Below, piece after piece: positions 1 to 64,000 of a stretch of 64,000 nucleotides of DNA. Position numbers and translations under genes: made by a program. How positions within the stretch are numbered: position 1 is the stretch's first letter; every line of letters begins with the position of its first letter. The DNA comes from Actinomycetes bacterium (GTDB lineage: Bacteria; Actinomycetota; Acidimicrobiia; Acidimicrobiales; Palsa-688): contig JAJZMF010000024.1 in the NCBI GenBank assembly GCA_021850325.1, positions 186,001 through 250,000 on the forward strand. The letters run 5' to 3'. The notes below the pieces were generated by a model that was not told the origin of the DNA, searched no databases, and saw only the letters and a program-made list of their open reading frames with translations.

Positions 1-947
<947 letters not shown>

Positions 948-1131
948 CGGGGGACCGTCCTCTCGCTGTGTCGTCGCTGCTGGCAGACCAGCAACCTATG
1001 AAGGGAGTGTGACCGTTACGACCTCGTAGGCCGGGCAGGGCCGCCGGGTCGTCGGGCACCAGCGCCACTCCAGGTGTTGCCAGGTGCCTGTTGTGCCGTC
1101 GGTCCCTGATGGTGCACGCGCTAATGCCAGT

Positions 1132-1160
1132 ACTGTAACTACACCCGAGCGTAATTGCAA
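1132..1160 (-). promoter_or_regulatory. recA promoter
   Basis: Reading leftward, TTGCAA (1160-1155) and TACAGT (1137-1132) are separated by 17 bases. The -35 overlaps the last two bases of the LexA-type box at 1159-1170. This geometry is repeated exactly at lexA. The predicted leader before the recA start is about 175 bases. Confidence 0.7.
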
Positions 1161-1170
1161 ACATGTGTTC
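1159..1170. promoter_or_regulatory. LexA (SOS) box upstream of recA
   Basis: AAACATGTGTTC matches GAAC-N4-GTTC with one mismatch. It overlaps the -35 of the recA promoter by two bases, so LexA binding would block transcription. The match to the family pattern is direct; function is inferred. Confidence 0.8.
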
Positions 1171-1203
1171 GGTGGTGGACGCCGACGGCCACCGTGGGGC
1201 GGG

Positions 1204-1265
1204 TGGGCCGTCGGGCGGGCGGACCGGGAGGCGGCTGGGCCGTCGGGCGGGCGGACCGGGAGGCG
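1204..1265. repeat. Two direct copies of a 30-base G+C repeat
   Basis: A 30-base unit beginning TGGGCCGTCGGGCGGGC occurs at 1204-1233 and again, identical, at 1236-1265 (period 32 bases). It lies between the recA promoter and the end of thpR. Function unknown; replication slippage is the simplest origin. Confidence 0.85.
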
Positions 1266-1289
1266 TGCCGTCGGCCCGGCTCCGCCTCC

Positions 1290-1871
1290 TCAGGGTGCCA
1301 GGCCCACCTGGACGAGGGTGGTGTAGGTGGCACCGGCCGGGGCGAGCCTGCTGCGGACGAGGGCGATGGAGGTCACCGCCCATGTGGCGTCGAGGGGCGA
1401 CAGCAGGTGGTGCTGGCGGCGGAGGTCGTAGCCCCGGCGGGCGCGGGCCAGGGTTATGTGCCCGAGGAAGGGGCGGGTGGGCGGCTCGCCCGTGCCCCGG
1501 GTTGCCTCGGCCACGGCAGCGGCCAGTTCGGCCAGGCCTTCGACCGGCCAGATGAGCAGGCCCTCCCCGAGGAAGCGGGTGGCAGGGCCGCCCCGGGCCA
1601 CCACGCCCCCGGGCCAGGGGCGCGCTGCCAGCCTGGCTGCCAGTGCGGCCACGTCGCCCACCGGGACGTCGCCCAGGAAGCGCAGCGTGACGTGCCACTG
1701 CTCCGGCTCCGACCAGCGCGCCCGGGCCAGAGGTGGCCTCGGGGCACGGGCCAGCGCGTCGCAGATCTCGGGTGGGGGCCAGGTGGCGACGAAACAACGC
1801 CATGTCCGGGCCCCGTCTGCACCCGGTGGGGCGCTGGGTGGGGCCAGGCCCGGGCGCTGGACCTCGGTCAC
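1290..1871 (-). CDS. thpR: RNA 2',3'-cyclic phosphodiesterase (LigT/ThpR family)
   Basis: A 193-residue two-histidine phosphodiesterase. Family members open 2',3'-cyclic phosphates on RNA or ligate 2'-5' bonds; the physiological substrate is often unknown. Both HxTL motifs are present, HVTL at residues 60-63 and HITL at 138-141. The start is GTG 1871-1869 because GGAGG sits about eight bases before it; the open frame extends further upstream but that part is arginine- and proline-rich and looks non-coding. It is a single gene on the reverse strand, convergent on nothing and upstream of the recA promoter region. Confidence 0.88.
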   Translation of the reverse strand: MTEVQRPGLAPPSAPPGADGARTWRCFVATWPPPEICDALARAPRPPLARARWSEPEQWHVTLRFLGDVPVGDVAALAARLAARPWPGGVVARGGPATRFLGEGLLIWPVEGLAELAAAVAEATRGTGEPPTRPFLGHITLARARRGYDLRRQHHLLSPLDATWAVTSIALVRSRLAPAGATYTTLVQVGLAP

Positions 1872-2185
1872 GGCCTCACCTCCCTGGGCATGCCGGTAGC
1901 GGCCGTCGGCCCTCGGGGTGGCGCGACCGGGCCGCGCGAGCGAGGCTACCCCGGCCCGGGAGGCTGCTCCAGGACCTCGCAGCGCCGGCCGGACCGGGCG
2001 GGGTTTACCGGCCACCTCGGGAGCAGGCTGGCGGGGACCCGCTCAACCGAGGCGACCGGAGCGTAATGCTAGCCCGTGCCATGAGGGCTTACTTGTGCGC
2101 TGTGCCAAGGTCTGCGGTCGGTGCGCCCGGCCCGGCCCGCCACCCCGGGCACCGGCGGGCCCGTGGTGGCCCTTAAGCTCTAGGG
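1872..2185. other. Intergenic region between thpR and miaB
   Basis: A 314-base gap between divergent genes. Apart from the miaB -10 element at its right end I see no conserved gene, RNA or repeat. The open frames here are GC-rich by-products without family motifs. Confidence 0.6.
2174..2179 (+). promoter_or_regulatory. Leaderless -10 element of miaB
   Basis: TAAGCT lies six bases before the GTG start at 2186, and no ribosome-binding site is present. Transcription would begin at or next to the start codon. Confidence 0.6.
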
Positions 2186-3748
2186 GTGACCTCGACCGAC
2201 CAATCAGGGACGCCTCCGGCGAGCGACGGTGCTGCACCGGGGCTTGCGGCCCCAGTGCCAGTTCGTGACCCCGCCGGCGAGGCCATCGGGCCCAGGCGTT
2301 ACTTCGTCCGGACGTTCGGGTGCCAGATGAACGAGCACGATTCGGAGCGGCTGGCCGGCCTGTTCGAAGCCGAGGGGATGGTGGCGGCCCAGGCGGTCGA
2401 GGAAGCCGACGTCGTGGTCTTCAACACCTGCTGTGTGCGCGAGAACGCCGACAACCGGCTGTACGGGAACCTCGGCCACCTGCGGGCGCTGAAGCAGTCC
2501 AGACCGGGGATGCAGATCGCCGTCGGCGGGTGCCTGGCGCAGAAGGACCGGGAGAAGGTGCTGGAGCGGGCACCTTGGGTCGACGCCGTCTTCGGCACCC
2601 ACAACGTAGGCAGGGCGGCCGAGCTGCTCGACGAGGCCCTGGTGAGCGGGCCGCAGGTGGAGGTACTGGAGGCGGCGGCGACGGAGGCCGGGGAGTTCCC
2701 CTCCGCCTTGCCGGTGCGCCGGGAACTGCCCTTCTCGGCCTGGGTGACGGTCCAGGTCGGCTGTGACAACAAGTGCGCCTTCTGCATCGTGCCCTCGGTC
2801 AGGGGCCGGGAGATCAGCCGCCCCTTCGGCGAGGTGGTGAGCGAAGTCGCCGCCCTGGCCGCCCAGGGGACCACGGAGGTTACGCTCCTGGGCCAGAACG
2901 TCAACTCCTACGGCCGTGACCTGGCCCTGCGGGCACGTGGCTCGGCGGACTGGCGGGCATGGCCCGAGCTCACAGGCCGGGCGTGGTCGGAGGGCGCTGC
3001 CCCTGCTGCCAGGCCGCTTTTTGCCGACCTCCTCCGGGCGGTCGCCCGTACCGAGGGGATCAGGCGGGTACGTTTCACCAGCCCCCATCCCAAGGACCTC
3101 CGCCCCGAGACGATTGAGGCGATGGCGCAGGAGCCGGCGGTCTGCCCCCACCTCCACCTGCCTCTGCAATCCGGCAGTGACCGCGTCCTGGCATTGATGC
3201 GGCGTGGGTACACGGCCGGGCGCTACCTGGAGCGGTTGGCTGCGGCGCGAGCGGCCGTGGACGACCTGGCGGTCACCACCGACATCATCGTCGGCTTCCC
3301 GGGGGAGACGGAGGAGGACTTCGTGCAGACCCTGGAGGTGGCGGCCCAAGCTGAGTACGACAGTGCCTACACCTTCATCTTCTCGCCCCGTCCGGGCACT
3401 GAGGCCGCAGGTTGGCAGGACCGCTACGTCCCGGCCGAGGTGGCGGCAGAGCGGTTCGAGCGCCTGAGGGCCGTGGTGGAGCGCAGCGCGTTGCGCAAGC
3501 ACCAGGCCCGTGTGGGCCGGGTCGAGGAGGTCCTGGTCGAAGGCCCGGCCAAAAAGGGAGGGCCGGGCGTGTTCTCGGGGCGCACCCGGCAGGACAAACT
3601 GGTCCACGTGCAGGCGCCCGCGCTCCGCCCTGGCACCGTGGTGGAGGTGAGGGTTGACGAGGCTGCACCCCACTTCCTCAAGGGTTCACTGCTGCGGACC
3701 GTGGCCCTCCCGCGGCACCGTCAGCGCATCCCGGTGATGGCCAGCTGA
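2186..3748 (+). CDS. miaB: tRNA-2-methylthio-N6-dimethylallyladenosine synthase MiaB
   Basis: Radical-SAM enzyme that adds a methylthio group to i6A37 of tRNAs reading UNN codons; it acts after MiaA, encoded next. The UPF0004 domain holds cluster cysteines C46, C82 and C116, and the radical-SAM motif CxxxCxxC is C193, C197 and C200. A TRAM-like tail follows. At 520 residues it is longer than usual, partly because about 33 residues rich in Ala, Arg and Trp are inserted after the GQNVNSYGRDL motif. The start GTG 2186 has a TAAGCT six bases upstream and no ribosome-binding site, suggesting a leaderless mRNA. Confidence 0.96.
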   Translation: MTSTDQSGTPPASDGAAPGLAAPVPVRDPAGEAIGPRRYFVRTFGCQMNEHDSERLAGLFEAEGMVAAQAVEEADVVVFNTCCVRENADNRLYGNLGHLRALKQSRPGMQIAVGGCLAQKDREKVLERAPWVDAVFGTHNVGRAAELLDEALVSGPQVEVLEAAATEAGEFPSALPVRRELPFSAWVTVQVGCDNKCAFCIVPSVRGREISRPFGEVVSEVAALAAQGTTEVTLLGQNVNSYGRDLALRARGSADWRAWPELTGRAWSEGAAPAARPLFADLLRAVARTEGIRRVRFTSPHPKDLRPETIEAMAQEPAVCPHLHLPLQSGSDRVLALMRRGYTAGRYLERLAAARAAVDDLAVTTDIIVGFPGETEEDFVQTLEVAAQAEYDSAYTFIFSPRPGTEAAGWQDRYVPAEVAAERFERLRAVVERSALRKHQARVGRVEEVLVEGPAKKGGPGVFSGRTRQDKLVHVQAPALRPGTVVEVRVDEAAPHFLKGSLLRTVALPRHRQRIPVMAS

Positions 3749-3771
3749 GCGGGCCGGCGGGGCCGCGGCGC

Positions 3772-4668
3772 TTGGCCCTGGTCGGGCCAACCGCTTGTGG
3801 CAAGTCCGAGCTGGCCGTGAAGGTGGCAGTGGCACTGGGCGACATCGAGGTCGTGAGCGCCGATTCCATGCAGGTCTACCGGGGCATGGACATCGGTACG
3901 GCCAAGCCCTCCCTGGAGGAGAGAGCAGGCGTCCCCCACCACCTGGTGGACGTGGCTTCGCCCGGCGAGGACTGGGACGTCGCCCGCTTCTTGCGGGAGG
4001 CCTCGGCCGCGGTGGAGGGGATCGAGGCCAGGGGCCACCGGCCCCTGTTGGTGGGAGGCACGGGCCTTTACGTCCACGCCCTCGTCGACCGCCTGGAGAT
4101 CCCGGGTCGCTGGCCGGAGATCGTGCAGTCGTTGGCCGGCTGGGACGAGGGGCAACTGTACGCCCGCCTGGCGGAACTGGACCCGGTGGCTGCTGCCCGG
4201 ACCGAGGTCGGGAACCGTCGCCGGCTGGTCCGGGCGCTCGAGGTCACCCTGGGGAGCGGTCGGCCGTTCTCGAGCGCAGGTCCCGGTGTCGGTGCTTTCC
4301 CCACCACGTCGTGGGCACTGGCCGGTGTCTGGCTCCCCCGGGCGGTGGTCAGGCACCGTATAGCCGGGCGCTTCGCCGCCATGCTCGAACGCGGGCTGGT
4401 CGATGAGGTGCGGGGCCTGCTCGGTGCAGGCGGGTTGTCACGTACGGCCCGCCAGGCCCTCGGTTACCGGGAGGTCCTGGCCCACCTGGAGGAGGGCGTG
4501 CCGCTGGACGAGGCGGCCCGCACGGCAGTTGCTCGCACCTGTCAGTTCTCCCGTCGTCAGCGCATGTGGTGGCGCCGGGACCCCCGTGTGCGCTGGTTCG
4601 GCTCTCCCACCGACCCGCTGGAACTACTGCCCGTCCTGCTGGGAAACTGGGGCCATGGGCCCAACTGA
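3772..4668 (+). CDS. miaA: tRNA dimethylallyltransferase MiaA
   Basis: Transfers dimethylallyl from DMAPP to A37 of tRNA, the step before MiaB. The P-loop GPTACGKS is at residues 5-12, followed by the SADSMQVYRGMDIGTAK substrate-binding region. The written start is TTG 3772, giving LALVGPT at the very N-terminus. An in-frame CTG at 3745 that overlaps the miaB stop as CTGA would add nine residues and fit tight coupling; no ATG or GTG is available in this frame. The 3' end overlaps dapF by 14 bases. Family assignment is certain, start uncertain. Confidence 0.93.
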   Translation: MALVGPTACGKSELAVKVAVALGDIEVVSADSMQVYRGMDIGTAKPSLEERAGVPHHLVDVASPGEDWDVARFLREASAAVEGIEARGHRPLLVGGTGLYVHALVDRLEIPGRWPEIVQSLAGWDEGQLYARLAELDPVAAARTEVGNRRRLVRALEVTLGSGRPFSSAGPGVGAFPTTSWALAGVWLPRAVVRHRIAGRFAAMLERGLVDEVRGLLGAGGLSRTARQALGYREVLAHLEEGVPLDEAARTAVARTCQFSRRQRMWWRRDPRVRWFGSPTDPLELLPVLLGNWGHGPN

Positions 4669-5518
4669 TCCCGCCGGGGTGCCCGGCTCGTTGTCCTTGC
4701 TCAAGTACGAGGGGTTGGGCAACGACTTCCTGGTCATGGTCGACCTCGAGGGGGAGAGGGAGCTGACCGCCGAGCTGGCCCGGGCTGTTTGCGACCGCCA
4801 CCGGGGCTGGGGGGCGGACGGCCTCTTGCGGGCCGGACCGGCACCGGCCAGTGGCGAGGCCTTCGCCTTCTCTCTACGCAACGCCGATGGGAGCGAAGCC
4901 GAGATGAGCGGTAACGGCCTGCGTTGCCTCGCCCACGCTGTACTGGACGAGGGCGGTGCCGTGGCCGGCCCGGGGGAGGGCTTCGACGTGCTGACCCCGG
5001 CCGGCCGGCGCAGGGTGACGGTGCGACGGCGGGGCGCTGGCGAGGCCTGGATGAGCACCGAGATGGGCCGGCCCAGGGTCTCGGGTGACGACGGGCGTTG
5101 CAACGTCGGCCATGGCCAGCTCCTGGTGGACGTGGGCAACCCGCACCTTGTCGTCCTGGGCCCGGACCCGAGCACGGTGGACGTGGCGGGCCTGGGCCCG
5201 GTCCTGAGCGCGCAGGCCGGCGCGCTGACCGGAGGCGTCAACGTGGAGTTCGTGGCCCTGGGGCCCGGTCGCGACGAACTGACCATGCGGGTCTGGGAGC
5301 GCGGAGTGGGGGAGACCGAGGCCTGTGGCACCGGTTCGGTTGCCGCGGCAGCTGCGCTCGCCCACTGGGGGCGGGTCGGGCCCAAGGTCACCGTTCACCA
5401 GCCCGGGGGGGCGGCAGAGGTGGAGCTGCGGCCCGATGGTGGAGCCGTGCTCACCGGGCCGAGCAGGCGGATAGGTAGCTGCACCACCGTCCTGGGGAAG
5501 CCCGGGGAACGGCGCTGA
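4655..5518 (+). CDS. dapF: Diaminopimelate epimerase DapF, with Ser at the first catalytic Cys
   Basis: Interconverts LL- and meso-diaminopimelate for lysine and peptidoglycan; 287 residues, cytosolic. The second catalytic motif ERGVGETEACGTGS is intact (C224). In the first, the usual xCGNGxRC reads MSGNGLRC, so the catalytic cysteine is replaced by Ser85 (AGC at 4907-4909), while a cysteine remains at 91. Other landmarks, GNDF near the N-terminus and NADGSEAE, are normal. The ATG at 4655 lies inside the miaA end. The dapC, dapD and dapE genes follow hflX downstream, so this is the lysine-pathway epimerase by context. Whether the Ser form is active cannot be told from sequence. Confidence 0.93.
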   Translation: MGPTDPAGVPGSLSLLKYEGLGNDFLVMVDLEGERELTAELARAVCDRHRGWGADGLLRAGPAPASGEAFAFSLRNADGSEAEMSGNGLRCLAHAVLDEGGAVAGPGEGFDVLTPAGRRRVTVRRRGAGEAWMSTEMGRPRVSGDDGRCNVGHGQLLVDVGNPHLVVLGPDPSTVDVAGLGPVLSAQAGALTGGVNVEFVALGPGRDELTMRVWERGVGETEACGTGSVAAAAALAHWGRVGPKVTVHQPGGAAEVELRPDGGAVLTGPSRRIGSCTTVLGKPGERR

Positions 5519-5534
5519 CCGGGCGGGCCCTGCC

Positions 5535-6911
5535 ATGACCCTCATCGAGAGGAGCTTCCGCGAAAAGATCGTCCTCGTCGGTGTGACGCTGCCCTCCGTG
5601 GGCCCGGTGGGGGCCGTGCACGGCGAGGAGGAGACGGAGCGCCACCTGGACGAGCTGGCGGCACTGGTGTCGACGGCCGGTGCCGACGTGGTGGCCCGGG
5701 TGCTGCAGAGACGGGACCACCCGGACCCGGCGACCTATGTGGGCCGGGGCAAGGCGGAGGAACTGCGTGACGTGTCCGAGACCTGGGATGCCGACACCGT
5801 CGTCTTCGACGACGAGCTCTCGCCGGCGCAGTCGCGCAACCTGGAGAAGATCCTGGGCCGCACGGCGATCGACCGCACGGCGGTCATCCTGGACATCTTC
5901 GCCCAGAACGCCCGTACCGAGGAGGGCAAGGCCCAGGTCGAGCTGGCGCAGCTGCGCTACCGCCTCCCACGCCTGCGGGGCCGGGGCATCGCCCTCTCCC
6001 AGCAGGCGGGGCGCATCGGCACCCGCGGTCCCGGTGAGACCCAGCTCGAGGTCGACCGTCGCCGTCTGGTCCGCCGCGTGCACAAGCTCGAGGCAGAGCT
6101 GTCCGAACTGCAGAAGCGCCGGCGTCTGCAGCGCCAGTCGCGCCGGCGCAGCCGGCTGTCGTCGGTCTCGGTGGTCGGCTACACCAATGCCGGCAAGTCG
6201 ACGCTGCTCAATGCCCTGACGGGGGCGGGTGTCGCCGTCGACGACCGGCTGTTCGTGACCCTCGACCCCCGTACCCGGCGCCTGGTGCTGCCCGGAGGGG
6301 AGCCGGTCCTGCTCTCGGACACGGTCGGCTTCGTGCGCAAGCTGCCCCACCAGTTGGTCGAGGCCTTCCACAGCACCCTCGAGGTGGTCAACGAGGCGGA
6401 CCTCCTGCTGCATGTCGTGGACGCTTCTGCGGCGGAGCCCGAGGCACAGCTCGAAGCGGTCCGCTCCGTGCTGGAGGAGATAGGGGCGGCGGGCATCCCC
6501 GAGCTCCTGGTGTTCAACAAGACAGACCGCGCACCGCAGGCCGCAGCGGAGCTTGCGGCCCGCTGGCCGGGCTCCGTGGCCATCTCAGCGGCCACGGGTG
6601 CGGGCACCGATGAGCTGCTGGAGGTGCTCTCGGACCGGCTGCGCCTGCGCAACCAGGTAGTCGCCCTCCGTGTCCCCTTCAGCCGGGGGGACGTCATCGC
6701 CGCCCTGCACCGCGAAGGGGAGGTGCTGGCTTCGGAGGGCGCCGATGCGTGGACGCTGGTCACCGTGCGCCTGCCCACGGCCGCCCTGGGCCGCTTCGAG
6801 CCCTTCATGGCCGGACCGCCGGGCACCGGCCGTGCTAGCAATGCAGGCGGCATCGAGACTGTCGAGGGGGCTGCCGGTGCGCCGGCACCGGATGGGGAGG
6901 TGGGCACTTGA
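5535..6911 (+). CDS. hflX: Ribosome-associated GTPase HflX
   Basis: A 458-residue GTPase that in other bacteria splits or rescues stalled 70S ribosomes. The N-terminal HflX domain contains YVGRGKAEEL, then a basic coiled stretch with two KxxRRRLQRQSRRR-type segments, then the G domain: G1 GYTNAGKS, G3 DTVGF and G4 NKTD. It lies 16 bases after dapF, the usual actinobacterial arrangement, and its TGA overlaps the TTG start of dapC, so the two should be translated together. Confidence 0.95.
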   Translation: MTLIERSFREKIVLVGVTLPSVGPVGAVHGEEETERHLDELAALVSTAGADVVARVLQRRDHPDPATYVGRGKAEELRDVSETWDADTVVFDDELSPAQSRNLEKILGRTAIDRTAVILDIFAQNARTEEGKAQVELAQLRYRLPRLRGRGIALSQQAGRIGTRGPGETQLEVDRRRLVRRVHKLEAELSELQKRRRLQRQSRRRSRLSSVSVVGYTNAGKSTLLNALTGAGVAVDDRLFVTLDPRTRRLVLPGGEPVLLSDTVGFVRKLPHQLVEAFHSTLEVVNEADLLLHVVDASAAEPEAQLEAVRSVLEEIGAAGIPELLVFNKTDRAPQAAAELAARWPGSVAISAATGAGTDELLEVLSDRLRLRNQVVALRVPFSRGDVIAALHREGEVLASEGADAWTLVTVRLPTAALGRFEPFMAGPPGTGRASNAGGIETVEGAAGAPAPDGEVGT

Positions 6912-8053
6912 GCGAGCGTGCAGGCTTCGTACCGCCGCCGTACCCGTACGAGCGCTTGGACGCCGTGCGGCTGCTGGCCGGTGCACATGCCGGCGGGGCA
7001 GTGGACCTGTCGGTGGGCAGCCCGTGCGACCCGCCCAGTCAGGTGGTGCTGGACGCCCTGGCCAACCCCGACGAGGGCAACGCAACCCGGGGCTACCCAT
7101 CCTCCGCCGGCTCACCGACGGCGAGGCGGGCTGTGGCCGATTGGATGGCATCGAGGCTCGACGCTCCGGTGGGGCCGGACGACCTGGCGCTGTGCATCGG
7201 CACCAAGGAGCTCGTGGCGGGCTTGCCCGCCTGGCTGCACCTGAAGGACCCGTCGCGGGACACCGTGCTCTACCCCGAGCTGGCCTACCCCACCTACGAG
7301 ATGGGCGCGGTCCTGGCCGGCCTGCGGGCCGTGCCCGTGCCCGTCGACGAGGACTTCCGCCTGCGCCTGGACGAAGATGCCATAAAGCCGGAGGACGCAC
7401 AGCGCGCCCTCGTGCTCTGGGTGAACAGCCCGGGCAACCCGGCCGGGCAGCTGGACGACCTGCGTGCCGCGGCCGCCTGGGGTGACCGTCACGGGGTGCT
7501 GGTGGCCAGCGACGAGTGCTATGCCGAGCACACCTGGAACGAGCCCCCGCGCACGGTGCTGGGTCACGGCGGGGGTGCAGACGGGCTGGGCGGAGTGCTG
7601 GCTGTGCACTCGCTCTCCAAGCGCAGCAACCTGGCCGGCCTGCGCTTCGGGTGGTACGCGGGCGACAGGGAGGTCGTGGGGTTCCTCCGCCAGGTCCGCC
7701 AGCATGCCGGCTTCATGGTGCCCGGTCCTGCTCAGAGGGCCGGCACGGCCGCCCTGGGGGACCAAGCCCACGCGGATCTGCAGCGGTCGCGGTACTTCGA
7801 GCGCCTCGTGTTCCTGCGCAAGGTGATGGCTGCCGCCGGTGCCGACGCCCCGATGCCCGAGGGGGGCATCTACCTCTGGGTACCGGCACCGGGCGGCGAT
7901 GCCTGGGCGCTCACCGAGGAGCTGGCCCGGCTGGCAGGCGTGGTCGTGTCCCCCGGTGAGTTCTACGGACCGGCCGGCTCGGGCCACGTGCGGGTGGCCG
8001 CCGTCGCCCCCATGGACCGTCTCGAGCTTGTGGCCGAGCGCCTGGGTATGTAA
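6908..8053 (+). CDS. dapC: Succinyldiaminopimelate transaminase DapC
   Basis: PLP-dependent class I/II aminotransferase that makes N-succinyl-LL-diaminopimelate from the keto precursor with glutamate; 381 residues. Seen are YPSSAGSPTAR, the WVNSPGNPAGQL aspartate-loop region, ASDECYAE, and the PLP lysine in SLSKRSNLAGLRFG. It starts with TTG 6908 inside the hflX stop (TTGA), implying coupling. Its place between dapF and dapD/dapE makes the succinyl-DAP role much likelier than a generic aspartate aminotransferase. Confidence 0.9.
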   Translation: MSERAGFVPPPYPYERLDAVRLLAGAHAGGAVDLSVGSPCDPPSQVVLDALANPDEGNATRGYPSSAGSPTARRAVADWMASRLDAPVGPDDLALCIGTKELVAGLPAWLHLKDPSRDTVLYPELAYPTYEMGAVLAGLRAVPVPVDEDFRLRLDEDAIKPEDAQRALVLWVNSPGNPAGQLDDLRAAAAWGDRHGVLVASDECYAEHTWNEPPRTVLGHGGGADGLGGVLAVHSLSKRSNLAGLRFGWYAGDREVVGFLRQVRQHAGFMVPGPAQRAGTAALGDQAHADLQRSRYFERLVFLRKVMAAAGADAPMPEGGIYLWVPAPGGDAWALTEELARLAGVVVSPGEFYGPAGSGHVRVAAVAPMDRLELVAERLGM

Positions 8054-8054
8054 C

Positions 8055-8060
8055 TAGCCT
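8055..8060 (+). promoter_or_regulatory. Candidate leaderless -10 element of dapD
   Basis: TAGCCT, two bases after the dapC stop, lies nine bases before the GTG start at 8070. No ribosome-binding site is seen. Confidence 0.5.
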
Positions 8061-8069
8061 CTTCGCACT

Positions 8070-8891
8070 GTGGACCTCAAGAACGAGATCGAGTCGATCT
8101 GGGAGCGTCGCGACGAACTGGGCCCCCAGAGCACGGAGGAAGCAGCGCTCGTCCGCCAGGCTGTAGGCCTACTGGACTCGGGCGAGGCGCGGGTGGCCGA
8201 GGTGGGCCCGGACGGTGACGTGGTGGTGCACGCCTGGCTCAAGCAGGCCGTCCTACTGCTCTTCAAGTTGTCGGCTATAGAGGTCACAGAGCTCGGGCCG
8301 TTCGAGTACGCGGACCGCATCCCATTGAAGCGGGGTTACCGGGAGGCCGGTGTGCGCGCCGTGCCCGGCGCCTCGGCCCGCTGGGGCAGCTACATCGGGC
8401 GGGGTGCCGTGCTCATGCCGAGCTACGTGAACATCGGGGCGCGGGTGGGAGAGGGCACGATGGTCGACACCTGGGCCACGGTGGGCAGCTGTGCCCAGGT
8501 CGGCCGGGGCGTCCACCTGTCGGGTGGGGTGGGCATCGGAGGTGTCCTGGAGCCGCCTCAGGCGGCGCCTGTCGTAATCGGCGACCAGGCTCTCATCGGG
8601 AGCCGTTGCATGATCACCCAGGGCGCCCGGGTAGGCGAGGGGGCGGTCCTGGGCGAGGGTTGCGTGCTCAACCCCGGCATCCCCGTGATCGATGCCGGGA
8701 CAGGTGAGGAGCTGTCGCGAGGGGTGGTGCCGCCCTGGTCCGTGGGCATCGGGGCCACCCGGTCGAGGACCTACCCGGGGGGCACTTTCGGGCTGCCCTG
8801 CATCCTCGTGGTCCGCCGCCTGGAGCCCGGGCAGCGTCATTCGACCGCCCAGCTGGAGCAGTTGCTGCGCGAGCACGGGGCAGGCGGGTGA
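8070..8891 (+). CDS. dapD: Tetrahydrodipicolinate N-succinyltransferase DapD
   Basis: Transfers succinyl from succinyl-CoA to tetrahydrodipicolinate, the first step of the succinylase branch; 273 residues, a trimeric left-handed beta-helix enzyme in the family. Hexapeptide repeats are visible across the middle (GRGAVLMPSYVNIGARVGEG, GSCAQVGRGVHLSGG, GSRCMITQGARVGEGAVLG). It resembles the shorter proteobacterial form more than the long actinobacterial DapD. The start GTG 8070 has a TAGCCT nine bases upstream. It overlaps dapE by four bases. Confidence 0.93.
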   Translation: MDLKNEIESIWERRDELGPQSTEEAALVRQAVGLLDSGEARVAEVGPDGDVVVHAWLKQAVLLLFKLSAIEVTELGPFEYADRIPLKRGYREAGVRAVPGASARWGSYIGRGAVLMPSYVNIGARVGEGTMVDTWATVGSCAQVGRGVHLSGGVGIGGVLEPPQAAPVVIGDQALIGSRCMITQGARVGEGAVLGEGCVLNPGIPVIDAGTGEELSRGVVPPWSVGIGATRSRTYPGGTFGLPCILVVRRLEPGQRHSTAQLEQLLREHGAGG

Positions 8892-9955
8892 GCAACGACC
8901 TCCTGGAGCTGACCGCGCAGCTGGTGGCCGTGCCGTCCGTCTCGCACCACGAGGTGGCCCTGGCCGACCTCGTCGAGGCGCGGCTGCGCGCGGTGGCCGG
9001 CCTGGACGTGACGCGGGTGGGCGACAACGTCGTGGCACGGACGGCCTGGGGGCGACCGACGCGGGTGGTCCTGGCGGGCCACCTCGACACCGTGCCCCCC
9101 AACGGGAACGAGGTGGCCCGGCGGGACGGAGACGTGCTGTGGGGCCTCGGGAGCACGGACATGAAGGGCGGCTTGGCCGTCATGCTCGACCTGGCGGAGT
9201 CGTTGACCTCGGCTGCCCATGACCTGAGCTACGTCTTCTACGTGGCGGAGGAGGTCGCCCGGGAGCACAGTGGCCTCCTCCAGATGGAGGCCCGGCAACC
9301 CCGGCTCCTGGAGGCCGATGCAGCGGTGGTGTGCGAGCCGACCAACTGCGCCGTTGAGGCGGGCTGCCAGGGGGTGCTGAAGGCCCGGGTCGTACTGGTG
9401 GGCGAGCGCGCCCATGTCTCGCGCCCCTGGCGGGGGGTCAACGCCGTGCACCGTATGGCCCCGGCACTGGAGGCCCTGCGCTCCTGGCCGGCCCGTGAGG
9501 CCAGCGTGGAGGGTTGCACCTACCGTGAGTCCCTCCAGGTCGTGAGCGTCAGCGGGGGTGTGGCCTCCAACGTGGTGCCCGACCGGGCCGAGATGGTCGT
9601 CAACTACCGTTACGCCCCCGACCGCAGTGCCGACGCGGCCCTCGGCCACTTGCAGGACCTTCTCAGGCCGCACCTGGGTGCAGGTGACACGGTCGAGGTG
9701 GTCGACTCGGCGCCCGCCGCCCCACCTGCGCTCGCGCACCCGGTACTGGCAGGGCTCGTGGAGCGTTCGCAGGCCCCCGTGGTGGCCAAGCTGGGTTGGA
9801 CCGACGTGGCGTTCTTTGCCGAGAGAGGGGTACCGGCAGCCAATTTCGGCCCGGGCGACCCCGAGCTCGCCCATACGGCCGGAGAGCACGTCAGCAGGGA
9901 GGCGCTGGAGCGGGCCCGGGACGTCCTGGCCCAGGTGGTCCGCGGGGCCAACTGA
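8888..9955 (+). CDS. dapE: Succinyl-diaminopimelate desuccinylase DapE
   Basis: M20-family zinc hydrolase that removes succinate to give LL-diaminopimelate; 355 residues. Metal and catalytic motifs are in order: AGHLDTVPPNG (His, Asp), GSTDMKGG (bridging Asp), VAEEVARE (general base Glu and ligand Glu), CEPTN, and the final histidine in DPELAHTAGEH. The start GTG 8888 overlaps the dapD stop (GTGA). With dapF, dapC and dapD it completes the four succinylase-branch steps here; dapA, dapB and lysA are not in the window. Confidence 0.94.
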   Translation: MSNDLLELTAQLVAVPSVSHHEVALADLVEARLRAVAGLDVTRVGDNVVARTAWGRPTRVVLAGHLDTVPPNGNEVARRDGDVLWGLGSTDMKGGLAVMLDLAESLTSAAHDLSYVFYVAEEVAREHSGLLQMEARQPRLLEADAAVVCEPTNCAVEAGCQGVLKARVVLVGERAHVSRPWRGVNAVHRMAPALEALRSWPAREASVEGCTYRESLQVVSVSGGVASNVVPDRAEMVVNYRYAPDRSADAALGHLQDLLRPHLGAGDTVEVVDSAPAAPPALAHPVLAGLVERSQAPVVAKLGWTDVAFFAERGVPAANFGPGDPELAHTAGEHVSREALERARDVLAQVVRGAN

Positions 9956-9986
9956 GCCACGTGCGCCGCCGGCACTCCTTGGCGCG

Positions 9987-10015
9987 CTGCCCGACCGGGG
10001 GCAGAGGCCGGGCAG
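9987..10015. terminator. Hairpin between convergent dapE and pfkB-type kinase
   Basis: CTGCCCG (9987-9993) pairs with CGGGCAG (10009-10015) around a 15-base loop, midway between two convergent genes. There is no T-tract, as is common in such GC-rich DNA. Confidence 0.5.
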
Positions 10016-10022
10016 GGGGCTT

Positions 10023-11045
10023 TCAGGAGGCGTCGAAGGCGGCCAGCTCGGTTGCTGTGGGCGGGTTGGCGCCGGCCCGGGTGCAGGTTATGGCGGCGGC
10101 AGTCACGGCCACATGCAGGGCCTCACGGAGGAGGTCGAGGTCGACCGTCGCCAGCGCAGCGGGGGCCAGGCGGCCCCGGCGTCCGAGGAAGTCCAAAAAG
10201 GCGGCACTGAAGGTGTCCCCGGCCCCGATCGTGTCCACCACCTCGACCCTCGGCGGTGCGGCCCCGGTGCTGCGCCCGTCGGGCAGGTAGGCGACCGCCC
10301 CGTCGGCGCCCCGGGTCACCACTACGACGGACACCCCCTCCCCGAGCCAGCGCGCCGCCACGTCGGAGAGAGCTTCACCGGGGTACAGGACGTCGAAGTC
10401 GTCCTCGCTGGCTTTCACCAGGTGTGAACGTCGAACGAAGGCCTCGACCTTGGACCGGTAGCCGTCCAGATCCGCCACCAGCCCGGCGCGCACGTTGGGG
10501 TCGAAGGACACCACGACCCGGCCTGTGGCCCGCAACTGGTCCAGCCACGTGGCGATGACGCCGGCACCCGGCTCGAAGGCGGTGGCCAGTGAACCCACCT
10601 GGACCGCGTCGTAGCCGACCTCGTCCGAGGTCACCAGGCCCGGCGCCGGCAGCTCCTCGAGCTGCCAGTGCCAGTCGGCTGTCTCGGGGCCGTAGAAGGC
10701 GTACGAGGCCTTGCCCTCGTCGTCCAGCGTGACGACGGCCAGGGTCGCCGGCTCTGCGGCAGTGACCGACGTGGACAGGTCGACACCGTTCGAGCTCAGG
10801 TTCTCCCTCAGCCACGGCCCGAAGCCGGTCTGCGAGAAGCGGCCCCCGAACGAGCTACGGGCGCCGAGCCGGGCGAGGCCCACGGCGATGTTGGCCGGGC
10901 CGCCCCCGGGCAGGGCGACGTAGCCACGGCCGTGCTGGCCGGCGGGAAGGGCGGACGCCGAGGCTGTTGGGGCGAGGTCGACGAGGCACTCACCGATCAC
11001 GAGTACTGCGGGCGCCCTGACGGGGCTGGGGGGTTGGGTGCTCAT
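10023..11045 (-). CDS. PfkB-family carbohydrate kinase (fructokinase-like)
   Basis: A 340-residue ribokinase-fold sugar kinase. It has the N-terminal signature PGGGPANIAVGLARLG, the acceptor region SFDPNVR, and the catalytic motif DTIGAGDTFSAAFL whose GAGD holds the base aspartate. Best matches by eye are fructokinases, but ribokinase or 2-keto-3-deoxygluconate kinase cannot be excluded. The ATG at 11045 lies five bases from a perfect 14-base palindrome, TGACAAGCTTGTCA, which also occurs as TGACA-N4-TGTCA upstream of the glycosidase at 20120. A sugar-responsive repressor is likely. Confidence 0.88.
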   Translation of the reverse strand: MSTQPPSPVRAPAVLVIGECLVDLAPTASASALPAGQHGRGYVALPGGGPANIAVGLARLGARSSFGGRFSQTGFGPWLRENLSSNGVDLSTSVTAAEPATLAVVTLDDEGKASYAFYGPETADWHWQLEELPAPGLVTSDEVGYDAVQVGSLATAFEPGAGVIATWLDQLRATGRVVVSFDPNVRAGLVADLDGYRSKVEAFVRRSHLVKASEDDFDVLYPGEALSDVAARWLGEGVSVVVVTRGADGAVAYLPDGRSTGAAPPRVEVVDTIGAGDTFSAAFLDFLGRRGRLAPAALATVDLDLLREALHVAVTAAAITCTRAGANPPTATELAAFDAS

Positions 11046-11049
11046 GGAC

Positions 11050-11063
11050 TGACAAGCTTGTCA
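11050..11063. promoter_or_regulatory. Perfect 14-base palindromic operator before the sugar kinase
   Basis: TGACAAGCTTGTCA is fully self-complementary and sits four bases from the ATG (11045) of the kinase on the reverse strand. The half-sites TGACA/TGTCA with a four-base centre recur at 20245-20258. A CAAGCT inside it could be the -10, so binding would occlude the promoter. Confidence 0.65.
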
Positions 11064-11117
11064 TGTCCGGCCGCAGGGCGAGACGACGGTGCCCGAGAGG
11101 GCCGGCGAGGGCGTGCC

Positions 11118-11747
11118 TCACAGCCGGCGCAGGACAGTCACCACCTTGCCGTAGACCACTACCTCCGAGGGCGAGAAGACCATCGGCTCCAGGCGCGGGT
11201 TGGCCGGCAGGAGCACCACGGAACCGTCCCGGCGGGAGTAGGTCTTGACCGTGGCCTCCCCTCCGGGGATACCGGCGGCCACGATGTCACCTGTGACCGC
11301 GTCGGGTTGCTGGCGCACCACGACGTAGTCGCCGTCGAGGATGCCGGCCTCGATCATCGAGTCGCCTCGGACCCGCAGCATGAACAGGCTGCCGCCGCCG
11401 GTGAAGTCCTCGGGGAGCGGCAGCAGCTCCTCGATGTTCTCCGACGCCAGGACGTCCGTCCCGGCGGCGATGTCGCCCACCAGGGGGACGTGGGCCGTGG
11501 GCCTGCGCTCGATGGCCGCCCCGGACGTGGCGTCGTAGCGGACCTCCAGGGCCCTCGGCTTGGTGGGGTCGCGCCGCAGGTACCCCTGCTTCTCGAGCGT
11601 CTTCAGGTGGGCCTGCACGGTGGAGGTGGACGCCAGGCCGACCGCGGTACCGATCTCCCGCACCGAGGGCGGGTACCCCCGCTCGCGCACCTCGGTCGCG
11701 ATGAAGTCGAGTATCTCCCGACGCTTGCCCGTCAGCAGGTCGCTCAA
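11118..11747 (-). CDS. lexA: SOS repressor LexA
   Basis: Repressor and self-cleaving serine peptidase of the SOS response; 209 residues. The N-terminal winged helix-turn-helix includes YPPSVREIGTAVGLASTSTVQAHL. The cleavage bond is Ala95-Gly96 in DIAAGTD, the nucleophile Ser130 in RGDSM and the general base Lys168 in EATVKTY. The start is TTG 11747 with AAGGAG seven bases before it. Three LexA-type boxes lie upstream, one overlapping its own -35, so it should be autoregulated. RecA, its co-protease, is encoded in the same window. Confidence 0.97.
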   Translation of the reverse strand: MSDLLTGKRREILDFIATEVRERGYPPSVREIGTAVGLASTSTVQAHLKTLEKQGYLRRDPTKPRALEVRYDATSGAAIERRPTAHVPLVGDIAAGTDVLASENIEELLPLPEDFTGGGSLFMLRVRGDSMIEAGILDGDYVVVRQQPDAVTGDIVAAGIPGGEATVKTYSRRDGSVVLLPANPRLEPMVFSPSEVVVYGKVVTVLRRL

Positions 11748-11769
11748 GGCTGCTCCTTCCTCGGTACCC

Positions 11770-11847
11770 GGTTGGCCGTTCCCCGGTTGGCCGTTCCCAG
11801 GTGGGGCTGTTCGCGGGTTGGGCCGTTCGCGGGTTGGGCTGTTCTCA
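11770..11847. repeat. Five imperfect 15-17 base repeats in the lexA leader
   Basis: Units beginning GGTTGGCCGTTCC or close variants follow one another at 11770, 11785, 11800, 11815 and 11831. They fall between the lexA promoter and its start codon, so they would be transcribed. On the lexA mRNA strand the units read roughly GGGAACGGCCAACC. Confidence 0.7.
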
Positions 11848-11885
11848 GGTGGGCGCCGCCCGGTTCGGTGGCCCCTGTGCAGGCC

Positions 11886-11914
11886 AGTCTAGGGGAGGCC
11901 CGGGCCGTGGTCAA
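11886..11914 (-). promoter_or_regulatory. lexA promoter
   Basis: Reading leftward, TTGACC (11914-11909) and TAGACT (11891-11886) are 17 bases apart. The -35 overlaps the LexA-type box at 11913-11924 by two bases, exactly as at recA. Confidence 0.7.
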
Positions 11915-11924
11915 ACATACGTTC
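11913..11924. promoter_or_regulatory. LexA box 1 (lexA promoter)
   Basis: AAACATACGTTC, one mismatch from GAAC-N4-GTTC, overlapping the lexA -35 by two bases. Confidence 0.8.
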
Positions 11925-11956
11925 TATACCGTCGGTGGGCGGGCGTAACGTGGCCC

Positions 11957-11986
11957 TTGACAGCGAACGTGTGTTTGTGGCAACTT
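11957..11986 (+). promoter_or_regulatory. Promoter of the LysM membrane-protein gene
   Basis: A consensus TTGACA (11957-11962) is followed after 18 bases by CAACTT (11981-11986), a weak -10. LexA box 2 lies between them and box 3 just downstream. Confidence 0.55.
11965..11976. promoter_or_regulatory. LexA box 2
   Basis: GAACGTGTGTTT, one mismatch from GAAC-N4-GTTC, between the -35 and -10 of the rightward promoter. Confidence 0.75.
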
Positions 11987-11993
11987 GAGCAGC

Positions 11994-12005
11994 GAACAGG
12001 TGTTC
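11994..12005. promoter_or_regulatory. LexA box 3
   Basis: GAACAGGTGTTC, a perfect GAAC-N4-GTTC, just downstream of the predicted rightward -10 and 22 bases before the ATG at 12027. Confidence 0.85.
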
Positions 12006-12026
12006 GCTCGACAGCGAGGTGATCCG

Positions 12027-12632
12027 ATGGCCGCAGTCAGGGGGGCACAGAGCCGGGCAAGTGCTCGCGTAAGCGGTAGCGCTCCGGGAGAGGGGCACAA
12101 GCCGGGACCGGCGACGGAGGTCCTGGTGGCGGGCCCGTTCCCGGGGGCAGCAGCGACACGGGAGCGTGACTTGGCCCGGCTCTGCTACCGGAGGCGGAGG
12201 AGGGTGTTCAGGCGACGGCGCCTCCTGGCGTTGAGCGTCGTCGCCCTTGTCGGGGCGTTCCTCTGGAGCGCCACTGACCGGCTGGTAAGCGCGGCAGCAG
12301 GGGTGCCGGTACCGCCTGGGTGTGGGGTGCCCGGGCCCGGTTCCGCAGTGGTGTCGCTGGCGTCAGCTGAGCGCCCCCTGGCGCCGGCAGCCCTGGGCGT
12401 GCCGGTGACCGACCGTGGGGCGGCGGGAGGAGCGGTCATGGCGGCCCGTGAGCAGCTCCGGGTGGCCAAGGGCTACTGCCAGCAGGTCTATACGGTCCGC
12501 CCCGGCGACACGGTCTGGGGCATCGCGGTGCGGTACTCGGGGACGGGGGACCCCAGGCCACTGGCGGACAGCCTCGAGTCCCAGGTGCACGGGGCGTTCC
12601 TGCAGCCCGGCCAGTTGCTCGTCGTCCCCTGA
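12027..12632 (+). CDS. SOS-controlled single-pass LysM protein (ChiZ/YneA type)
   Basis: A 201-residue membrane protein: a basic cytosolic segment of about 65 residues ending in two Arg-rich clusters, one transmembrane helix (LLALSVVALVGAFLW), a Pro/Ala-rich linker, and a C-terminal LysM domain starting QVYTVRPGDTVWGIAVRYS that should bind peptidoglycan outside the cell. The ATG at 12027 follows GAGGTGATC; an in-frame TTG at 11985 would place LexA box 3 inside the gene. Divergence from lexA and adjacency to nrdR match mycobacterial Rv2719c (ChiZ) and recall the SOS division inhibitor YneA of Bacillus. An SOS cell-division or wall role is inferred from these parallels. Confidence 0.85.
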   Translation: MAAVRGAQSRASARVSGSAPGEGHKPGPATEVLVAGPFPGAAATRERDLARLCYRRRRRVFRRRRLLALSVVALVGAFLWSATDRLVSAAAGVPVPPGCGVPGPGSAVVSLASAERPLAPAALGVPVTDRGAAGGAVMAAREQLRVAKGYCQQVYTVRPGDTVWGIAVRYSGTGDPRPLADSLESQVHGAFLQPGQLLVVP

Positions 12633-12675
12633 TCCGCTCGTCTGGCCCCTGGGCCTGCTCCCGTGTTCAGGGTTG

Positions 12676-12681
12676 TATGGT
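12676..12681 (+). promoter_or_regulatory. Leaderless -10 element of nrdR
   Basis: TATGGT, eight bases before the GTG start at 12690; no ribosome-binding site. Confidence 0.6.
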
Positions 12682-12689
12682 CGGCGTTG

Positions 12690-13202
12690 GTGCGCTGCCC
12701 GAGATGTGCCTCTCCTGAAGACCGGGTGATCGACTCGCGCACCGCGGAGGACGGGTCCGCCATTCGGCGGCGCCGGGAGTGCGTCTCGTGCGGTAGGCGT
12801 TTCACCACCTACGAGCGCCTGGAGGAGGCACCGTTCGTGGTCGTGAAGCGCTCAGGGCAGCGCGAGCCCTTCGACCGGGCGAAGGTCGTGTCCGGGATGC
12901 GTGCCGCAGCCAAGAACCGACCCCTGGCCCAGGACGAGCTCGAGCGGATAGCGGCCGAGGTGGAGGAGGGCCTGCGCATCGAGGGCAACGAGGTGCGCAC
13001 CGAGCGGGTGGGGCGCGCCGTGCTCGACGCCCTGCGCCTGCGTGACGAGGTCGCTTACCTCCGTTTCGCCAGCGTCTACAAGGACTTCACGGGAGCAGGC
13101 GACTTCCAGAGAGAGGCGGGGCTGCTCAACAAGCTGACCAGTCCCAAGGTCTACCCCTCCAACGGGGAGGTCGCTGGCCCGTCAGGCCCCCCTCCCGGTT
13201 GA
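12690..13202 (+). CDS. nrdR: Transcriptional repressor NrdR
   Basis: Nucleotide-sensing repressor of ribonucleotide reductase genes; 170 residues. The N-terminal zinc ribbon has CPRC and CVSCGRRF, followed by RRFTTYER and an ATP-cone (VVVKRSGQREPFDRAKV). I start it at GTG 12690 so that the protein begins MRCPRC like its relatives; an upstream ATG at 12663 would add nine unrelated residues and precede the -10 TATGGT at 12676-12681. The order lexA, LysM gene, nrdR is conserved in actinobacteria. Its ribonucleotide reductase targets are not in this window. Confidence 0.95.
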   Translation: MRCPRCASPEDRVIDSRTAEDGSAIRRRRECVSCGRRFTTYERLEEAPFVVVKRSGQREPFDRAKVVSGMRAAAKNRPLAQDELERIAAEVEEGLRIEGNEVRTERVGRAVLDALRLRDEVAYLRFASVYKDFTGAGDFQREAGLLNKLTSPKVYPSNGEVAGPSGPPPG

Positions 13203-13222
13203 GGCGCCTGGGCGCCGCGAAC

Positions 13223-13239
13223 GGGCCGGCTGCCGGCCC
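13223..13239. terminator. Hairpin between convergent nrdR and inositol-phosphatase-like gene
   Basis: GGGCCGG and CCGGCCC pair around a three-base loop, 21 bases after the nrdR stop. No T-tract. Confidence 0.5.
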
Positions 13240-13255
13240 AGCTGCCGTGCCGGGC

Positions 13256-14044
13256 TCAGCTGCCGGTGAGCAGGGAGCTGAGCGGGCCGAGCAGGCGCGG
13301 CGTTGTGGCGAGAACGGTGTCCCCGGCCAGCACCGTGACCACCCCACCGGCCTCCTGGCAGACCAACCGGCCGGCCGCCCAGTCCCACTCGCTCAGGTTG
13401 GACTCGAAGTAGGCGTCGAGGCGTCCCGCCGCCACCCAGCACAGGTCCAGGGCTGCCGACCCGAAGCGGCGGATGTCGCGCACCACCGGTAGGAGGCGGG
13501 GCAGGACCGCCGCTTGGACCTGCCGACGTTCGCGCTGGTAGCCGAACCCTGTTGCGACCAGGGCGGTGCTCAGCTCGGCCCTGTCCTCGGCCACATGGCA
13601 CGGCCGGCCGTTCAGGGTCGCGCCCCGGCCCAGGGTGGCGGCCCACGTCTCGTCCCGGCTCGGGTCGATGACGACGCCCACCACCGAGCGGCCGTCGACC
13701 TCGGCGGCGAGGGACACAGCCCAGGACGGGACGCCGTACAGGAAGTTGGTCGTGCCGTCGAGCGGGTCGGCCACCCATGTCACACCCGAAGTACCATCCC
13801 GCCGCGCACCCTCCTCGCCCAGGAGCGAGTCCTGGGGCCGCAGTTGTTGCAGGGTCGCACTTATGTAGGCCTCGGAAGCCCGGTCCGCCTCCGAGACCAT
13901 GTCCGTAGGCGATGACTTCGTGCCCACCTCGGCCAAGGGCCCGGCAGCATAGCGCTCGAGGATCTGCGCTGCTCCCGCCGCCACCTCGGAGGCGACCTGC
14001 GCCAGTTCGTCCAGCAAATGGGGGGGCACGGGGGTCTCGGGCAC
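13256..14044 (-). CDS. Inositol monophosphatase family protein
   Basis: A 262-residue metal-dependent phosphatase of the IMPase/FBPase/CysQ superfamily. The metal-binding motifs are GEEGA, WVADPLDGTTNF and, near the C-terminus, EWDWAAG. Substrate could be inositol phosphate, histidinol phosphate or another small phosphate; the sequence does not decide. It starts with GTG 14044 and is divergent from the LmbE-type deacetylase. In actinobacteria, inositol phosphatases can feed phosphatidylinositol or mycothiol synthesis, and the neighbour is of the mycothiol deacetylase family, but that link is only suggestive. Confidence 0.88.
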   Translation of the reverse strand: MPETPVPPHLLDELAQVASEVAAGAAQILERYAAGPLAEVGTKSSPTDMVSEADRASEAYISATLQQLRPQDSLLGEEGARRDGTSGVTWVADPLDGTTNFLYGVPSWAVSLAAEVDGRSVVGVVIDPSRDETWAATLGRGATLNGRPCHVAEDRAELSTALVATGFGYQRERRQVQAAVLPRLLPVVRDIRRFGSAALDLCWVAAGRLDAYFESNLSEWDWAAGRLVCQEAGGVVTVLAGDTVLATTPRLLGPLSSLLTGS

Positions 14045-14135
14045 GCCCTACCTTCTAGTGGCCGGCGGTGGCGGTCGCCAGTCCCGCTCGTCCGACGCGG
14101 CGCGGCCAGGGGAGCTGGGCGTCACCAGGCCCGGG

Positions 14136-14141
14136 TAACGT
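14136..14141 (+). promoter_or_regulatory. Leaderless -10 element of the LmbE-type gene
   Basis: TAACGT, seven bases before GTG 14149; no ribosome-binding site. Confidence 0.6.
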
Positions 14142-14148
14142 TGGCGCG

Positions 14149-14883
14149 GTGAGCCACATGGCCCCGGGTGGTCCCGGCCCGAGGGACGCCTCGGACGCGC
14201 CGGTGCGTGCCCTTGCCGTCTACGCGCACCCCGACGACCCGGACGTGGCTTGTGGAGGGACCATCTCCCGGTGGGTGGCGGCCGGTGCCCGGGTCGAGGT
14301 GTGCATCTGCTGCGAGGGGGACAAGGGCTCGCGCGACCCGGCGGTCCGCTCGGCCCAGCTCGTGGCGCTGCGGCGCGAAGAGGCACAGAGGGCGGCCATC
14401 GCTCTCGGCGTGGCCCGCCAGCACTGGCTCGGTTACGCCGACGGCGAGATCGAGGACACGGCGGAACTGCGTCACCGGTTGGTGTCATTGGTACGCGAGG
14501 TCAGGCCGGACACGGTGCTGGCTCCCGACCCGACGGCAGTCTTCTTCGGCCATCAGTACGTGAACCACAGGGACCACCGGGCTGTGGGGTGGGCGGTACT
14601 GGACGCAGTCGCCCCTGCGGCGGCCAGTCCCCGCTACTTCCCCGACGCCGGGCTCGCTCACCAGGTGAGCCAGTTGTACCTCTCCGGCACGTTGGAGCCG
14701 GACCGCTGGGTGGACATCGGGCCCTGGTTGGACGCCAAGGTGGCTGCCGTGGGGTGCCACGTGAGCCAGGTGGGGGAGGGCCCTGCCTGGCTGCACGACG
14801 CCGTGGCGGACCAGGCCCGTGAAGCCGGCGTCCCGGCCGGCCTGGCCTATGCGGAGGCCTTCCGGTGGGTGCTGCTGGGATGA
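14149..14883 (+). CDS. PIG-L/LmbE family N-acetyl-sugar deacetylase
   Basis: A 244-residue zinc deacetylase of the family that includes MshB, Mca and GlcNAc-PI deacetylase. The metal motif AHPDD occurs in YAHPDDPDVACGGT near the N-terminus and the third ligand in NHRDHRAVG. MshB or Mca function is possible, but neither the substrate nor other mycothiol genes can be seen here. The start is GTG 14149, seven bases after TAACGT, so the transcript is probably leaderless. Its TGA overlaps the ATG of dinB (ATGA), so the two are co-translated. Confidence 0.87.
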   Translation: MSHMAPGGPGPRDASDAPVRALAVYAHPDDPDVACGGTISRWVAAGARVEVCICCEGDKGSRDPAVRSAQLVALRREEAQRAAIALGVARQHWLGYADGEIEDTAELRHRLVSLVREVRPDTVLAPDPTAVFFGHQYVNHRDHRAVGWAVLDAVAPAAASPRYFPDAGLAHQVSQLYLSGTLEPDRWVDIGPWLDAKVAAVGCHVSQVGEGPAWLHDAVADQAREAGVPAGLAYAEAFRWVLLG

Positions 14884-16244
14884 GCACGGGCGACCTGGCC
14901 GCTGCCCGTTGGGTGCTGCACGTCGACATGGACGCCTTCTTCGCCTCGGTCGAGGTCAAGGAGCGCCCTGAGCTGGCCGGTAAACCGGTGGTGGTCGGAG
15001 GCAGCGGGAACCGGGGTGTGGTCGCCTCGGCCAGCTACGAGGCGCGGGCTTATGGTGTCCGCTCAGCTATGCCCTCGGCTCACGCCCGGCGCCTGTGCCC
15101 CGGTACCGTCTTCCTGGCGCCCAACTTCAAGCTCTACCAGGCCTACAGCGCGCGTCTGCACCGGGTGCTGGAGAGCTTCACCCCGCTCGTCGAGGGCATC
15201 GGGCTGGATGAGGCGTTCCTCGACGTGACCGGTTCGCTGGCTCTCTTCGGTGCCCCGCACTTGCTGGCCGCCACGCTGCGCCGGGCCGTGAACGAGGAGC
15301 TGGGGCTCGGGTGTGCCGTAGGAGGAGGCCCGAACAAGTTGGTGGCCAAGCTCGCCTCCAAGGCCGCCAAGCCGAGGGTCGGCACGGCAGGCCCGGTTGA
15401 GGGGCGGGGTGCCGTCATCGTGGGCCCGGACGAGGTGCTCGGGTTCTTGTGGCCGCTGCCCGTGGAGGCCGTATGGGGTATCGGCCGTGCCAGTGCTGAG
15501 CGCCTCCACAAGCTCGGCATCTCGACCGTGGGCCAACTGGCCGAGGTACCCGAGCAGTCGCTGGTAGCGGCCCTCGGCCGCGCCCACGGCCAGCTCCTGC
15601 ATGCCACGGCGTGGGGACGCGACGACAGGCCGGTCACCCCCGACCGTCCGGTGAAGTCGGTCGGCCACGAAGAGACGTACGACGTGGACGTGACCGACCG
15701 GGAAGAGCTTCGCCAGAGGCTGGTGGCCATGTCGGACCAGGTGGCGGCCCGTCTGCGTGAGCACAAGGTGCTGGCGCGGACGGTGACGCTGAAGCTCCGC
15801 TACGCCGATTTCACCACGGTCACCAGGAGCCGGACCTTCAGCTCCCCCCAGTGCAGCGGCCCGAGCCTGTGGCGGACCGCCTCGGGGCTCCTCGAGGACC
15901 TGTCCCTGCGCAGCGGGGCGAGACTGCTCGGCGTGTCAGCCTCCGGTCTGGTCGACCGCGCCGCCACACCAGGGGAACAGCTGGCGCTCGACCTGGCAGG
16001 CGAGCGGGACCGGGCTGTGGGGCCCGAGGCCGGCCCGGCCGGCGCGGGGGGTGCAGGCCCGGCTCAGGATGGGGCCTGGGAGGAGGCGAGCCGGGCCGTC
16101 GACGCTGTGCGGGCCCGCTTCGGCGCCGGGGCCGTCAAGCCCGCCGTCACCCTCGGTGGGGCGCCGAGGGCGCCCGGTCGTGGTCGGCCTCTACCGGGGG
16201 GTGGCCACGACGCATTGCCCGGGCGGCGCCCGGCGGTGGAATGA
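14880..16244 (+). CDS. dinB: DNA polymerase IV (DinB)
   Basis: Y-family translesion polymerase, 454 residues. The catalytic motifs are DMDAFFASVE with two metal ligands and GIGLDEAFLDVT with the third and its neighbouring Glu. Thumb and little-finger regions follow, including GIGRASAERLHKLGI (helix-hairpin-helix) and RTVTLKLRYADFTTVTRS. The last 80 residues are low-complexity Gly/Pro/Ala. The start ATG 14880 overlaps the preceding stop. No LexA-type box is visible upstream, so unlike recA, lexA and ruvC it does not look directly SOS-controlled. Confidence 0.95.
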   Translation: MSTGDLAAARWVLHVDMDAFFASVEVKERPELAGKPVVVGGSGNRGVVASASYEARAYGVRSAMPSAHARRLCPGTVFLAPNFKLYQAYSARLHRVLESFTPLVEGIGLDEAFLDVTGSLALFGAPHLLAATLRRAVNEELGLGCAVGGGPNKLVAKLASKAAKPRVGTAGPVEGRGAVIVGPDEVLGFLWPLPVEAVWGIGRASAERLHKLGISTVGQLAEVPEQSLVAALGRAHGQLLHATAWGRDDRPVTPDRPVKSVGHEETYDVDVTDREELRQRLVAMSDQVAARLREHKVLARTVTLKLRYADFTTVTRSRTFSSPQCSGPSLWRTASGLLEDLSLRSGARLLGVSASGLVDRAATPGEQLALDLAGERDRAVGPEAGPAGAGGAGPAQDGAWEEASRAVDAVRARFGAGAVKPAVTLGGAPRAPGRGRPLPGGGHDALPGRRPAVE

Positions 16245-16281
16245 GGGTCGGCGGCCCGTGCCCGCGTGTGCGGGAGATGGG

Positions 16282-18117
16282 GTGGTTGTAGCTTCTGCGG
16301 TGGTGAAGGGGACCACTGCAGCCGAGGGTGGGGTGCCGGCTCGTCGGCCGGGGGTGGGTCACGCTGCCCTCCGCCGAGGCCGCTACCGGTCCGCCACCGT
16401 GGTCGTGGTGCTCGCTACCGGCCTGCTCGGCGGCACTGCCTCCGGTGCCCCTCTGCAGGTCGGACGGTCCGGGCCCGCCGGGCATGAGGCCGGGCTCCAT
16501 CCCTCCCTCCGGTCACCGGCCGGGCCCACCACTGCCCCGGTGCCCCGTTCCAGCACCCTGTACACCAGCGGCACGGCCCTCTCGCCCCCTCGCAGCTTCG
16601 ACCCCCTGAGCCCGACCGCCTACACCGGCGCCCAGGGCCTCCTTTACGAGCCGCTCTTCCTATATGACCCGGTGAAGGAGCAGCTCATGCCCTGGCTGGC
16701 GAGCGCCGGCAGATGGGTGACGCCGACCTCGTACGTGCTGCGGCTGCGTCCGGGTGAGCGTTGGGTGAGCAGCGCCAGTGGCCGGGCCGAGGGCGAGGTC
16801 AGCGGGGCTGACGTGGCGTACAGCCTGCAGCTGGCCCGTACGGACGTCGCCGACCCCTATCACGGCTTGGTGGGGTCGGTCCGGGCGGTGAGCGCCTCCG
16901 GCGGCGTGGTGACGGTGAGCTTTGCCGGCCCGGTCGGGTACGCGCAGTGGCAGGAGTACCTCTGGCACGCCCCGGTGCTGCCCCGGGCGGTGTGGTCCGC
17001 CCTGCCTCCCGGGCAGCGTACGAGCAACCCCGACCTGTCGCCCGTGGCGAGCGGGCCCATGCTCCTGGAGAGCGTGAGCAGTACCGGGGCCTGCTACCGC
17101 GTCAACCCCCACTGGTGGGGGTCCCGGGACCTCGGCCTCAGGTTCGCGTTCTCGCACTTGTGCGACGAGGTGAGCGGCCCGAGCGGGAGCCAGCTGTCGG
17201 CCCTGCTCTCCGGGAGGCTGGACTGGAGCAATGCCCTGCTCCGGGGAGTGACGGACCTGACCGGCACCCGGTCCCGTGGTTACGGCGTGCAGACCTACTA
17301 CCCGGCGCCTCCCTACATGCTGGCGGCCAACACGGTGTACCTCGAGACGGGCCGGGACATGCCCAAGGTGGACGGGGTGGACTTCCGCATGGCCGTCGCC
17401 TCCGCCCTGTCGCCCTCGGTCATCGCCACCGAGGACTACTCGGGGACGGTCCAGGTGGCCGGGCCGACGGGGGTGCTGCCGGAGCTGGCGCGCTTTGTGG
17501 ACCGGGCGGTGGTGAGGCGCTTCGGTTTCTCCTATTCGCCCAAGTTGGCCCGGCACTACCTCGAGGAGTCGGGCTACCGGGGCCAGCTCCTGCACCTGCT
17601 GGTCCCTTCGGGCCTGGCGGACCTGGAGGCGGCGGCATCGACCATGGCGCAGCAGCTGGACAAGGCCGGGGTCAGGGTGGCCGTGCTGGCCGAGCCCGCC
17701 CCGCAGCGGAGGGCGCAGGTCGCGAGCGGGCACTTCCAGTTGGCGATCGCCCTGGGGCCAGGGCTGGCCTCCTCGCCGTGGCCGTACTTCGACCAGGTGT
17801 ACAACCAGGCAGCTGGCTCGGCCGGCGGGGCGGCCCACCCGGTGGCCCGGGCCCTGCTCGCGAAGGCCGCGAGCACGCCAACCTGGGACACCTCGGGCCT
17901 GCTCCGGGCCTATGCCGCCCTCGAGGCCCGGTTCCTCCAGAGGCTGCCGGTGGTGCCGCTCTGGTACACGGGCGCCTGGTTCCAGGCCAGCACGGCCCAC
18001 TGGGCCGGGTACCCCTCCAGCTCGGACCGCCGTGACTGGTACACACCCGTCATGTGGCCCGGCTGGTTGGGTGCGGCAACCACGGTGCTGGCCCTCGCCC
18101 ACCTGGTGCGGGCCTGA
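16282..18117 (+). CDS. ABC-type solute-binding protein, family 5 (oligopeptide/sugar type)
   Basis: A 611-residue exported binding protein. After about 35 residues there is a basic, hydrophobic signal (RRGRYRSATVVVVLATGLLGGTASG). The SBP_bac_5 fold is shown by LYEPLFLYDPVKEQLMPWLA, SYVLRLRPGERW, GEVSGADVAYSLQLAR and LARHYLEESGYRG. There is no lipobox cysteine. I choose GTG 16282, preceded by GGGAG five bases upstream; GTG 16300 is an alternative. No permease or ATPase genes are adjacent, so it is an orphan or its partners are elsewhere. It converges on a GH5-like glycosidase, which might hint at oligosaccharide uptake. Confidence 0.82.
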   Translation: MVVASAVVKGTTAAEGGVPARRPGVGHAALRRGRYRSATVVVVLATGLLGGTASGAPLQVGRSGPAGHEAGLHPSLRSPAGPTTAPVPRSSTLYTSGTALSPPRSFDPLSPTAYTGAQGLLYEPLFLYDPVKEQLMPWLASAGRWVTPTSYVLRLRPGERWVSSASGRAEGEVSGADVAYSLQLARTDVADPYHGLVGSVRAVSASGGVVTVSFAGPVGYAQWQEYLWHAPVLPRAVWSALPPGQRTSNPDLSPVASGPMLLESVSSTGACYRVNPHWWGSRDLGLRFAFSHLCDEVSGPSGSQLSALLSGRLDWSNALLRGVTDLTGTRSRGYGVQTYYPAPPYMLAANTVYLETGRDMPKVDGVDFRMAVASALSPSVIATEDYSGTVQVAGPTGVLPELARFVDRAVVRRFGFSYSPKLARHYLEESGYRGQLLHLLVPSGLADLEAAASTMAQQLDKAGVRVAVLAEPAPQRRAQVASGHFQLAIALGPGLASSPWPYFDQVYNQAAGSAGGAAHPVARALLAKAASTPTWDTSGLLRAYAALEARFLQRLPVVPLWYTGAWFQASTAHWAGYPSSSDRRDWYTPVMWPGWLGAATTVLALAHLVRA

Positions 18118-18146
18118 AGGCTGCGTGCCCCCGGGGCGCCCGCCCG

Positions 18147-20120
<1,974 letters not shown>

Positions 20121-20163
20121 GCACGCTCCCTGTGCCGGCCCGGCCCACCCGGGCGCCGGTGCG

Positions 20164-20183
20164 ACACAATACTCGCTTTGTGT
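20164..20183. promoter_or_regulatory. Inverted repeat over the glycosidase -10
   Basis: ACACAA and TTGTGT are perfect arms separated by eight bases. The leftward TATTGT overlaps the left arm, so a protein bound here would affect glycosidase transcription. Confidence 0.5.
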
Positions 20184-20244
20184 GGCCGTCCAGCTACTGG
20201 AGCAGGTCGTGAGCCGGTGCCCGACGGACCGGCCGTCAGGTGCC

Positions 20245-20258
20245 TGACAGCGTTGTCA
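20245..20258. promoter_or_regulatory. TGACA-N4-TGTCA operator upstream of the glycosidase
   Basis: TGACAGCGTTGTCA, with arms extended by CC and GG to 20243-20260. A third half-site, GTCAGG at 20235, makes a second overlapping palindrome with CCTGAC. The same half-sites and spacing occur at 11050-11063 before the PfkB kinase. Confidence 0.6.
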
Positions 20259-20462
20259 GGTGCCGCCCGGTGGGCCCGGTCGCCCCTCCCGGCAGGCTCC
20301 CGGAGGACGGCGTCCCCAGGCTCGCCGGGCCTCGTGCCGGGCCGACGGCGACTGAAGTAGCGCCCTTCTCCGGTGTACCTTGTGATCACTGAGGTGGAGC
20401 CTGGTAGTGCGGTACAAGGACGTGCAAGCCCAACTGACAGCCGGCACGGAGGTGTGAGAGAG

Positions 20463-20864
20463 GTGCCGCTTTCAGAGCACGAACAACGGATGCTGCGCCA
20501 GATCGAGCGCCAGTTCCAGCAGGAGAGGGGGCTGGCCCGGGCGTTGCGCGTGCCCATCGACGCCCGCGACGCCAGGCGGACGGCCAAGCGGGCGGCTCTT
20601 GGCCTGCTGATCGGCCTGGTGGCCCTGCTGGTGTCCTTCGCTTCGTCGTGGCTCGTCGGCGTGGCCGGCTTCCTGGCGATGCTGGTCTCGTTGGTGGCCC
20701 TGGTGCAGAGCGCCCGCCGGCTGTTGGAGGACTACTGGCTGAGGGCGGCGGCACGCAACGAGGGCCGACCTGACCGGGCCCCGCCCGATGCCACGCTCTG
20801 GCAGGCCTGGCTCGGCTGGAGGGAGCGCCACAGGGGGCCTGGTGAGCCGGGAGACCACCCCTAG
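20463..20864 (+). CDS. DUF3040 membrane protein
   Basis: A 133-residue actinobacterial protein of unknown function. It opens with PLSEHEQRMLRQIERQF, the hallmark of DUF3040, then has two closely spaced transmembrane segments (ALGLLIGLVALLVSFASSWL and VAGFLAMLVSLVALV) and a charged C-terminal tail. GTG 20463 is chosen so the protein begins at this signature; GGAGG lies about nine bases upstream. DUF3040 genes are often found near dinB and division genes in actinobacteria, and dinB is 4 kb away here. Confidence 0.85.
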   Translation: MPLSEHEQRMLRQIERQFQQERGLARALRVPIDARDARRTAKRAALGLLIGLVALLVSFASSWLVGVAGFLAMLVSLVALVQSARRLLEDYWLRAAARNEGRPDRAPPDATLWQAWLGWRERHRGPGEPGDHP

Positions 20865-20943
20865 GCCCGAGCGGCACCGGGCTACAGGCGGCCGGGCGGG
20901 CGCCGCGGCACGGTACGGGCGGGGCCCGGTCACCCGGCCCCAC

Positions 20944-20949
20944 TACGGT
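20944..20949 (+). promoter_or_regulatory. Leaderless -10 element
   Basis: TACGGT, seven bases before GTG 20957; no ribosome-binding site. Confidence 0.6.
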
Positions 20950-20956
20950 TGCCCCG

Positions 20957-21463
20957 GTGAAGGTGTACGTCCTGCTGGCAGAGCGAGGGGTGCAGCACCC
21001 CCAGACCGGCTTGGTGAGCCTGCTCAACGTGGGCTGGGCCGTCACGCAGCTGCGCCGGCCTTTGGCCCCGTCCCCGCTGCCCGGGGGCCCGCTGCCCATG
21101 GTCACCGGGCCCCAGACGGTCGTCGTGCTCCTGGAAGCCGAGCTGGCCATGTGCAACCGGCCACTGCTGCTCGAGATAGAGCTGCTGGACGACGACGGCG
21201 CGGTCGTGCCCGTGGACGGGCCGGGCGGGCCCCAGGCGGTCCGCCTCGAGCAGCAGGTGGTCGTGCCCAGCCCGTCCGGCGTGCCGACCGGCTTCCCGGG
21301 TCGCGCCTCGACCATGATGGACGTACCGGTGGGCCTGCCCCTGGCCCCCGGTGTGTACCGATGGCAGGTGAAGCTCAACGGTCGTACCGAAGCCGACTGG
21401 GCGGCGTCACTGTACGTTGCAGCGCCCCCCGAGCCCCCACGCTTCGGGTACCCCGCCGGCTAG
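20957..21463 (+). CDS. Conserved hypothetical protein (resembles DUF6941)
   Basis: A 168-residue soluble protein, probably beta-rich. It begins MKVYVLLAERGVQHPQTGLVSLLNVGWAV, has an LLEIELLDDDGAVVP core and ends with GVYRWQVKLNGRTEADWAASLYV, typical of a small immunoglobulin-like or jelly-roll domain. No catalytic motif, signal peptide or membrane segment is seen. I recall similar proteins as DUF6941, with no known role. The promoter signature suggests its own leaderless transcript. A function cannot be named. Confidence 0.7.
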   Translation: MKVYVLLAERGVQHPQTGLVSLLNVGWAVTQLRRPLAPSPLPGGPLPMVTGPQTVVVLLEAELAMCNRPLLLEIELLDDDGAVVPVDGPGGPQAVRLEQQVVVPSPSGVPTGFPGRASTMMDVPVGLPLAPGVYRWQVKLNGRTEADWAASLYVAAPPEPPRFGYPAG

Positions 21464-21567
21464 CACCGGCGGTGCCCCGGGGAGCCCACAACCCCTGTGG
21501 CCCGCATGGCGCCGCGTGCCCGCACGCTCGGGCCGACAGAGGTGGTGGCTGTCGCCGGTGCGTTGAC

Positions 21568-21573
21568 TAGCCT
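21568..21573 (+). promoter_or_regulatory. Leaderless -10 element
   Basis: TAGCCT, seven bases before GTG 21581. Confidence 0.55.
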
Positions 21574-21580
21574 GGCACCG

Positions 21581-21865
21581 GTGAGCACCGCCAGCGCCCC
21601 GACGCCCGGCCCCGGTCGGCCCCGGTCGGCGCTGTTGGCTGCCCTGGTGGCGAGGCCGGACCTCTGGCCCGTTGCCCTGCGCACCTACCGGGCTCTGCTG
21701 CCGCGCTCCTGGTGGGCACGATGGCCGTTCCTGCCTGTGCCGGCACGGCCGTACATGGCCTTCCGGTTGGAGACCATGTACGGCAGCCAGGAGGGCCCCC
21801 TGGGAGCTGCCGACGCTGTGGGCTACCTCGAATGGTGCCGTAGGACGCGTGCGCTGGCGCGCTAA
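21581..21865 (+). CDS. Small hypothetical protein, basic and aromatic-rich
   Basis: A 94-residue protein I do not recognise. After a Pro/Gly-rich start it reads ALLAALVARPDLWPVALRTY, then a Trp-rich stretch RSWWARWPFLPVPARPY, and ends with VGYLEWCRRTRALAR. There is no clear membrane helix or catalytic motif. GTG 21581 is preferred over an upstream ATG at 21497 because TAGCCT lies seven bases before it. It is followed by a possible 21-residue frame and the HNH endonuclease gene. Confidence 0.6.
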   Translation: MSTASAPTPGPGRPRSALLAALVARPDLWPVALRTYRALLPRSWWARWPFLPVPARPYMAFRLETMYGSQEGPLGAADAVGYLEWCRRTRALAR

Positions 21866-21868
21866 GTT
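21863..21868 (+). promoter_or_regulatory. Possible leaderless -10 element before a short frame
   Basis: TAAGTT overlaps the stop codon of the preceding gene and lies seven bases before GTG 21876. It could equally give a leader for the HNH gene. Confidence 0.4.
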
Positions 21869-21875
21869 CGATGGC

Positions 21876-21941
21876 GTGCCCGCGTTGGTGAGGCCTACCG
21901 GCGAAGCCCGGTACTTCCTGGACAACCTCATAGACAGGTAA
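21876..21941 (+). CDS. Possible 21-residue leaderless peptide
   Basis: GTG 21876 opens a frame of 21 codons, MPALVRPTGEARYFLDNLID plus R, ending TAA five bases before the HNH start. A TAAGTT seven bases upstream matches the leaderless pattern of the neighbouring genes. The peptide is not low-complexity, but nothing shows that it is conserved. It might instead be chance within a leader. Confidence 0.35.
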   Translation: MPALVRPTGEARYFLDNLIDR

Positions 21942-21946
21942 GCCGG

Positions 21947-22495
21947 GTGTCGCGAGCGCTCGTCCTCAACGCCACGTACGAGCCGCTCTGCATCGTGCCC
22001 GCCAGACGGGCCCTCCTGTTGGTCCTGCAGGCCAAAGCCGAACTGCTCTCGGGTACCGGCAGGGTCTTCCGCTCGGCTCGGTCCGCCTTGGACGAGCCCT
22101 CCGTGGTGAGGCTCTCGTACTACGTCAAGGTCCCGCACCAGGCCCATGTGGCGCTCAACCGCCGGGCCATCTTCGCCCGGGACGGCCATCGTTGCCAGTA
22201 CTGCGGGGCGCAGGCCGAGAACATCGACCACATCATCCCCCGGTCCAAGGGCGGCCCCCACAGCTGGGACAATGTGGTCGCGGCGTGCCGGCGCTGCAAT
22301 GCCCGCAAGAAGGACCACATGCTCGAGGACAGTGGCATGAAGCTGCACCGGTCGCCCACGGTGCCCCGTGGCCGGCAATGGGCGCTCGCTGCGCTCGGCT
22401 CCGTCCAGCCCGACTGGGAGCCTTACCTCCTGTTGCCTGGTGGCACGGCCCAGTTCGTCGGCGTGGAAGCCAGTGGGGAAGCACTGTCGGCTTGA
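21947..22495 (+). CDS. HNH endonuclease family protein
   Basis: A 182-residue protein with a C-terminal HNH nuclease domain, residues about 80-130: CQYCG, IDHIIPRSKGG (Asp-His), SWDN, and CRRCNARKKDH. The two CxxC pairs form the structural zinc site. The N-terminal half (SRALVLNATYEPLCIVPARRALLLVL) is typical of a widespread actinobacterial housekeeping HNH group whose role is not established. No phage or toxin genes are nearby. The stop overlaps the TTG start of the next gene, implying coupled translation. Confidence 0.88.
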   Translation: MSRALVLNATYEPLCIVPARRALLLVLQAKAELLSGTGRVFRSARSALDEPSVVRLSYYVKVPHQAHVALNRRAIFARDGHRCQYCGAQAENIDHIIPRSKGGPHSWDNVVAACRRCNARKKDHMLEDSGMKLHRSPTVPRGRQWALAALGSVQPDWEPYLLLPGGTAQFVGVEASGEALSA

Positions 22496-23175
22496 CGCCG
22501 TGGCCAGTCCGTTACCGGCGGGGCAGCGCGGGCGACCTGCACCAGTGGTCCGCGGCCCAGGTGAGCTCCGGGGCCCCCCTCGGGCGCGCCGTGTGGGTGA
22601 TGGTGCCCTCTGCGCCATCGCTCGTGCTCGGGAGCACCCAGCGCGATGAAGTGGCCGACCCGGGAGCATGCCTGTGCGCGGGTGTGGCCCTGGTCCGCAG
22701 GCGCAGCGGGGGCGGGGCGGTCCTCGTCGGGCCGGGCGAACAGATCTGGGTGGACGTGGTGCTCCCCAGGGGAGACCCCCTGTGGTCCGACGACGTGGGG
22801 CGGGCCACTTGGTGGGTGGGAGAGGCCTGGGCCGCCGCACTGAGCGCCCTGGGCGTACCTGCGCCCACGGTGTGGAAGGGCGGCCTGGTGAGGACGGAGT
22901 GGTCGGAGCTGGTCTGTTTTGCCGGCCGGGGGCCCGGTGAGGTCCTGTCGGCCACCGGGGCCAAGCTCGTCGGCATCTCCCAACGCCGGTCCCGCACCGG
23001 TGCGGTCTTTCAGACCTCCTGCCTGCTGCGCTGGTCCCCTGGGGCCCTCACAGCGCTCCTAGCCCTGCCCGGCCCGGACCGGGAGCGTGCGACGCGCGAG
23101 CTCGAGCACCTGGCCGAGGGCGTCGACCTGCCCGGCGGCCGGTTGCTCGATGCGTTCGTCGCCTCGCTGCCCTGA
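22492..23175 (+). CDS. Lipoate-protein ligase A-like protein
   Basis: A 227-residue member of the BPL/LplA/LipB superfamily. The lipoyl-binding loop RRRSGGGAVLVGPG lies near residue 72-85 and the catalytic-lysine region reads GAKLVGISQRRSRTGAVFQ, near 160-180. It should attach or transfer lipoate or octanoate to lipoyl domains such as GcvH, encoded 5 kb downstream, but biotin-type substrates cannot be excluded. TTG 22492 overlaps the HNH stop (TTGA). It is shorter than E. coli LplA, lacking the C-terminal accessory domain, as in LplA2/LipM-like forms. Confidence 0.78.
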   Translation: MTPWPVRYRRGSAGDLHQWSAAQVSSGAPLGRAVWVMVPSAPSLVLGSTQRDEVADPGACLCAGVALVRRRSGGGAVLVGPGEQIWVDVVLPRGDPLWSDDVGRATWWVGEAWAAALSALGVPAPTVWKGGLVRTEWSELVCFAGRGPGEVLSATGAKLVGISQRRSRTGAVFQTSCLLRWSPGALTALLALPGPDRERATRELEHLAEGVDLPGGRLLDAFVASLP

Positions 23176-23219
23176 GGCTCCTCCCCGGCCCGGCCCGGGC
23201 CATCGGTCGGGGAGGAGCC
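23176..23219. terminator. Strong hairpin between convergent lplA-like gene and ppdK
   Basis: GGCTCCTCCCC (23176-23186) pairs perfectly with GGGGAGGAGCC (23209-23219); the 22-base loop is itself GC-rich and palindromic. It begins at the stop of the lipoate-ligase-like gene and should stop transcription from both sides. Confidence 0.75.
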
Positions 23220-23238
23220 GGTCCCCTGGGCCGGGCCC

Positions 23239-25953
23239 TCAGCGGGAGGCGCTGACGGACCCTGCCACAGCTTCGGGCAGGGCGGCGCGGCCCGCCTCCA
23301 GGCGGGCCACGGGGACCCGGAAGGGGGAGCAGGACACGTAGTCCAAACCGATCTGGTTGAAGAAGTGGATGCTCTCCGGGTCACCACCGTGCTCGCCGCA
23401 GACCCCGAGCTCGATCCCGGGCTTGGCTGTGCGTGCGGTGGCAGCGGCCATCCTGACCAGTGCCCCCACGCCGTCGCGGTCGAGGGTCTCGAAGGGCGAC
23501 TTGCCGAAGATCCCCATCTCCATGTACTGGGGGAAGAACGACGCCTCGCAGTCGTCACGTGAGAAGCCCCAGGTGGTCTGCGTCAGGTCGTTGGTCCCGA
23601 AGGAGAAGAAGTCGGCTGCCGAGGCGATCTGCCCTGCGGTCATGCAGGCCCTGGGCAGTTCGATCATCGTGCCCACCACCTTCTCCAGATGGGTGCCGGT
23701 CTCTGCTGCCACCTCGTCGAGCACCCGTTCCGCCGTTTCCCTCACGTGCTCGAGCTCCTGGACGGCGGCCACGACGGGGACCATCACCTCGACCAGAGGA
23801 TGGTGCCCGGCCTTCATGGCCTCGGCCGCTGCCTCGGCGATGGCGCGCACCTGCAGCTCCACCAGGCCGGGTACGGCCAGGCAGAGCCTGACCCCGCGCA
23901 GGCCCAGCATCGGGTTGGCCTCGTGCAGGCGCCGGACGGCGGGCAACAGGCGTTCTGCCTCCTCGTCCCGCTGGCCCGTCGCCTTGGCGACGGCTGCCCT
24001 GACGGACAGCTCGGTGAAATCGGGCAGGAACTCGTGCAGAGGGGGGTCGATGAGGCGGATGGTCACCGGCAGCCCGTCCATCTCGGACAGGATGGCGGCG
24101 AAGTCGGACCGCTGCAGGGGCAGCAGGGCGTCCAGGGCGGCCTGGCGTTCCTGGTCGTCGTGGGCCAGGATCAGGTTCTCGACCAGGCGCCGGCGCTCCC
24201 CGAGGAACATGTGCTCGGTGCGGCACAGCCCTATGCCCTCGGCACCGAAGGCCCGCGCCCGGTGGGCGTCGGCGGGCATGTCGGCGTTGGCCCGGACCGA
24301 CATCCGCCGGCGGGCGTCGGCGTGGCGCAGCAGGCGCTCGACAGCCGAGACCAGGTCCCTGGTCTCGGTGTCAGCCGACGCAGCGTCGAAGGTGCCGTCG
24401 AAGAAGCGGACCAGAGGTGAGTCCACCACGGGGACGCGGCCCTTGTAGACGGCGCCCGTCTTGCCGTCGATGGAGATGAGGTCGCCCTCGGCCACCACCG
24501 TGCCGTCAGGGGCCGTGAACCGCTTGTGGGCGGTGTCGACCCGCAGTTCCTGGGCGGCCACGACGCAGGTCTTGCCCATCCCGCGCGCCACCACCGCTGC
24601 GTGGCTGGTCTTGCCGCCGCGCCGGGTGAGTATGCCGCGGGCCGCGACCATGCCGGGCAGGTCGTCCGGGTTGGTCTCGGTGCGCACCAGGACCACGTCC
24701 TCGCCCCGGGCCGCCCACTCCGCGGCCGAAGGCGAGTCGAACACGGCCTTGCCCACCGCGGCACCGGGGCTTGCCCCCATGCCATGGGCGAGCGCCGGGG
24801 GTGCAGCAGTGGTGTCGAAGCGGGGGAACATCAGCTCGGCCAGGCCGGCACCGCTGACCCGCCCGAGGGCTTCGTCGAGCGAGATGACACCCTCGTCCAC
24901 CAGTTGGGAGGCGATGCGGAAGGCGGCCGCGGCGGTGCGCTTGCCCACCCTGGTCTGGAGCATCCAGAGCTTGCCGTTCTCGATGGTGAACTCGATGTCG
25001 CACAGGTCGCGGTAGTGGTGCTCGAGAGTGCTCATGACGTCCAGCAGCTGGCGGTACGCCTGCGGGTTGAGGTGCTCGAGCTCCTGGAGGGGCAGCGTGT
25101 TGCGGATGCCGGCCACCACGTCCTCGCCCTGGGCGTCCTGCAGGTAGTCGCCGTAGACGCCCGGGCTGCCCGACGCCGGGTCGCGGGTGAAGGCCACCCC
25201 GGTGCCCGAGCTCAGGTTGAGGTTGCCGAAGACCATCGACACCACGGTGACGGCGGTGCCCAGGTCCTCTGGGATGCGCTCCTGGCGGCGGTAGACGCGC
25301 GCCCGTTCGCCGTTCCAGGACCGGAAGACCCCGAGGATGGCGGCGTCGAGCTGCTCCCTGGGCTCGGTGGGGAACTCGGCACCGGTCTCGCGCCGCACGA
25401 TCTGCTTGTAGGTGGTGACGAGCTGCTTCAGGTCGTCCACCGTCAGGTCGAGGTCGGTCCTGGCCCGTCGGTCGTCCTTGAGCGCTGCGAGCGCCTTTTC
25501 GAAGTACGCACCCTCCACGCCCAGGACGGTCTTGGCGAACATCTGCACCAGCCTCCGGTAGGAGTCCCAGGCAAAGCGCTCGTCGCCGGCCTGCTTGGCC
25601 AGGCCGACAACGGACACGTCGTTCAGGCCGATGTCCAGCACGGTGTCCATCATCCCGGGCATGGAGAACCTCGCCCCGCTGCGCACCGACACCAGCAGGG
25701 GGTCGTCGGCGTCGCCGAGCACCTTGCCCATCGTCGATTCCAGGCGGTGCAGGTGGTCGTCGACCTCGGCGCCCAGGCTGCCCGGCACCTGCCCGGTGGC
25801 GAGGAACGCTCTGCAGGCACGTGTGGTGATGGTGAAGCCGGCAGGCACAGGCAAACCCAGGTTCGTCATCTCGGCCAGGTTCGCCCCTTTGCCCCCCAAC
25901 AGGTCGAGCATCTCCCTGTTGCCCTCGGCGAAGTCGTACACGTACTTCTCCAT
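23239..25953 (-). CDS. ppdK: Pyruvate, phosphate dikinase
   Basis: Interconverts pyruvate + ATP + Pi with PEP + AMP + PPi; 904 residues, full length. The N-terminal ATP-grasp domain starts KGANLAEMTNLGLPVPAGFTI, the phospho-histidine is in GGKTSHAAVVARGMGK, and the PEP-binding barrel has GIGLCRTEHMF, IELPRACMTAGQIA and FFSFGTNDLTQTTWGFSRDD. The GGKTSHA form separates it from PEP synthase. ATG 25953 follows AAAGGAGG, a strong ribosome-binding site. It is a single gene with terminator hairpin downstream, and could run in either glycolytic or gluconeogenic direction. Confidence 0.97.
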   Translation of the reverse strand: MEKYVYDFAEGNREMLDLLGGKGANLAEMTNLGLPVPAGFTITTRACRAFLATGQVPGSLGAEVDDHLHRLESTMGKVLGDADDPLLVSVRSGARFSMPGMMDTVLDIGLNDVSVVGLAKQAGDERFAWDSYRRLVQMFAKTVLGVEGAYFEKALAALKDDRRARTDLDLTVDDLKQLVTTYKQIVRRETGAEFPTEPREQLDAAILGVFRSWNGERARVYRRQERIPEDLGTAVTVVSMVFGNLNLSSGTGVAFTRDPASGSPGVYGDYLQDAQGEDVVAGIRNTLPLQELEHLNPQAYRQLLDVMSTLEHHYRDLCDIEFTIENGKLWMLQTRVGKRTAAAAFRIASQLVDEGVISLDEALGRVSGAGLAELMFPRFDTTAAPPALAHGMGASPGAAVGKAVFDSPSAAEWAARGEDVVLVRTETNPDDLPGMVAARGILTRRGGKTSHAAVVARGMGKTCVVAAQELRVDTAHKRFTAPDGTVVAEGDLISIDGKTGAVYKGRVPVVDSPLVRFFDGTFDAASADTETRDLVSAVERLLRHADARRRMSVRANADMPADAHRARAFGAEGIGLCRTEHMFLGERRRLVENLILAHDDQERQAALDALLPLQRSDFAAILSEMDGLPVTIRLIDPPLHEFLPDFTELSVRAAVAKATGQRDEEAERLLPAVRRLHEANPMLGLRGVRLCLAVPGLVELQVRAIAEAAAEAMKAGHHPLVEVMVPVVAAVQELEHVRETAERVLDEVAAETGTHLEKVVGTMIELPRACMTAGQIASAADFFSFGTNDLTQTTWGFSRDDCEASFFPQYMEMGIFGKSPFETLDRDGVGALVRMAAATARTAKPGIELGVCGEHGGDPESIHFFNQIGLDYVSCSPFRVPVARLEAGRAALPEAVAGSVSASR

Positions 25954-26066
25954 CTGCCCCTCCTTTATCCGTGGGCTGGCCTGCGGCCATGGAGCACCTT
26001 TACGCGCGCGAGTCTCCGCCCTGCGCCTGGGAGCGGTTAGGGGAGAAGGGCCCGAGGCGGGGAGCC

Positions 26067-27020
26067 TCAGTGCCGCACTTGGGTACCGGGCTTGCCCAGT
26101 GCTACTTCGGCGGCGGCCAGCACCTCGACTACCTGGAGGCCAAAGTGGGCGTCGCAGGGATGGGACCTGCTCCCTGCGCCCGCCGTGCCCACCAGTTGGG
26201 CCACGGCGTTCAGGTAGGCGTCCACGGCTTCGAAGGCCGTCTCTGGCCGGGTAACGGTCCCCCTGTCCCCGCGGAGGACGAACTGGTTGCCCGTGGCGGC
26301 GGCGGGCATGGTGAGGCTGAGCGATACGACACTGGTGCTGACCACGTCTGCAGGCGGCCCAGCAGCCTCGCTCCCGCGGCTGGGGCCGTGGTCGAGCAGG
26401 AGGTGGACAGTGTCGCTGCCCGTCGGCCCCCGGCGGGCGCTCAGGGCGCTGACCGGGCCGAGCACCGGGAGCAGGGCGGCCAGTGCGTGCGGCCCGACGT
26501 CCCAGAGGGCGCCCCGCTCACGCCGCCAGTTGGACGCGCCATAGGGGTTGCCCGCCTGGTAGATGTTGGCGTAGAACTCGAGGTGGCCGCTGTGCCAGGG
26601 GCCCTTGGCCGCCACTTCGTTGGTCCAGGCCTCCACGTCCGTCCGGAAGCGGGCCGTGAAGAAGACCACGGACGCCACGCCCGCCTCGTCGACAGCCTCG
26701 ACGACCTGCCTGGCACCCTCGGCCGTGAAGGACATGGGCTTGTCCATCAACAGGTGGCGGCCGGCGCGGGCGGCCCTGACCGCCAGCTCGGCCTGCACGT
26801 CGGGCGGCACGGCCAGCGCGACGGCATCGACCTCGGCCAGCATCCGGTCGAGGTCCTCGTAGGCGCGGGCCCCGAGCTGCCCTGCCACCTCGGCGGCCCG
26901 GGCCGGGCTCCGGCCCCACACCCCGACCAGTTCCGAGTGCGGGGAAGCGACCAGACCGCGCCCGTGAGCCTGGAGTGCCCAGTGTCCTGTCCCTATGAGC
27001 CCGAAGCGCAACGTCGTCAT
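26067..27020 (-). CDS. Gfo/Idh/MocA family oxidoreductase
   Basis: A 317-residue NAD(P)-dependent dehydrogenase. The Rossmann motif GLIGTGHWALQAHG is at the N-terminus; DKPMSFTAEGARQVVEAVDEAG has the conserved EKP-type lysine as DKP; GALWDVGPHAL is the C-terminal active-site motif with its histidine. The substrate is probably a sugar or inositol derivative, not determinable here. ATG 27020 is chosen because the fold begins there and AGGA lies upstream; the longer frame adds 41 low-complexity residues. It is divergent from the phosphatidyltransferase gene. Confidence 0.86.
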   Translation of the reverse strand: MTTLRFGLIGTGHWALQAHGRGLVASPHSELVGVWGRSPARAAEVAGQLGARAYEDLDRMLAEVDAVALAVPPDVQAELAVRAARAGRHLLMDKPMSFTAEGARQVVEAVDEAGVASVVFFTARFRTDVEAWTNEVAAKGPWHSGHLEFYANIYQAGNPYGASNWRRERGALWDVGPHALAALLPVLGPVSALSARRGPTGSDTVHLLLDHGPSRGSEAAGPPADVVSTSVVSLSLTMPAAATGNQFVLRGDRGTVTRPETAFEAVDAYLNAVAQLVGTAGAGSRSHPCDAHFGLQVVEVLAAAEVALGKPGTQVRH

Positions 27021-27085
27021 GCCATATCCTGCCCTGCAGCCGGGGTGGCGTGCACCCCGGGAGGGGGGTGGCGGGGTGGCCGGCA

Positions 27086-27091
27086 TATGCT
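27086..27091 (+). promoter_or_regulatory. Leaderless -10 element
   Basis: TATGCT, eight bases before GTG 27100. Confidence 0.6.
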
Positions 27092-27099
27092 CGTGTGCT

Positions 27100-27738
27100 G
27101 TGGAGGGCCCGGGTAGGCGTCGGCGGGTGCTCACCGTGCCCAACGCGCTGACCCTGGCGCGTCTGGCTTGCCTGCCCTACTTCATGTCGGTGCTGTCCAG
27201 GGGTGCTCCGAGGGACAGGACGCGCGCCGCTCTGCTGCTCAGCGCCCTCGGGGTGAGCGACGGCTTGGACGGCTACATCGCGCGTCGTTTCGACCAGGCG
27301 AGCGAGCTGGGCCGCATGGCCGACCCCCTGGTCGACCGGGTGCTCGTGGTGACGGCCGTCGCCGGGGCCATGAAGGCGAGGGCGGTGCCGCGCTGGTTCG
27401 TGGCGCTGGCCGGCGCCCGCGAGCTCAGTGCTGCCGCAGGGGCGGTCGTGCTGGCTGCGCGCGGTCGGCGGTCCGTGGAGGTGAGCCGGACGGGCAAGGC
27501 GGGGGCCTTTGCCATGATGGTGGCCCTGCCACTGTTCCTGCAGAGCACGGCGGCGGCCCACCGGCCGGCCAGGTGGCTGCGACGGGTGGCGTGGGCCCTG
27601 GCCCTGGGAGGCCAGGTGATGGCCTGGGCGGCCCTGGCCGGCTACATCAGGGAGCGGGACGAGGTCGTCGGCCCTGCCGGGGGGGCGCCGTCGCCGGCGG
27701 GGGCCGGGCTCGACGGCCCAGGTGCTGCGGCCTCGTGA
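27100..27738 (+). CDS. CDP-alcohol phosphatidyltransferase (PgsA-type)
   Basis: A 212-residue integral membrane enzyme with the CDP-alcohol phosphotransferase motif DGYIARRFDQASELGRMADP followed by LVD, matching DGx2ARx8Gx3Dx3D. The PNALTLARLACLPYF start is typical of phosphatidylglycerophosphate synthases. At least four more hydrophobic segments follow. Cardiolipin-synthase-type activity is an alternative. GTG 27100 is chosen because TATGCT lies eight bases upstream. Its place next to gcvH and a GarA-like gene recalls the mycobacterial pgsA2-gcvH-garA neighbourhood. Confidence 0.85.
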   Translation: MEGPGRRRRVLTVPNALTLARLACLPYFMSVLSRGAPRDRTRAALLLSALGVSDGLDGYIARRFDQASELGRMADPLVDRVLVVTAVAGAMKARAVPRWFVALAGARELSAAAGAVVLAARGRRSVEVSRTGKAGAFAMMVALPLFLQSTAAAHRPARWLRRVAWALALGGQVMAWAALAGYIRERDEVVGPAGGAPSPAGAGLDGPGAAAS

Positions 27739-27774
27739 CCGGCGCCGGCCGAGCGCGCAGGGTTGCCGGCCCGG

Positions 27775-27780
27775 TATGGT
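27775..27780 (+). promoter_or_regulatory. Leaderless -10 element of gcvH
   Basis: TATGGT, seven bases before GTG 27788. An ATG at 27776 lies inside this hexamer, so it is unlikely to be the start. Confidence 0.6.
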
Positions 27781-27787
27781 CGGCAGC

Positions 27788-28168
27788 GTGAACGTTCCCG
27801 AGGACCTTCGCTACAGCGCCGACCACGAATGGGCGCGCCAGGACGGCAGCCGGGTGCGGCTCGGCATCACCGATTACGCCCAGGACGCGTTGGGCGACAT
27901 CGTGTTCGTGCAGCTGCCCGAGCTGGGGGCAGAGCTGGAGGCGGGCCAGTCGATGGGCGAGCTAGAATCGACGAAGTCGGTATCCGACATGTACGCCCCT
28001 GTGCCGGGCACCGTGGTCGAGGTCAACTCGGAACTGGTCGACGCACCGCAGAGGGTCAATGAGGACCCGTACGGAGAGGGGTGGATCTGCGTAATGGAGC
28101 CAAGCTCGCCGGACGCACTGGCGGCCCTTCTCGGCCCGGCGGAGTACCGCCGGCTCATCGAGCCCTGA
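27788..28168 (+). CDS. gcvH: Glycine cleavage system H protein
   Basis: Lipoyl carrier of the glycine cleavage complex, 126 residues. The sequence NVPEDLRYSADHEWAR opens it and the lipoylation lysine is K63 in ESTKSVSDMYAP. GTG 27788 is preferred to the ATG at 27776. No gcvT or gcvP is in the window; a lipoate-ligase-like gene lies 5 kb upstream. As in mycobacteria (Rv1826), it is followed by a GarA-like FHA gene, which in those species ties glycine and glutamate metabolism to Ser/Thr kinase signalling. Confidence 0.95.
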   Translation: MNVPEDLRYSADHEWARQDGSRVRLGITDYAQDALGDIVFVQLPELGAELEAGQSMGELESTKSVSDMYAPVPGTVVEVNSELVDAPQRVNEDPYGEGWICVMEPSSPDALAALLGPAEYRRLIEP

Positions 28169-28176
28169 GGCCGGGC

Positions 28177-28704
28177 TTGTTCTGCAACCGTTGCGGCCAC
28201 CGCAACCCCGAAGGTGCGAACTTCTGTTCGAGCTGTGGGTCGGTCCTCGAACGTCCCGTCCAGGCGGCAGAGCCGGCCACGACCTCCGTCCCGGCCATGG
28301 TGATGGTCCCTGATCCCACTGGGGAGCCGGTGCAGTTGGACGCCGGCGACCTGCTCCACGGGGTGGGTGCGGACGGAGCGGTGCTCGTGGTGACCCGGGG
28401 CCCCAACTCCGGCTCGCGCTTTGTGCTCACCCCTGACGAGGTGGTCAGGATCGGCCGGCACCCCCAGAGCGACGTCTTCCTGGACGACATCACCGTCTCC
28501 CGCCGCCATGCCGTGGTGCGCCAGCACGACGGCGCCTACTGGGCAGAGGACCAGGGCTCGCTCAACGGCACCTACGTCAACCGGCGCAGCACCGAGGGTG
28601 AGGTCAGGCTTTCGAGCGGTGACGAGCTGCAGGTGGGGAAGTTCCGCCTGCTCTTCCTGGCGTACGGGCAAGGGGCCGGTCCGGTCGCCCCGGCCCGGTC
28701 CTGA
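28177..28704 (+). CDS. FHA-domain protein, GarA-like, with N-terminal zinc ribbon
   Basis: A 175-residue protein. Residues 3-20 are a zinc ribbon with CNRCG and CSSCG; residues 35-38 read TTSV, recalling the ETTSV phospho-threonine motif of mycobacterial GarA; residues about 68-165 are an FHA domain with RIGRHPQSDVFLDD, VSRRHA and GSLNGTYVNRR. In GarA the FHA domain binds the phosphorylated N-terminus and controls 2-oxoglutarate enzymes. The start is TTG 28177, with GAGG seven bases upstream, because it begins exactly at the ribbon. Position after gcvH and before two merR genes matches Rv1827. The metal-binding ribbon is the unusual part. Confidence 0.85.
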   Translation: MFCNRCGHRNPEGANFCSSCGSVLERPVQAAEPATTSVPAMVMVPDPTGEPVQLDAGDLLHGVGADGAVLVVTRGPNSGSRFVLTPDEVVRIGRHPQSDVFLDDITVSRRHAVVRQHDGAYWAEDQGSLNGTYVNRRSTEGEVRLSSGDELQVGKFRLLFLAYGQGAGPVAPARS

Positions 28705-28724
28705 GCGGGCAGGCCGGGGGGCGC

Positions 28725-29663
28725 ATGGCGAGCAGGTCGCACCTGTCGATAGGGGAGGTCCTCTCGCTCCTGCAAGAGGAGTTCCCCGACGTCACGATCT
28801 CCAAGATCCGGTTCCTGGAGAGCCAGGGCCTGGTGGACCCGGAGCGGACACCATCTGGCTACCGCAAGTTCTACGAGGACGACATCGACCGGCTGCGCTG
28901 GGTGCTGCGCCAGCAGAGGGACGCTTTCCTGCCTCTCAAGGTCATCAAAGGACGCCTCGAAGGCCAGGCGGACCAGTTGGGCCCCGAGGAGGAGCCCGAG
29001 GCGCCGGTGCTGCGTCCGGTTGCAGACGAGGCGGCACCGGCTGGCGACCCCGGGGCGGCCGGCGCACCGGCCAACGGGTCGGCCCCAGCGCCCGTGCCCC
29101 CGGGCACGGGCGAGGGGCAGCTGTTCGAGGTGGCACCGGCCCCGAGCGCAGCCGGCGCGCCCGGTGAGGCGCGCCAGGCTGCGGGAGAGCGCCGGTCAAG
29201 AGGTGGGCGTGCCGGGGCAGCCGCCGAGGGCGCTGCCCAGGGGCGCCGGGCGAGGGCGGGGGAAGAGCGCGGAGAGGCCGTCGGCGAAGCCCACGAGCTG
29301 TCGCTCGAGGAGCTGGTACGGGCTGCCGGGGTGGACGTCGCAATGGTGCAGGAGCTGGAGCGGTTCGGGCTCGTGACCCCCAGGACCAGGGGCGGTATCG
29401 CCTACTACGGGGCCGAGGCGGAGGTCATAGCCAGGGTGGCGGCCGGCTTTGCCCGCCACGGGGTGGAAGCCAGGCACCTGCGGGCCTACAAAGGGGCAGC
29501 CGAGCGTGAGGCTGGCCTGGTCCAGCAGGTCGTCATGCCGCTGGTGCGCCAGCGCAACCCCGAGGCCCGTCAGGCGGCCCGGGCCGCGGTCGAAGAGCTC
29601 TCGCAGCTCGGTGGCGAGCTGAGGGCTGCGCTGCTGAGCGCGGCGCTGGGCGAACTGCGCTAG
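28725..29663 (+). CDS. MerR-family regulator with long linker (Rv1828-like)
   Basis: A 312-residue DNA-binding protein. The N-terminal MerR domain (LSIGEVLSLLQEEFPDVTISKIRFLESQGLV, then RTPSGYRKFYEDDIDRLRWVL) is followed by about 110 residues of Ala/Gly/Pro/Arg-rich linker, then a C-terminal helical domain that itself looks like a degenerate MerR head (LSLEELVRAAGVDVAMVQELERFGLVTPRTRGG). This is the layout of mycobacterial Rv1828. No effector-binding cysteines are seen. It is the first of two merR genes flanking the DUF151 gene. Confidence 0.88.
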   Translation: MASRSHLSIGEVLSLLQEEFPDVTISKIRFLESQGLVDPERTPSGYRKFYEDDIDRLRWVLRQQRDAFLPLKVIKGRLEGQADQLGPEEEPEAPVLRPVADEAAPAGDPGAAGAPANGSAPAPVPPGTGEGQLFEVAPAPSAAGAPGEARQAAGERRSRGGRAGAAAEGAAQGRRARAGEERGEAVGEAHELSLEELVRAAGVDVAMVQELERFGLVTPRTRGGIAYYGAEAEVIARVAAGFARHGVEARHLRAYKGAAEREAGLVQQVVMPLVRQRNPEARQAARAAVEELSQLGGELRAALLSAALGELR

Positions 29664-29700
29664 AGGTGCCGGCGGCTGCCGGCTGCGCTGCCGGCGGTTG

Positions 29701-29706
29701 TAACGT
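29701..29706 (+). promoter_or_regulatory. Leaderless -10 element
   Basis: TAACGT, six bases before ATG 29713. Confidence 0.6.
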
Positions 29707-29712
29707 TCAGAC

Positions 29713-30210
29713 ATGGTAGAGATGCACCTCTCCGCCGTGAGGGTCGAGCTCCCCGCCAACGTGCCGATCCTGCTCCTGCAAGAGGCGGCCGGGGACCGTA
29801 CCCTGCCCATCTACATCGGTCGGCCGGAGGCGGAGGCCATCGCCGGGGCCCTGCAGGGCGTCGTGACCAAGCGGCCCATGACCCACGACCTGATGCGGGA
29901 CATCCTGACCGAGCTGAGCGTGGTCCTCGAGCACGTCGTCATCACCGAGCTCAAGGACCAGACCTTCTATGCCGAGCTGCGCCTGCGACGGGGCAGCACC
30001 AGCTATGCGGTGAGCGCCCGGCCCTCGGACGCCATTGCGCTCGCCATCCGGGCGGGGGCCACCATCTACGCCGAAGAGGCTCTGCTCGACGCCGAAGGCA
30101 TCGTGATCTCGCAGCGGGAGGAGCCGGAGGAGGGGGCCGAGGGCGACGAGCTGGTGGCCCAGTTCCACGAGTTCCTCGAGGGCGTGCGGCCGGAGGACTT
30201 CGACAAGTAG
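29713..30210 (+). CDS. DUF151 / bifunctional-nuclease-domain protein
   Basis: A 165-residue protein of the DUF151 family. It has RTLPIYIGRPEAEAIAGAL, RPMTHDLMRDIL and the SARPSDAIALAIRAGATIYA signature. In plants and some bacteria the fold shows nuclease activity; in actinobacteria the role is unknown, but the gene is fixed between two merR genes (Rv1829 in mycobacteria). The acidic tail, PEEGAEGDELVAQFHEFLEG, is usual. Its own -10 lies six bases from ATG 29713. Confidence 0.9.
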   Translation: MVEMHLSAVRVELPANVPILLLQEAAGDRTLPIYIGRPEAEAIAGALQGVVTKRPMTHDLMRDILTELSVVLEHVVITELKDQTFYAELRLRRGSTSYAVSARPSDAIALAIRAGATIYAEEALLDAEGIVISQREEPEEGAEGDELVAQFHEFLEGVRPEDFDK

Positions 30211-30310
30211 GCCCTCACCCGGGTGAGCGGCCGGTCCGGCACCCGGGTGACAGGGTGCCGGGCGCCCCGGCCCTTGCGCTCTGCCCGGACGCGGGCCACA
30301 CTGGTGTAAC

Positions 30311-30316
30311 TACCGT
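30311..30316 (+). promoter_or_regulatory. Leaderless -10 element
   Basis: TACCGT, seven bases before ATG 30324. Confidence 0.5.
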
Positions 30317-30323
30317 TCTGTCG

Positions 30324-30884
30324 ATGGGAGGTCGTGTGGAGCGCCAGGGCAGTGACCGACCGGTCGCAGGGACGGGCAGCGCCGACGAGGGCTTCCGCGG
30401 CCCCCAGGTCTGCAACATCGTGGGCATCACCTACCGCCAGCTCGACTACTGGGCGCGGACCGACCTGTTGCGCCCGTCGATCAGCGACGCCAGGGGCAGT
30501 GGCACCCAGAGGGTGTACTCCTACACCGACCTGTTGCAGCTCAAGGTGATCAAGCAGCTACTGGACGCCGGGGTCTCCCTGCGCTCCACGCGTCGGGCGA
30601 TCGAGTGCCTGCGAGCGTCAGGTGCACCCGTAGCAAGTGCCAGCCTGGTGATAGCAGACGACCGGAGCGTCCTCGCCCACTCGGGCGAGGAGCTGTTCGA
30701 CCTCCTGCGGGGCGGCCAGGGCGTGCTGAGCATCGTCCTGGGCATGGACAGGATCGTCTCCGAGGTCGAGGCCGCCATCACGGGGCTCGCCGACGCGGGC
30801 GGCTCGGGCCGGTCGGCGACGGCGTCGCGGCAGGGGCCGCCCAGCGTGGCCCCGTCTCCGATGGAGGCAGCGGGTTCCCTTTGA
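30324..30884 (+). CDS. MerR-family regulator (Rv1830-like)
   Basis: A 186-residue regulator. The HTH begins FRGPQVCNIVGITYRQLDYWARTDLLRPS and continues RVYSYTDLLQLKVIKQLLDAGVSL, the FlhC/Rv1830-type MerR signature where YRQLDYW replaces the usual YYE. A C-terminal domain of about 90 residues probably dimerises. ATG 30324 fits a TACCGT -10 seven bases upstream; GTG 30336 behind GGGAGG is an alternative. Conserved position after DUF151 suggests a shared, still unknown, pathway possibly linked to growth control. Confidence 0.88.
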   Translation: MGGRVERQGSDRPVAGTGSADEGFRGPQVCNIVGITYRQLDYWARTDLLRPSISDARGSGTQRVYSYTDLLQLKVIKQLLDAGVSLRSTRRAIECLRASGAPVASASLVIADDRSVLAHSGEELFDLLRGGQGVLSIVLGMDRIVSEVEAAITGLADAGGSGRSATASRQGPPSVAPSPMEAAGSL

Positions 30885-30945
30885 GCAGCACGCCGCAGCG
30901 CCGGGCCCGGGCTGTCCGGGGGTCACCCGGCAGGAGAGCGGTCGG

Positions 30946-31827
30946 GTGAGTGCGACCGGGGTACTGCTGGACATGGGCGACGGGCGCCAGCTCGAAGTAC
31001 GGGTGAGCGGGCCGGAAGGTGCCCTGCCCCTGCTCTTCCTCCATGCGACCCCGGGGGCCGCGGCGCCGGTGCGTGCCATCGAGCGGGCTGTGCACGAGCG
31101 GGGCATGCGGATGGTCACTTTTGCCCGCGCTGGGTACGGGGCTTCGACCCGCCTGCGGGGGCGCAGGGTGGTCGATGTCGTCCCCGATGCGGCAGCCGTC
31201 CTGGAGCACCTGGGGGCCGGCAGCTGCCTGGTGGCGGGCTGGTCGGGAGGGGGCCCTCATGCGCTCGCCTGCGCTGCCCGCCTGGGAGGTGTGCGGGCCG
31301 CTCTCGTGATCGCCGGGGTGGCCCCGTTCGACGCGGACGAGCTGGACTGGATGGAGGGTATGGCCCAGGACAACGTCGAGCACTTCGAAGCCGCCCTCGA
31401 GGGTGAGGCAGCTCTGCGTCCCTACCTGGAGGCGGCCCGCGACCGTCTCGTGAGCGTGCCAGCCGATGGCGTCCGTGCCTCGCTGGGCCCGTTGCTGGCC
31501 GAGGCGGACAAGGCGGTGGTCACCGGCGAGTTCGCCGAGGACATGGCTTCCACCTACCACGAGGGGCTGCGCGGAGGGGCCGACGGTTGGGTGGACGACA
31601 ACCTGGCCCTGGTGAGCGGGTGGGGGTTCGAGGTGGAGGAGGTCTCTCCGCCCACGGTGCTCTGGCAGGGGGACCGCGACCTGATGGTCCCCTTCTCGCA
31701 CGGGCAGTGGTTGGCCGCCCGGGCCCCCGGTGCCCGCGTCTACCTCGAGGCGGGGGAAGGCCACCTCTCGTTCGTCGCCGGCACCATCGGCCGGCTGTTG
31801 GACGCCCTGGTCGAGGTCGCCGCCTGA
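30946..31827 (+). CDS. Alpha/beta-fold hydrolase
   Basis: A 293-residue esterase/lipase-like protein. The nucleophile elbow is GWSGGGPHAL, the acid is in GDRDLMVP and the histidine in EGHLSF; the oxyanion region reads HATPGAAAP. No signal peptide is present. The family includes proline iminopeptidases, esterases and haloalkane-type hydrolases, and I cannot tell which. GTG 30946 follows AGGAGAG seven bases upstream. It converges on the RodZ-tail-like gene. Confidence 0.85.
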   Translation: MSATGVLLDMGDGRQLEVRVSGPEGALPLLFLHATPGAAAPVRAIERAVHERGMRMVTFARAGYGASTRLRGRRVVDVVPDAAAVLEHLGAGSCLVAGWSGGGPHALACAARLGGVRAALVIAGVAPFDADELDWMEGMAQDNVEHFEAALEGEAALRPYLEAARDRLVSVPADGVRASLGPLLAEADKAVVTGEFAEDMASTYHEGLRGGADGWVDDNLALVSGWGFEVEEVSPPTVLWQGDRDLMVPFSHGQWLAARAPGARVYLEAGEGHLSFVAGTIGRLLDALVEVAA

Positions 31828-31890
31828 GCCAGGCACACCAGGGCGGCGGTCGGGCCAGCCGTGGGCGGGGCCCGTCGGGTGCTGCGACGA

Positions 31891-31909
31891 TGCCGGGGGC
31901 GCCCCGGCA
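31891..31909. terminator. Hairpin between convergent genes
   Basis: TGCCGGGG and CCCCGGCA form an eight-base stem with a three-base loop, midway between the hydrolase stop and the end of the leftward gene at 31933. Confidence 0.6.
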
Positions 31910-31932
31910 CCAGGTGCCGGCCCGGGGGGCCG

Positions 31933-33303
31933 TCAGCCCAAGCTGAACTGGAGGTTCACGGGGACGCCCTGGTTGGCGCCGGGCACCGCCATCTGGGTGC
32001 CGTTCACGCTCACCTTCACGTGAGGGGGGTCGCCCAGGCGCATCCACGCCGGGCCGGTCACCGAGGACCGTTGGCCCGCGTCCAGGATGCCCTCGTAGAC
32101 GACCTGGCCTCTGGGGCTGCCCGCCCTGACCTCGATCCAGCACGGCCCGTTGGCGCTCACGACGATGGAGGCCGATGGTTGGGTCAGCTGGTAGGTGGCC
32201 GTGCCGGCACTACTGGAGACAAGGGTGGCGGGCCGAGGCGGGAGCGTCGTCGTGGTGGTGGGCGGGGCGGTCGTGGCCGTGGTCCTGGCTGTGCGCCCGG
32301 TCGTAGGGCCAGCCGAGGCGCCAGGGCCGGGGGAGGGCGTGGCCCGAGGGTAGGTTGCCGCACCCCGGGTGGGGGAGGGCCGCAGGGCGAGCACAGCAAC
32401 GGTGGCTGCCCCTAGGAGCGCCACGGAACCGGCCACTGCGAGGACGGGCTTCATCGGGACCGGGCGACGGCCACCGGGGGCGGACCGGGGGACGGCTGGT
32501 GCCGGCCCCGGACCAGGGGGGAGGGTGCCCTCGGTGCGGGGCAGTTGGTCGGTCCCGGGGACTGTCTCGGCATCCTGGCCGGCCCGGGGCCCTGCAACCC
32601 GGGCCGTGAGCTCAGGGACAGGCTCAGGAGCCGGGACCTCGACGGCGGCCGGGACCTCGACGGCGGCTGGGGCCTCGACCGCGGCCGGGGCCTCGACGGC
32701 GGCCGGGGCCGGCCCGGGGCCCCCTTGGGTGCCTGGCCCCGGCGCGGCCAGGTCGTCGAAGTACATGAGGCGCCGCCGCTCGCCCTTCTTCTGGGCGCGG
32801 TGCGCAGGCAGGTTGCCACGCCCTGCGGCGCGGCCGCTCCGGGGCGCGTCGGCACCGGGCGGGGGAGGCACCGCGGGCAGTACACGGGTGGCCTCGGGGT
32901 CGTCCGGGCAGGCTCCGGAGGGCCAGGCCTGACGGGCGGTGTTGGCGACGACCGCGTCCAGGGCCGCCGCCGAGGCCGAGCTGCGTGACGGGCGTCGGAA
33001 GGGTGACGCGGCCCGGCTGCCGGCGCGACCCAAGGGCCTGGGCGGTGGGAGCCGTTCCGGCACCCGCTCCCCGCCCGGGGCCGCTATCAGCCTGACGTGG
33101 GCCTGAGCGCCGTTCCCACTGCCCGCGTCGGCCCCGGCAGAGCGGGCCCCCGAGGGACCTGAGGACTGGGTGATGCCCGCCAGGGTGTCGAGGGCGTGAC
33201 GGTGCCGCTCGAGGGTACGGCCCCGGCCCCAGGCCCGACGGGCGAGGGGGAGCGATGCGGCCAGGACAGGCACAGCGACCAGAACGACGATCAGGGTCCC
33301 CAT
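31933..33303 (-). CDS. Membrane protein with RodZ-like DUF4115 C-terminal domain
   Basis: A 456-residue protein with a hydrophobic N-terminus (LIVVLVAVPVLAASLPLA), a 270-residue disordered Pro/Ala/Glu-rich cytosolic stretch, a second membrane helix (VLAVAGSVALLGAATVAVLAL), a Thr/Pro-rich linker with a run of threonines, and a final beta-domain: SIVVSANGPCWIEVRAG, VVYEGILDAGQRSSVTGPAWMRLGDPPHVKVSVNG. That domain is DUF4115 as in RodZ, though the RodZ helix-turn-helix is absent. A link to the cell envelope is likely but not shown. The middle carries four 18-base coding repeats. Confidence 0.75.
   Translation of the reverse strand: MGTLIVVLVAVPVLAASLPLARRAWGRGRTLERHRHALDTLAGITQSSGPSGARSAGADAGSGNGAQAHVRLIAAPGGERVPERLPPPRPLGRAGSRAASPFRRPSRSSASAAALDAVVANTARQAWPSGACPDDPEATRVLPAVPPPPGADAPRSGRAAGRGNLPAHRAQKKGERRRLMYFDDLAAPGPGTQGGPGPAPAAVEAPAAVEAPAAVEVPAAVEVPAPEPVPELTARVAGPRAGQDAETVPGTDQLPRTEGTLPPGPGPAPAVPRSAPGGRRPVPMKPVLAVAGSVALLGAATVAVLALRPSPTRGAATYPRATPSPGPGASAGPTTGRTARTTATTAPPTTTTTLPPRPATLVSSSAGTATYQLTQPSASIVVSANGPCWIEVRAGSPRGQVVYEGILDAGQRSSVTGPAWMRLGDPPHVKVSVNGTQMAVPGANQGVPVNLQFSLG
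32633..32704. repeat. Four 18-base tandem repeats coding for AAVE(V/A)P
   Basis: Units start at 32633, 32651, 32669 and 32687, each close to GGGACCTCGACGGCGGCC. On the coding (reverse) strand they give Ala-Ala-Val-Glu-Val/Ala-Pro hexapeptides in the disordered linker; copy number probably varies between strains. Confidence 0.9.
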
Positions 33304-33403
33304 ATGTGCTCCTTAATCACGCCGCATGCCCGTCCGTTTCAACCTTAGGGCAGCGCACCGTGGTAGCAGTCAGTGGGCCTGGCCCGGCGGGGCCCCCAGT
33401 GGC

Positions 33404-33409
33404 TAGCCT
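33404..33409 (+). promoter_or_regulatory. Leaderless -10 element
   Basis: TAGCCT, eight bases before GTG 33418. Confidence 0.55.
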
Positions 33410-33417
33410 CCTCGGGC

Positions 33418-34131
33418 GTGGCCGGCCCAGTGCGTCCCTACCCTGGCTGGCCTGCCCGGCCAGGTCCGCGCGGGGCCACCGTGCCTGGCTGGCGGGCGGG
33501 CGCGGCAGTGCTCCTCGGGTTTGCCGCCGGAGCGGTCCCGGTGTCGAACATCGCGGCCCGCTGGTTGAGGGGGACCGACCTGCGCCAGGTGGGGACGGGG
33601 ACCGTCTCGGGGACCGGCCTGGCCCGGGTGGCAGGGGCCCGGGCTGTGATGGTGGCGGGCGTCTTCGAGCTGGCCAAGGGGGCGCTGGGGCCGTTCGTGG
33701 CCGGCGAGGCCCCCTGGCCCCGGGCACTGGCCGGCGCGGCGGCGGTCGTGGGCCACAACTGGTCACCGTGGCTCGGAGGGGCCGGCGGGCGGGGGGTCGC
33801 ACCCTCGATGGGGGCGCTGCTGGTGAGCGCCCCCGTCGGGGCGGCCCTGCTGGCCGGCGGCCTGGTGGCCGGGCGTCTCCTCGGTGAGACGGCTCTGGGG
33901 TGCCTGGCCTCCTATGTCTGCCTGGTGCCCGTGGCCCGCAGGGTGCACGGCCCGTCCGGTGCCCTCGCCGCAGGCGCACTGCTGGTCCCGGTGCTGTTGA
34001 AGCGGTTGACGGGCAACGAACCGGCCCGGAGGCCCTTGGTACGGGCCTATGCCTACCGGCTCCTGTTCGACCGCGACACCCTGAGCCGGGCGCCCGGAGC
34101 GCGCAACGGGGCAGGAGGTGGGCCGAGCTGA
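33418..34131 (+). CDS. PlsY-like glycerol-3-phosphate acyltransferase, divergent
   Basis: A 237-residue multi-pass membrane protein with the architecture of PlsY, which acylates glycerol 3-phosphate from acyl-phosphate. Motif 1 is altered: GAVPVSNIAARWLRGTDLRQ is followed by VGTGTVSGTGLAR where PlsY has GSGNxGATNxxR. Motif 2 is recognisable in VGHNWSPWLGGAGGRGVAPSMG (usual HxFPxFLxFKGGKGVAT). These changes hit conserved active-site residues, so it may have another substrate or lack activity. The start is GTG 33418. Its stop overlaps the degV start. Confidence 0.7.
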   Translation: MAGPVRPYPGWPARPGPRGATVPGWRAGAAVLLGFAAGAVPVSNIAARWLRGTDLRQVGTGTVSGTGLARVAGARAVMVAGVFELAKGALGPFVAGEAPWPRALAGAAAVVGHNWSPWLGGAGGRGVAPSMGALLVSAPVGAALLAGGLVAGRLLGETALGCLASYVCLVPVARRVHGPSGALAAGALLVPVLLKRLTGNEPARRPLVRAYAYRLLFDRDTLSRAPGARNGAGGGPS

Positions 34132-34970
34132 GCGTAGGGGTGGTCACCGACAGTGCTTGCTCGCTGCCGGCGGAGCTCGCGCAGGCCGCGGGAGCGCGCG
34201 TGGTGCCCATGTGGGTCCACCTGGGCAGTGAGGAGCACCCCGACGGAGCCCTTCCCACCGAGGAGGTGCTCCGCCGCAGCCCAGAGGGGGTTACGACCTC
34301 GTGCCCCTCCCCGGGCCAGCTGCTCGATGCCTGCGAGCAGGCGGACGATGGGGACGGGGTGCTGGTCCTCACCATCTCGGCCCGTATGAGCGGCGTCTAC
34401 GAGGCGGCTGTGAACGCGGCCAGGCAACGCGCCGGGCGCACGGAGGTCGTCGACACGGGTACAGCTGCGGGGGCGGAGGGCCTGGTCGTGCTGGCCGCGT
34501 GCGCCGCTGCTAGGCAGGGCCGCTCTCTGGACGAGGTCTCGGAGCTCGCCCGGTCGGTGGCCCGCCGGGCACGGCTCGTGGCCACCGTGCCTTCCCTCGA
34601 CCACCTGGCCCGGAGCGGACGCGTCCCGGCTATCGCCGCCTCGGGAGCACGCCGGCTGGGCCTGGGAGCGCTGTTCGAGTTCCGGCACGGGCGGGCCTTC
34701 CCGCTGAGGCCCGCCCTCGGCCGCCAGGCGGCACTGGAGCGGATGCTGGCCATGCTCGCCCGTGACGCCGACCGGTCCGGTGACGGGCCGGGGCGCCTGC
34801 ACGTCGCCGGCCTGCACGCCCTGGACCGGGCGACGGCGGAGCAGCTGGTGGAGAGGGTGAGGCTGCGCTGGCGGCCCGAGACCAGCTTCGTCGGGGACTT
34901 CAGCGCCGTGATGGTGGCCCATACAGGCCCGGGCCTGGTGGGCCTCGCCTGGTACTGGGACCGCGCTTGA
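34128..34970 (+). CDS. DegV family fatty-acid-binding protein, apparent CTG start
   Basis: A 280-residue DegV protein; the family binds fatty acids and, in Gram-positives, serves fatty-acid kinase FakA. The N-terminal VGVVTDSACSLPAEL and the TISARMSGVYEAA loop are typical. The frame has no ATG, GTG or TTG at the expected place: CTG 34128 overlaps the preceding stop (CTGA) and has a perfect AGGAGGTG seven bases upstream, giving a normal N-terminus. GTG 34140 would cut four residues from the first strand. Pairing with a PlsY-like gene fits phospholipid synthesis. Confidence 0.82.
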   Translation: MSVGVVTDSACSLPAELAQAAGARVVPMWVHLGSEEHPDGALPTEEVLRRSPEGVTTSCPSPGQLLDACEQADDGDGVLVLTISARMSGVYEAAVNAARQRAGRTEVVDTGTAAGAEGLVVLAACAAARQGRSLDEVSELARSVARRARLVATVPSLDHLARSGRVPAIAASGARRLGLGALFEFRHGRAFPLRPALGRQAALERMLAMLARDADRSGDGPGRLHVAGLHALDRATAEQLVERVRLRWRPETSFVGDFSAVMVAHTGPGLVGLAWYWDRA

Positions 34971-35031
34971 GGGGTGGGCCGCCACCGGCCTGCTGTCCGG
35001 GGCCGGGCCCGGTCCCGTGGGGCGCTGAGGC

Positions 35032-35712
35032 TCAGGCGGCGGCCTGAGGGCTCACCACGGGCAGCTCGAGGGTCTGGCCCTCGGCCAGCTCCTGGTTGTG
35101 GCGGTGCAGCCCCCGGCGGAACCACAGGAAGGACACGACGACGCCCGCACCGGTGAGGAGGGAGGAGACGCCTGTCTTGGCGGCCAGGTACGTCGCGAGC
35201 GGCACGTTGAGGAGCAGTGCGAGGGTCCCGGCGGCATTGGCCAGGCTGACCAGTGCCCACAGCAGGCTGATGCGAACGAACAGCCGGCGGATGCGGGGGC
35301 GCTTCACGAACGAGGGGGGCAGGGCCACGAAGTCGTGGGCCAGCTTCTCGGCCAGGGGCCGGCCGAGGGGCACCGAGAGGAGGAAGGCACCACCGATCAG
35401 GGCGGTGGCCAGGGACGGCTGCAGGAAGTAGACGAAGAGGCTGTGGGAGCTGAACAAGGCCAACAACGACCTTGCCGTCAGGGCCAGGGTCGAGATCACG
35501 AGCAGGCCGGGCATGCGTTCGCGCCGGTAGAGCCGCCGCACCAGGGCGAGGTAGTTCCAGCCGAGAGCCGCCAGGATGGCGCCGGTGGGACCGAGCGCAG
35601 CGAGGGCAGCATAGAAGAGGACCAGGGGTACGAGGGTTGCCTCGACCAACTGAGGAGCCGCTCTCCGGGCCAGGTCGCGCAACCGGGGCATCTCGAAGTG
35701 ATGATGGTCCAC
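35032..35712 (-). CDS. Multi-pass membrane protein (VC0807-like)
   Basis: A 226-residue protein with about six transmembrane segments. The stretch FSSHSLFVYFLQPSLATALIGGAFLLSVPLGRPLAEKLAHDF is characteristic of the VC0807/DUF3159-like membrane group of unknown function. A short cytosolic tail follows (RRGLHRHNQELAEG). It begins with GTG 35712. Nothing nearby indicates a function. Confidence 0.7.
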   Translation of the reverse strand: MDHHHFEMPRLRDLARRAAPQLVEATLVPLVLFYAALAALGPTGAILAALGWNYLALVRRLYRRERMPGLLVISTLALTARSLLALFSSHSLFVYFLQPSLATALIGGAFLLSVPLGRPLAEKLAHDFVALPPSFVKRPRIRRLFVRISLLWALVSLANAAGTLALLLNVPLATYLAAKTGVSSLLTGAGVVVSFLWFRRGLHRHNQELAEGQTLELPVVSPQAAA

Positions 35713-36113
35713 GCTATTGGCTCGGCTGCGGCGGGCCGGCCTTGAGAGGGTTGTGCCGGTGGTGGCCTTCGTGAACGTCGTCGTGGCTGCTCCCGGGGCC
35801 TGTCGTGGCGGCGGGGGGACAGGTGCTGCGTACGCCGATTTCGGGTTGTGCAGGGTTCGTCTACTCCCTTGGCAGATCGGACGTCAGCGGCACCCGGACG
35901 GAGCGGGGCGCGCGTTGTCGACACTGATTCTGCCCGAGGGGGGCGGCCCGCTGACGGCGCGGACCGCAGTTGGGGCGAGCCTTCAGGCAAGTCTCAGGTT
36001 GAGGGGCCCGGGCCGGGCCGTTCCCTGCTCCGGGCGGCGGGGCCGTCCGGGCGCTAGCGTGCCCGTCTGTAGTGCGGTCCGACGCGGGTAACCGTGAAGG
36101 GCAGGGTGACCCC
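35713..36113. other. 401-base region without a convincing gene
   Basis: Between divergent membrane-protein genes. A GTG-initiated frame at 35717-36091 has no family features and overlaps the control region. TAGCGT at 36055-36060 is a plausible -10 for the rightward gene. No tRNA-like cloverleaf is seen. Confidence 0.5.
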
Positions 36114-37259
36114 ATGGCCTCTTCTGCCTTCCCAGGACCGGGCGGCCGTCCGGGGCAGGGCCGGGAGCGCCGGTCCGGTGGGGCTGGGCCGCGCCCCGCC
36201 GGGGGGCCGGACAGCGAGCCCGCTCGCCGTCGGCGCCGCCACGCCAGCCTGTTCCGGGTGGTCCTCGAGGTGGTCGTCCTCGCCCTGGCGGCGGTCTTCG
36301 TGATCCTGAGGGCGGGGGGCAACGCGGGCAAGGTGGGCGCCGCCTTCTACCACCTGCGCTGGCACTGGCTCATGGTGTCCCTGGCCGCCGAGGCCGTCTC
36401 CCTCACGGCTCTGTCCTGGTTGCAGCAGAAGCTGCTCCGGGTGGGCCGCCTCGAGGTCGGGGTACGCGAGCTGCTGCCGGTGACCATGGCCAGCAATGCG
36501 GTGGCCCAGTCGCTGCCCGCTGGGACCCTCTTTGCCGAGGGGTACGCCTTCCGTCAGTACCAGCGCCTGGGGGCCACCAGGGCGCTCGGCCTGTGGGCAG
36601 AACTGTCGGCGGGGGCGATCGCCTCCGCCGCTCTGGCGGCGGTTGCCGTGGCGGGCGCCGTCGTCGTGGGCTCACCACTGCGCTGGTCGCTGTTGCCGTC
36701 GCTGTCGTTCGTGCTGGCCGGGGCCCTGGTGGCGGTGGCGCTGTTCCGCCGGGCCGACCTGCTCAGCCGGGTGATCGGCGCCGTGCTGGCCCGCCTCGAG
36801 CGCGTCCTGCCCGCCTCGCTGTGCGGCCACCTGCGCGCTGCCGAGCAGGCCACGCGGCGCATGAGCGAGTTCCGGCCGTCTTACGGCCTCTTCGGCGCCT
36901 GCCTGGGAGCTGCGGTGCTCAACTGGGCCATGGACGCCGTGGTCATGCTGATGGGTCTGCTGACGGTGGGCGGCCCGGTCCCCTGGCGGGGCGTCCTGCT
37001 GTCCTACGCGGCGGCGCAGTTGCTCGTCGAGCTGCCGGTCACCCCGGGGGGGCTGGGCCTGGTGGAGGGCGGCCTGGTGGAGGTGCTCACCCGCTTCGGT
37101 GTGCCGGTCACACAGGCCACGGCGGCGACGCTCATGTACCGGGCCGTGAGCTACTGGTCACTCCTGATCGTCGGCTGGGCGGCGGCAGGGTGGCTCACGG
37201 TGCGCAACCGGAGGGCGGACCGCTCGCTGGACGCTGCCGCCAAGGCCACGCCGGCCTGA
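36114..37259 (+). CDS. Flippase-like integral membrane protein (UPF0104/YbhN family)
   Basis: A 381-residue protein of the lysylphosphatidylglycerol-synthase transmembrane family. A disordered basic N-terminus (RRRRRHASLF) precedes about eight membrane helices. Family landmarks are NAVAQSLPAGTLFAEGYAFRQYQ and the C-terminal ELPVTPGGLGLVEGGLVEVLTRFGV. Relatives are proposed lipid flippases or glycolipid transporters; there is no catalytic LPG-synthase domain. ATG 36114 follows CAGGGTGA; GTG 36072 would add 14 residues. It ends 12 bases from the convergent c-di-GMP gene. Confidence 0.82.
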   Translation: MASSAFPGPGGRPGQGRERRSGGAGPRPAGGPDSEPARRRRRHASLFRVVLEVVVLALAAVFVILRAGGNAGKVGAAFYHLRWHWLMVSLAAEAVSLTALSWLQQKLLRVGRLEVGVRELLPVTMASNAVAQSLPAGTLFAEGYAFRQYQRLGATRALGLWAELSAGAIASAALAAVAVAGAVVVGSPLRWSLLPSLSFVLAGALVAVALFRRADLLSRVIGAVLARLERVLPASLCGHLRAAEQATRRMSEFRPSYGLFGACLGAAVLNWAMDAVVMLMGLLTVGGPVPWRGVLLSYAAAQLLVELPVTPGGLGLVEGGLVEVLTRFGVPVTQATAATLMYRAVSYWSLLIVGWAAAGWLTVRNRRADRSLDAAAKATPA

Positions 37260-37271
37260 CAGGCCGCCGCC

Positions 37272-40200
37272 TCAGGCCCGGCCCGGCACGGGGGCGCCCA
37301 CCAGCAGGTCGGTGCCCGCCGCCAGGTCGGCCGGGCGGCGGCTGGCGAGCGGGGCGGGCAGGGCCCGGGTGCCCGCGAGAAGGCGGCGGAGGTCCGCCGC
37401 GGGCAGCGGTACGCAGAACCAGTAGCCCTGGCCGAAGGGGCAGCCGAGCTGGGCCAGGAGGCGCTGCTGGCCCGCTGTCTCGATGCCCTCGGCGACGACG
37501 TCGACCCCCAGGTTGCGGCCGAGCTGCACGATCGTGCGCAGCAGCTCCGCCGATTTGTCGTCCGGGAGGTTGGCGACGAAGCTGCGGTCGACCTTGAGGG
37601 CGTCGATGGGGAGACGGTGCAGGGCTTCGAGGGACGAGTAACCGGTGCCGAAGTCGTCGATGTGGATCTGCAGGCCCCGGTTGTGCAGCTCGTCCAGGAT
37701 CTCGAGTGCCCGGCCCAGGTTGCGCTTGTGCATGAACACGTCCTCGGTGATCTCCAGGCACACCCAGTTGGCCGGGACACCCGTGGCCGAGAGGACCTCG
37801 TCCAACTGGCCCAGCAGGCCCGGCGCCCAGAACTCCCGGTGGGAGAGGTTCAGGTTCATCCTCAGCTGAGGAGGGAGCAGGCCCGCCGCCTTCCACTCGG
37901 CCATCTGGCGGCAGGCCTCCATCTGCACCCAGCGGCCCATGGGCACGACCAGGCCCGACTCTTCCGCCACGGGCAGGAACTCGCTCGGTGGCAGAGGGGC
38001 ACGGTCGGAGCGGGGCCAGCGCACCAGGGCCTCCATGCCCCTAACGGCCCCGGTGGCAAGGTCGACTATGGGCTGGTAGTGCAGTTCGAGGGCGCCGCGC
38101 TCGACGGCCTGGCGCAGGGCGCTCTCGGTCTGCAGGCGGCTGACGGCGCCGGCGTGCATCGACGCGTCGAACTTCATGTGGCCTGCCCGACCGGCCGATT
38201 TGGCCCGGTACATGGCTATGTCCGCGTCCCGCAGGACGTCCTCGGCCTTCTCGTAGGAGCTGGCCCCGCCCGTGATCCCGATGCTCGCGGTGACCACGAC
38301 CTCGTGGGTGCCCAGGACATAGGGCTGGCGCAGCTCGGCCTGCAGCCGCTCGACAACGGCGTCGACGACGTCGAGGCTCGCGATGTCGTGGAGCAGGACG
38401 GCGAACTCGTCGCCGCCGAAGCGCGCCGCCGTGTCGGTCTCCCGCAGGCTGGCGCGCAGGCGGTCGGCTACCCGGCACAGCAACTGGTCGCCCACCAGGT
38501 GGCCGAGGCTGTCGTTGACCAGCTTGAAGCCGTCGAGGTCGAGCCAGAGCACGGCGTAGTCGTACCCCGGCTCCCGCCGGGCATATGCGATGGACTGCGA
38601 AAGCCTGTCCAGGAACAGCGTGCGGTTCGGGAGCCCGGTCAGGGCGTCGAAGAGGGCCTGGCGCAGCAGCTGGTCCTCCAGGGAGCGGCGTGCCGTGACG
38701 TCGGTTAGGGACCCCACCACCCGGGTGGGGCGCCCCTCGGCGCCCAGGACGACCAGGCCCCGGCACAGGGCCCAGCGGTAGGAGCCGTCGGCCGTCCTCA
38801 TCCGGTGCTCCAGCTCGAAGGACGCCGTGGCGTCGCCGGTCCGCCTGCCGATGGCCCTCATGAGGGCCGGCCGGTCATCGGGATGGGCCCGGCCGAACCA
38901 CTCCTGAGGGCTGTCGCCGATGGCGGCGGCCTTGTAGCCGAACATTGCCTTCCAGCGGTCGGAGTAGTAGACGGTGCCAGTGGTGAGGTCCCAGTCCCAC
39001 AGGCCGTCGTTGGCCGCCCGGGCGGCCAGCGCGTAGCGCTCCTCGCTCTGGCGGATGCTGCGGGCCATGTCCCGCTCCCGCTGGTCCGATTCCGCCAGCT
39101 CGCGCTTGCGCTGCTGGACCGAACGGACGGCGCTGTCGAAGTCGAGGGCCTGGCTGATGAGGGCGGACCACTGGGAATAGGTCTCGGCACCGGTCAGGGT
39201 CAGCTCGGCCGGCACCACAAGGGCCAGGTACCCCCAGTCCGAGGTCGCCGTCATGACCGGCAGCAGGAGGGTGACGGGGGTGGCATCCCGAAGAGCGCCC
39301 AGGCTGAGCAGCCCCGCTGGAGGGAACGCCGCCGCCTCATAACGCCTGCCTACCAGGTGGTCGAGCTCACCGGAGCGGTCGTAGGTCCCCACCACCTCCA
39401 GTTCTGCGCCCACTCGTCCGGGGGCCCAGAGCGCCAGGGCCCCGGCGCCGGCCCCGGTGAGCTCCAGCCACTCCAGCGACCGTGGGCCGTGCTGGTCGGT
39501 GCTCAGCAGCTGCATGGTGATCTCGTGCTCGTTGCCGACCTGCTCCCGGAACAGCTTGTTGACCCGCACCTGTTCGAGCGCCCCCGCCCTGGAGATGCCG
39601 GCCGCTACGTGCTGCAGGCAGCGGTCGAGCCGGCGGCGCGCCTCGGGTGAGGCACCCTGCTCCAGCCGGCGCGCCAGGCGGGTGGCCAGGGCCATGGCCC
39701 GCAGGGAGCCGGCCTCGCCGCCAGGCCCGTGCAGCCGGGCCGCGAGCTGGCCGAGCTCCAGGAGCTCCAGGGGGGACGGCTCGGCCTCGACGGCCCTGGT
39801 AAAGCCCGCCGCGATGGCCCGGGCCAGCTCACCCGGGGCGCGTCCCCTCTGGGCTGGGGTGGTGCCGGCGACCAGGCGGGCGGGGCCCTCCGGTGCATGG
39901 GGCCCCGTGCCCTCCGGCGCAGGTGCCTGGAGCGCCCTGACGAACGACCCCACTGCGTCCCCGTCGTCGAGCTCGACGCCCACATCATCGGCGCTGCCGG
40001 CACAACCGCAGCTCTCCCGCACCAACAGCGCGGCGCCGACCGCGAAGCTGTCCTCGGCGACGGTGCCGCCGCTCAGGTAGAGGGCCAGCAGCTCCACGGC
40101 GCGGGCGGCCATCAGGTCGTAGTCCAGGCTCACCGTGGTCAGGGCGGGGTAGCAGAGGGCGGCGCCGGGCGTGTTGTCGAAGCCGACCACGGCCTGGTCC

Positions 40201-40886
40201 CTGGGCAGGCAGAGACCGGCCGCCATCAGTTCGCCGAGCGCTCCCAGGGCGTTGCCATCGGTCGCTGCCACCAGGGCGGTGCTCGGGAGGCCCGCTTCCA
40301 GCATGGCGCGGGCGGCGATCCGTCCGCCGTGCTCACCGTTGTTGGGCGCCACGTACACAAGAGCCGGGCCGGGGTCGATGCCGTGGTCGGCGAGAGCGGC
40401 CCGGTAGCCCGCGAAGCGCTCCCTCACGTCGAACAGCGAGAGGTCGCCGACAAACGCGACCCGGCGGTGGCCGTGCTCCACCACCAGGTGCTCCACAACC
40501 TTGCGTGCCCCGCCGGCGTTGTCGGGCACGACCATGGGGCAGGCGAAGGAAGGGTCAGGGTGGGAGAGGTTGACGACGGGCCTGCCTGCGGAGCGGACGC
40601 GGGCGAGCAGGTCCGGGTCGGCAGAGTCCATCAGGGCGACGAAGCCGTCGGCGGCCTCCCAGGCCACGGGCCATGCCCGGGCAGGCCCGTGGTGGTGCCG
40701 GTCGCGCCAGTCGCCCCGCTGGGTCTGCAGGGCCACGGCGTGCCCGCCGGCGCGCGCCACCGCTGCGGCCACCGCCGATATCAGTCCTCCGAAATATGGC
40801 CCTGCCACGAGGGAGGACAGGATGCCGATCGTGCGTCCCTGCAAACCCTCGTAAACCTGGCGCGCGTCCGTGCTCACCGGTTGCAC
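37272..40886 (-). CDS. LacI-type sensor / PAS / GGDEF / EAL c-di-GMP enzyme
   Basis: A 1204-residue cytosolic protein with no membrane helix. Residues about 17-290 are a LacI/RbsB-type ligand-binding domain without the HTH (GRTIGILSSLVAGPYFGGLI, VVEHLVVEHGHRRVAFVGD, VVGFDNTPGAALCYPALTTVSLD). A GAF-like and coiled-coil region follows, then PAS near 610-735, GGDEF with intact RFGGDEF near 822 and an RETD inhibitory site, and EAL near 950-1180 with MEALVRW, NLNLS, LEITED, IDDFGTG, KVDRSF, VAEGIE and GQGYWF all intact. It could both make and break c-di-GMP under control of a small molecule, probably a sugar. GTG 40886; GATATA lies six bases upstream. Confidence 0.9.
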   Translation of the reverse strand: MQPVSTDARQVYEGLQGRTIGILSSLVAGPYFGGLISAVAAAVARAGGHAVALQTQRGDWRDRHHHGPARAWPVAWEAADGFVALMDSADPDLLARVRSAGRPVVNLSHPDPSFACPMVVPDNAGGARKVVEHLVVEHGHRRVAFVGDLSLFDVRERFAGYRAALADHGIDPGPALVYVAPNNGEHGGRIAARAMLEAGLPSTALVAATDGNALGALGELMAAGLCLPRDQAVVGFDNTPGAALCYPALTTVSLDYDLMAARAVELLALYLSGGTVAEDSFAVGAALLVRESCGCAGSADDVGVELDDGDAVGSFVRALQAPAPEGTGPHAPEGPARLVAGTTPAQRGRAPGELARAIAAGFTRAVEAEPSPLELLELGQLAARLHGPGGEAGSLRAMALATRLARRLEQGASPEARRRLDRCLQHVAAGISRAGALEQVRVNKLFREQVGNEHEITMQLLSTDQHGPRSLEWLELTGAGAGALALWAPGRVGAELEVVGTYDRSGELDHLVGRRYEAAAFPPAGLLSLGALRDATPVTLLLPVMTATSDWGYLALVVPAELTLTGAETYSQWSALISQALDFDSAVRSVQQRKRELAESDQRERDMARSIRQSEERYALAARAANDGLWDWDLTTGTVYYSDRWKAMFGYKAAAIGDSPQEWFGRAHPDDRPALMRAIGRRTGDATASFELEHRMRTADGSYRWALCRGLVVLGAEGRPTRVVGSLTDVTARRSLEDQLLRQALFDALTGLPNRTLFLDRLSQSIAYARREPGYDYAVLWLDLDGFKLVNDSLGHLVGDQLLCRVADRLRASLRETDTAARFGGDEFAVLLHDIASLDVVDAVVERLQAELRQPYVLGTHEVVVTASIGITGGASSYEKAEDVLRDADIAMYRAKSAGRAGHMKFDASMHAGAVSRLQTESALRQAVERGALELHYQPIVDLATGAVRGMEALVRWPRSDRAPLPPSEFLPVAEESGLVVPMGRWVQMEACRQMAEWKAAGLLPPQLRMNLNLSHREFWAPGLLGQLDEVLSATGVPANWVCLEITEDVFMHKRNLGRALEILDELHNRGLQIHIDDFGTGYSSLEALHRLPIDALKVDRSFVANLPDDKSAELLRTIVQLGRNLGVDVVAEGIETAGQQRLLAQLGCPFGQGYWFCVPLPAADLRRLLAGTRALPAPLASRRPADLAAGTDLLVGAPVPGRA

Positions 40887-40892
40887 CGTGTA

Positions 40893-40898
40893 TATATC
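40893..40898 (-). promoter_or_regulatory. Candidate -10 of the LacI-sensor GGDEF-EAL gene
   Basis: On the reverse strand GATATA ends six bases before GTG 40886, in an AT-rich patch (TATATATC) that is rare in this window. Confidence 0.45.
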
Positions 40899-41069
40899 GT
40901 CGGGTGCAGGTCATGGTGTAGGCCGGCCCGGCCCGGAGGGCAAAATCGGGGCCCGTCCCGGGTGCCGGCTGTCCCTGGTGGCGCCGGGCAGCCCGTCGGG
41001 GCCACCGGTGTTTCGCACACTTCGCAACCCGGTGCGCATGGGTGGTGGGACGCATGCTCTGAGTGGTTG

Positions 41070-41075
41070 TAGGGT
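41070..41075 (+). promoter_or_regulatory. Candidate -10 of the PAS-GGDEF-EAL gene
   Basis: TAGGGT; the transcript would have a leader of about 75 bases to GTG 41159, which has its own GGGAG. Confidence 0.35.
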
Positions 41076-41158
41076 AGACCGTCTGTACGTTCGAAGACCC
41101 ACGACAAGGCCTGTTGGGGCCGCACGACGCCACCGCCGGCCCAGCCCGGGAGCACCCC

Positions 41159-43240
41159 GTGGATGAGCGCGTGACGGCCGGCGGGCCGGGCGGCCAGGAG
41201 GACCTGCCCGGCCGCGCCGAGCCGGCCCTGGCGCTGGTCGACAGGGCGGGCAGGGTCACCTATGTCAGCGATGCCCTGGCGGCTGAGCTGGGCGTGAGGC
41301 CCGGGGAGCTGCTCGGTACCGACGTGTTCCACCTGGTGGCGGAGGGCCAGCGCCCGGCGGCCAGGCAGGCGCTGCGCCGAGCAGAGCGCACGGGCCGGCT
41401 CGGCCGTTCGCTGTGGCGGTTGTCGGCACGTACCGGCCGGGCCGTGGACGTGTCGCTCAGCCCGCAGAGCCTCGTGGGCGGGGGGGAACAACGCCTCTAC
41501 GTGCTGACGGCCGAGGCACCCGGGGAGCTCCCGGTCCACACGGAGCGCCAGGCGCTGCTCGCCGCCATTGCCACCGAGTGCGACGAAGCCATCGTCACCG
41601 TGGCCCCGGGGGGGGTGATCGAGCTGTGGAACCATGCCGCCGAAGACCTCTTCGGCTGGGCGGAGGCCGAAGCCATCGGGTGCCCGGTGAGCATGCTCGT
41701 GCCCCATGAGCACCGCCAGGAGGCGGAAGCGCTGCTCGAGCGGGCATGGGCGGGCGAGGTCGTCAACCGGGTGGAGACGGTCCGCATGTGCAAGCACGGC
41801 TCCCGGGTGGAGGTCTCGGTCAGCTTCGCCCCCCTGCGTGACGGCGCGGGCCGGGTGATCGGCGTCTACCAGGTGGTGCGTGACATAACCCAGCAGAAGG
41901 CCTCCGAGCGGGCGCTCGCCTACCAGGCCCTGCACGACCACCTGACCGGGCTCCCCAATCGGAGCCTGCTCGAGGACCGCATGGCCCACGCCCTCGAGCG
42001 TTGCCGGCGGGAGGGCACCTCGGTGGGGCTGGTCTTCTTCGACCTCGACCACTTCAAGACGGTCAACGACACGGCCGGGCACGAGGTGGGCGACCGGCTC
42101 CTGCGCGCCGTTGCCGCCCGGCTGCGCCAGTCGGTGCGCTCCATGGACACCGTGGCCCGGCTGGGCGGCGACGAGTTCGTCGTGCTCTGCGAGGACATCC
42201 GCGACGACTCGCAGTTGGACGTGATCGTCTCGCACATAATGCGCTCGTTCGCCGAGCCGGTGGTGCTGCCCGACCGTCAGCTGTGGGTGAGCCTGAGCGG
42301 AGGGGTGGTCAAGGGCTGTGCAAGCTCGTCGGTGGCCCAGTTGCTGAGCCAGGCCGACGCAGCCATGTACCAGGCCAAAGAGCGCTCGCGGGGCACCGTG
42401 GGCCGCTACGACCCGCGTACCAGGCCCGCTCTGGAGCGACGGGCCGAGGTGTCCCGGCTGCTGCGCATGGCCCTCGAAGCTCACCAGTTGGTGCCGTACT
42501 ACCAGCCCATCTTCGACCTCCACAACGGGGCCATGGTGAGCCTGGAGGCGCTCGTACGCTGGGAGGACCCGGCCCGGGGCGTGGTCCCGGCGAAGGAGTT
42601 CATACCGCTGGCCGAGGAGCTCGGGCTGGCCGGGGAGATCGGCGAACTGGTGCTCGGAGAGGCTGCCGCCCGGGCCAAGCAGTGGTCCCGCCTGCTCCCG
42701 GGCCTGAAGGTGACCGTCAACGTCTCGCCCAAGCAGTTGCGTGGTGGGAGCCTGCTGCGCAGTGTGCGGTCCCTGGTCGCCCAGGGCCTCGAGCCGGGCT
42801 CGCTGACCCTGGAGGTGACCGAGACGGCCGTGATGGAGGACGCCACGGCCGGCGGGTCGGTGCTGCAGGAGCTGCGGGACTGGGGTTTCGGTATCGCCAT
42901 CGACGACTTCGGGACCGGGTACTCCTCCCTGGCCTACCTGAAGCGCCTCCCGGCCAGCTCGATCAAGGTGGACCAGGCGTTCACCGCCCAGTTGCCCGAC
43001 CCCCAGGACCTGTCCGTGGTCATGGCGATCCTGGCCATCGCCGACTCGTACGGCCTGGAGGTGGTGGCCGAGGGGATCGAGTCGGCGGAGCAGGCCGAGG
43101 TCCTCAAGTCGCTCGGCTGCCAGCACGGCCAGGGTTACCACTTCGGCCGGCCGGTACCCGCCAGCATGGTGGACGAGATGCTGCTCGGCGGCCCCACGCT
43201 GGTCCGCGCCGCCGACAACGGGGCTGCCCACCGGCCCTGA
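41159..43240 (+). CDS. PAS-PAS-GGDEF-EAL c-di-GMP enzyme
   Basis: A 693-residue soluble protein: two PAS domains (PALALVDRAGRVTYVSDALA and ECDEAIVTVAPGGVIELWNHAAEDLFGW), a GGDEF domain with intact ARLGGDEF near 336 and an RSMD inhibitory site, and an EAL domain from about 460 (LEALVRWEDP, TVNVS, EVTETAVM, IDDFGTGYSS, IKVDQAF, VAEGIES, GQGYHFG). All catalytic residues for both activities are present. GTG 41159 follows GGGAG six bases upstream; a TTG at 41114 would add 15 residues. It is transcribed away from the LacI-sensor paralogue, and the two share a 272-base control region. Confidence 0.92.
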   Translation: MDERVTAGGPGGQEDLPGRAEPALALVDRAGRVTYVSDALAAELGVRPGELLGTDVFHLVAEGQRPAARQALRRAERTGRLGRSLWRLSARTGRAVDVSLSPQSLVGGGEQRLYVLTAEAPGELPVHTERQALLAAIATECDEAIVTVAPGGVIELWNHAAEDLFGWAEAEAIGCPVSMLVPHEHRQEAEALLERAWAGEVVNRVETVRMCKHGSRVEVSVSFAPLRDGAGRVIGVYQVVRDITQQKASERALAYQALHDHLTGLPNRSLLEDRMAHALERCRREGTSVGLVFFDLDHFKTVNDTAGHEVGDRLLRAVAARLRQSVRSMDTVARLGGDEFVVLCEDIRDDSQLDVIVSHIMRSFAEPVVLPDRQLWVSLSGGVVKGCASSSVAQLLSQADAAMYQAKERSRGTVGRYDPRTRPALERRAEVSRLLRMALEAHQLVPYYQPIFDLHNGAMVSLEALVRWEDPARGVVPAKEFIPLAEELGLAGEIGELVLGEAAARAKQWSRLLPGLKVTVNVSPKQLRGGSLLRSVRSLVAQGLEPGSLTLEVTETAVMEDATAGGSVLQELRDWGFGIAIDDFGTGYSSLAYLKRLPASSIKVDQAFTAQLPDPQDLSVVMAILAIADSYGLEVVAEGIESAEQAEVLKSLGCQHGQGYHFGRPVPASMVDEMLLGGPTLVRAADNGAAHRP

Positions 43241-43333
43241 CCGACGGCGGGGGCCCGGCGGGAGGGGTGAGGCGGGCAGGCCCGGGCCGGGTTGGCCGTC
43301 GCCCGGGCGCGGCTGTCTAGAGTCGGTGGGGTC

Positions 43334-44071
43334 ATGCCTGCCGACCCCCTCCGTGGCCGCACCATCTCCAATCGCCGCCGTGGCGGCGCCCTCGTCGCGG
43401 TGTGCTGCGTCCCCCTCGGCCTTGCCGTCGGGCTGATCGTGTGGTGGGCGACCAGCTGGCCCTTCGGAGTTGTGAGCTTCGTCCTCGCCAGCGTGGTGCT
43501 CGGGGTGGCCATGTGGTGGGCGGCCGACCCCCTGGCCCGTCGGGCGCTCGGAGGTGAGCCGGCGGACCCGGTGCGCCATGCCAGGCTGTTCAACCTGGTC
43601 GAGGGGTTGCGGGTGAGCGTCGGCGTCCGTCAGCCCGAGCTACGGGTGCGGGCGGAGGGAGCGCTGAACGCCGCCGTCTGTGGCCGGCGTCGACGCAGTG
43701 CGACCCTCGTGGTCACCCAGGGCCTCCTCGACCAGATGACCCGGATGGAGCTGGAAGGGGTGCTGGCCCAGCAGCTGACACGTATCCGCTGCTACGACAT
43801 GCTCCCGGCGACGGTCACGGTGGCCACGCTGGGCATAGGTGCCACGTTGCTGGCACCCCCCGAACCGGTGACCGCCATGGACAGGGCCGCGGTGGGCTTC
43901 ACCCGCTACCCGCCCGGACTGGTCTCGGCCCTGGAGAAGATGGCGGACAAGGGCACCTACGTGCGCGGGGGCTCACGGGTCACCGCCCACCTCTGGTTCG
44001 CCGAGCCTTCGGCCGGGGCCGGGCAGTGGGCCCCTCTGCAGGACCGGGTCGAAGCGCTACGTGAGCTCTGA
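43334..44071 (+). CDS. M48 (HtpX-like) homologue lacking the zinc motif
   Basis: A 245-residue membrane protein. Two N-terminal helices ([39 protein letters not shown]) and the [42 protein letters not shown] segment align with HtpX, as does TAHLWFAEP near the C-terminus. The HEXXH zinc site is QQLTR (residues 146-150), so both histidines and the catalytic glutamate are gone. It is therefore a pseudo-peptidase, perhaps regulatory. The frame is intact and the rest well kept, so it does not look like decay. TAGAGT lies ten bases before ATG 43334. Confidence 0.82.
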
Positions 44072-44122
44072 GGCCGGGCCTGGGCGTGCCCAAACCCCTG
44101 CAGGCCAGGGGCGCCCGGCCGA

Positions 44123-44128
44123 TAGGAT
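44123..44128 (+). promoter_or_regulatory. Leaderless -10 element of pdxS
   Basis: TAGGAT, eight bases before ATG 44137. Confidence 0.6.
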
Positions 44129-44136
44129 CGTGGGTC

Positions 44137-45081
44137 ATGAGCTCCACTGACCCAGCCGAGGCGACCTCGGGACACAACAGCGCGGCCGGCGCGCCGGCGG
44201 GCACGAGGGCCACCGGCACCTCCCTGGTCAAGAGGGGCCTGGCCACGCAGCTACGGGGCGGCGTGATCATGGACGTGGTCACCCCCGAGCAGGCCGTGGT
44301 GGCGGAGGAGGCCGGGGCGGCGGCGGTGATGGCCCTGGAGAGGGTGCCGGCCGACATACGCCGTGACGGAGGCGTTGCCCGGATGAGCGACCCGGCGCTG
44401 GTGGAGGCCATCAAGGCGGCGGTGAGCATCCCGGTGATGGCCAAGGCGAGGATCGGCCACTTTGCCGAGGCCCGGGTGCTCGAGACGTTGGGCGTCGACT
44501 ACATCGACGAGAGCGAGGTGCTGACCCCGGCCGACGAGGTGCACCACATCGACAAGTGGCCGTTCACCGTGCCGTTCGTCTGCGGTGCCAACAACCTGGG
44601 CGAGGCGCTCCGGCGTATCTCCGAGGGGGCGGCCATGGTCCGCTCCAAGGGGGAGGCGGGCACCGGTGACGTCAAGGAGGCGGTGCGCCACCTGCGCCAG
44701 ATCCTGGGTGACATCCGCAAGATCACCCAGGCGGACCCGGCTGAGCGCTATGCCTGGGCGAAGCAGCTGCAGGCACCGGTGGAGCTCGTCAACGAGGTGG
44801 CGGCCACCGGGGAGCTCCCCGTCCCGCTCTTCTGTGCCGGGGGGATCGCCACGCCGGCCGATGCGGCCCTGGTGATGCACCTGGGAGCGCAGGCCGTCTT
44901 CGTGGGGTCGGGCATATTCAAGTCCGCCGACCCGCCCCGCTTCGCCCGGGCCATCGTGGAGGCGACCACGCACTACCAGGACTACCAGATCGTGGCCAAG
45001 GTGAGCCGCGGCCTGGGAGAGGCCATGCGCGGCGAGGAGTCGGGCGGCGTGGTCACCAGGCTCTCCGACCGGGGCTGGTAG
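44137..45081 (+). CDS. pdxS: Pyridoxal 5'-phosphate synthase, lyase subunit PdxS
   Basis: Builds PLP from ribose 5-phosphate, glyceraldehyde 3-phosphate and ammonia delivered by PdxT; 314 residues, TIM barrel. The two catalytic lysines are present in [13 protein letters not shown] and [11 protein letters not shown], and the [13 protein letters not shown] aspartate is in place. The first 30 residues are a disordered Ala/Gly/Thr-rich extension before [12 protein letters not shown]. Downstream come pdxT and yebC, as in mycobacteria. Confidence 0.97.
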
Positions 45082-45105
45082 GCCCCGTGGGAAAGGTGCC
45101 CCCAG

Positions 45106-45780
45106 GTGGTGGCGCCCAGGGTTGCCTTCACCGGCCGGGTGGGCGTTCTCGCCCTGCAGGGTGACTTCCGCGAGCACATCGAGCTGCTGGGCTCGCTGGG
45201 TGTGGAGGCCTACCCGGTAAGGGGGCCGAGCGAGCTCGAGAGGGCCGACGCGGTGGTCCTGCCCGGAGGCGAGTCGACCACCATGTCCCTGCTACTGGAG
45301 AGCTCGGGCCTCCTCGGCCCTCTGGTCGCACGCCTGAGCCGGGGCCTGCCCGCACTGGGCACCTGCGCCGGCATGGTGCTGCTGGCCAGCGAGGTGCTCG
45401 ACGGACGTGCCGACCAGCACCACCTGGGTGCCATCGACATCTCGGTACGGCGCAACGCCTTCGGCCGGCAGCGGGAGTCGTTCGAGGCGGACCTCGAGGT
45501 GGTGGGCCTGGACCGGCCCCTCCATGCGGTGTTCATCCGGGCACCGGTAGTGGAGAGGGCGGGCCCGGGCGTCGAGGTCCTGGCCTCGGTGCAAATGGCG
45601 GACGGCACCGTGCGGCCGGTCGTGTGCCGTCAGGGCCAGGTGCTCGTCACCTCGTTCCACCCCGAACTGGTGGGCGACGCCCGTCTGCACGCAGCTTTTC
45701 TCAGCAACATCCCAGCCGGAACAAGGCCAGTTGCAACAGGGCCAGCCAGAGCAAGGAAGGACCATGTCAGGGCACTCTAA
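45106..45780 (+). CDS. pdxT: Pyridoxal 5'-phosphate synthase, glutaminase subunit PdxT
   Basis: Class I glutamine amidotransferase that feeds ammonia to PdxS; 224 residues. The triad is Cys87 in GTCAGM, and His185 and Glu187 in SFHPEL; the LPGGESTTM oxyanion strand is intact. The start is GTG 45106. The C-terminus runs about 30 residues past the usual end ([18 protein letters not shown]) and overlaps yebC by 17 bases, and the encoded tail may simply tolerate the yebC ribosome-binding site. Confidence 0.95.
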
Positions 45781-46516
45781 GTGGGCCACTACAAAGCACA
45801 AGAAGGGCGCGTTGGACAAGGCCCGGGGCAAGCTGTTCGCAAAGCTGATCCGCCAGGTGGAGGTGGCCGCCCGGGAAGGTGGCGGCGACATCGACGCCAA
45901 CCCGACGCTGCGCACCATGTTCCAGAAGGCGCGTGACTCCTCGGTACCTCTGGACACCATCGAGCGGGCCATAAAGCGGGGCACGGGCGAACTCGAGGGC
46001 GTGCGCTACGAGCAGGTGACCTACGAGGGCTACGCCCCCTGCGGTGTGGCGGTGATCGTCGAGTGCCTGACCGACAACCGCAACCGCACCGGAGCGGACA
46101 TAAGGGCCGTCTTCAGCAAGAACGGGGGGTCGATGGCCGAACCGGGCGCGGTGTCCTGGCAGTTCGAGCGCAAAGGCGTGGTCAGTGTGACCAGGGCGCC
46201 GGGCCTGGCGGAGGACGACCTGACCCTGGTGGCGGCGGACGCCGGTGCCGATGACGTCCGGGACAACGGCGAGGGCTGGGACGTCATCACCCCGCCCGGG
46301 GACCTGGCTGCGGTGCGCAGTGCCATCGAGGGGCAGGGTTGGCCCGCCAACGCCGAGCTCACGATGCTGCCGTCCCAGTCGGTGCCCATCTCCAGTGAGA
46401 GCGACGCCCGCAAGGTGCTCCGTCTGATCGACCTGCTCGACGACCACGACGACGTCCAGAACGTCTACGCGAACTTCGACATACCCGACTCCGTTCTCGA
46501 CCTCGTCGAGGTTTGA
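45764..46516 (+). CDS. yebC: YebC/PmpR family protein
   Basis: A 250-residue DUF28 protein. The start [23 protein letters not shown] and the [25 protein letters not shown] segment are diagnostic. Members were described as transcription regulators and more recently as factors that help ribosomes through polyproline stretches. ATG 45764 follows AGGAAGG inside pdxT, so translation is coupled. The neighbouring ruvCAB genes are a conserved context, but a terminator-like hairpin separates them here. Confidence 0.95.
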
Positions 46517-46534
46517 GCGGCTGCTGCTACGCCG

Positions 46535-46572
46535 AGGCGGGGCCGGGTTACCCGGGGGCGCCGGCCCCGCCT
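46535..46572 (+). terminator. 12-base-pair hairpin between yebC and ruvC
   Basis: AGGCGGGGCCGG (46535-46546) and CCGGCCCCGCCT (46561-46572) pair perfectly around a 14-base loop. It ends two bases before the ruvC -10, insulating the SOS-type promoter from pdxST-yebC read-through. No T-tract. Confidence 0.7.
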
Positions 46573-46574
46573 GG

Positions 46575-46580
46575 TAAGGT
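46575..46580 (+). promoter_or_regulatory. Leaderless -10 element of ruvC
   Basis: TAAGGT, eight bases before GTG 46589. The LexA-type box at 46583-46594 covers the expected transcription start. Confidence 0.65.
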
Positions 46581-46582
46581 CC

Positions 46583-46594
46583 GAACTTGTGTTC
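46583..46594. promoter_or_regulatory. LexA box on the ruvC start codon
   Basis: GAACTTGTGTTC, a perfect GAAC-N4-GTTC. The GTG start codon (46589-46591) lies inside it, so repression would act at the transcription start of a leaderless mRNA. Confidence 0.85.
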
Positions 46595-47233
46595 GTTCTG
46601 GGCATAGACCCCGGTCTGAGCCGTTGCGGCTTCGGCGCCGTGCGCCAGGTCGGGGCCCGGCCCGAGGTGGTGGCCTCGGGCGTCATCACCACCCCGCCGG
46701 GTGGGGACCTTCCCGCGCGCTTGGCGCAGCTGGCCGGGGAGCTGCGTGAGCTCCTCCGCCGGACGGGACCGGACGTAGTGGTGGTCGAGCGGGTGCTGTT
46801 CCAGGCCAACGCCAGGACCGCCATGTCCGTCGGGCAGGCGAGCGGCTTGGCTCTGGTGGCGGCGGCTGAGCGGGGCGTGCCCGTGGTCCAGTACAGCCCC
46901 AACGAGGTCAAGCAGGCCGTGACGGGCTGGGGCGGCGCCGGCAAGGAACAGGTCCAGCGCATGGTGCAGGCCCTGTTGCGCCTACCCGAGAAGCCTTCGC
47001 CCCCCGACCGGGCCGATGCCCTGGCCCTGGCCTTGTGCCACCTGGCAGTGGCGCCCCTGGTAGCCGCGGCGGAGAGGGCCGCGGTTGCCCTCGCCCGACC
47101 AGCCCCCGGCTCTGAGCGGCCCGGCGCCGTCCTGCCGGCGGGCGCCGGGCCCGGCCCGGGCCGCCGGCTCCGCCTGCCCGCTTCGGGGCGGCAGCCGACG
47201 GGCAGGGCCGTGGCAGCCGAGGGCCGGTCGTGA
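46589..47233 (+). CDS. ruvC: Holliday junction resolvase RuvC
   Basis: Endonuclease that cuts Holliday junctions moved by RuvAB; 214 residues. The acidic metal ligands are Asp7 ([10 protein letters not shown]), Glu67 (VVVVERVLF), Asp140 and Asp143 ([14 protein letters not shown]). The last 55 residues are a Pro/Ala/Gly/Arg-rich tail beyond the usual 170-residue protein. GTG 46589 lies inside the LexA box. The stop overlaps ruvA (GTGA). Confidence 0.95.
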
Positions 47234-47883
47234 TCGGTTCGTTGCGGGGGTCGCTCCTCGAGCGGACGGTACGGGCCGACCACAGCCTGGAGCTGTTGGT
47301 CGAGACAGGCGGGGTCGGTTACCGGGTGCAGGTGCCGGCCGGGGTGGCGGGCCGGGCCGGGGACCTGGGCGGGCCGGTCTTCCTATATGTGCACACCCAC
47401 GTTCGGGAGGACGCCCTGGTGCTCTACGGCTTCTCCACCCGGGAGGAGCGCGACTGCTTCGAGCTGCTGTTGGGGGCCCACGGCGTCGGCCCGTCGCTGG
47501 CGGTCTCGCTGTTGTCGGCGCTGTCGCCGGTGGCGCTGCGCCGAGCCGTGGCCGACGAGGACCTCGACGCCCTGACCGTGGTACCCGGCGTGGGCAAGAA
47601 GACAGCCGCACGCCTGGTGCTCGACCTTGCCACCCGGTTTGCGCAGTTGCCGGCGGTCCCGGAGGCCGGCGCTCAGACGGGCACCGGCCCCGGCGACGGG
47701 CGGTCACCCGAAGCGGGCGCGGCGCCGGACCGGGCGCAGCAGCGGGACGAGGTCAAAGTGGCGCTCGGCTCCCTCGGTTACGGCCCCGACGAGGTGAGGC
47801 AGGTCCTCGCCCGCCTTCCCGCCGAGGGGACGGCGGAGGAGCTCCTGCGCCACGCACTGCGCGAACTGGCCGGCCGGGTATGA
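47230..47883 (+). CDS. ruvA: Holliday junction DNA helicase subunit RuvA
   Basis: Tetrameric junction-binding subunit; 217 residues. The OB-fold N-terminus reads [13 protein letters not shown] with [17 protein letters not shown]-like strands, the two helix-hairpin-helix motifs are in [19 protein letters not shown] and [17 protein letters not shown], and domain III ([16 protein letters not shown]) binds RuvB. A 40-residue Gly/Pro-rich linker precedes domain III. GTG 47230 and ATG 47880 overlap their neighbours by four bases, a tightly coupled ruvCAB operon. Confidence 0.95.
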
Positions 47884-49061
47884 CCGGCCCGGTTGCGGGC
47901 GACCGGTACGGCAGCGGGGTGGGCGCCCCCGGCCGGGACGCCCCGGACGGTGACCAGGCACAGGCCGGGGCGGAGGCACCGACGGGGCTGGAGGCACGGG
48001 GGCTGGAGCAGGTGGGCGTGGACGTGGACGTGGAGGGCCGGCTCCTGGGGCCGGCGGCGGGCCCCCTGGAGATGGCCGAGGAGGTCTCGCTGCGTCCCCG
48101 CCGGCTCGGGGAGTTCGTGGGCCAGGCGCAGCTGAAGGAGCACCTGTCGATCATGCTGGAGGCGGCCACCCGCCGGGGTGAGCCCGTCGACCACATGCTC
48201 TTCGCCGGGCCGCCGGGCCTGGGCAAGACGTCGTTGGCCGCCATCGTGGCCAACGAGATGAACGCCGGGTTCCGCGTCACCTCGGGGCCCGCCCTGGCCC
48301 GGGCCGGCGACCTGGCGGCGCTGCTCACCAACCTGGCCGAGGGCGACGTCCTCTTCGTGGACGAGATCCACCGTCTGGCCCGGCCCGTGGAGGAGATCCT
48401 CTACCCGGCCATGGAGGACTTCCAGCTGGACATCGTCCTGGGCAAGGGGCCCGCGGCGAGGAGCCTGCGCCTCGACCTGCCACCGTTCACCCTGGTGGGT
48501 GCCACGACCCGTACGGGCCTGGTCACCGGGCCGCTCCGGGACCGCTTCGGGCTGGTGGCGCGACTGGACTACTACTCGGCAGCCGACCTCGAGCTGATCG
48601 TGAGGCGTTCGGCGGGCCTGCTGGGGGCGGTGATCGACCGTGGCGGCGAGGTCGAGGTGGCGCGGCGTTCACGCGGTACCCCGAGGTTGGCCAACCGGCT
48701 CCTCAAGCGGGTGCGTGACTACGCCGAGGTGCGGGGCAACGGCTCGATCGACCGGGCCGTGGCGAGCGAGGGCCTGGCCCTGTTCGAGGTGGACGAGCTG
48801 GGCCTCGACAAGGTCGACCGGGCGCTGCTGAGCGCGCTGTGCACACGCTTTGGCGGAGGGCCCGTGGGGCTGTCGACGTTGTCGGTGGCCGTCGGGGAGG
48901 CACCCGAGACGGTGGAGGACGTCTACGAGCCGTTCCTGCTCCAGCTCGGTATGCTCATGCGCACCCCACGGGGCCGCGTCGCCACTCCGGCAGCGTTCGC
49001 CCATCTGGGTGTGGAACCGCTGTCACCGGCCGAGGCCGGTCATCCCGGGTTGTGGGGGTAG
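47880..49061 (+). CDS. ruvB: Holliday junction DNA helicase subunit RuvB
   Basis: AAA+ motor of branch migration; 393 residues. Walker [10 protein letters not shown], Walker B FVDEIHRL, the sensor [18 protein letters not shown] and the C-terminal winged-helix region ([16 protein letters not shown]) are complete. About 60 acidic, Gly/Ala-rich residues precede the usual start region ([18 protein letters not shown]), longer than most RuvB proteins. ATG 47880 overlaps the ruvA stop, so I keep it, though a later start cannot be excluded. Confidence 0.96.
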
Positions 49062-49064
49062 GTC

Positions 49065-50069
49065 GTGGAGCCGCCTGACTACGAGCTGCCGGACGAGCAG
49101 GTCGCCCAGCACCCGTTGGCCCAAAGGGACGCTGCCCGCCTGCTCGTGGCACTGGGGGGCACCGTACGCCACCTGAGCGTGGCCGACCTGCCGTCCCTCC
49201 TGGGGCCGGGTGACCTCGTGGTCCTCAACACGTCGCGGGTGCTCCCCGCCCGTCTGAGGCTGGCCAAGCAGAGCGGTGGGGCGGCCGAAGTGCTGTTGCT
49301 CGAGCCGGTCCCGGGGGAGCCGGGTGCCTGGGAGGCCCTGGTACGCCCGGGCCGGCGGCTGGCTCCCGGGACGGTCCTGTACGCCCGGGGGGGCCGGGCC
49401 GTGCTCGAGGTGGGCGAGCGGCTGGAGGCCGGCAACCGGGTGGTCCGCAGCCTCGTGCCCGACCTGGGGGACTTCGGGACAGTAGCCCTGCCCCCTTACA
49501 TCCGGGCCCCGTTGGCGGACCCCGAGCGCTACCAGACCGTGTACGCCGACAACCCGGGCAGCGTCGCCGCACCGACGGCGGGCCTCCATCTGACCGAGGA
49601 GGTCCTGGCAGGCTGCCGTGCCGCCGGAGCAGGGGTGGCCGGCGTCGACCTCGCCGTGGGCCTGGGGACATTCAGGCCCATCAAGGCCGGCCCGGTGGAG
49701 GACCACACCATGCACGCCGAGCGCTACGAGGTGCCACCGGCCACCTGGGAGGCGTGCCAGGCGGCGCGGCGCGTCCTGGCCGTCGGGACCACGACCGTGC
49801 GGGCGCTCGAGTCCGCAGCCACCACCGGTCGCTTGAGCGGTAGGACCGAGCTGTTCGTGCAGCCGGGCTTCCGCTTCTCGGTGGTCGACGTGCTGCTCAC
49901 CAACTTCCACCAGCCGCGCAGCACCCTGCTGGTGCTCCTGGAGGCCTTCGCCGGGCCCCGCTGGCGTCAGCTCTACGAGGTAGCGCTGGCCGAGAAGTAC
50001 CGGTTCTTGTCCTTCGGCGACGCCATGCTGGTGGACCGCGGCGGCCGGGCCGCCCCTTCAGGGGCCTGA
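49065..50069 (+). CDS. queA: S-adenosylmethionine:tRNA ribosyltransferase-isomerase QueA
   Basis: Converts preQ1 in tRNA to epoxyqueuosine with the ribosyl group of SAM; 334 residues. Family motifs include YELPDEQVAQHPLAQRDAARLL, LVVLNTSRVLPARL, SVAAPTAGLHLTEEVL, VGLGTFRPIKAG and LTNFHQPRSTLLVLLEAFAG. It starts with GTG 49065 three bases after ruvB and is two bases from tgt, so it belongs to the ruvCAB-queA-tgt transcription unit. Confidence 0.95.
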   Translation: MEPPDYELPDEQVAQHPLAQRDAARLLVALGGTVRHLSVADLPSLLGPGDLVVLNTSRVLPARLRLAKQSGGAAEVLLLEPVPGEPGAWEALVRPGRRLAPGTVLYARGGRAVLEVGERLEAGNRVVRSLVPDLGDFGTVALPPYIRAPLADPERYQTVYADNPGSVAAPTAGLHLTEEVLAGCRAAGAGVAGVDLAVGLGTFRPIKAGPVEDHTMHAERYEVPPATWEACQAARRVLAVGTTTVRALESAATTGRLSGRTELFVQPGFRFSVVDVLLTNFHQPRSTLLVLLEAFAGPRWRQLYEVALAEKYRFLSFGDAMLVDRGGRAAPSGA

Positions 50070-50070
50070 G

Positions 50071-51243
50071 GTGTTCCGGGCGCAGGCCACGGACGGTGCC
50101 GCCCGGGCCGGGTTGGTGGGGACGGCCAGGGGCGAGGTGGTCACCCCGTGCTTCATGCCGGTAGGCACCCGAGGCGCGCTCAGGCTGATGTCAGCTGCCG
50201 ACCTCGACCTCCTGCGGCCCCAGGTCGTCCTGGCCAACACCTACCACCTGATGCTCCGTCCCGGCGCCGAGGTGGTCGCGGCCCTGGGCGGCCTGCCCGG
50301 CTTCACCGGGTGGCCGGGCCACTTCCTCACCGACTCGGGCGGCTTCCAGGTGATGTCGCTGCCGAGCCGGGTGGACGACGACGGGGTGGACTTCCGCAGC
50401 TCCTACGACGGTTCCTGGCGGCGCCTCACCCCCGAGTCGGCCGTGGCCGTCCAGCAGCTGCTCGGAGCGGACATCCAGATGGTGCTCGATGTGTGCACCG
50501 AGCTCCCGGCCGGACGTGAGGTGCTCGAGCAGGCAGGCGAACGGACGCTGGCCTGGGCGGCCCGGGCGCGGGACGCGCACCCCGGAGGCGGCCAGCAGCT
50601 GTTCGGGATCGTCCAGGGGGGGACAGAGGTCGACCTCCGGGCTGCCTACGCCCGGAGCCTGTCGGCCCTGGGCTTCGACGGTTACGGCATCGGTGGGCTG
50701 GCCGTGGGCGAGCCGCCGGCGGCCTTTGTCAGCGCCCTGGCGGCGACGCTCCCCGAGCTGCCGGCCGACCGCCCGCGGTACCTGATGGGGGTGGGGGACC
50801 CCTGGTCGGTCGTGGTGGCGATCGGGCTCGGGGTTGACATGTTCGACTGCGTCCTGCCCACCAGGCTGGGACGCCACGGGACCGCTCTGACCTCGGAGGG
50901 GAAGCTGGCCGTCAAGGCAGCCCGGTACGCACTGGACGACAGCCCCGTGGACCGGTCGTGCCCGTGCCCGGTGTGCGCCCGCCACAGCCGTGCCTACCTG
51001 CGCCACCTCTACAACGTGGGGGAGCCGACGGCCGGGCGACTGGTGAGCCTGCACAACGTGGCCTGGCTCCTGCGCCTGTGCGACGAGGCCAGGCAGGCCG
51101 TCGTGGGGCACCGCTTCGCCGCCTTTGCGGAGCAGGTGGCAGCTGTCTGGGCGCCGGCCGGTGCGCCCGCCTGGCCTGCGGAGCCCGAGGGCCCCGCCCG
51201 GGGCCCGGTCAGGTGCGCTGAAGGGCCCGCCGGGAACGACTAG
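50071..51243 (+). CDS. tgt: tRNA-guanine(34) transglycosylase Tgt
   Basis: Exchanges guanine 34 for preQ1 in GUN tRNAs, upstream of QueA; 390 residues. The substrate-binding LTDSGGFQVMSL and GIVQGG loops, the nucleophilic aspartate in GVDMFDCVLPTRLGRHG, and the zinc site CPCPVCARHSRAYLRHL are complete. The final 30 residues are Pro/Ala/Gly-rich. The TAG stop lies inside a seven-base inverted repeat. Confidence 0.96.
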   Translation: MFRAQATDGAARAGLVGTARGEVVTPCFMPVGTRGALRLMSAADLDLLRPQVVLANTYHLMLRPGAEVVAALGGLPGFTGWPGHFLTDSGGFQVMSLPSRVDDDGVDFRSSYDGSWRRLTPESAVAVQQLLGADIQMVLDVCTELPAGREVLEQAGERTLAWAARARDAHPGGGQQLFGIVQGGTEVDLRAAYARSLSALGFDGYGIGGLAVGEPPAAFVSALAATLPELPADRPRYLMGVGDPWSVVVAIGLGVDMFDCVLPTRLGRHGTALTSEGKLAVKAARYALDDSPVDRSCPCPVCARHSRAYLRHLYNVGEPTAGRLVSLHNVAWLLRLCDEARQAVVGHRFAAFAEQVAAVWAPAGAPAWPAEPEGPARGPVRCAEGPAGND

Positions 51244-51261
51244 GCTGAGGCTTTGCCTAGT
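51239..51261. terminator. Inverted repeat over the tgt stop codon
   Basis: ACTAGGC (51239-51245) and GCCTAGT (51255-51261) pair around nine bases and include the tgt TAG. A second small palindrome, CCTCAC-C-GTGAGG, follows at 51267-51279. Terminator, attenuator or protein site are all possible before yajC. Confidence 0.45.
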
Positions 51262-51313
51262 GGGGACCTCACCGTGAGGCCCGTCGGTTTCACCCCTGGA
51301 CTACTGACTTCAC

Positions 51314-51850
51314 ATGCACCTTACCCATAGCGTCCTCCAGCTCATCGCGGCTGGCACCACCAGCACGACAGCTAAAGGGACCGCGACCAACAGCTCCGGT
51401 TCCTACCTGCTGCTGGTGGTCATCATCCTCTTCGGCGTGCTCTACTTCGTGCGCATCCGGCCCAACCAGAGACGGCGCATGCAGGCCATGCGCCAGGCCA
51501 AGACCTTCGACCTGGGCGACGAGGTCGTCGCTGCGGGGATGGTCGGCACGGTGGTGAGGATCGGGGAGTCCGAGGTGGACGTAGAGGTCTCCCCCGGCGT
51601 CGTCGTGCAGTTCGTGAACCAGGCGGTCCAGCGGCGGGCCGCCTTCGTGGCCAGCCAGCAGGCGCGTGCCGGCGGGCGGGGTGCCTTCGGACGGCCGGCG
51701 CCCTCCAGTGGCCCCCCGGCCGGTACGCCCACCGCCGGGCCTGTGATCGACGTTGCAGACAGCGGTCAGGCCGGCGGTGGCCAGGCGAGCAACGGCGCTG
51801 CCGGTCAGAGCGCCACCGACGGCATGTGGCCGCCGAGCGGGGAGCGCTAG
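51314..51850 (+). CDS. yajC: Sec translocase accessory protein YajC
   Basis: Small partner of SecDF; 178 residues. A Thr/Ser-rich N-terminus precedes one membrane helix (SYLLLVVIILFGVLYFV), then RIRPNQRRRMQAMRQAKTFDLGDEVVAAGMVGTVVRI, the YajC cytosolic signature. A 70-residue Gly/Ala/Pro-rich tail extends it beyond the usual length of about 110. It lies six bases before secD. Confidence 0.92.
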   Translation: MHLTHSVLQLIAAGTTSTTAKGTATNSSGSYLLLVVIILFGVLYFVRIRPNQRRRMQAMRQAKTFDLGDEVVAAGMVGTVVRIGESEVDVEVSPGVVVQFVNQAVQRRAAFVASQQARAGGRGAFGRPAPSSGPPAGTPTAGPVIDVADSGQAGGGQASNGAAGQSATDGMWPPSGER

Positions 51851-51855
51851 GCAGT

Positions 51856-53595
51856 ATGCGCTCCCGGCCACTGGTGTGGTCCCTAACCTTGATGATCCTC
51901 ATCTCCGTGGTCAGCATCGGCGCCACGGTGCTCGCCGGCAAGGCCCCGCTGCTCGGCCTGGACCTCAAGGGCGGCGTGTCGGTCGTAGAGAAGCCGACAG
52001 GCAGGGTCAACTCGACGACGCTCCAGGAGGCGGTGACCATCATCGACAACCGGGTCAACGGCCTCGGTGTGTCGAACTCGAACGTCACCCAGCAGGGCAA
52101 CAACATTGTCATCGAGCTGCCCGGGGCGCGTAACGACACCCAGGTCCTGAGCGTGGTGGGCGAGACGGCCCAGCTCTTCTTCCGCCCGGTCGAATGCCTG
52201 ATCAGCCCCTACGTCCCGGCCACCTCCACCGGCAGCACGGCCAAGACGCCGGTGGCCACGACGACAACCGTCCCGGCCAAGGCAAAGGCCAAGGCGGCCC
52301 ACAAGGCGGCGGCCCAGCTTCACCTCGGCGCGGCCGATGCCAGGCTGGCCTCGGCCACCTTCCCGCTCGCGGCGCCCCGCACGACCACGAGCACCGGGGC
52401 CAAGAGCACCGGGGCCAAGAGCACCGGGACGACGAGCACGACGGTGCCCAGCACCACGACGACCACCTCGCTGGCCTCGCAGATCTGCAGCATGTCGGCG
52501 ACGCAGCAGTCGCGCTACGTCCCCCCCAACGGCAATGCCCAGGGCCTCACGCCGCCGTCCGCCGACAACCGCACCGACACCGTCGTCCTGCCCTTCTATG
52601 CCGACTACGTGAAGGGCCGCTACAACCCGTCCGTCCGCTACGTGCTGGGCCCGGCCGAGATGACGGGTTCGATCGTGGCCTCGGCGGCCGCCGAGGTCAA
52701 CACCCAGACCGACCAGTGGGAGGTCGTCCTCAACTTCACCGGTAAGGGCTCGAACGAGTTCAACAAGTACGCCGCTGCCCACTACGCCTGCTACCAGCAG
52801 AACCCGAGCAACCCCCCCTTCTGTGCCCAGCAGGCCATCGAGCTGGACGCCACGGTGGAGTCGGCGCCCGCCATCGAGGCGGCGTCGTTCCCCGGCAGCG
52901 CCACGATCAGCGGCTCGACCAGCGCCCCCTTCACCTCTCAGCAGGCGACCGACCTGGCCAACGCCCTGAACTACGGCTCCCTGCCCGTGCGCTTCGTGGC
53001 CCAGAACATCAGCAACGTGTCACCACAGATCGGCACGGACTCCCTGAAGGCGGGGGCCATCGCGGGTGCGGTGGCGGTGCTGCTCGTGCTCATCTACCTG
53101 CTCGTGTACTACCGGGCCCTGGGCCTGGTGGTGGTGCTCGGGATCTGCATGTCAGGGGCCCTGCTGTACTCCATAACCACTCTGCTGAGCCAGACCAACG
53201 GCCTCGCTCTCACCCTCTCCGGGGTCATCGGGCTGATCGTGTCCGTGGGCGTGACCGCCGACTCCTGCGTCGTGTACTTCGAGCGCCTCAAGGAGGAGGT
53301 GCGCAGCGGACGTACGGTGCGGGCGTCGGTGGAGAAGGGCTTCAGCCGGGCGTTCAGGACCATCCTGGCGGCTGACTTCTCGTCGTTCATCGCAGCCCTG
53401 GTCCTGTACATCCTCACCGTGGGGGACGTGCGGGGGTTCGCCTTCTTCCTGGGGTTGGCAACCCTTTTGAACGTCGTGACGACCTACTTCTTCACCCGCC
53501 CCCTGGTCATCCTCATGGGCCGGCGTTCGGCCCTCACCGGAGGAGGCGTGCTGGGAGTGGGCCGCGGCCTCGGGGCAGGGGGCTACGAAGCATGA
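51856..53595 (+). CDS. secD: Protein translocase subunit SecD
   Basis: Six-helix RND-like component that pulls exported proteins using proton-motive force; 579 residues. The signature LGLDLKGGVSVVEK follows the first helix, and the C-terminal block has GLALTLSGVIGLIVSVGVTADSCVVYFERLKEEVRSGR. The large periplasmic P1 region contains a Thr/Ala/Lys/Ser-rich insertion of about 110 residues coded partly by 15-base repeats. ATG 51856 is the first start after yajC. SecF follows. Confidence 0.95.
   Translation: MRSRPLVWSLTLMILISVVSIGATVLAGKAPLLGLDLKGGVSVVEKPTGRVNSTTLQEAVTIIDNRVNGLGVSNSNVTQQGNNIVIELPGARNDTQVLSVVGETAQLFFRPVECLISPYVPATSTGSTAKTPVATTTTVPAKAKAKAAHKAAAQLHLGAADARLASATFPLAAPRTTTSTGAKSTGAKSTGTTSTTVPSTTTTTSLASQICSMSATQQSRYVPPNGNAQGLTPPSADNRTDTVVLPFYADYVKGRYNPSVRYVLGPAEMTGSIVASAAAEVNTQTDQWEVVLNFTGKGSNEFNKYAAAHYACYQQNPSNPPFCAQQAIELDATVESAPAIEAASFPGSATISGSTSAPFTSQQATDLANALNYGSLPVRFVAQNISNVSPQIGTDSLKAGAIAGAVAVLLVLIYLLVYYRALGLVVVLGICMSGALLYSITTLLSQTNGLALTLSGVIGLIVSVGVTADSCVVYFERLKEEVRSGRTVRASVEKGFSRAFRTILAADFSSFIAALVLYILTVGDVRGFAFFLGLATLLNVVTTYFFTRPLVILMGRRSALTGGGVLGVGRGLGAGGYEA
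52390..52428. repeat. 15-base repeats in secD coding for STGAK
   Basis: AGCACCGGGGCCAAG occurs at 52390 and 52405, with a partial third copy from 52420. It encodes Ser-Thr-Gly-Ala-Lys in a periplasmic low-complexity linker. Confidence 0.85.
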
Positions 53596-53614
53596 GCACC
53601 AACGGACGGGCCGA

Positions 53615-54958
53615 ATGAGCGTGCAGACCGTGGGCAGCTCCCGGGTGGGCGGCGGCGCCGTACGTCGTCTCTACCAGGGCCGGACCCACTTCGACTTCAT
53701 CAACCGCTGGAAGTACTGGTTCGCGGCCTCCGGTGCGGTCATCGTGGTGGGCCTGGTGGCGTTGGGGGTCGGGGGCCTGAACTTCAGCATCGACTTCCGG
53801 GGTGGCACGGTGTGGCAGGTCCCCACCAATGCCTCGGTGGCCACCGTCCGGGGCGCTGTGGGCTCGTTGGGCCACGGCCTCGACCAGGCGACGATCACCC
53901 GGCTGACCAACCGGCAGACGGGCCAGGTCAACATCGAGGTACAGGCGCCGGCCACCATCACCAGCGACACCGGGCTCGTCCAGGCCGTCACCGACAAGCT
54001 GGCCGGCATCAGCCACAAGCCCAAGCAGGACATCAACATCAATGCCATCGGCCCGTCGTGGGGCAGCGCGATCACGGGCAAGGCCGTCGAGGCGGTGGTG
54101 GTGTTCCTGGTGCTGATCTCGCTCGCCATCGCCGTGTACTTCGAGTCCAAGATGGCCATCAGCGCCCTGGTCGCGCTGCTGCACGACATGTTGGTGACGG
54201 TCGGGATCTACGCCCTGTCGGGGTTCCAGGTCAGCCCGGACACGGTCATCGCCTTCCTCACGGTCCTCGGCTACAGCCTCTACGACACCATCGTCGTGTT
54301 CGACAAGGTGAAGGAGAACACGCGGGGCCTGGCGTCGACGAACCGGGTCACCTACACCGATGTCGTCAACCTGTCCATGAACCAGGTCCTGGCCCGGTCC
54401 ATCAACACCTCGTTCGTTGCCGTGATGCCGGTGTTCTGCATCCTGGTCATCGGGGCGTGGATCATGGGGGCCAGCGCGCTGAACGACTTCGGCCTGGCGC
54501 TCTTCATCGGCCTCATGTCGGGGGCGTACTCCTCGATCTTCATCGCTTCTCCCATCCTCGCCCTGCTCAAGGAGCGCGAACCGCGCTATGTCGAGATCCG
54601 GCGCCGCCTGGCGGCGTACCCCCAGTCGCGCCAGGTGCTCACGCCTGAGACGGTGGTCGGCGGGTCCTTCGTCGGCTCCCGCTCCGCCGAGCGCAACGCC
54701 CTGGCGGGCACGGGGACGGGCGTCGCCCCCCTGGCGGGCCTCGGTGCGCCGTTCGAGGAGGTGGGTGCGCTGGCCGGCCACGACCCGGGGCCGACGGGCG
54801 CGCCCGGTGGCACCCAGGGCCGGTCCGTCGGCGCGTCAACGGGAGGCGCGGACGGAGCGGACGACCCCGGGCAGGCCGGGAGCGGGCAGGTGCCCGCCAG
54901 GCCCGGCGTGCCCCGCAGGCCCGGCCCGCCCAGGCGCAAGGTCCCGCGGCACCGCTGA
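53615..54958 (+). CDS. secF: Protein translocase subunit SecF
   Basis: Partner of SecD; 447 residues with six membrane helices. Landmarks are FSIDFRGGTVWQV after the first helix, SKMAISALVALLHDMLVTVGIYALSGFQVSPDTVIAFLTVLGYSLYDTIVVFDKVKEN, and NQVLARSINTSF. The last 130 residues are a cytosolic Pro/Gly/Ala-rich tail. A nine-codon frame, ATG 53592 to TGA 53618 (MSTNGRAE), links the secD stop to the secF start through two ATGA overlaps. Confidence 0.95.
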   Translation: MSVQTVGSSRVGGGAVRRLYQGRTHFDFINRWKYWFAASGAVIVVGLVALGVGGLNFSIDFRGGTVWQVPTNASVATVRGAVGSLGHGLDQATITRLTNRQTGQVNIEVQAPATITSDTGLVQAVTDKLAGISHKPKQDININAIGPSWGSAITGKAVEAVVVFLVLISLAIAVYFESKMAISALVALLHDMLVTVGIYALSGFQVSPDTVIAFLTVLGYSLYDTIVVFDKVKENTRGLASTNRVTYTDVVNLSMNQVLARSINTSFVAVMPVFCILVIGAWIMGASALNDFGLALFIGLMSGAYSSIFIASPILALLKEREPRYVEIRRRLAAYPQSRQVLTPETVVGGSFVGSRSAERNALAGTGTGVAPLAGLGAPFEEVGALAGHDPGPTGAPGGTQGRSVGASTGGADGADDPGQAGSGQVPARPGVPRRPGPPRRKVPRHR

Positions 54959-54963
54959 GCGGT

Positions 54964-54980
54964 CCTGGGCCGCGCCCAGG
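54964..54980 (+). terminator. Hairpin after secF
   Basis: CCTGGGC and GCCCAGG form a seven-base stem around CGC, six bases after the secF stop and before the apt promoter. Confidence 0.6.
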
Positions 54981-55007
54981 CAGGACGGCGGCCCACGGGC
55001 CCGGTAG

Positions 55008-55013
55008 TACGCT
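55008..55013 (+). promoter_or_regulatory. Leaderless -10 element of apt
   Basis: TACGCT, six bases before ATG 55020. Confidence 0.6.
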
Positions 55014-55019
55014 CTAAGC

Positions 55020-55550
55020 ATGGACAACGCCGTGGCGATGATCAAGGACCTGGTGAGGGACGTCCCGGACTTCCCCAAGCTCGGCGTGACCTTCAAGGAC
55101 ATCACGCCTCTGCTCGCCGATGCCCAGGGCCTGTCGGCGTGCGTCGACGCTCTGGCCGAGCAGTTCGAGGACCTGGGGGTGGACAAGGTGCTCGGCGTCG
55201 AGGCCCGGGGGTTCATCATCGCCGCGCCCGTCGCCTACCGCCTCGGTGCGGGCTTTGTACCGGTCCGCAAGAAGGGCAAGCTGCCTGCTGCGGTGTACTC
55301 GGACACCTACCAGCTCGAGTACGGTAGCGACACGCTGGAGGTCCACCGGGACGCGCTGGGCCCGGGGGAGCGGGCACTGGTCGTGGACGACGTGCTGGCC
55401 ACGGGGGGCACAGCCGCTGCGACGTGCCGTCTGGTGGGCCGCCTGGGGGCGAGCCCCGTTGGCTTCGGCTGCGTCCTGGAGCTGGGCTTCCTGGGTGGCC
55501 GGGCCAAGCTGGGGTCGCTGCCTGTGGCGGCCCTCGTGAGCTACGAGTGA
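55020..55550 (+). CDS. apt: Adenine phosphoribosyltransferase
   Basis: Salvages adenine to AMP with PRPP; 176 residues. LVRDVPDFPKLGVTFKDITPLL opens it, VEARGFIIAAPVAYRLGAGFVPVRKKGKLP follows, and the PRPP-binding loop is LVVDDVLATGGTAAATCRLV. The position between secF and relA is conserved in actinobacteria. A -10 six bases upstream and a hairpin after secF suggest a separate leaderless transcript. Confidence 0.96.
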   Translation: MDNAVAMIKDLVRDVPDFPKLGVTFKDITPLLADAQGLSACVDALAEQFEDLGVDKVLGVEARGFIIAAPVAYRLGAGFVPVRKKGKLPAAVYSDTYQLEYGSDTLEVHRDALGPGERALVVDDVLATGGTAAATCRLVGRLGASPVGFGCVLELGFLGGRAKLGSLPVAALVSYE

Positions 55551-55620
55551 AGGGGCGGGCGCGCCGACGGGCGGAGCGGCCCGGGGTGCGCCAGGCGCGC
55601 TGAGTGGAGGCGGGCAGGCC

Positions 55621-57873
55621 ATGACGACAATCGAGCGTCCTCAAAAGGGCAGGGCGGCGGTTGAACGTGCGCTGCCCTGGCGCAAGCAGGGGGGATGGGC
55701 CTCCGAGGACCTGGCCCCCGTACTGCAGGCCTACCGGGAGCGGCACCCCAAGGGCGACGCCAGCCTCATCGTGAAGGCATACGAGACGGCCGAGCGCGCC
55801 CACGAGGGCCAGGTGCGCCGGTCGGGTGAGGCGTACATCACCCACCCCCTGTCGGTGGCGACAGTGCTGGCCGGGCTGGGCATGGACGACGTCACGCTTG
55901 CCGCCGCCCTGCTGCACGACGCCGTCGAGGACACTGCGGTCTCCCTGGAGGAGCTGGAGTCGTCGTTCGGGCCGGCCGTGGCCCAGATCGTGGACGGGGT
56001 GACCAAGCTCGAACGGGTGTCGTTCGGTTCCCGGGCCGCCGCCCAGGCCGCGACGATGCGCAAGATGTTGGTGGCGATGGCCAAGGACCCCCGTGTCCTG
56101 CTCATCAAGTTGGGCGACCGCCTCCACAACATGCGCACCGTGGCCGCCATGCCCGAGGCCAGCCAGAAGCGCATCGCGCAGGAGACCCTCGACATCTACG
56201 CCCCCCTGGCCCACCGGTTCGGCATCGCCGACATCAAGTGGCAGCTGGAGGACCTGTCGTTCGCCACGCTGCACCCCCGCCGGTACGCCCAGATCGAGCA
56301 GATGGTGGCTTCCCGGGCCCCGGAGCGGGACCTCTACCTGGCCCAGGTGATAACTCAGGTGCAGGAGCGGTTGGCGGCGGCGCGCATCGAGGCCACCGTC
56401 TACGGCCGGCCGAAGCACCTGTACTCCATCTACGAGAAGATGGTGCTGAAGAACAAGGAGTTCGACGAGATCTACGACCTGGTCGGGGTGCGGGTCATCG
56501 TCGGCTCCGTGAAGGACTGCTGGGCTGCCCTGGGTGCCGTGCACGGCGCCTGGGCGCCGGTCCAGGGGCGCTTCAAGGACTACATAAACACGCCCAAGTT
56601 CAACCTCTACCAGTCCCTGCACACGACGGTGGTGGGCCCCCAGGGCAAGCCCCTCGAGGTCCAGATCCGGACCTGGGAGATGCACAGCCGGGCGGAGCGG
56701 GGCATTGCCGCCCACTGGGGCTACAAGGAGAACGCCTCGGCTGCCGACGTGGCGTGGTTGCAGAGGATCGTCGACTGGTCGGCCGAGAGCACGGACCCGG
56801 CGGAGTTCCTCGAGGGCCTGAAGCTCGACCTGGAGACCGACGAGGTCTTCGTGTTCACCCCCAAGGGCGACGTCGTCGCCCTGCCCGTGGAGGCCACACC
56901 GGTGGACTTCGCGTACTCGATCCACACCGAGGTCGGGCACCGCTGCATCGGTGCCCGGGTCAACGGCCGCCTGGTGCCGTTGGACTCCAAGCTCAGCTCG
57001 GGCGACAGCGTGGAGATATTCACCTCCAAGGTGCCTTCAGCCGGTCCCAGCCGGGACTGGCTGAACCTGGTCGTCACGCCCCGGGCGCGCAACAAGATCC
57101 GGCAGTGGTTCAGCCGGGAACGGCGCGAGGACGCCATGGAGACGGGCCGTGAGGAGCTGGTCAAGGCCCTGCGCAAGGAGGGCCTCCCGCTCCAGAAGCT
57201 CATGGGCTCCGAGGCCATCAAGCGCGTCAGCGAGGCGATGCACTACTCCGACCTGGAGGGCCTTTACGCAGCCATCGGGGAGGGCCACGTTTCGGGCCAG
57301 GCGGTCGCCCAGCGCCTCGCCAGGGACCTGCGTGGCGGCGAGCACGACCTGCAGCTGCCCTCGACGGTGCGCCAGCCCCGGAGAGCGACCAGCCGCCAGG
57401 GTATGGGCCTGCACGTGGAGGGCCTGGACGACGTCATGGTCCGCCTGGCCCGCTGCTGCACGCCCGTGCCCGGTGACGAGATCATCGGTTTCGTGACCAG
57501 GGGCCGTGGCGTCAGCGTGCACCGTAGCGACTGCGCGAACGCTGCGTCCCTGGCGGCGGCGGAGGGGGGGCGCCTGATCGAGGTCGAGTGGGACAGGGAC
57601 CGCCCGGGCAGCTTCCTCGCCGCCCTGGAGGTCAAGGCCCTGGACCGGACCCGCCTCGGCGTCGACATCTGGAAGGTCCTCTCGGACCACCACCTCAACA
57701 TCCTGCGCAGCGAGAGCCATACCGGGGCGGACAGGGTGAGCAAGATGCGCTTCGAGTTCGAACTGGCCGACCCCGCGCACCTGGAGTCGGTGCTGAGCGC
57801 TCTCAAACGGGTTGACAGCGTGTACGACGCCTACCGCGCCCTGCCCGGCCAGGGCGGGCGCGGCCCGGCCTGA
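55621..57873 (+). CDS. relA: Bifunctional (p)ppGpp synthetase/hydrolase Rel
   Basis: Makes and degrades (p)ppGpp in the stringent response; 750 residues. The hydrolase HD domain is intact (YITHPLSVA, LLHDAVEDT, LIKLGDRLHNMRT). The synthetase has YGRPKHLYSIYEKM and EVQIRT, with the RFKD motif of bifunctional enzymes. TGS (VFVFTPKGDVVALPVEATPVDFAYSIHTEVG), zinc-finger-like (RLARCCTPVPGDEIIGF) and ACT domains follow. ATG 55621 has GGAGG upstream. Confidence 0.97.
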   Translation: MTTIERPQKGRAAVERALPWRKQGGWASEDLAPVLQAYRERHPKGDASLIVKAYETAERAHEGQVRRSGEAYITHPLSVATVLAGLGMDDVTLAAALLHDAVEDTAVSLEELESSFGPAVAQIVDGVTKLERVSFGSRAAAQAATMRKMLVAMAKDPRVLLIKLGDRLHNMRTVAAMPEASQKRIAQETLDIYAPLAHRFGIADIKWQLEDLSFATLHPRRYAQIEQMVASRAPERDLYLAQVITQVQERLAAARIEATVYGRPKHLYSIYEKMVLKNKEFDEIYDLVGVRVIVGSVKDCWAALGAVHGAWAPVQGRFKDYINTPKFNLYQSLHTTVVGPQGKPLEVQIRTWEMHSRAERGIAAHWGYKENASAADVAWLQRIVDWSAESTDPAEFLEGLKLDLETDEVFVFTPKGDVVALPVEATPVDFAYSIHTEVGHRCIGARVNGRLVPLDSKLSSGDSVEIFTSKVPSAGPSRDWLNLVVTPRARNKIRQWFSRERREDAMETGREELVKALRKEGLPLQKLMGSEAIKRVSEAMHYSDLEGLYAAIGEGHVSGQAVAQRLARDLRGGEHDLQLPSTVRQPRRATSRQGMGLHVEGLDDVMVRLARCCTPVPGDEIIGFVTRGRGVSVHRSDCANAASLAAAEGGRLIEVEWDRDRPGSFLAALEVKALDRTRLGVDIWKVLSDHHLNILRSESHTGADRVSKMRFEFELADPAHLESVLSALKRVDSVYDAYRALPGQGGRGPA

Positions 57874-57888
57874 GCCGGGGCGCGCCGG

Positions 57889-59277
57889 GTGAGCGGGGCA
57901 GGGCAGCCCGATCTCTTCGATGCGGCACTGACGGAACGCCTGGCCCGGTCCGGGCCTTTGGCGGCGCGCATGCGGCCGCAGTCCCTGGACGAGATGGTGG
58001 GCCAGGAGCACCTGCTGGGGCCGGGTAGGCCGCTGCGGGCGCTCATCGAGGCCGACCGGCTCAGCTCCGCCATCCTCTGGGGCCCGGCGGGGACAGGCAA
58101 GACCACCCTGGCCCGGCTCATAGCGGGCGCGACCCGACGCGCCTTCGTCGACATGTCGGCCGTGTCGGCGGGCGTCAAGGACGTCCGCGAGACGGTGGAG
58201 GCCGCCCGACGCCTGCTGGCCGAGCAGGGCCGGGGCACCGTCCTGTTCCTGGACGAGGTGCACCGGTTCAACCGGGCGCAGCAGGACGCCCTGCTCCCCT
58301 CGGTGGAGGCGGGTGAGCTCACGCTGGTGGGGGCCACCACCGAGAACCCCTTCTTCTCGGTGAACGGGCCGTTGTTGTCCCGTAGCAGCTTGTTCCGTCT
58401 GGAACCTCTGGGCGAGGAGGCCCTGGGCGTGCTGCTGCGACGGGCACTGCGCCGGGAGGGCCGGGAGGCCGACGAGGCCGCGCTCGCTCTGCTGGCCCGT
58501 TTGGTGGAGGGGGACGCCCGCTCGGCACTGAACGGGCTCGAGGTGGCCATGGCCCTGGCCGGTGCGGCCGGCCGGGAGCGGGTGGAGCTGGGCGACGTGG
58601 AGGCCGCCCGCAGCACCCGGGCGCTGCACTACGGCGAGGACGAGCACTACGACGTCATCAGCGCCTTCATCAAGAGCATCAGGGGTTCGGACGTCGACGC
58701 CGGTCTGTACTGGCTGGCCCGCATGCTCGAAGCCGGTGAGGACGCCCGCTTCATCGCCCGCCGGCTGGTGGTCCTCGCCAGTGAGGACGTGGGCATGGCC
58801 GACCCCCTCGGCCTGCTGGTGGCCGACGCCGCCGCCCGGGCCGTGGAGTTCGTGGGGCTGCCCGAGGCACGTCTCAACCTGGCCCACGCCGTCGTGTACC
58901 TGGCCAACGCTGCCAAGTCGAACTCGGTCACGCTCGCCCTCGGGAGTGCCCGCCAGGACGCAGTTGCGCCGGCGCCCGGGGCGGGGGGCACGGTGCCCGC
59001 CCACCTGCGCGACGCGCACTACAAGGGGGCAGCCAAACTGGGGCACGGCCGCGGCTACGTGTACCCCCACGACCGGCCCGGGGCGTGGGCGGACCAGCAG
59101 TACCGCCCGGACCACCTGGAGGGCCACACCTACTGGTCGCCCACCGGCCGGGGCCGTGACGTGCGCCGGCAGGCGACGTCGCCCGGGGCCGACCAACCGG
59201 GCGGGCCGTCGGGGGGGCCCGCCGGCACCGTGCCTCCGGGCACAGGGACGGGTGGCGGTCCCGGGGTAGGCTCCTAG
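57889..59277 (+). CDS. rarA: Replication-associated recombination protein RarA (MgsA)
   Basis: AAA+ ATPase acting at stalled replication forks; 462 residues. MRPQSLDEMVGQEHLLGPG, Walker A WGPAGTGKTT, Walker B FLDEVHRFNRAQQD and the sensor GATTENPFFSVNGPLLSRS are complete, followed by the tetramerisation domain with DVDAGLYWLARMLEAGEDARFIARRLV. The tail of about 40 residues is low-complexity. GTG 57889 lies 15 bases after relA. Confidence 0.95.
   Translation: MSGAGQPDLFDAALTERLARSGPLAARMRPQSLDEMVGQEHLLGPGRPLRALIEADRLSSAILWGPAGTGKTTLARLIAGATRRAFVDMSAVSAGVKDVRETVEAARRLLAEQGRGTVLFLDEVHRFNRAQQDALLPSVEAGELTLVGATTENPFFSVNGPLLSRSSLFRLEPLGEEALGVLLRRALRREGREADEAALALLARLVEGDARSALNGLEVAMALAGAAGRERVELGDVEAARSTRALHYGEDEHYDVISAFIKSIRGSDVDAGLYWLARMLEAGEDARFIARRLVVLASEDVGMADPLGLLVADAAARAVEFVGLPEARLNLAHAVVYLANAAKSNSVTLALGSARQDAVAPAPGAGGTVPAHLRDAHYKGAAKLGHGRGYVYPHDRPGAWADQQYRPDHLEGHTYWSPTGRGRDVRRQATSPGADQPGGPSGGPAGTVPPGTGTGGGPGVGS
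59267..59272 (+). promoter_or_regulatory. Leaderless -10 element
   Basis: TAGGCT, nine bases before ATG 59282, overlapping the end of rarA. Confidence 0.5.
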
Positions 59278-59281
59278 GTCG

Positions 59282-59767
59282 ATGCCGGGGCTGCCGCTCG
59301 CCACCACCGACCCCGTCGCCGTCGGGGTCTCGGTGCTGTCCACGCTGGTCGTGGTAGCGCTCGCCGCGACGGCGCTGTCCATGCTGCGGGCTGCCCGCCA
59401 GTTGCGTCGCCAGGCAGCCGAACTGGCCGAGGAAGCGGTCGGGCTGCTGTCCGAGCTGTCCGAGGCGGTAGCGCAAGCCGGCCTGGAGGTTGAGCGGGTC
59501 GAGCGCATGGTGGGCAGCGCCGAGGTGATCAGCGAGGCTGTCGGCTCGGCGTCGCGCCTGGTCGGGGGCGTGGTGAGCGAGCCGTTGATAAAGCTGGTGG
59601 CCCTGGGCAGCGGGCTGGCCCGAGGTGCCCGGGTGGCCCGCGGCGGGGAGGCGGCACGGGGTGCGCGTGCAGCTCGGGCGCTGCACGGAGGCCCCGGGGT
59701 GCCCCGGTCAGGCACCGTGCAGGCGGCCACCGGGCGGGCCGCCCGGAGCCGGCGGGGCAAGCGGTGA
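59282..59767 (+). CDS. DUF948-like single-pass membrane protein
   Basis: A 161-residue protein with one N-terminal membrane helix (VGVSVLSTLVVVALAATALSML), a helical region with heptad-like spacing (QLRRQAAELAEEAVGLLSELSEAVAQAGLEVERVERMV) and a basic Arg/Ala/Gly-rich tail. This is the small membrane protein usually encoded between rarA and alaS in actinobacteria; its function is unknown. It precedes a second small protein in the same conserved context. Confidence 0.75.
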   Translation: MPGLPLATTDPVAVGVSVLSTLVVVALAATALSMLRAARQLRRQAAELAEEAVGLLSELSEAVAQAGLEVERVERMVGSAEVISEAVGSASRLVGGVVSEPLIKLVALGSGLARGARVARGGEAARGARAARALHGGPGVPRSGTVQAATGRAARSRRGKR

Positions 59768-59791
59768 CGGCCGGCCCGGTGGAGCCGTAGC

Positions 59792-60211
59792 GTGTTCAAG
59801 CGCCTCACCTGGCTCGGGGTCGGTGTGGTGGCCGGGCTCGGTACCTCCAAGTGGGCCGAGCGCCGGGCCAAGGCCGCACTGGCCCGCTACCTGCCCGTGG
59901 GCAGGCTGCCAGCCCAGGCCGGCAGCCAGGCAGCCTCCTGGGCGCGTTCGCGGGTGGAGAGCAAGCTCTCCGACCTGCGTCTCGGCGTCGAGGAGGGGCG
60001 CCTCGAGATGGCCACCCGGGAGGACGAGCTGCGGTCGCGCCTGCAGGGCAGCGCGGCCAGGAGCGCCACCGGGCGCCCGCTCGGGCTCGTCCCCGGCGGT
60101 GGCCCGCCCATAGAGGTCGGCCCGTCGGTGCCCACAGCCCTGGCCGCCGGCCGCCGGGCGCCCCGGCCCACCCGGCCACGGGGCATCCCGGCCCGACGCC
60201 CGGGGGCCTGA
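59792..60211 (+). CDS. DUF6167-like small protein
   Basis: A 139-residue protein. A short hydrophobic N-terminus (FKRLTWLGVGVVAGLGTSKW) is followed by a charged helical middle (RVESKLSDLRLGVEEGRLEMATREDELRSRL) and a Pro/Arg-rich tail. In other actinobacteria a protein of this type lies between the DUF948 gene and alaS. GTG 59792 follows GGAG. Role unknown. Confidence 0.68.
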   Translation: MFKRLTWLGVGVVAGLGTSKWAERRAKAALARYLPVGRLPAQAGSQAASWARSRVESKLSDLRLGVEEGRLEMATREDELRSRLQGSAARSATGRPLGLVPGGGPPIEVGPSVPTALAAGRRAPRPTRPRGIPARRPGA

Positions 60212-60240
60212 CCCGGCGCCCGGGCCAGCGGCCGACCGGG

Positions 60241-60873
60241 CTACCAGCCGCTCGAGCTGCCCCCTCCCGAGCTCGAGACATGGCCGGTGGTGGTGGCCTT
60301 GGCCGGCGACGCAAGCTGCGCCACCCACCAGACGTGCTTGAAGCCCTGCCCGTTGACCTGTCCCGGCTTGTCGCCGACGAAGGTGTACAGGGGCCGGCCG
60401 TGCCAGGCGACCTGGGCGCCGGAAGGGCCGTGCAGTACCGAGAGGCCCTTCAGGCCGGGGGCGTGGGCAGGGCCCGTCTGTCCCTTGGGCAGCACCAGAG
60501 CCGGCCAGGCCTGGAGGCACGCGCCCTTGCAGGCCCAGGTGCGAGGCGGGTGGTCGGCGGTGTCGTAGTAGAGCGCCTGGCCGGCCTGGTCCACCAGCAC
60601 CTGGCCGTACTTGCCGAGCTTCTCGGCCCGGACGGTGACCTTTGGCCCGCTCGCTCCCGCCGGGTGGGCAGCGGCGGCCGCCGGGCCACCGGTGGACAGT
60701 GAGACGCTCGCCACCAGCGCAGCCACGGCCGTGGCGCCGCTGCCCACGGTGCGGAGGGGGCCACGGCGCCGCCCGTGGCGGCCACGGTCGGGCCCGGGCC
60801 GCTCGGGCCCGGGCCGCTCGGGCCCGGCCTGGGGCAGCACCTGCGTCGTCGTACCTGGCGTGATCGGGGCCAT
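60241..60873 (-). CDS. Secreted COG4315-type repeat protein, probable ECF-sigma target
   Basis: A 210-residue exported protein. After a Pro/Arg-rich stretch there is a signal-like segment (TVGSGATAVAALVASVSLSTGG, then PAAAAAHP). The mature part has two repeats of the COG4315 type: GQVLVDQAGQALYYDTADHP with CKGACLQAWPAL, and VAWHGRPLYTFVGDKPGQVNGQG with VWWVA. Relatives are secreted proteins of unknown role, sometimes haem- or redox-linked. ATG 60873 follows AAGGAG; a longer frame from 60975 starts too close to the promoter. It is divergent from an ECF sigma factor and shares its promoter motif. Confidence 0.8.
   Translation of the reverse strand: MAPITPGTTTQVLPQAGPERPGPERPGPDRGRHGRRRGPLRTVGSGATAVAALVASVSLSTGGPAAAAAHPAGASGPKVTVRAEKLGKYGQVLVDQAGQALYYDTADHPPRTWACKGACLQAWPALVLPKGQTGPAHAPGLKGLSVLHGPSGAQVAWHGRPLYTFVGDKPGQVNGQGFKHVWWVAQLASPAKATTTGHVSSSGGGSSSGW
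60788..60832. repeat. Three 15-base repeats coding for PGPER
   Basis: TCGGGCCCGGGCCGC at 60788 and 60803 and a variant at 60818. On the coding (reverse) strand they give Pro-Gly-Pro-Glu-Arg repeats before the signal segment. Confidence 0.85.
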
Positions 60874-60979
60874 CGGTTCTCTGCTCCTTCTTTTCGCTCC
60901 GGGCTTTTCGCTCTGGGCTTCTCGCTCTGGGCTCGCAGGTCTGGGCGGGTGCCCGGTGGTGTGCGTGGTAGCCATCAGT

Positions 60980-61004
60980 TACGCAGGAGGGGTGCGTTCG
61001 GATT
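60980..61004 (-). promoter_or_regulatory. ECF-type promoter of the COG4315 gene
   Basis: On the reverse strand AATCC (61004-61000), 16 bases, then CGTA (60983-60980). It matches the rightward AAACC-N16-CGTA of the sigma gene in sequence and spacing. Confidence 0.6.
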
Positions 61005-61028
61005 GCCCCGGGACGGGGGGAGGCTGTG

Positions 61029-61053
61029 AAACCGTCGGCTCATCTGCTACGTA
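61029..61053 (+). promoter_or_regulatory. ECF-type autoregulatory promoter of the sigma gene
   Basis: AAACC (61029-61033), 16 bases, then CGTA (61050-61053), typical of ECF sigma -35/-10 elements. Transcription would start near 61060. Confidence 0.65.
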
Positions 61054-61109
61054 GGAAATGTGTGCCGGCTAGCACTGGTCTGCAGGAGGTCCGCCACGGT
61101 GAGAGCGGG

Positions 61110-61673
61110 GTGAGCGACGATGCGCTGCTGGCGGCCATGGCGCTCGGCGACGAGGATGCGGGGTTGGTGTTCGTACGCCGTCACCAGCGCCGCGTGTACG
61201 GGCTGGCGCTGAGCATGGTGCGGGACGCCGCACTGGCTGAGGACATCGCCCAGGAGGCTTTCCTGCGGGCCTGGCGCCACGCCGGGGCCTTCGACCGGAG
61301 AAGGGCTTCAGCCAGCACCTGGCTGCTGGCCATAACCAGGAACCTGGCTGTGGACGCCCTTCGGGTGCGCCGGCCGCTGGTGACCGACCCGGTGCAGCTG
61401 GCGCAGGCGGCCCTGGTGGACCCCGCCCGCCAGCCCGACGTGCAGGCCGAGGGAGCCGACACCCGGGCCCGTCTGGCCGGGGTGCTCGCCGGCCTGCCAC
61501 CCGAGCAGAGCAGGGCCGTCGTACTGGCCGTGGTCTACGGCTACACCGCCGAAGAGGTGGGCCGTGCCCAGGGGGTGCCGCTGGGCACGGCCAAGACGCG
61601 CATACGGCGGGGCCTGCAGAGGCTGAGGGAGGCCGCAGGGCCTTCCGGTACCGGAGCCGAGGTGGCGCGTTGA
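61110..61673 (+). CDS. ECF-family RNA polymerase sigma factor
   Basis: A 187-residue sigma-70 family protein with only regions 2 and 4. Region 2 includes YGLALSMVRDAALAEDIAQEAFLRAWRHAGAF, and region 4 has LPPEQSRAVVLAVVYGYTAEEVGRAQGVPLGTAKTRIRRGLQRLR. GTG 61110 is the best start by alignment, although the clear GCAGGAGG at 61082-61089 is about 20 bases away; the frame upstream is open. Its TGA overlaps the anti-sigma TTG. An ECF-type promoter lies upstream, implying autoregulation. Confidence 0.92.
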   Translation: MSDDALLAAMALGDEDAGLVFVRRHQRRVYGLALSMVRDAALAEDIAQEAFLRAWRHAGAFDRRRASASTWLLAITRNLAVDALRVRRPLVTDPVQLAQAALVDPARQPDVQAEGADTRARLAGVLAGLPPEQSRAVVLAVVYGYTAEEVGRAQGVPLGTAKTRIRRGLQRLREAAGPSGTGAEVAR

Positions 61674-62440
61674 GCGGGCCGGGACCGCTGTCCCCGGCGT
61701 GCAGCCAGGCGGACCCCTGGCTGGTGGAGCTGGCCCTCGGGCAACTGGCGGGCGAGGACCGCGAGGCGGTGCTCGGTCACGTCGAGGGCTGCGCCCGCTG
61801 CAGTGCCGAGGTCGAAGCGCTGGCCGGCGTAGCCGATGAGCTGCTGAGCCTGGCTCCCGAGGTGGAACCGCCGGCAGGCTTCGAAGGGCGTGTCGTGGGC
61901 CGGTTCGCGCCCCCTTCCTCACCCGCTCCGGTGGGCAAGAGCGGCGCGCTGGGCGTGCCCGGTCGGCCGGGCCGTCAGGGCCGGGGCGGGCGCCTGCGGC
62001 CCGCTCGTGTTGGCCCGGGCGCCGCCCGTGCCCGGGTGCTGGCCGCGGCAGCCGTCGTGGCACTGGTGGTCGGTGCCGGTGGTTACGCGGCCGGTGGAGG
62101 CTTCGCCGGCCGGCCCGCGCCACCCGCCCGGTCGGTGGCGCTCGGCCCGGCGTTGCAGGCGGCGTCGTTTGTGAGCCACGGGCAGGCGGTGGGCCGGGTG
62201 CTGGTCTACGCGGGCAACCCCACGTGGTTGTTCATGTGGGTGGACAACCGTTCCTGGCAGGGCGGCCTGCAATGCCAGGTGGTGCAGGAGGGGGGGCCGG
62301 TGCTGACCCTGGGCCGCTTCTGGCTCTCCGGGGGGCGGGGGGCGTGGGCGGCGAGCGTGGGCCAACCGGCCGGGCGCCTGGTCGAAGCCCGCCTGGTCGG
62401 GCCGGCGGGCAAGGTGGTGGCCGTAGCCAGGCTGGCCTGA
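61670..62440 (+). CDS. Zinc-finger anti-sigma factor (ZAS type), membrane-bound
   Basis: A 256-residue partner of the preceding sigma factor. The N-terminal ZAS motif is intact: His37, Cys41 and Cys44 in HVEGCARC. A disordered linker leads to one membrane helix (VLAAAAVVALVVGAGGYAAGG), and an outer domain of about 110 residues, rich in Trp and Gly (NPTWLFMWVDNRSWQGGLQC), could sense a signal outside the cell. TTG 61670 overlaps the sigma stop, so equal amounts should be made. Confidence 0.88.
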   Translation: MSGPGPLSPACSQADPWLVELALGQLAGEDREAVLGHVEGCARCSAEVEALAGVADELLSLAPEVEPPAGFEGRVVGRFAPPSSPAPVGKSGALGVPGRPGRQGRGGRLRPARVGPGAARARVLAAAAVVALVVGAGGYAAGGGFAGRPAPPARSVALGPALQAASFVSHGQAVGRVLVYAGNPTWLFMWVDNRSWQGGLQCQVVQEGGPVLTLGRFWLSGGRGAWAASVGQPAGRLVEARLVGPAGKVVAVARLA

Positions 62441-62456
62441 GCGGTCCGTCCCCCTG

Positions 62457-62491
62457 CTCGGGCCCTACCGGATGGTCGGAGGGCGCCCGAG
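62457..62491 (+). terminator. Hairpin between anti-sigma gene and alaS
   Basis: CTCGGGC (62457-62463) pairs with GCCCGAG (62485-62491), which directly abuts the alaS -10. It could end the sigma operon. Modest seven-base stem, no T-tract. Confidence 0.45.
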
Positions 62492-62497
62492 TAACGT
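62492..62497 (+). promoter_or_regulatory. Leaderless -10 element of alaS
   Basis: TAACGT, six bases before ATG 62504; no ribosome-binding site. Confidence 0.6.
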
Positions 62498-62503
62498 GGG
62501 GGT

Positions 62504-64000
62504 ATGGACGCTAACGGGCTTCGTCGCGCCTTCCTCGACTTCTTCGTGGAGCGCGGCCACACCGAGGTGCCCTCGGGCGGCCTTGTCCCTCACCACCCCC
62601 GAGCCCCGTTGTTCACCAATGCGGGGATGAACCAGTTCATCCCCTACTTCCTGGGTGAGGAGACCCCGCCCTACAAGCGCGCCACCAGCGTGCAGAAGTG
62701 CGTCCGGGTCCGGGGCAAGCACGACGACATAGAGCAGGTCGGGCGGACGACCAAGCACGCCACCTTCTTCGAGATGCTGGGCAACTTCAGCTTCGGTGAC
62801 TACTTCAAGGCCGAGGCCATCGCCTGGGCCTGGGAGCTCCTCACCGAGGTGCTGGGCCTCGAGGCGGACAGGCTCTGGGTGACGGTCCACACCGATGACG
62901 ACGAGGCGGCGGACCTGTGGGCGGACGCCATCGGCGTGCCCCGGGCGCGCATCCAGCGCACGGGCGAGGACAACTTCTGGGAGATGGGGGACACCGGCCC
63001 CTGCGGGCCGTGCAGCGAGCTCCACTACGACCGGGGCCCCGAGTGGGGGGCCGACGGCGGCCCGGTAGGGGGCGGCGAGGAGCGCTTCGTCGAGCTGTGG
63101 AACCTGGTGTTCCAGACCTACGACCGCCAGCCCGACGGAGAGCTGGTGCCGCTGCCCAAGCCGGGCATCGACACCGGAGCGGGCTTCGAACGCATGCTCG
63201 CCGTGCTCCAGGGCGTGCCCTCGGTTTGGGAGACCGACGTGCTGCGGGACCTCATCTCGCGGGCCGAGGCCTTGACCGGTCGGCGCTACGGCGAGGCGGC
63301 CGAGGCGGACGTGGCGCTGCGGGTACTGGCCGACCATGCCCGGACCATGTCCTTCATGATCTCAGACGGTGTGGTGCCCTCCAACGTGGACCGGGGCTAT
63401 GTGCTGCGGCGCATCATCCGTCGCGCCGTGCTCCGGGCCAACCTGCTCGGGACGGAGCGGGCGGTGTGCCCGGGCCTGGTCCAGGCAGTGGTCGAGGTCA
63501 TGGGCCCGGCCTACCCCGGCTTGGTGGCCAATGCGGACTTCGTCGCCACCGTGGCTGCCCGGGAGGAGGAGCGGTTCCTGGCCAACCTGCGCTCGGGGAT
63601 GTCACTGCTGGAGGGCGAGCTGACCGGGGGAGCGCTGATCGGAGGCGAGACTGCCTTCCGCCTCCACGACACCCACGGCTTCCCGATCGAGCTGACGAGG
63701 GAGATCGCCGCCGGTCGGGGGGCCTCCGTGGACGAGGAGGGCTTCACGCTCGCCATGGAGCGCCAGCGGGAGCAGTCGCGCGAGGGCGGGCGCGCCAAGG
63801 CTGAAGGGGCTGCAGCGGCCAACGGGGCCGACTACAGGGAGATCCTGGAGCAGTTCGGGCCCAGCGCGTTCAGTGGCTACGAGAAGCTCGATGACAACGG
63901 CAGGGTGCTGGCGGTGCTGGACGGGCCGGAGCCTGGGCAGGTCGAGGTGTTCCTGGACCGCACCCCCTTCTATGCCGAGGCGGGCGGGCAGGTGGGCGAC
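62504..64000 (+). CDS. alaS: Alanine-tRNA ligase (3' end cut by window edge)
   Basis: Class II synthetase charging tRNA-Ala; 499 codons of a protein usually near 880 are present. The catalytic core has the motif 1 region (RAFLDFFVERGHTEVPSGGL, FTNAGMNQFIPYFLG), motif 2 (RATSVQKCVRVRGKHDDIEQVGRTTKHATFFEMLGNFSFGDYFK) and motif 3 (KPGIDTGAGFERM). The editing domain begins just before the edge (FYAEAGGQVGD). The ATG at 62504 is six bases after TAACGT. The frame runs off the right end without a stop. Confidence 0.97.
   Translation, partial: MDANGLRRAFLDFFVERGHTEVPSGGLVPHHPRAPLFTNAGMNQFIPYFLGEETPPYKRATSVQKCVRVRGKHDDIEQVGRTTKHATFFEMLGNFSFGDYFKAEAIAWAWELLTEVLGLEADRLWVTVHTDDDEAADLWADAIGVPRARIQRTGEDNFWEMGDTGPCGPCSELHYDRGPEWGADGGPVGGGEERFVELWNLVFQTYDRQPDGELVPLPKPGIDTGAGFERMLAVLQGVPSVWETDVLRDLISRAEALTGRRYGEAAEADVALRVLADHARTMSFMISDGVVPSNVDRGYVLRRIIRRAVLRANLLGTERAVCPGLVQAVVEVMGPAYPGLVANADFVATVAAREEERFLANLRSGMSLLEGELTGGALIGGETAFRLHDTHGFPIELTREIAAGRGASVDEEGFTLAMERQREQSREGGRAKAEGAAAANGADYREILEQFGPSAFSGYEKLDDNGRVLAVLDGPEPGQVEVFLDRTPFYAEAGGQVGD

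Follow-up and report, generated by a model that had tools for sequence, protein, structure and literature searches.

A 1204-aa open reading frame on the minus strand (37272..40886, start GTG) of the 64,000-nucleotide stretch of DNA analysed here (the window) encodes a LacI-type ligand-binding domain (LBD) followed in order by an R-x-S-C-G-C exit motif, a helical stretch, a GAF fold, a PAS domain, a GGDEF domain and an EAL domain, and the protein is probably a cytosolic, ligand-controlled c-di-GMP enzyme. Under this best reading we infer the cytosolic location, the ligand class, the dimer geometry, the direction of regulation and both enzyme activities. The LBD, PAS and GGDEF domains were all kept in 18/18 aligned relatives, indicating that this layout is no chance product, and a fusion artefact of the assembly was rejected given that the architecture is repeated across many genomes and has syntenic orthologues. 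The first-pass annotation had outlined the LBD, PAS, GGDEF and EAL domains correctly but missed the middle ~300 residues, which comprise the helices and the GAF fold.

The LBD spans residues 14-292 (40011..40847, minus strand), as assigned from Pfam, the predicted structure and PDB matches. Pfam placed Peripla_BP_3 at residues 132-293 (9.8e-26) and Peripla_BP_1 at residues 29-238 (7.1e-11), and returned no match to the LacI helix-turn-helix (HTH, PF00356) in the 1204-aa protein; the LBD starts at about residue 14, with no HTH ahead of it, and the open frame continues for only 8 codons upstream of the GTG start. In an AlphaFold2 model of residues 14-612, built from an 18-sequence alignment (pLDDT 82.6), residues 16-295 align with LacI-family LBDs at Z 24-26, confirming at the level of the predicted structure that the first ~290 residues form a LacI-type (type I periplasmic-binding) fold. 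Domain search and structure prediction had been proposed as checks in the first-pass annotation, and their outcome agrees with its description of a LacI-type binding fold lacking the HTH, the N-terminal region being predicted to fold as a periplasmic-binding-like domain.

The fold is shared with LacI/GalR transcription factors (LacI, RbsR, PurR, CcpA and CelR), and the window protein retains their cleft positions R157, D210 and D237, which are invariant or nearly so in the alignment of family members. We take these three to be the ligand-holding positions of LacI, the equivalence being drawn from alignments and general knowledge of the LacI family. D122, N123, Y161 and E185 are likewise conserved, and the conservation of the cleft persists although family members are only ~35-45% identical. 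Unlike the LacI/GalR factors, the window protein has no HTH; its output is enzymatic and joined C-terminally to the LBD, and its exit motif is RxSCGC where RxS/T is the usual ending. Ligands of many types are bound across the LacI family; a sugar or nucleoside that sets c-di-GMP is a plausible candidate here. Instead of a free sugar, the LBD might answer a protein partner or a corepressor-type signal, in the manner of CcpA, which responds to HPr-Ser-P. The strong structural matches do include CcpA, also in complex with HPr, and no sugar operon lies nearby, whereas many sugar-binding members match the LBD equally well, and we regard such partner binding as very unlikely.

No signal peptide or convincing membrane helix was found in the 1204-aa protein by inspection of its sequence and hydropathy. 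The hydropathy maximum of 1.76 (19-mer window) falls at residues 26-44, a segment that forms beta1/alpha1 of the modelled LBD and contains charged residues in paralogues, and was therefore not considered a convincing membrane helix. A periplasmic or membrane-anchored LBD was rejected on these grounds, in keeping with the earlier description of a soluble protein without a membrane helix.

The exit motif, R-E-S-C-G-C in the window protein, occupies residues 290-295 (40002..40019, minus strand), and its R, S, C, G and C are invariant in 18 family members. It was present in 20/20 extended LBDs compared with 6/68 others in a first sample, and in 36/38 extended compared with 3/36 others in a second, motif-blind sample, drawn with a profile ending before the motif. 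Striking as these counts are, the extended architecture changes state only 3 times on the LBD tree, so the motif chiefly reflects common descent and is no proof of function; repeated functional convergence on RxSCGC was rejected for the same reason. DNA-level patterns designed for the exit motif matched few family loci.

Beyond the motif, a helical linker and helical stretch (residues ~296-445; 39552..40001, minus strand) lead into a domain of GAF fold, itself flanked by long helices (residues ~443-590; 39117..39560, minus strand). Pfam gave no match anywhere in this middle region (residues ~296-612), and searching PDB sequences with a middle-region profile returned nothing meaningful. Folding of residues 285-612 alone gave a model (pLDDT 83.2) with helices followed by an alpha/beta domain, for which the best re-aligned chains were GAF domains or GAF-containing phytochrome modules at Z 9-11 over ~105-150 residues, the best single GAF match being DevS GAF-B (Z 11.2); the Foldseek E value for the region is weak (0.03), and the Z scores of 9-11 come from re-alignment. 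The model thus places a GAF fold in the middle region, flanked at either end by long predicted helices, an arrangement known from rod-like dimeric signalling proteins.

Since GAF and PAS folds both lie between the LBD and the enzyme, either could be the main input, which counts against our best reading. The LBD would then serve mainly in dimerisation or scaffolding, possibly with a structural ligand, and the GAF and/or PAS domains would be the true sensors. LacI-type domains do dimerise, and GAF and PAS are established inputs of c-di-GMP enzymes according to the sections considered of a 2022 review on sensory inputs of c-di-GMP signalling (PMC8846402). Against this stand the conserved cleft residues of a family as divergent as this one, and five relatives from other lineages in which PAS is absent while the LBD and GAF are kept. 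We therefore consider a mainly scaffolding or dimerising LBD unlikely, although less so than the protein-partner alternative.

In the preferred reading of a ligand-controlled enzyme, the cleft of the LBD, a domain that has lost its DNA-binding part, would take up a small polar metabolite such as a sugar or nucleoside. In LacI the DNA-binding part sits elsewhere, away from the C-terminal end to which the output is attached here, so that cleft closure would have to be read at the CxC exit strand. The signal may then pass from the R-x-S-C-G-C strand through the helical stretch, the GAF domain and a signalling helix to PAS, and rearrange the GGDEF pair, thereby altering c-di-GMP synthesis. EAL would be an optional second output, through which the window protein could switch between making and degrading c-di-GMP.

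The output half begins with the PAS domain (residues ~615-735; 38682..39044, minus strand; PAS_3 at 639-726, 1.5e-18), present in 18/18 members. It is followed by the GGDEF domain (residues 744-900; 38187..38657, minus strand; Pfam 1.7e-45), with the GGDEF motif at residues 824-828 (38403..38417, minus strand) and an RxxD I-site, RETD, at residues 815-818 (38433..38444, minus strand), five residues ahead of it. The EAL domain (residues 923-1159; 37410..38120, minus strand; Pfam 1.6e-68) has a complete motif set, comprising EAL 952-954, EITE 1045, DDFGTG 1077, K1098, AEGIE 1132 and GQG 1152, as checked by alignment with GGDEF-EAL proteins of solved structure. Both domains look intact, so that the synthesis and breakdown sites reported in the first-pass annotation hold at the level of motifs. 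The GGDEF-EAL half resembles the diguanylate cyclase 5m3c, the motility regulator 4rnh and DosP (9bgv), with E values down to 1e-99 and catalytic motifs present, whereas the input half, an LBD with a GAF domain, is unrelated to theirs.

Tandem GGDEF-EAL proteins often use one activity only, and the complete EAL motif set together with this common dominance of one activity would suit a window protein that works in practice as a phosphodiesterase or as a receptor for c-di-GMP, with a GGDEF domain whose role is confined to regulation, as known from several proteins of this tandem type. The family points the other way. Among 30 relatives, the 28 with a GGDEF domain all keep the GGDEF motif and the I-site (28/28), while the EAL state changes at least 4 times on starred branches of their tree and 6 times by parsimony. 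With GGDEF and I-site invariant and EAL coming and going, GGDEF appears to be the preserved output of the family and EAL optional, and we consider a window protein with a purely regulatory GGDEF rather unlikely, though this is the strongest of the three alternatives. In two family members (L036, 813-4352; L038, 1116-4727), the EAL motifs are degenerate, with EAV for EAL and an altered DDFGTG, and GGDEF is intact.

The group of such sensors is patchily distributed. A paralogue in the same assembly (46% identity) ends after GGDEF, without EAL, and 8/32 genomes of the same taxonomic family carry 1-5 copies. Using the middle-region profile, the LBD-middle module was detected in at least 10/397 genomes of the order and at least 1/396 genomes sampled across the phylum, both counts being lower bounds because up to five candidates were scored per genome. 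Relatives carrying this input module lie both in Dormibacterota and in further actinobacterial lineages. The named genomes with relatives are Centralia_MAG_82, YP4.bin5, Acidimicrobiaceae MAGs, Catellatospora vulcania, an Actinomycetales MAG and a Dormibacterota MAG, the last of which also has the LBD-middle module ahead of a histidine kinase. The protein of C. vulcania (L054), a cultured species, shares the LBD, exit motif, middle module and GGDEF-EAL with the window protein but lacks PAS. The Actinomycetales MAG AS06rmzACSIP_109 (G460) encodes, at locus L207, tandem LBD-middle-PAS-GGDEF proteins, one with EAL and one without, and has at least seven family members.

The combination had been called uncommon in the first-pass annotation. 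This is borne out by the low counts of the LBD-middle module in the order and the phylum sample, and must be qualified in that the architecture recurs in several other lineages, that Chloroflexi-type genomes often encode HTH-less LacI-type sensors with different outputs, and that the c-di-GMP inputs listed in the review already include the domain (PMC8846402). No characterised homologue was found in the open-licence literature searched, and the expectation of rarity is therefore not contradicted by a body of well-characterised homologues. For the pairing of LBD and c-di-GMP domains, or for the exit motif, the same literature yielded that review as the only relevant item; its sections considered here state that the periplasmic-binding-like domain of LacI regulators occurs in c-di-GMP proteins, without a validated role, and that Peripla_BP-type inputs possibly bind solutes including sugars (PMC8846402). 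The domain pair in general is thus on record there, and the window protein belongs to the same class of domain combination, whereas those sections make no mention of the HTH-less clade, the exit motif or the GAF module. A description of the RxSCGC exit motif, the hidden GAF module or this family was likewise not found in the open-licence literature searched. RmcA of Pseudomonas aeruginosa, which senses L-arginine through SBP_bac_3, resembles the window protein in using a substrate-binding fold as a c-di-GMP input, but SBP_bac_3 is another family of the same clan and is described as periplasmic in the part of the review covered, whereas the LBD of the window protein is LacI-type and apparently cytosolic (PMC8846402). 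The sugar and amino-acid inputs named in those sections are CACHE or SBP_bac_3 domains, plus an indirect PTS-linked route (PMC8846402). The amlR-amlE operon of Actinoplanes was rejected as a precedent, given that its LacI regulator is a separate protein encoded beside a transmembrane GGDEF-EAL protein, with no fusion.

Divergently oriented to the 1204-aa gene lies a gene for a 708-aa PAS-PAS-GGDEF-EAL protein (41114..43240, plus strand). The two c-di-GMP genes have a 227-bp upstream region in common and may therefore be co-regulated. The convergent neighbour encodes a flippase-like LPG_synthase_TM protein (36072..37259, plus strand) and remains next to the orthologue in two further genomes, indicating that the locus is old. 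Pfam recognised pdxS, pdxT, yebC, ruvB, a RodZ-like gene and the flippase-like gene among the neighbours; no sugar, nucleoside, transport or catabolic gene that could hint at the ligand was recognised among those scanned. The 3.2-Mb assembly contains 27 GGDEF and 17 EAL matches, a rich c-di-GMP network; two GGDEF-EAL matches (G000:C28:8205-9794 and G000:C32:185917-187146) have one in-frame stop each within the matched segment and are perhaps broken genes or alignment overrun.

On a wider scale, the LBD of the family falls in a clade of 61 of the 161 LBDs sampled (SH-aLRT support 97, quick tree). The position of the window protein was determined in the family tree of 30 relatives, and the larger tree of 161 LBDs was built without its row. 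Within the clade, 56 members have C-terminal extensions, 4 form a group of LacI regulators and 1 is a fragment at a contig end; nearly all have R-x-S-C-G-C at the end of the LBD. The window protein accordingly belongs to a clade of LacI-LBD sensors, nearly all without an HTH, that have an RxSCGC exit and a C-terminal output. Outputs of the members scanned include GGDEF, GGDEF-EAL, HisKA-HATPase with or without receiver and AraC domains, SpoIIE and GAF-STAS, and the presence of several unrelated signalling outputs on one LBD clade is what would be expected of an input module. Among individual loci, an HTH-less LacI-type LBD is fused to a SpoIIE phosphatase in a Myxococcota MAG (L117, 3650-6232) and to GAF-STAS in an Anaerolineae MAG (L071, 921-3728). 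Three loci from Chloroflexi-type MAGs (L061, 3797-7435; L064, 3941-7573; L068, 3746-7330) combine the LBD with a histidine kinase, a receiver and an AraC-type DNA-binding domain in a single chain of ~1200 aa. Plasmid records contained ordinary LacI regulators among the annotated matches listed.

Few cases are documented in which a c-di-GMP enzyme senses a cytosolic metabolite directly, and the window protein is a promising candidate for one that would connect an intracellular metabolite directly to lifestyle signalling; its ligand, if found, would couple nutrient state directly to c-di-GMP. More tentatively, and with the balance of our judgement somewhat against it, this may be an ancient LacI-type clade in which DNA binding was mostly lost and whose members became general cytosolic input modules for c-di-GMP enzymes, histidine kinases, SpoIIE and STAS proteins via RxSCGC, the paired exit cysteines of each protomer possibly forming a metal or redox site between subunits through which ligand closure would be coupled to output. 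If so, intracellular metabolite sensors of an entire class would have escaped notice. The clade provides a delimited group of sensors whose outputs are interchangeable, of use in understanding how one binding fold addresses many enzymes and in designing biosensors.
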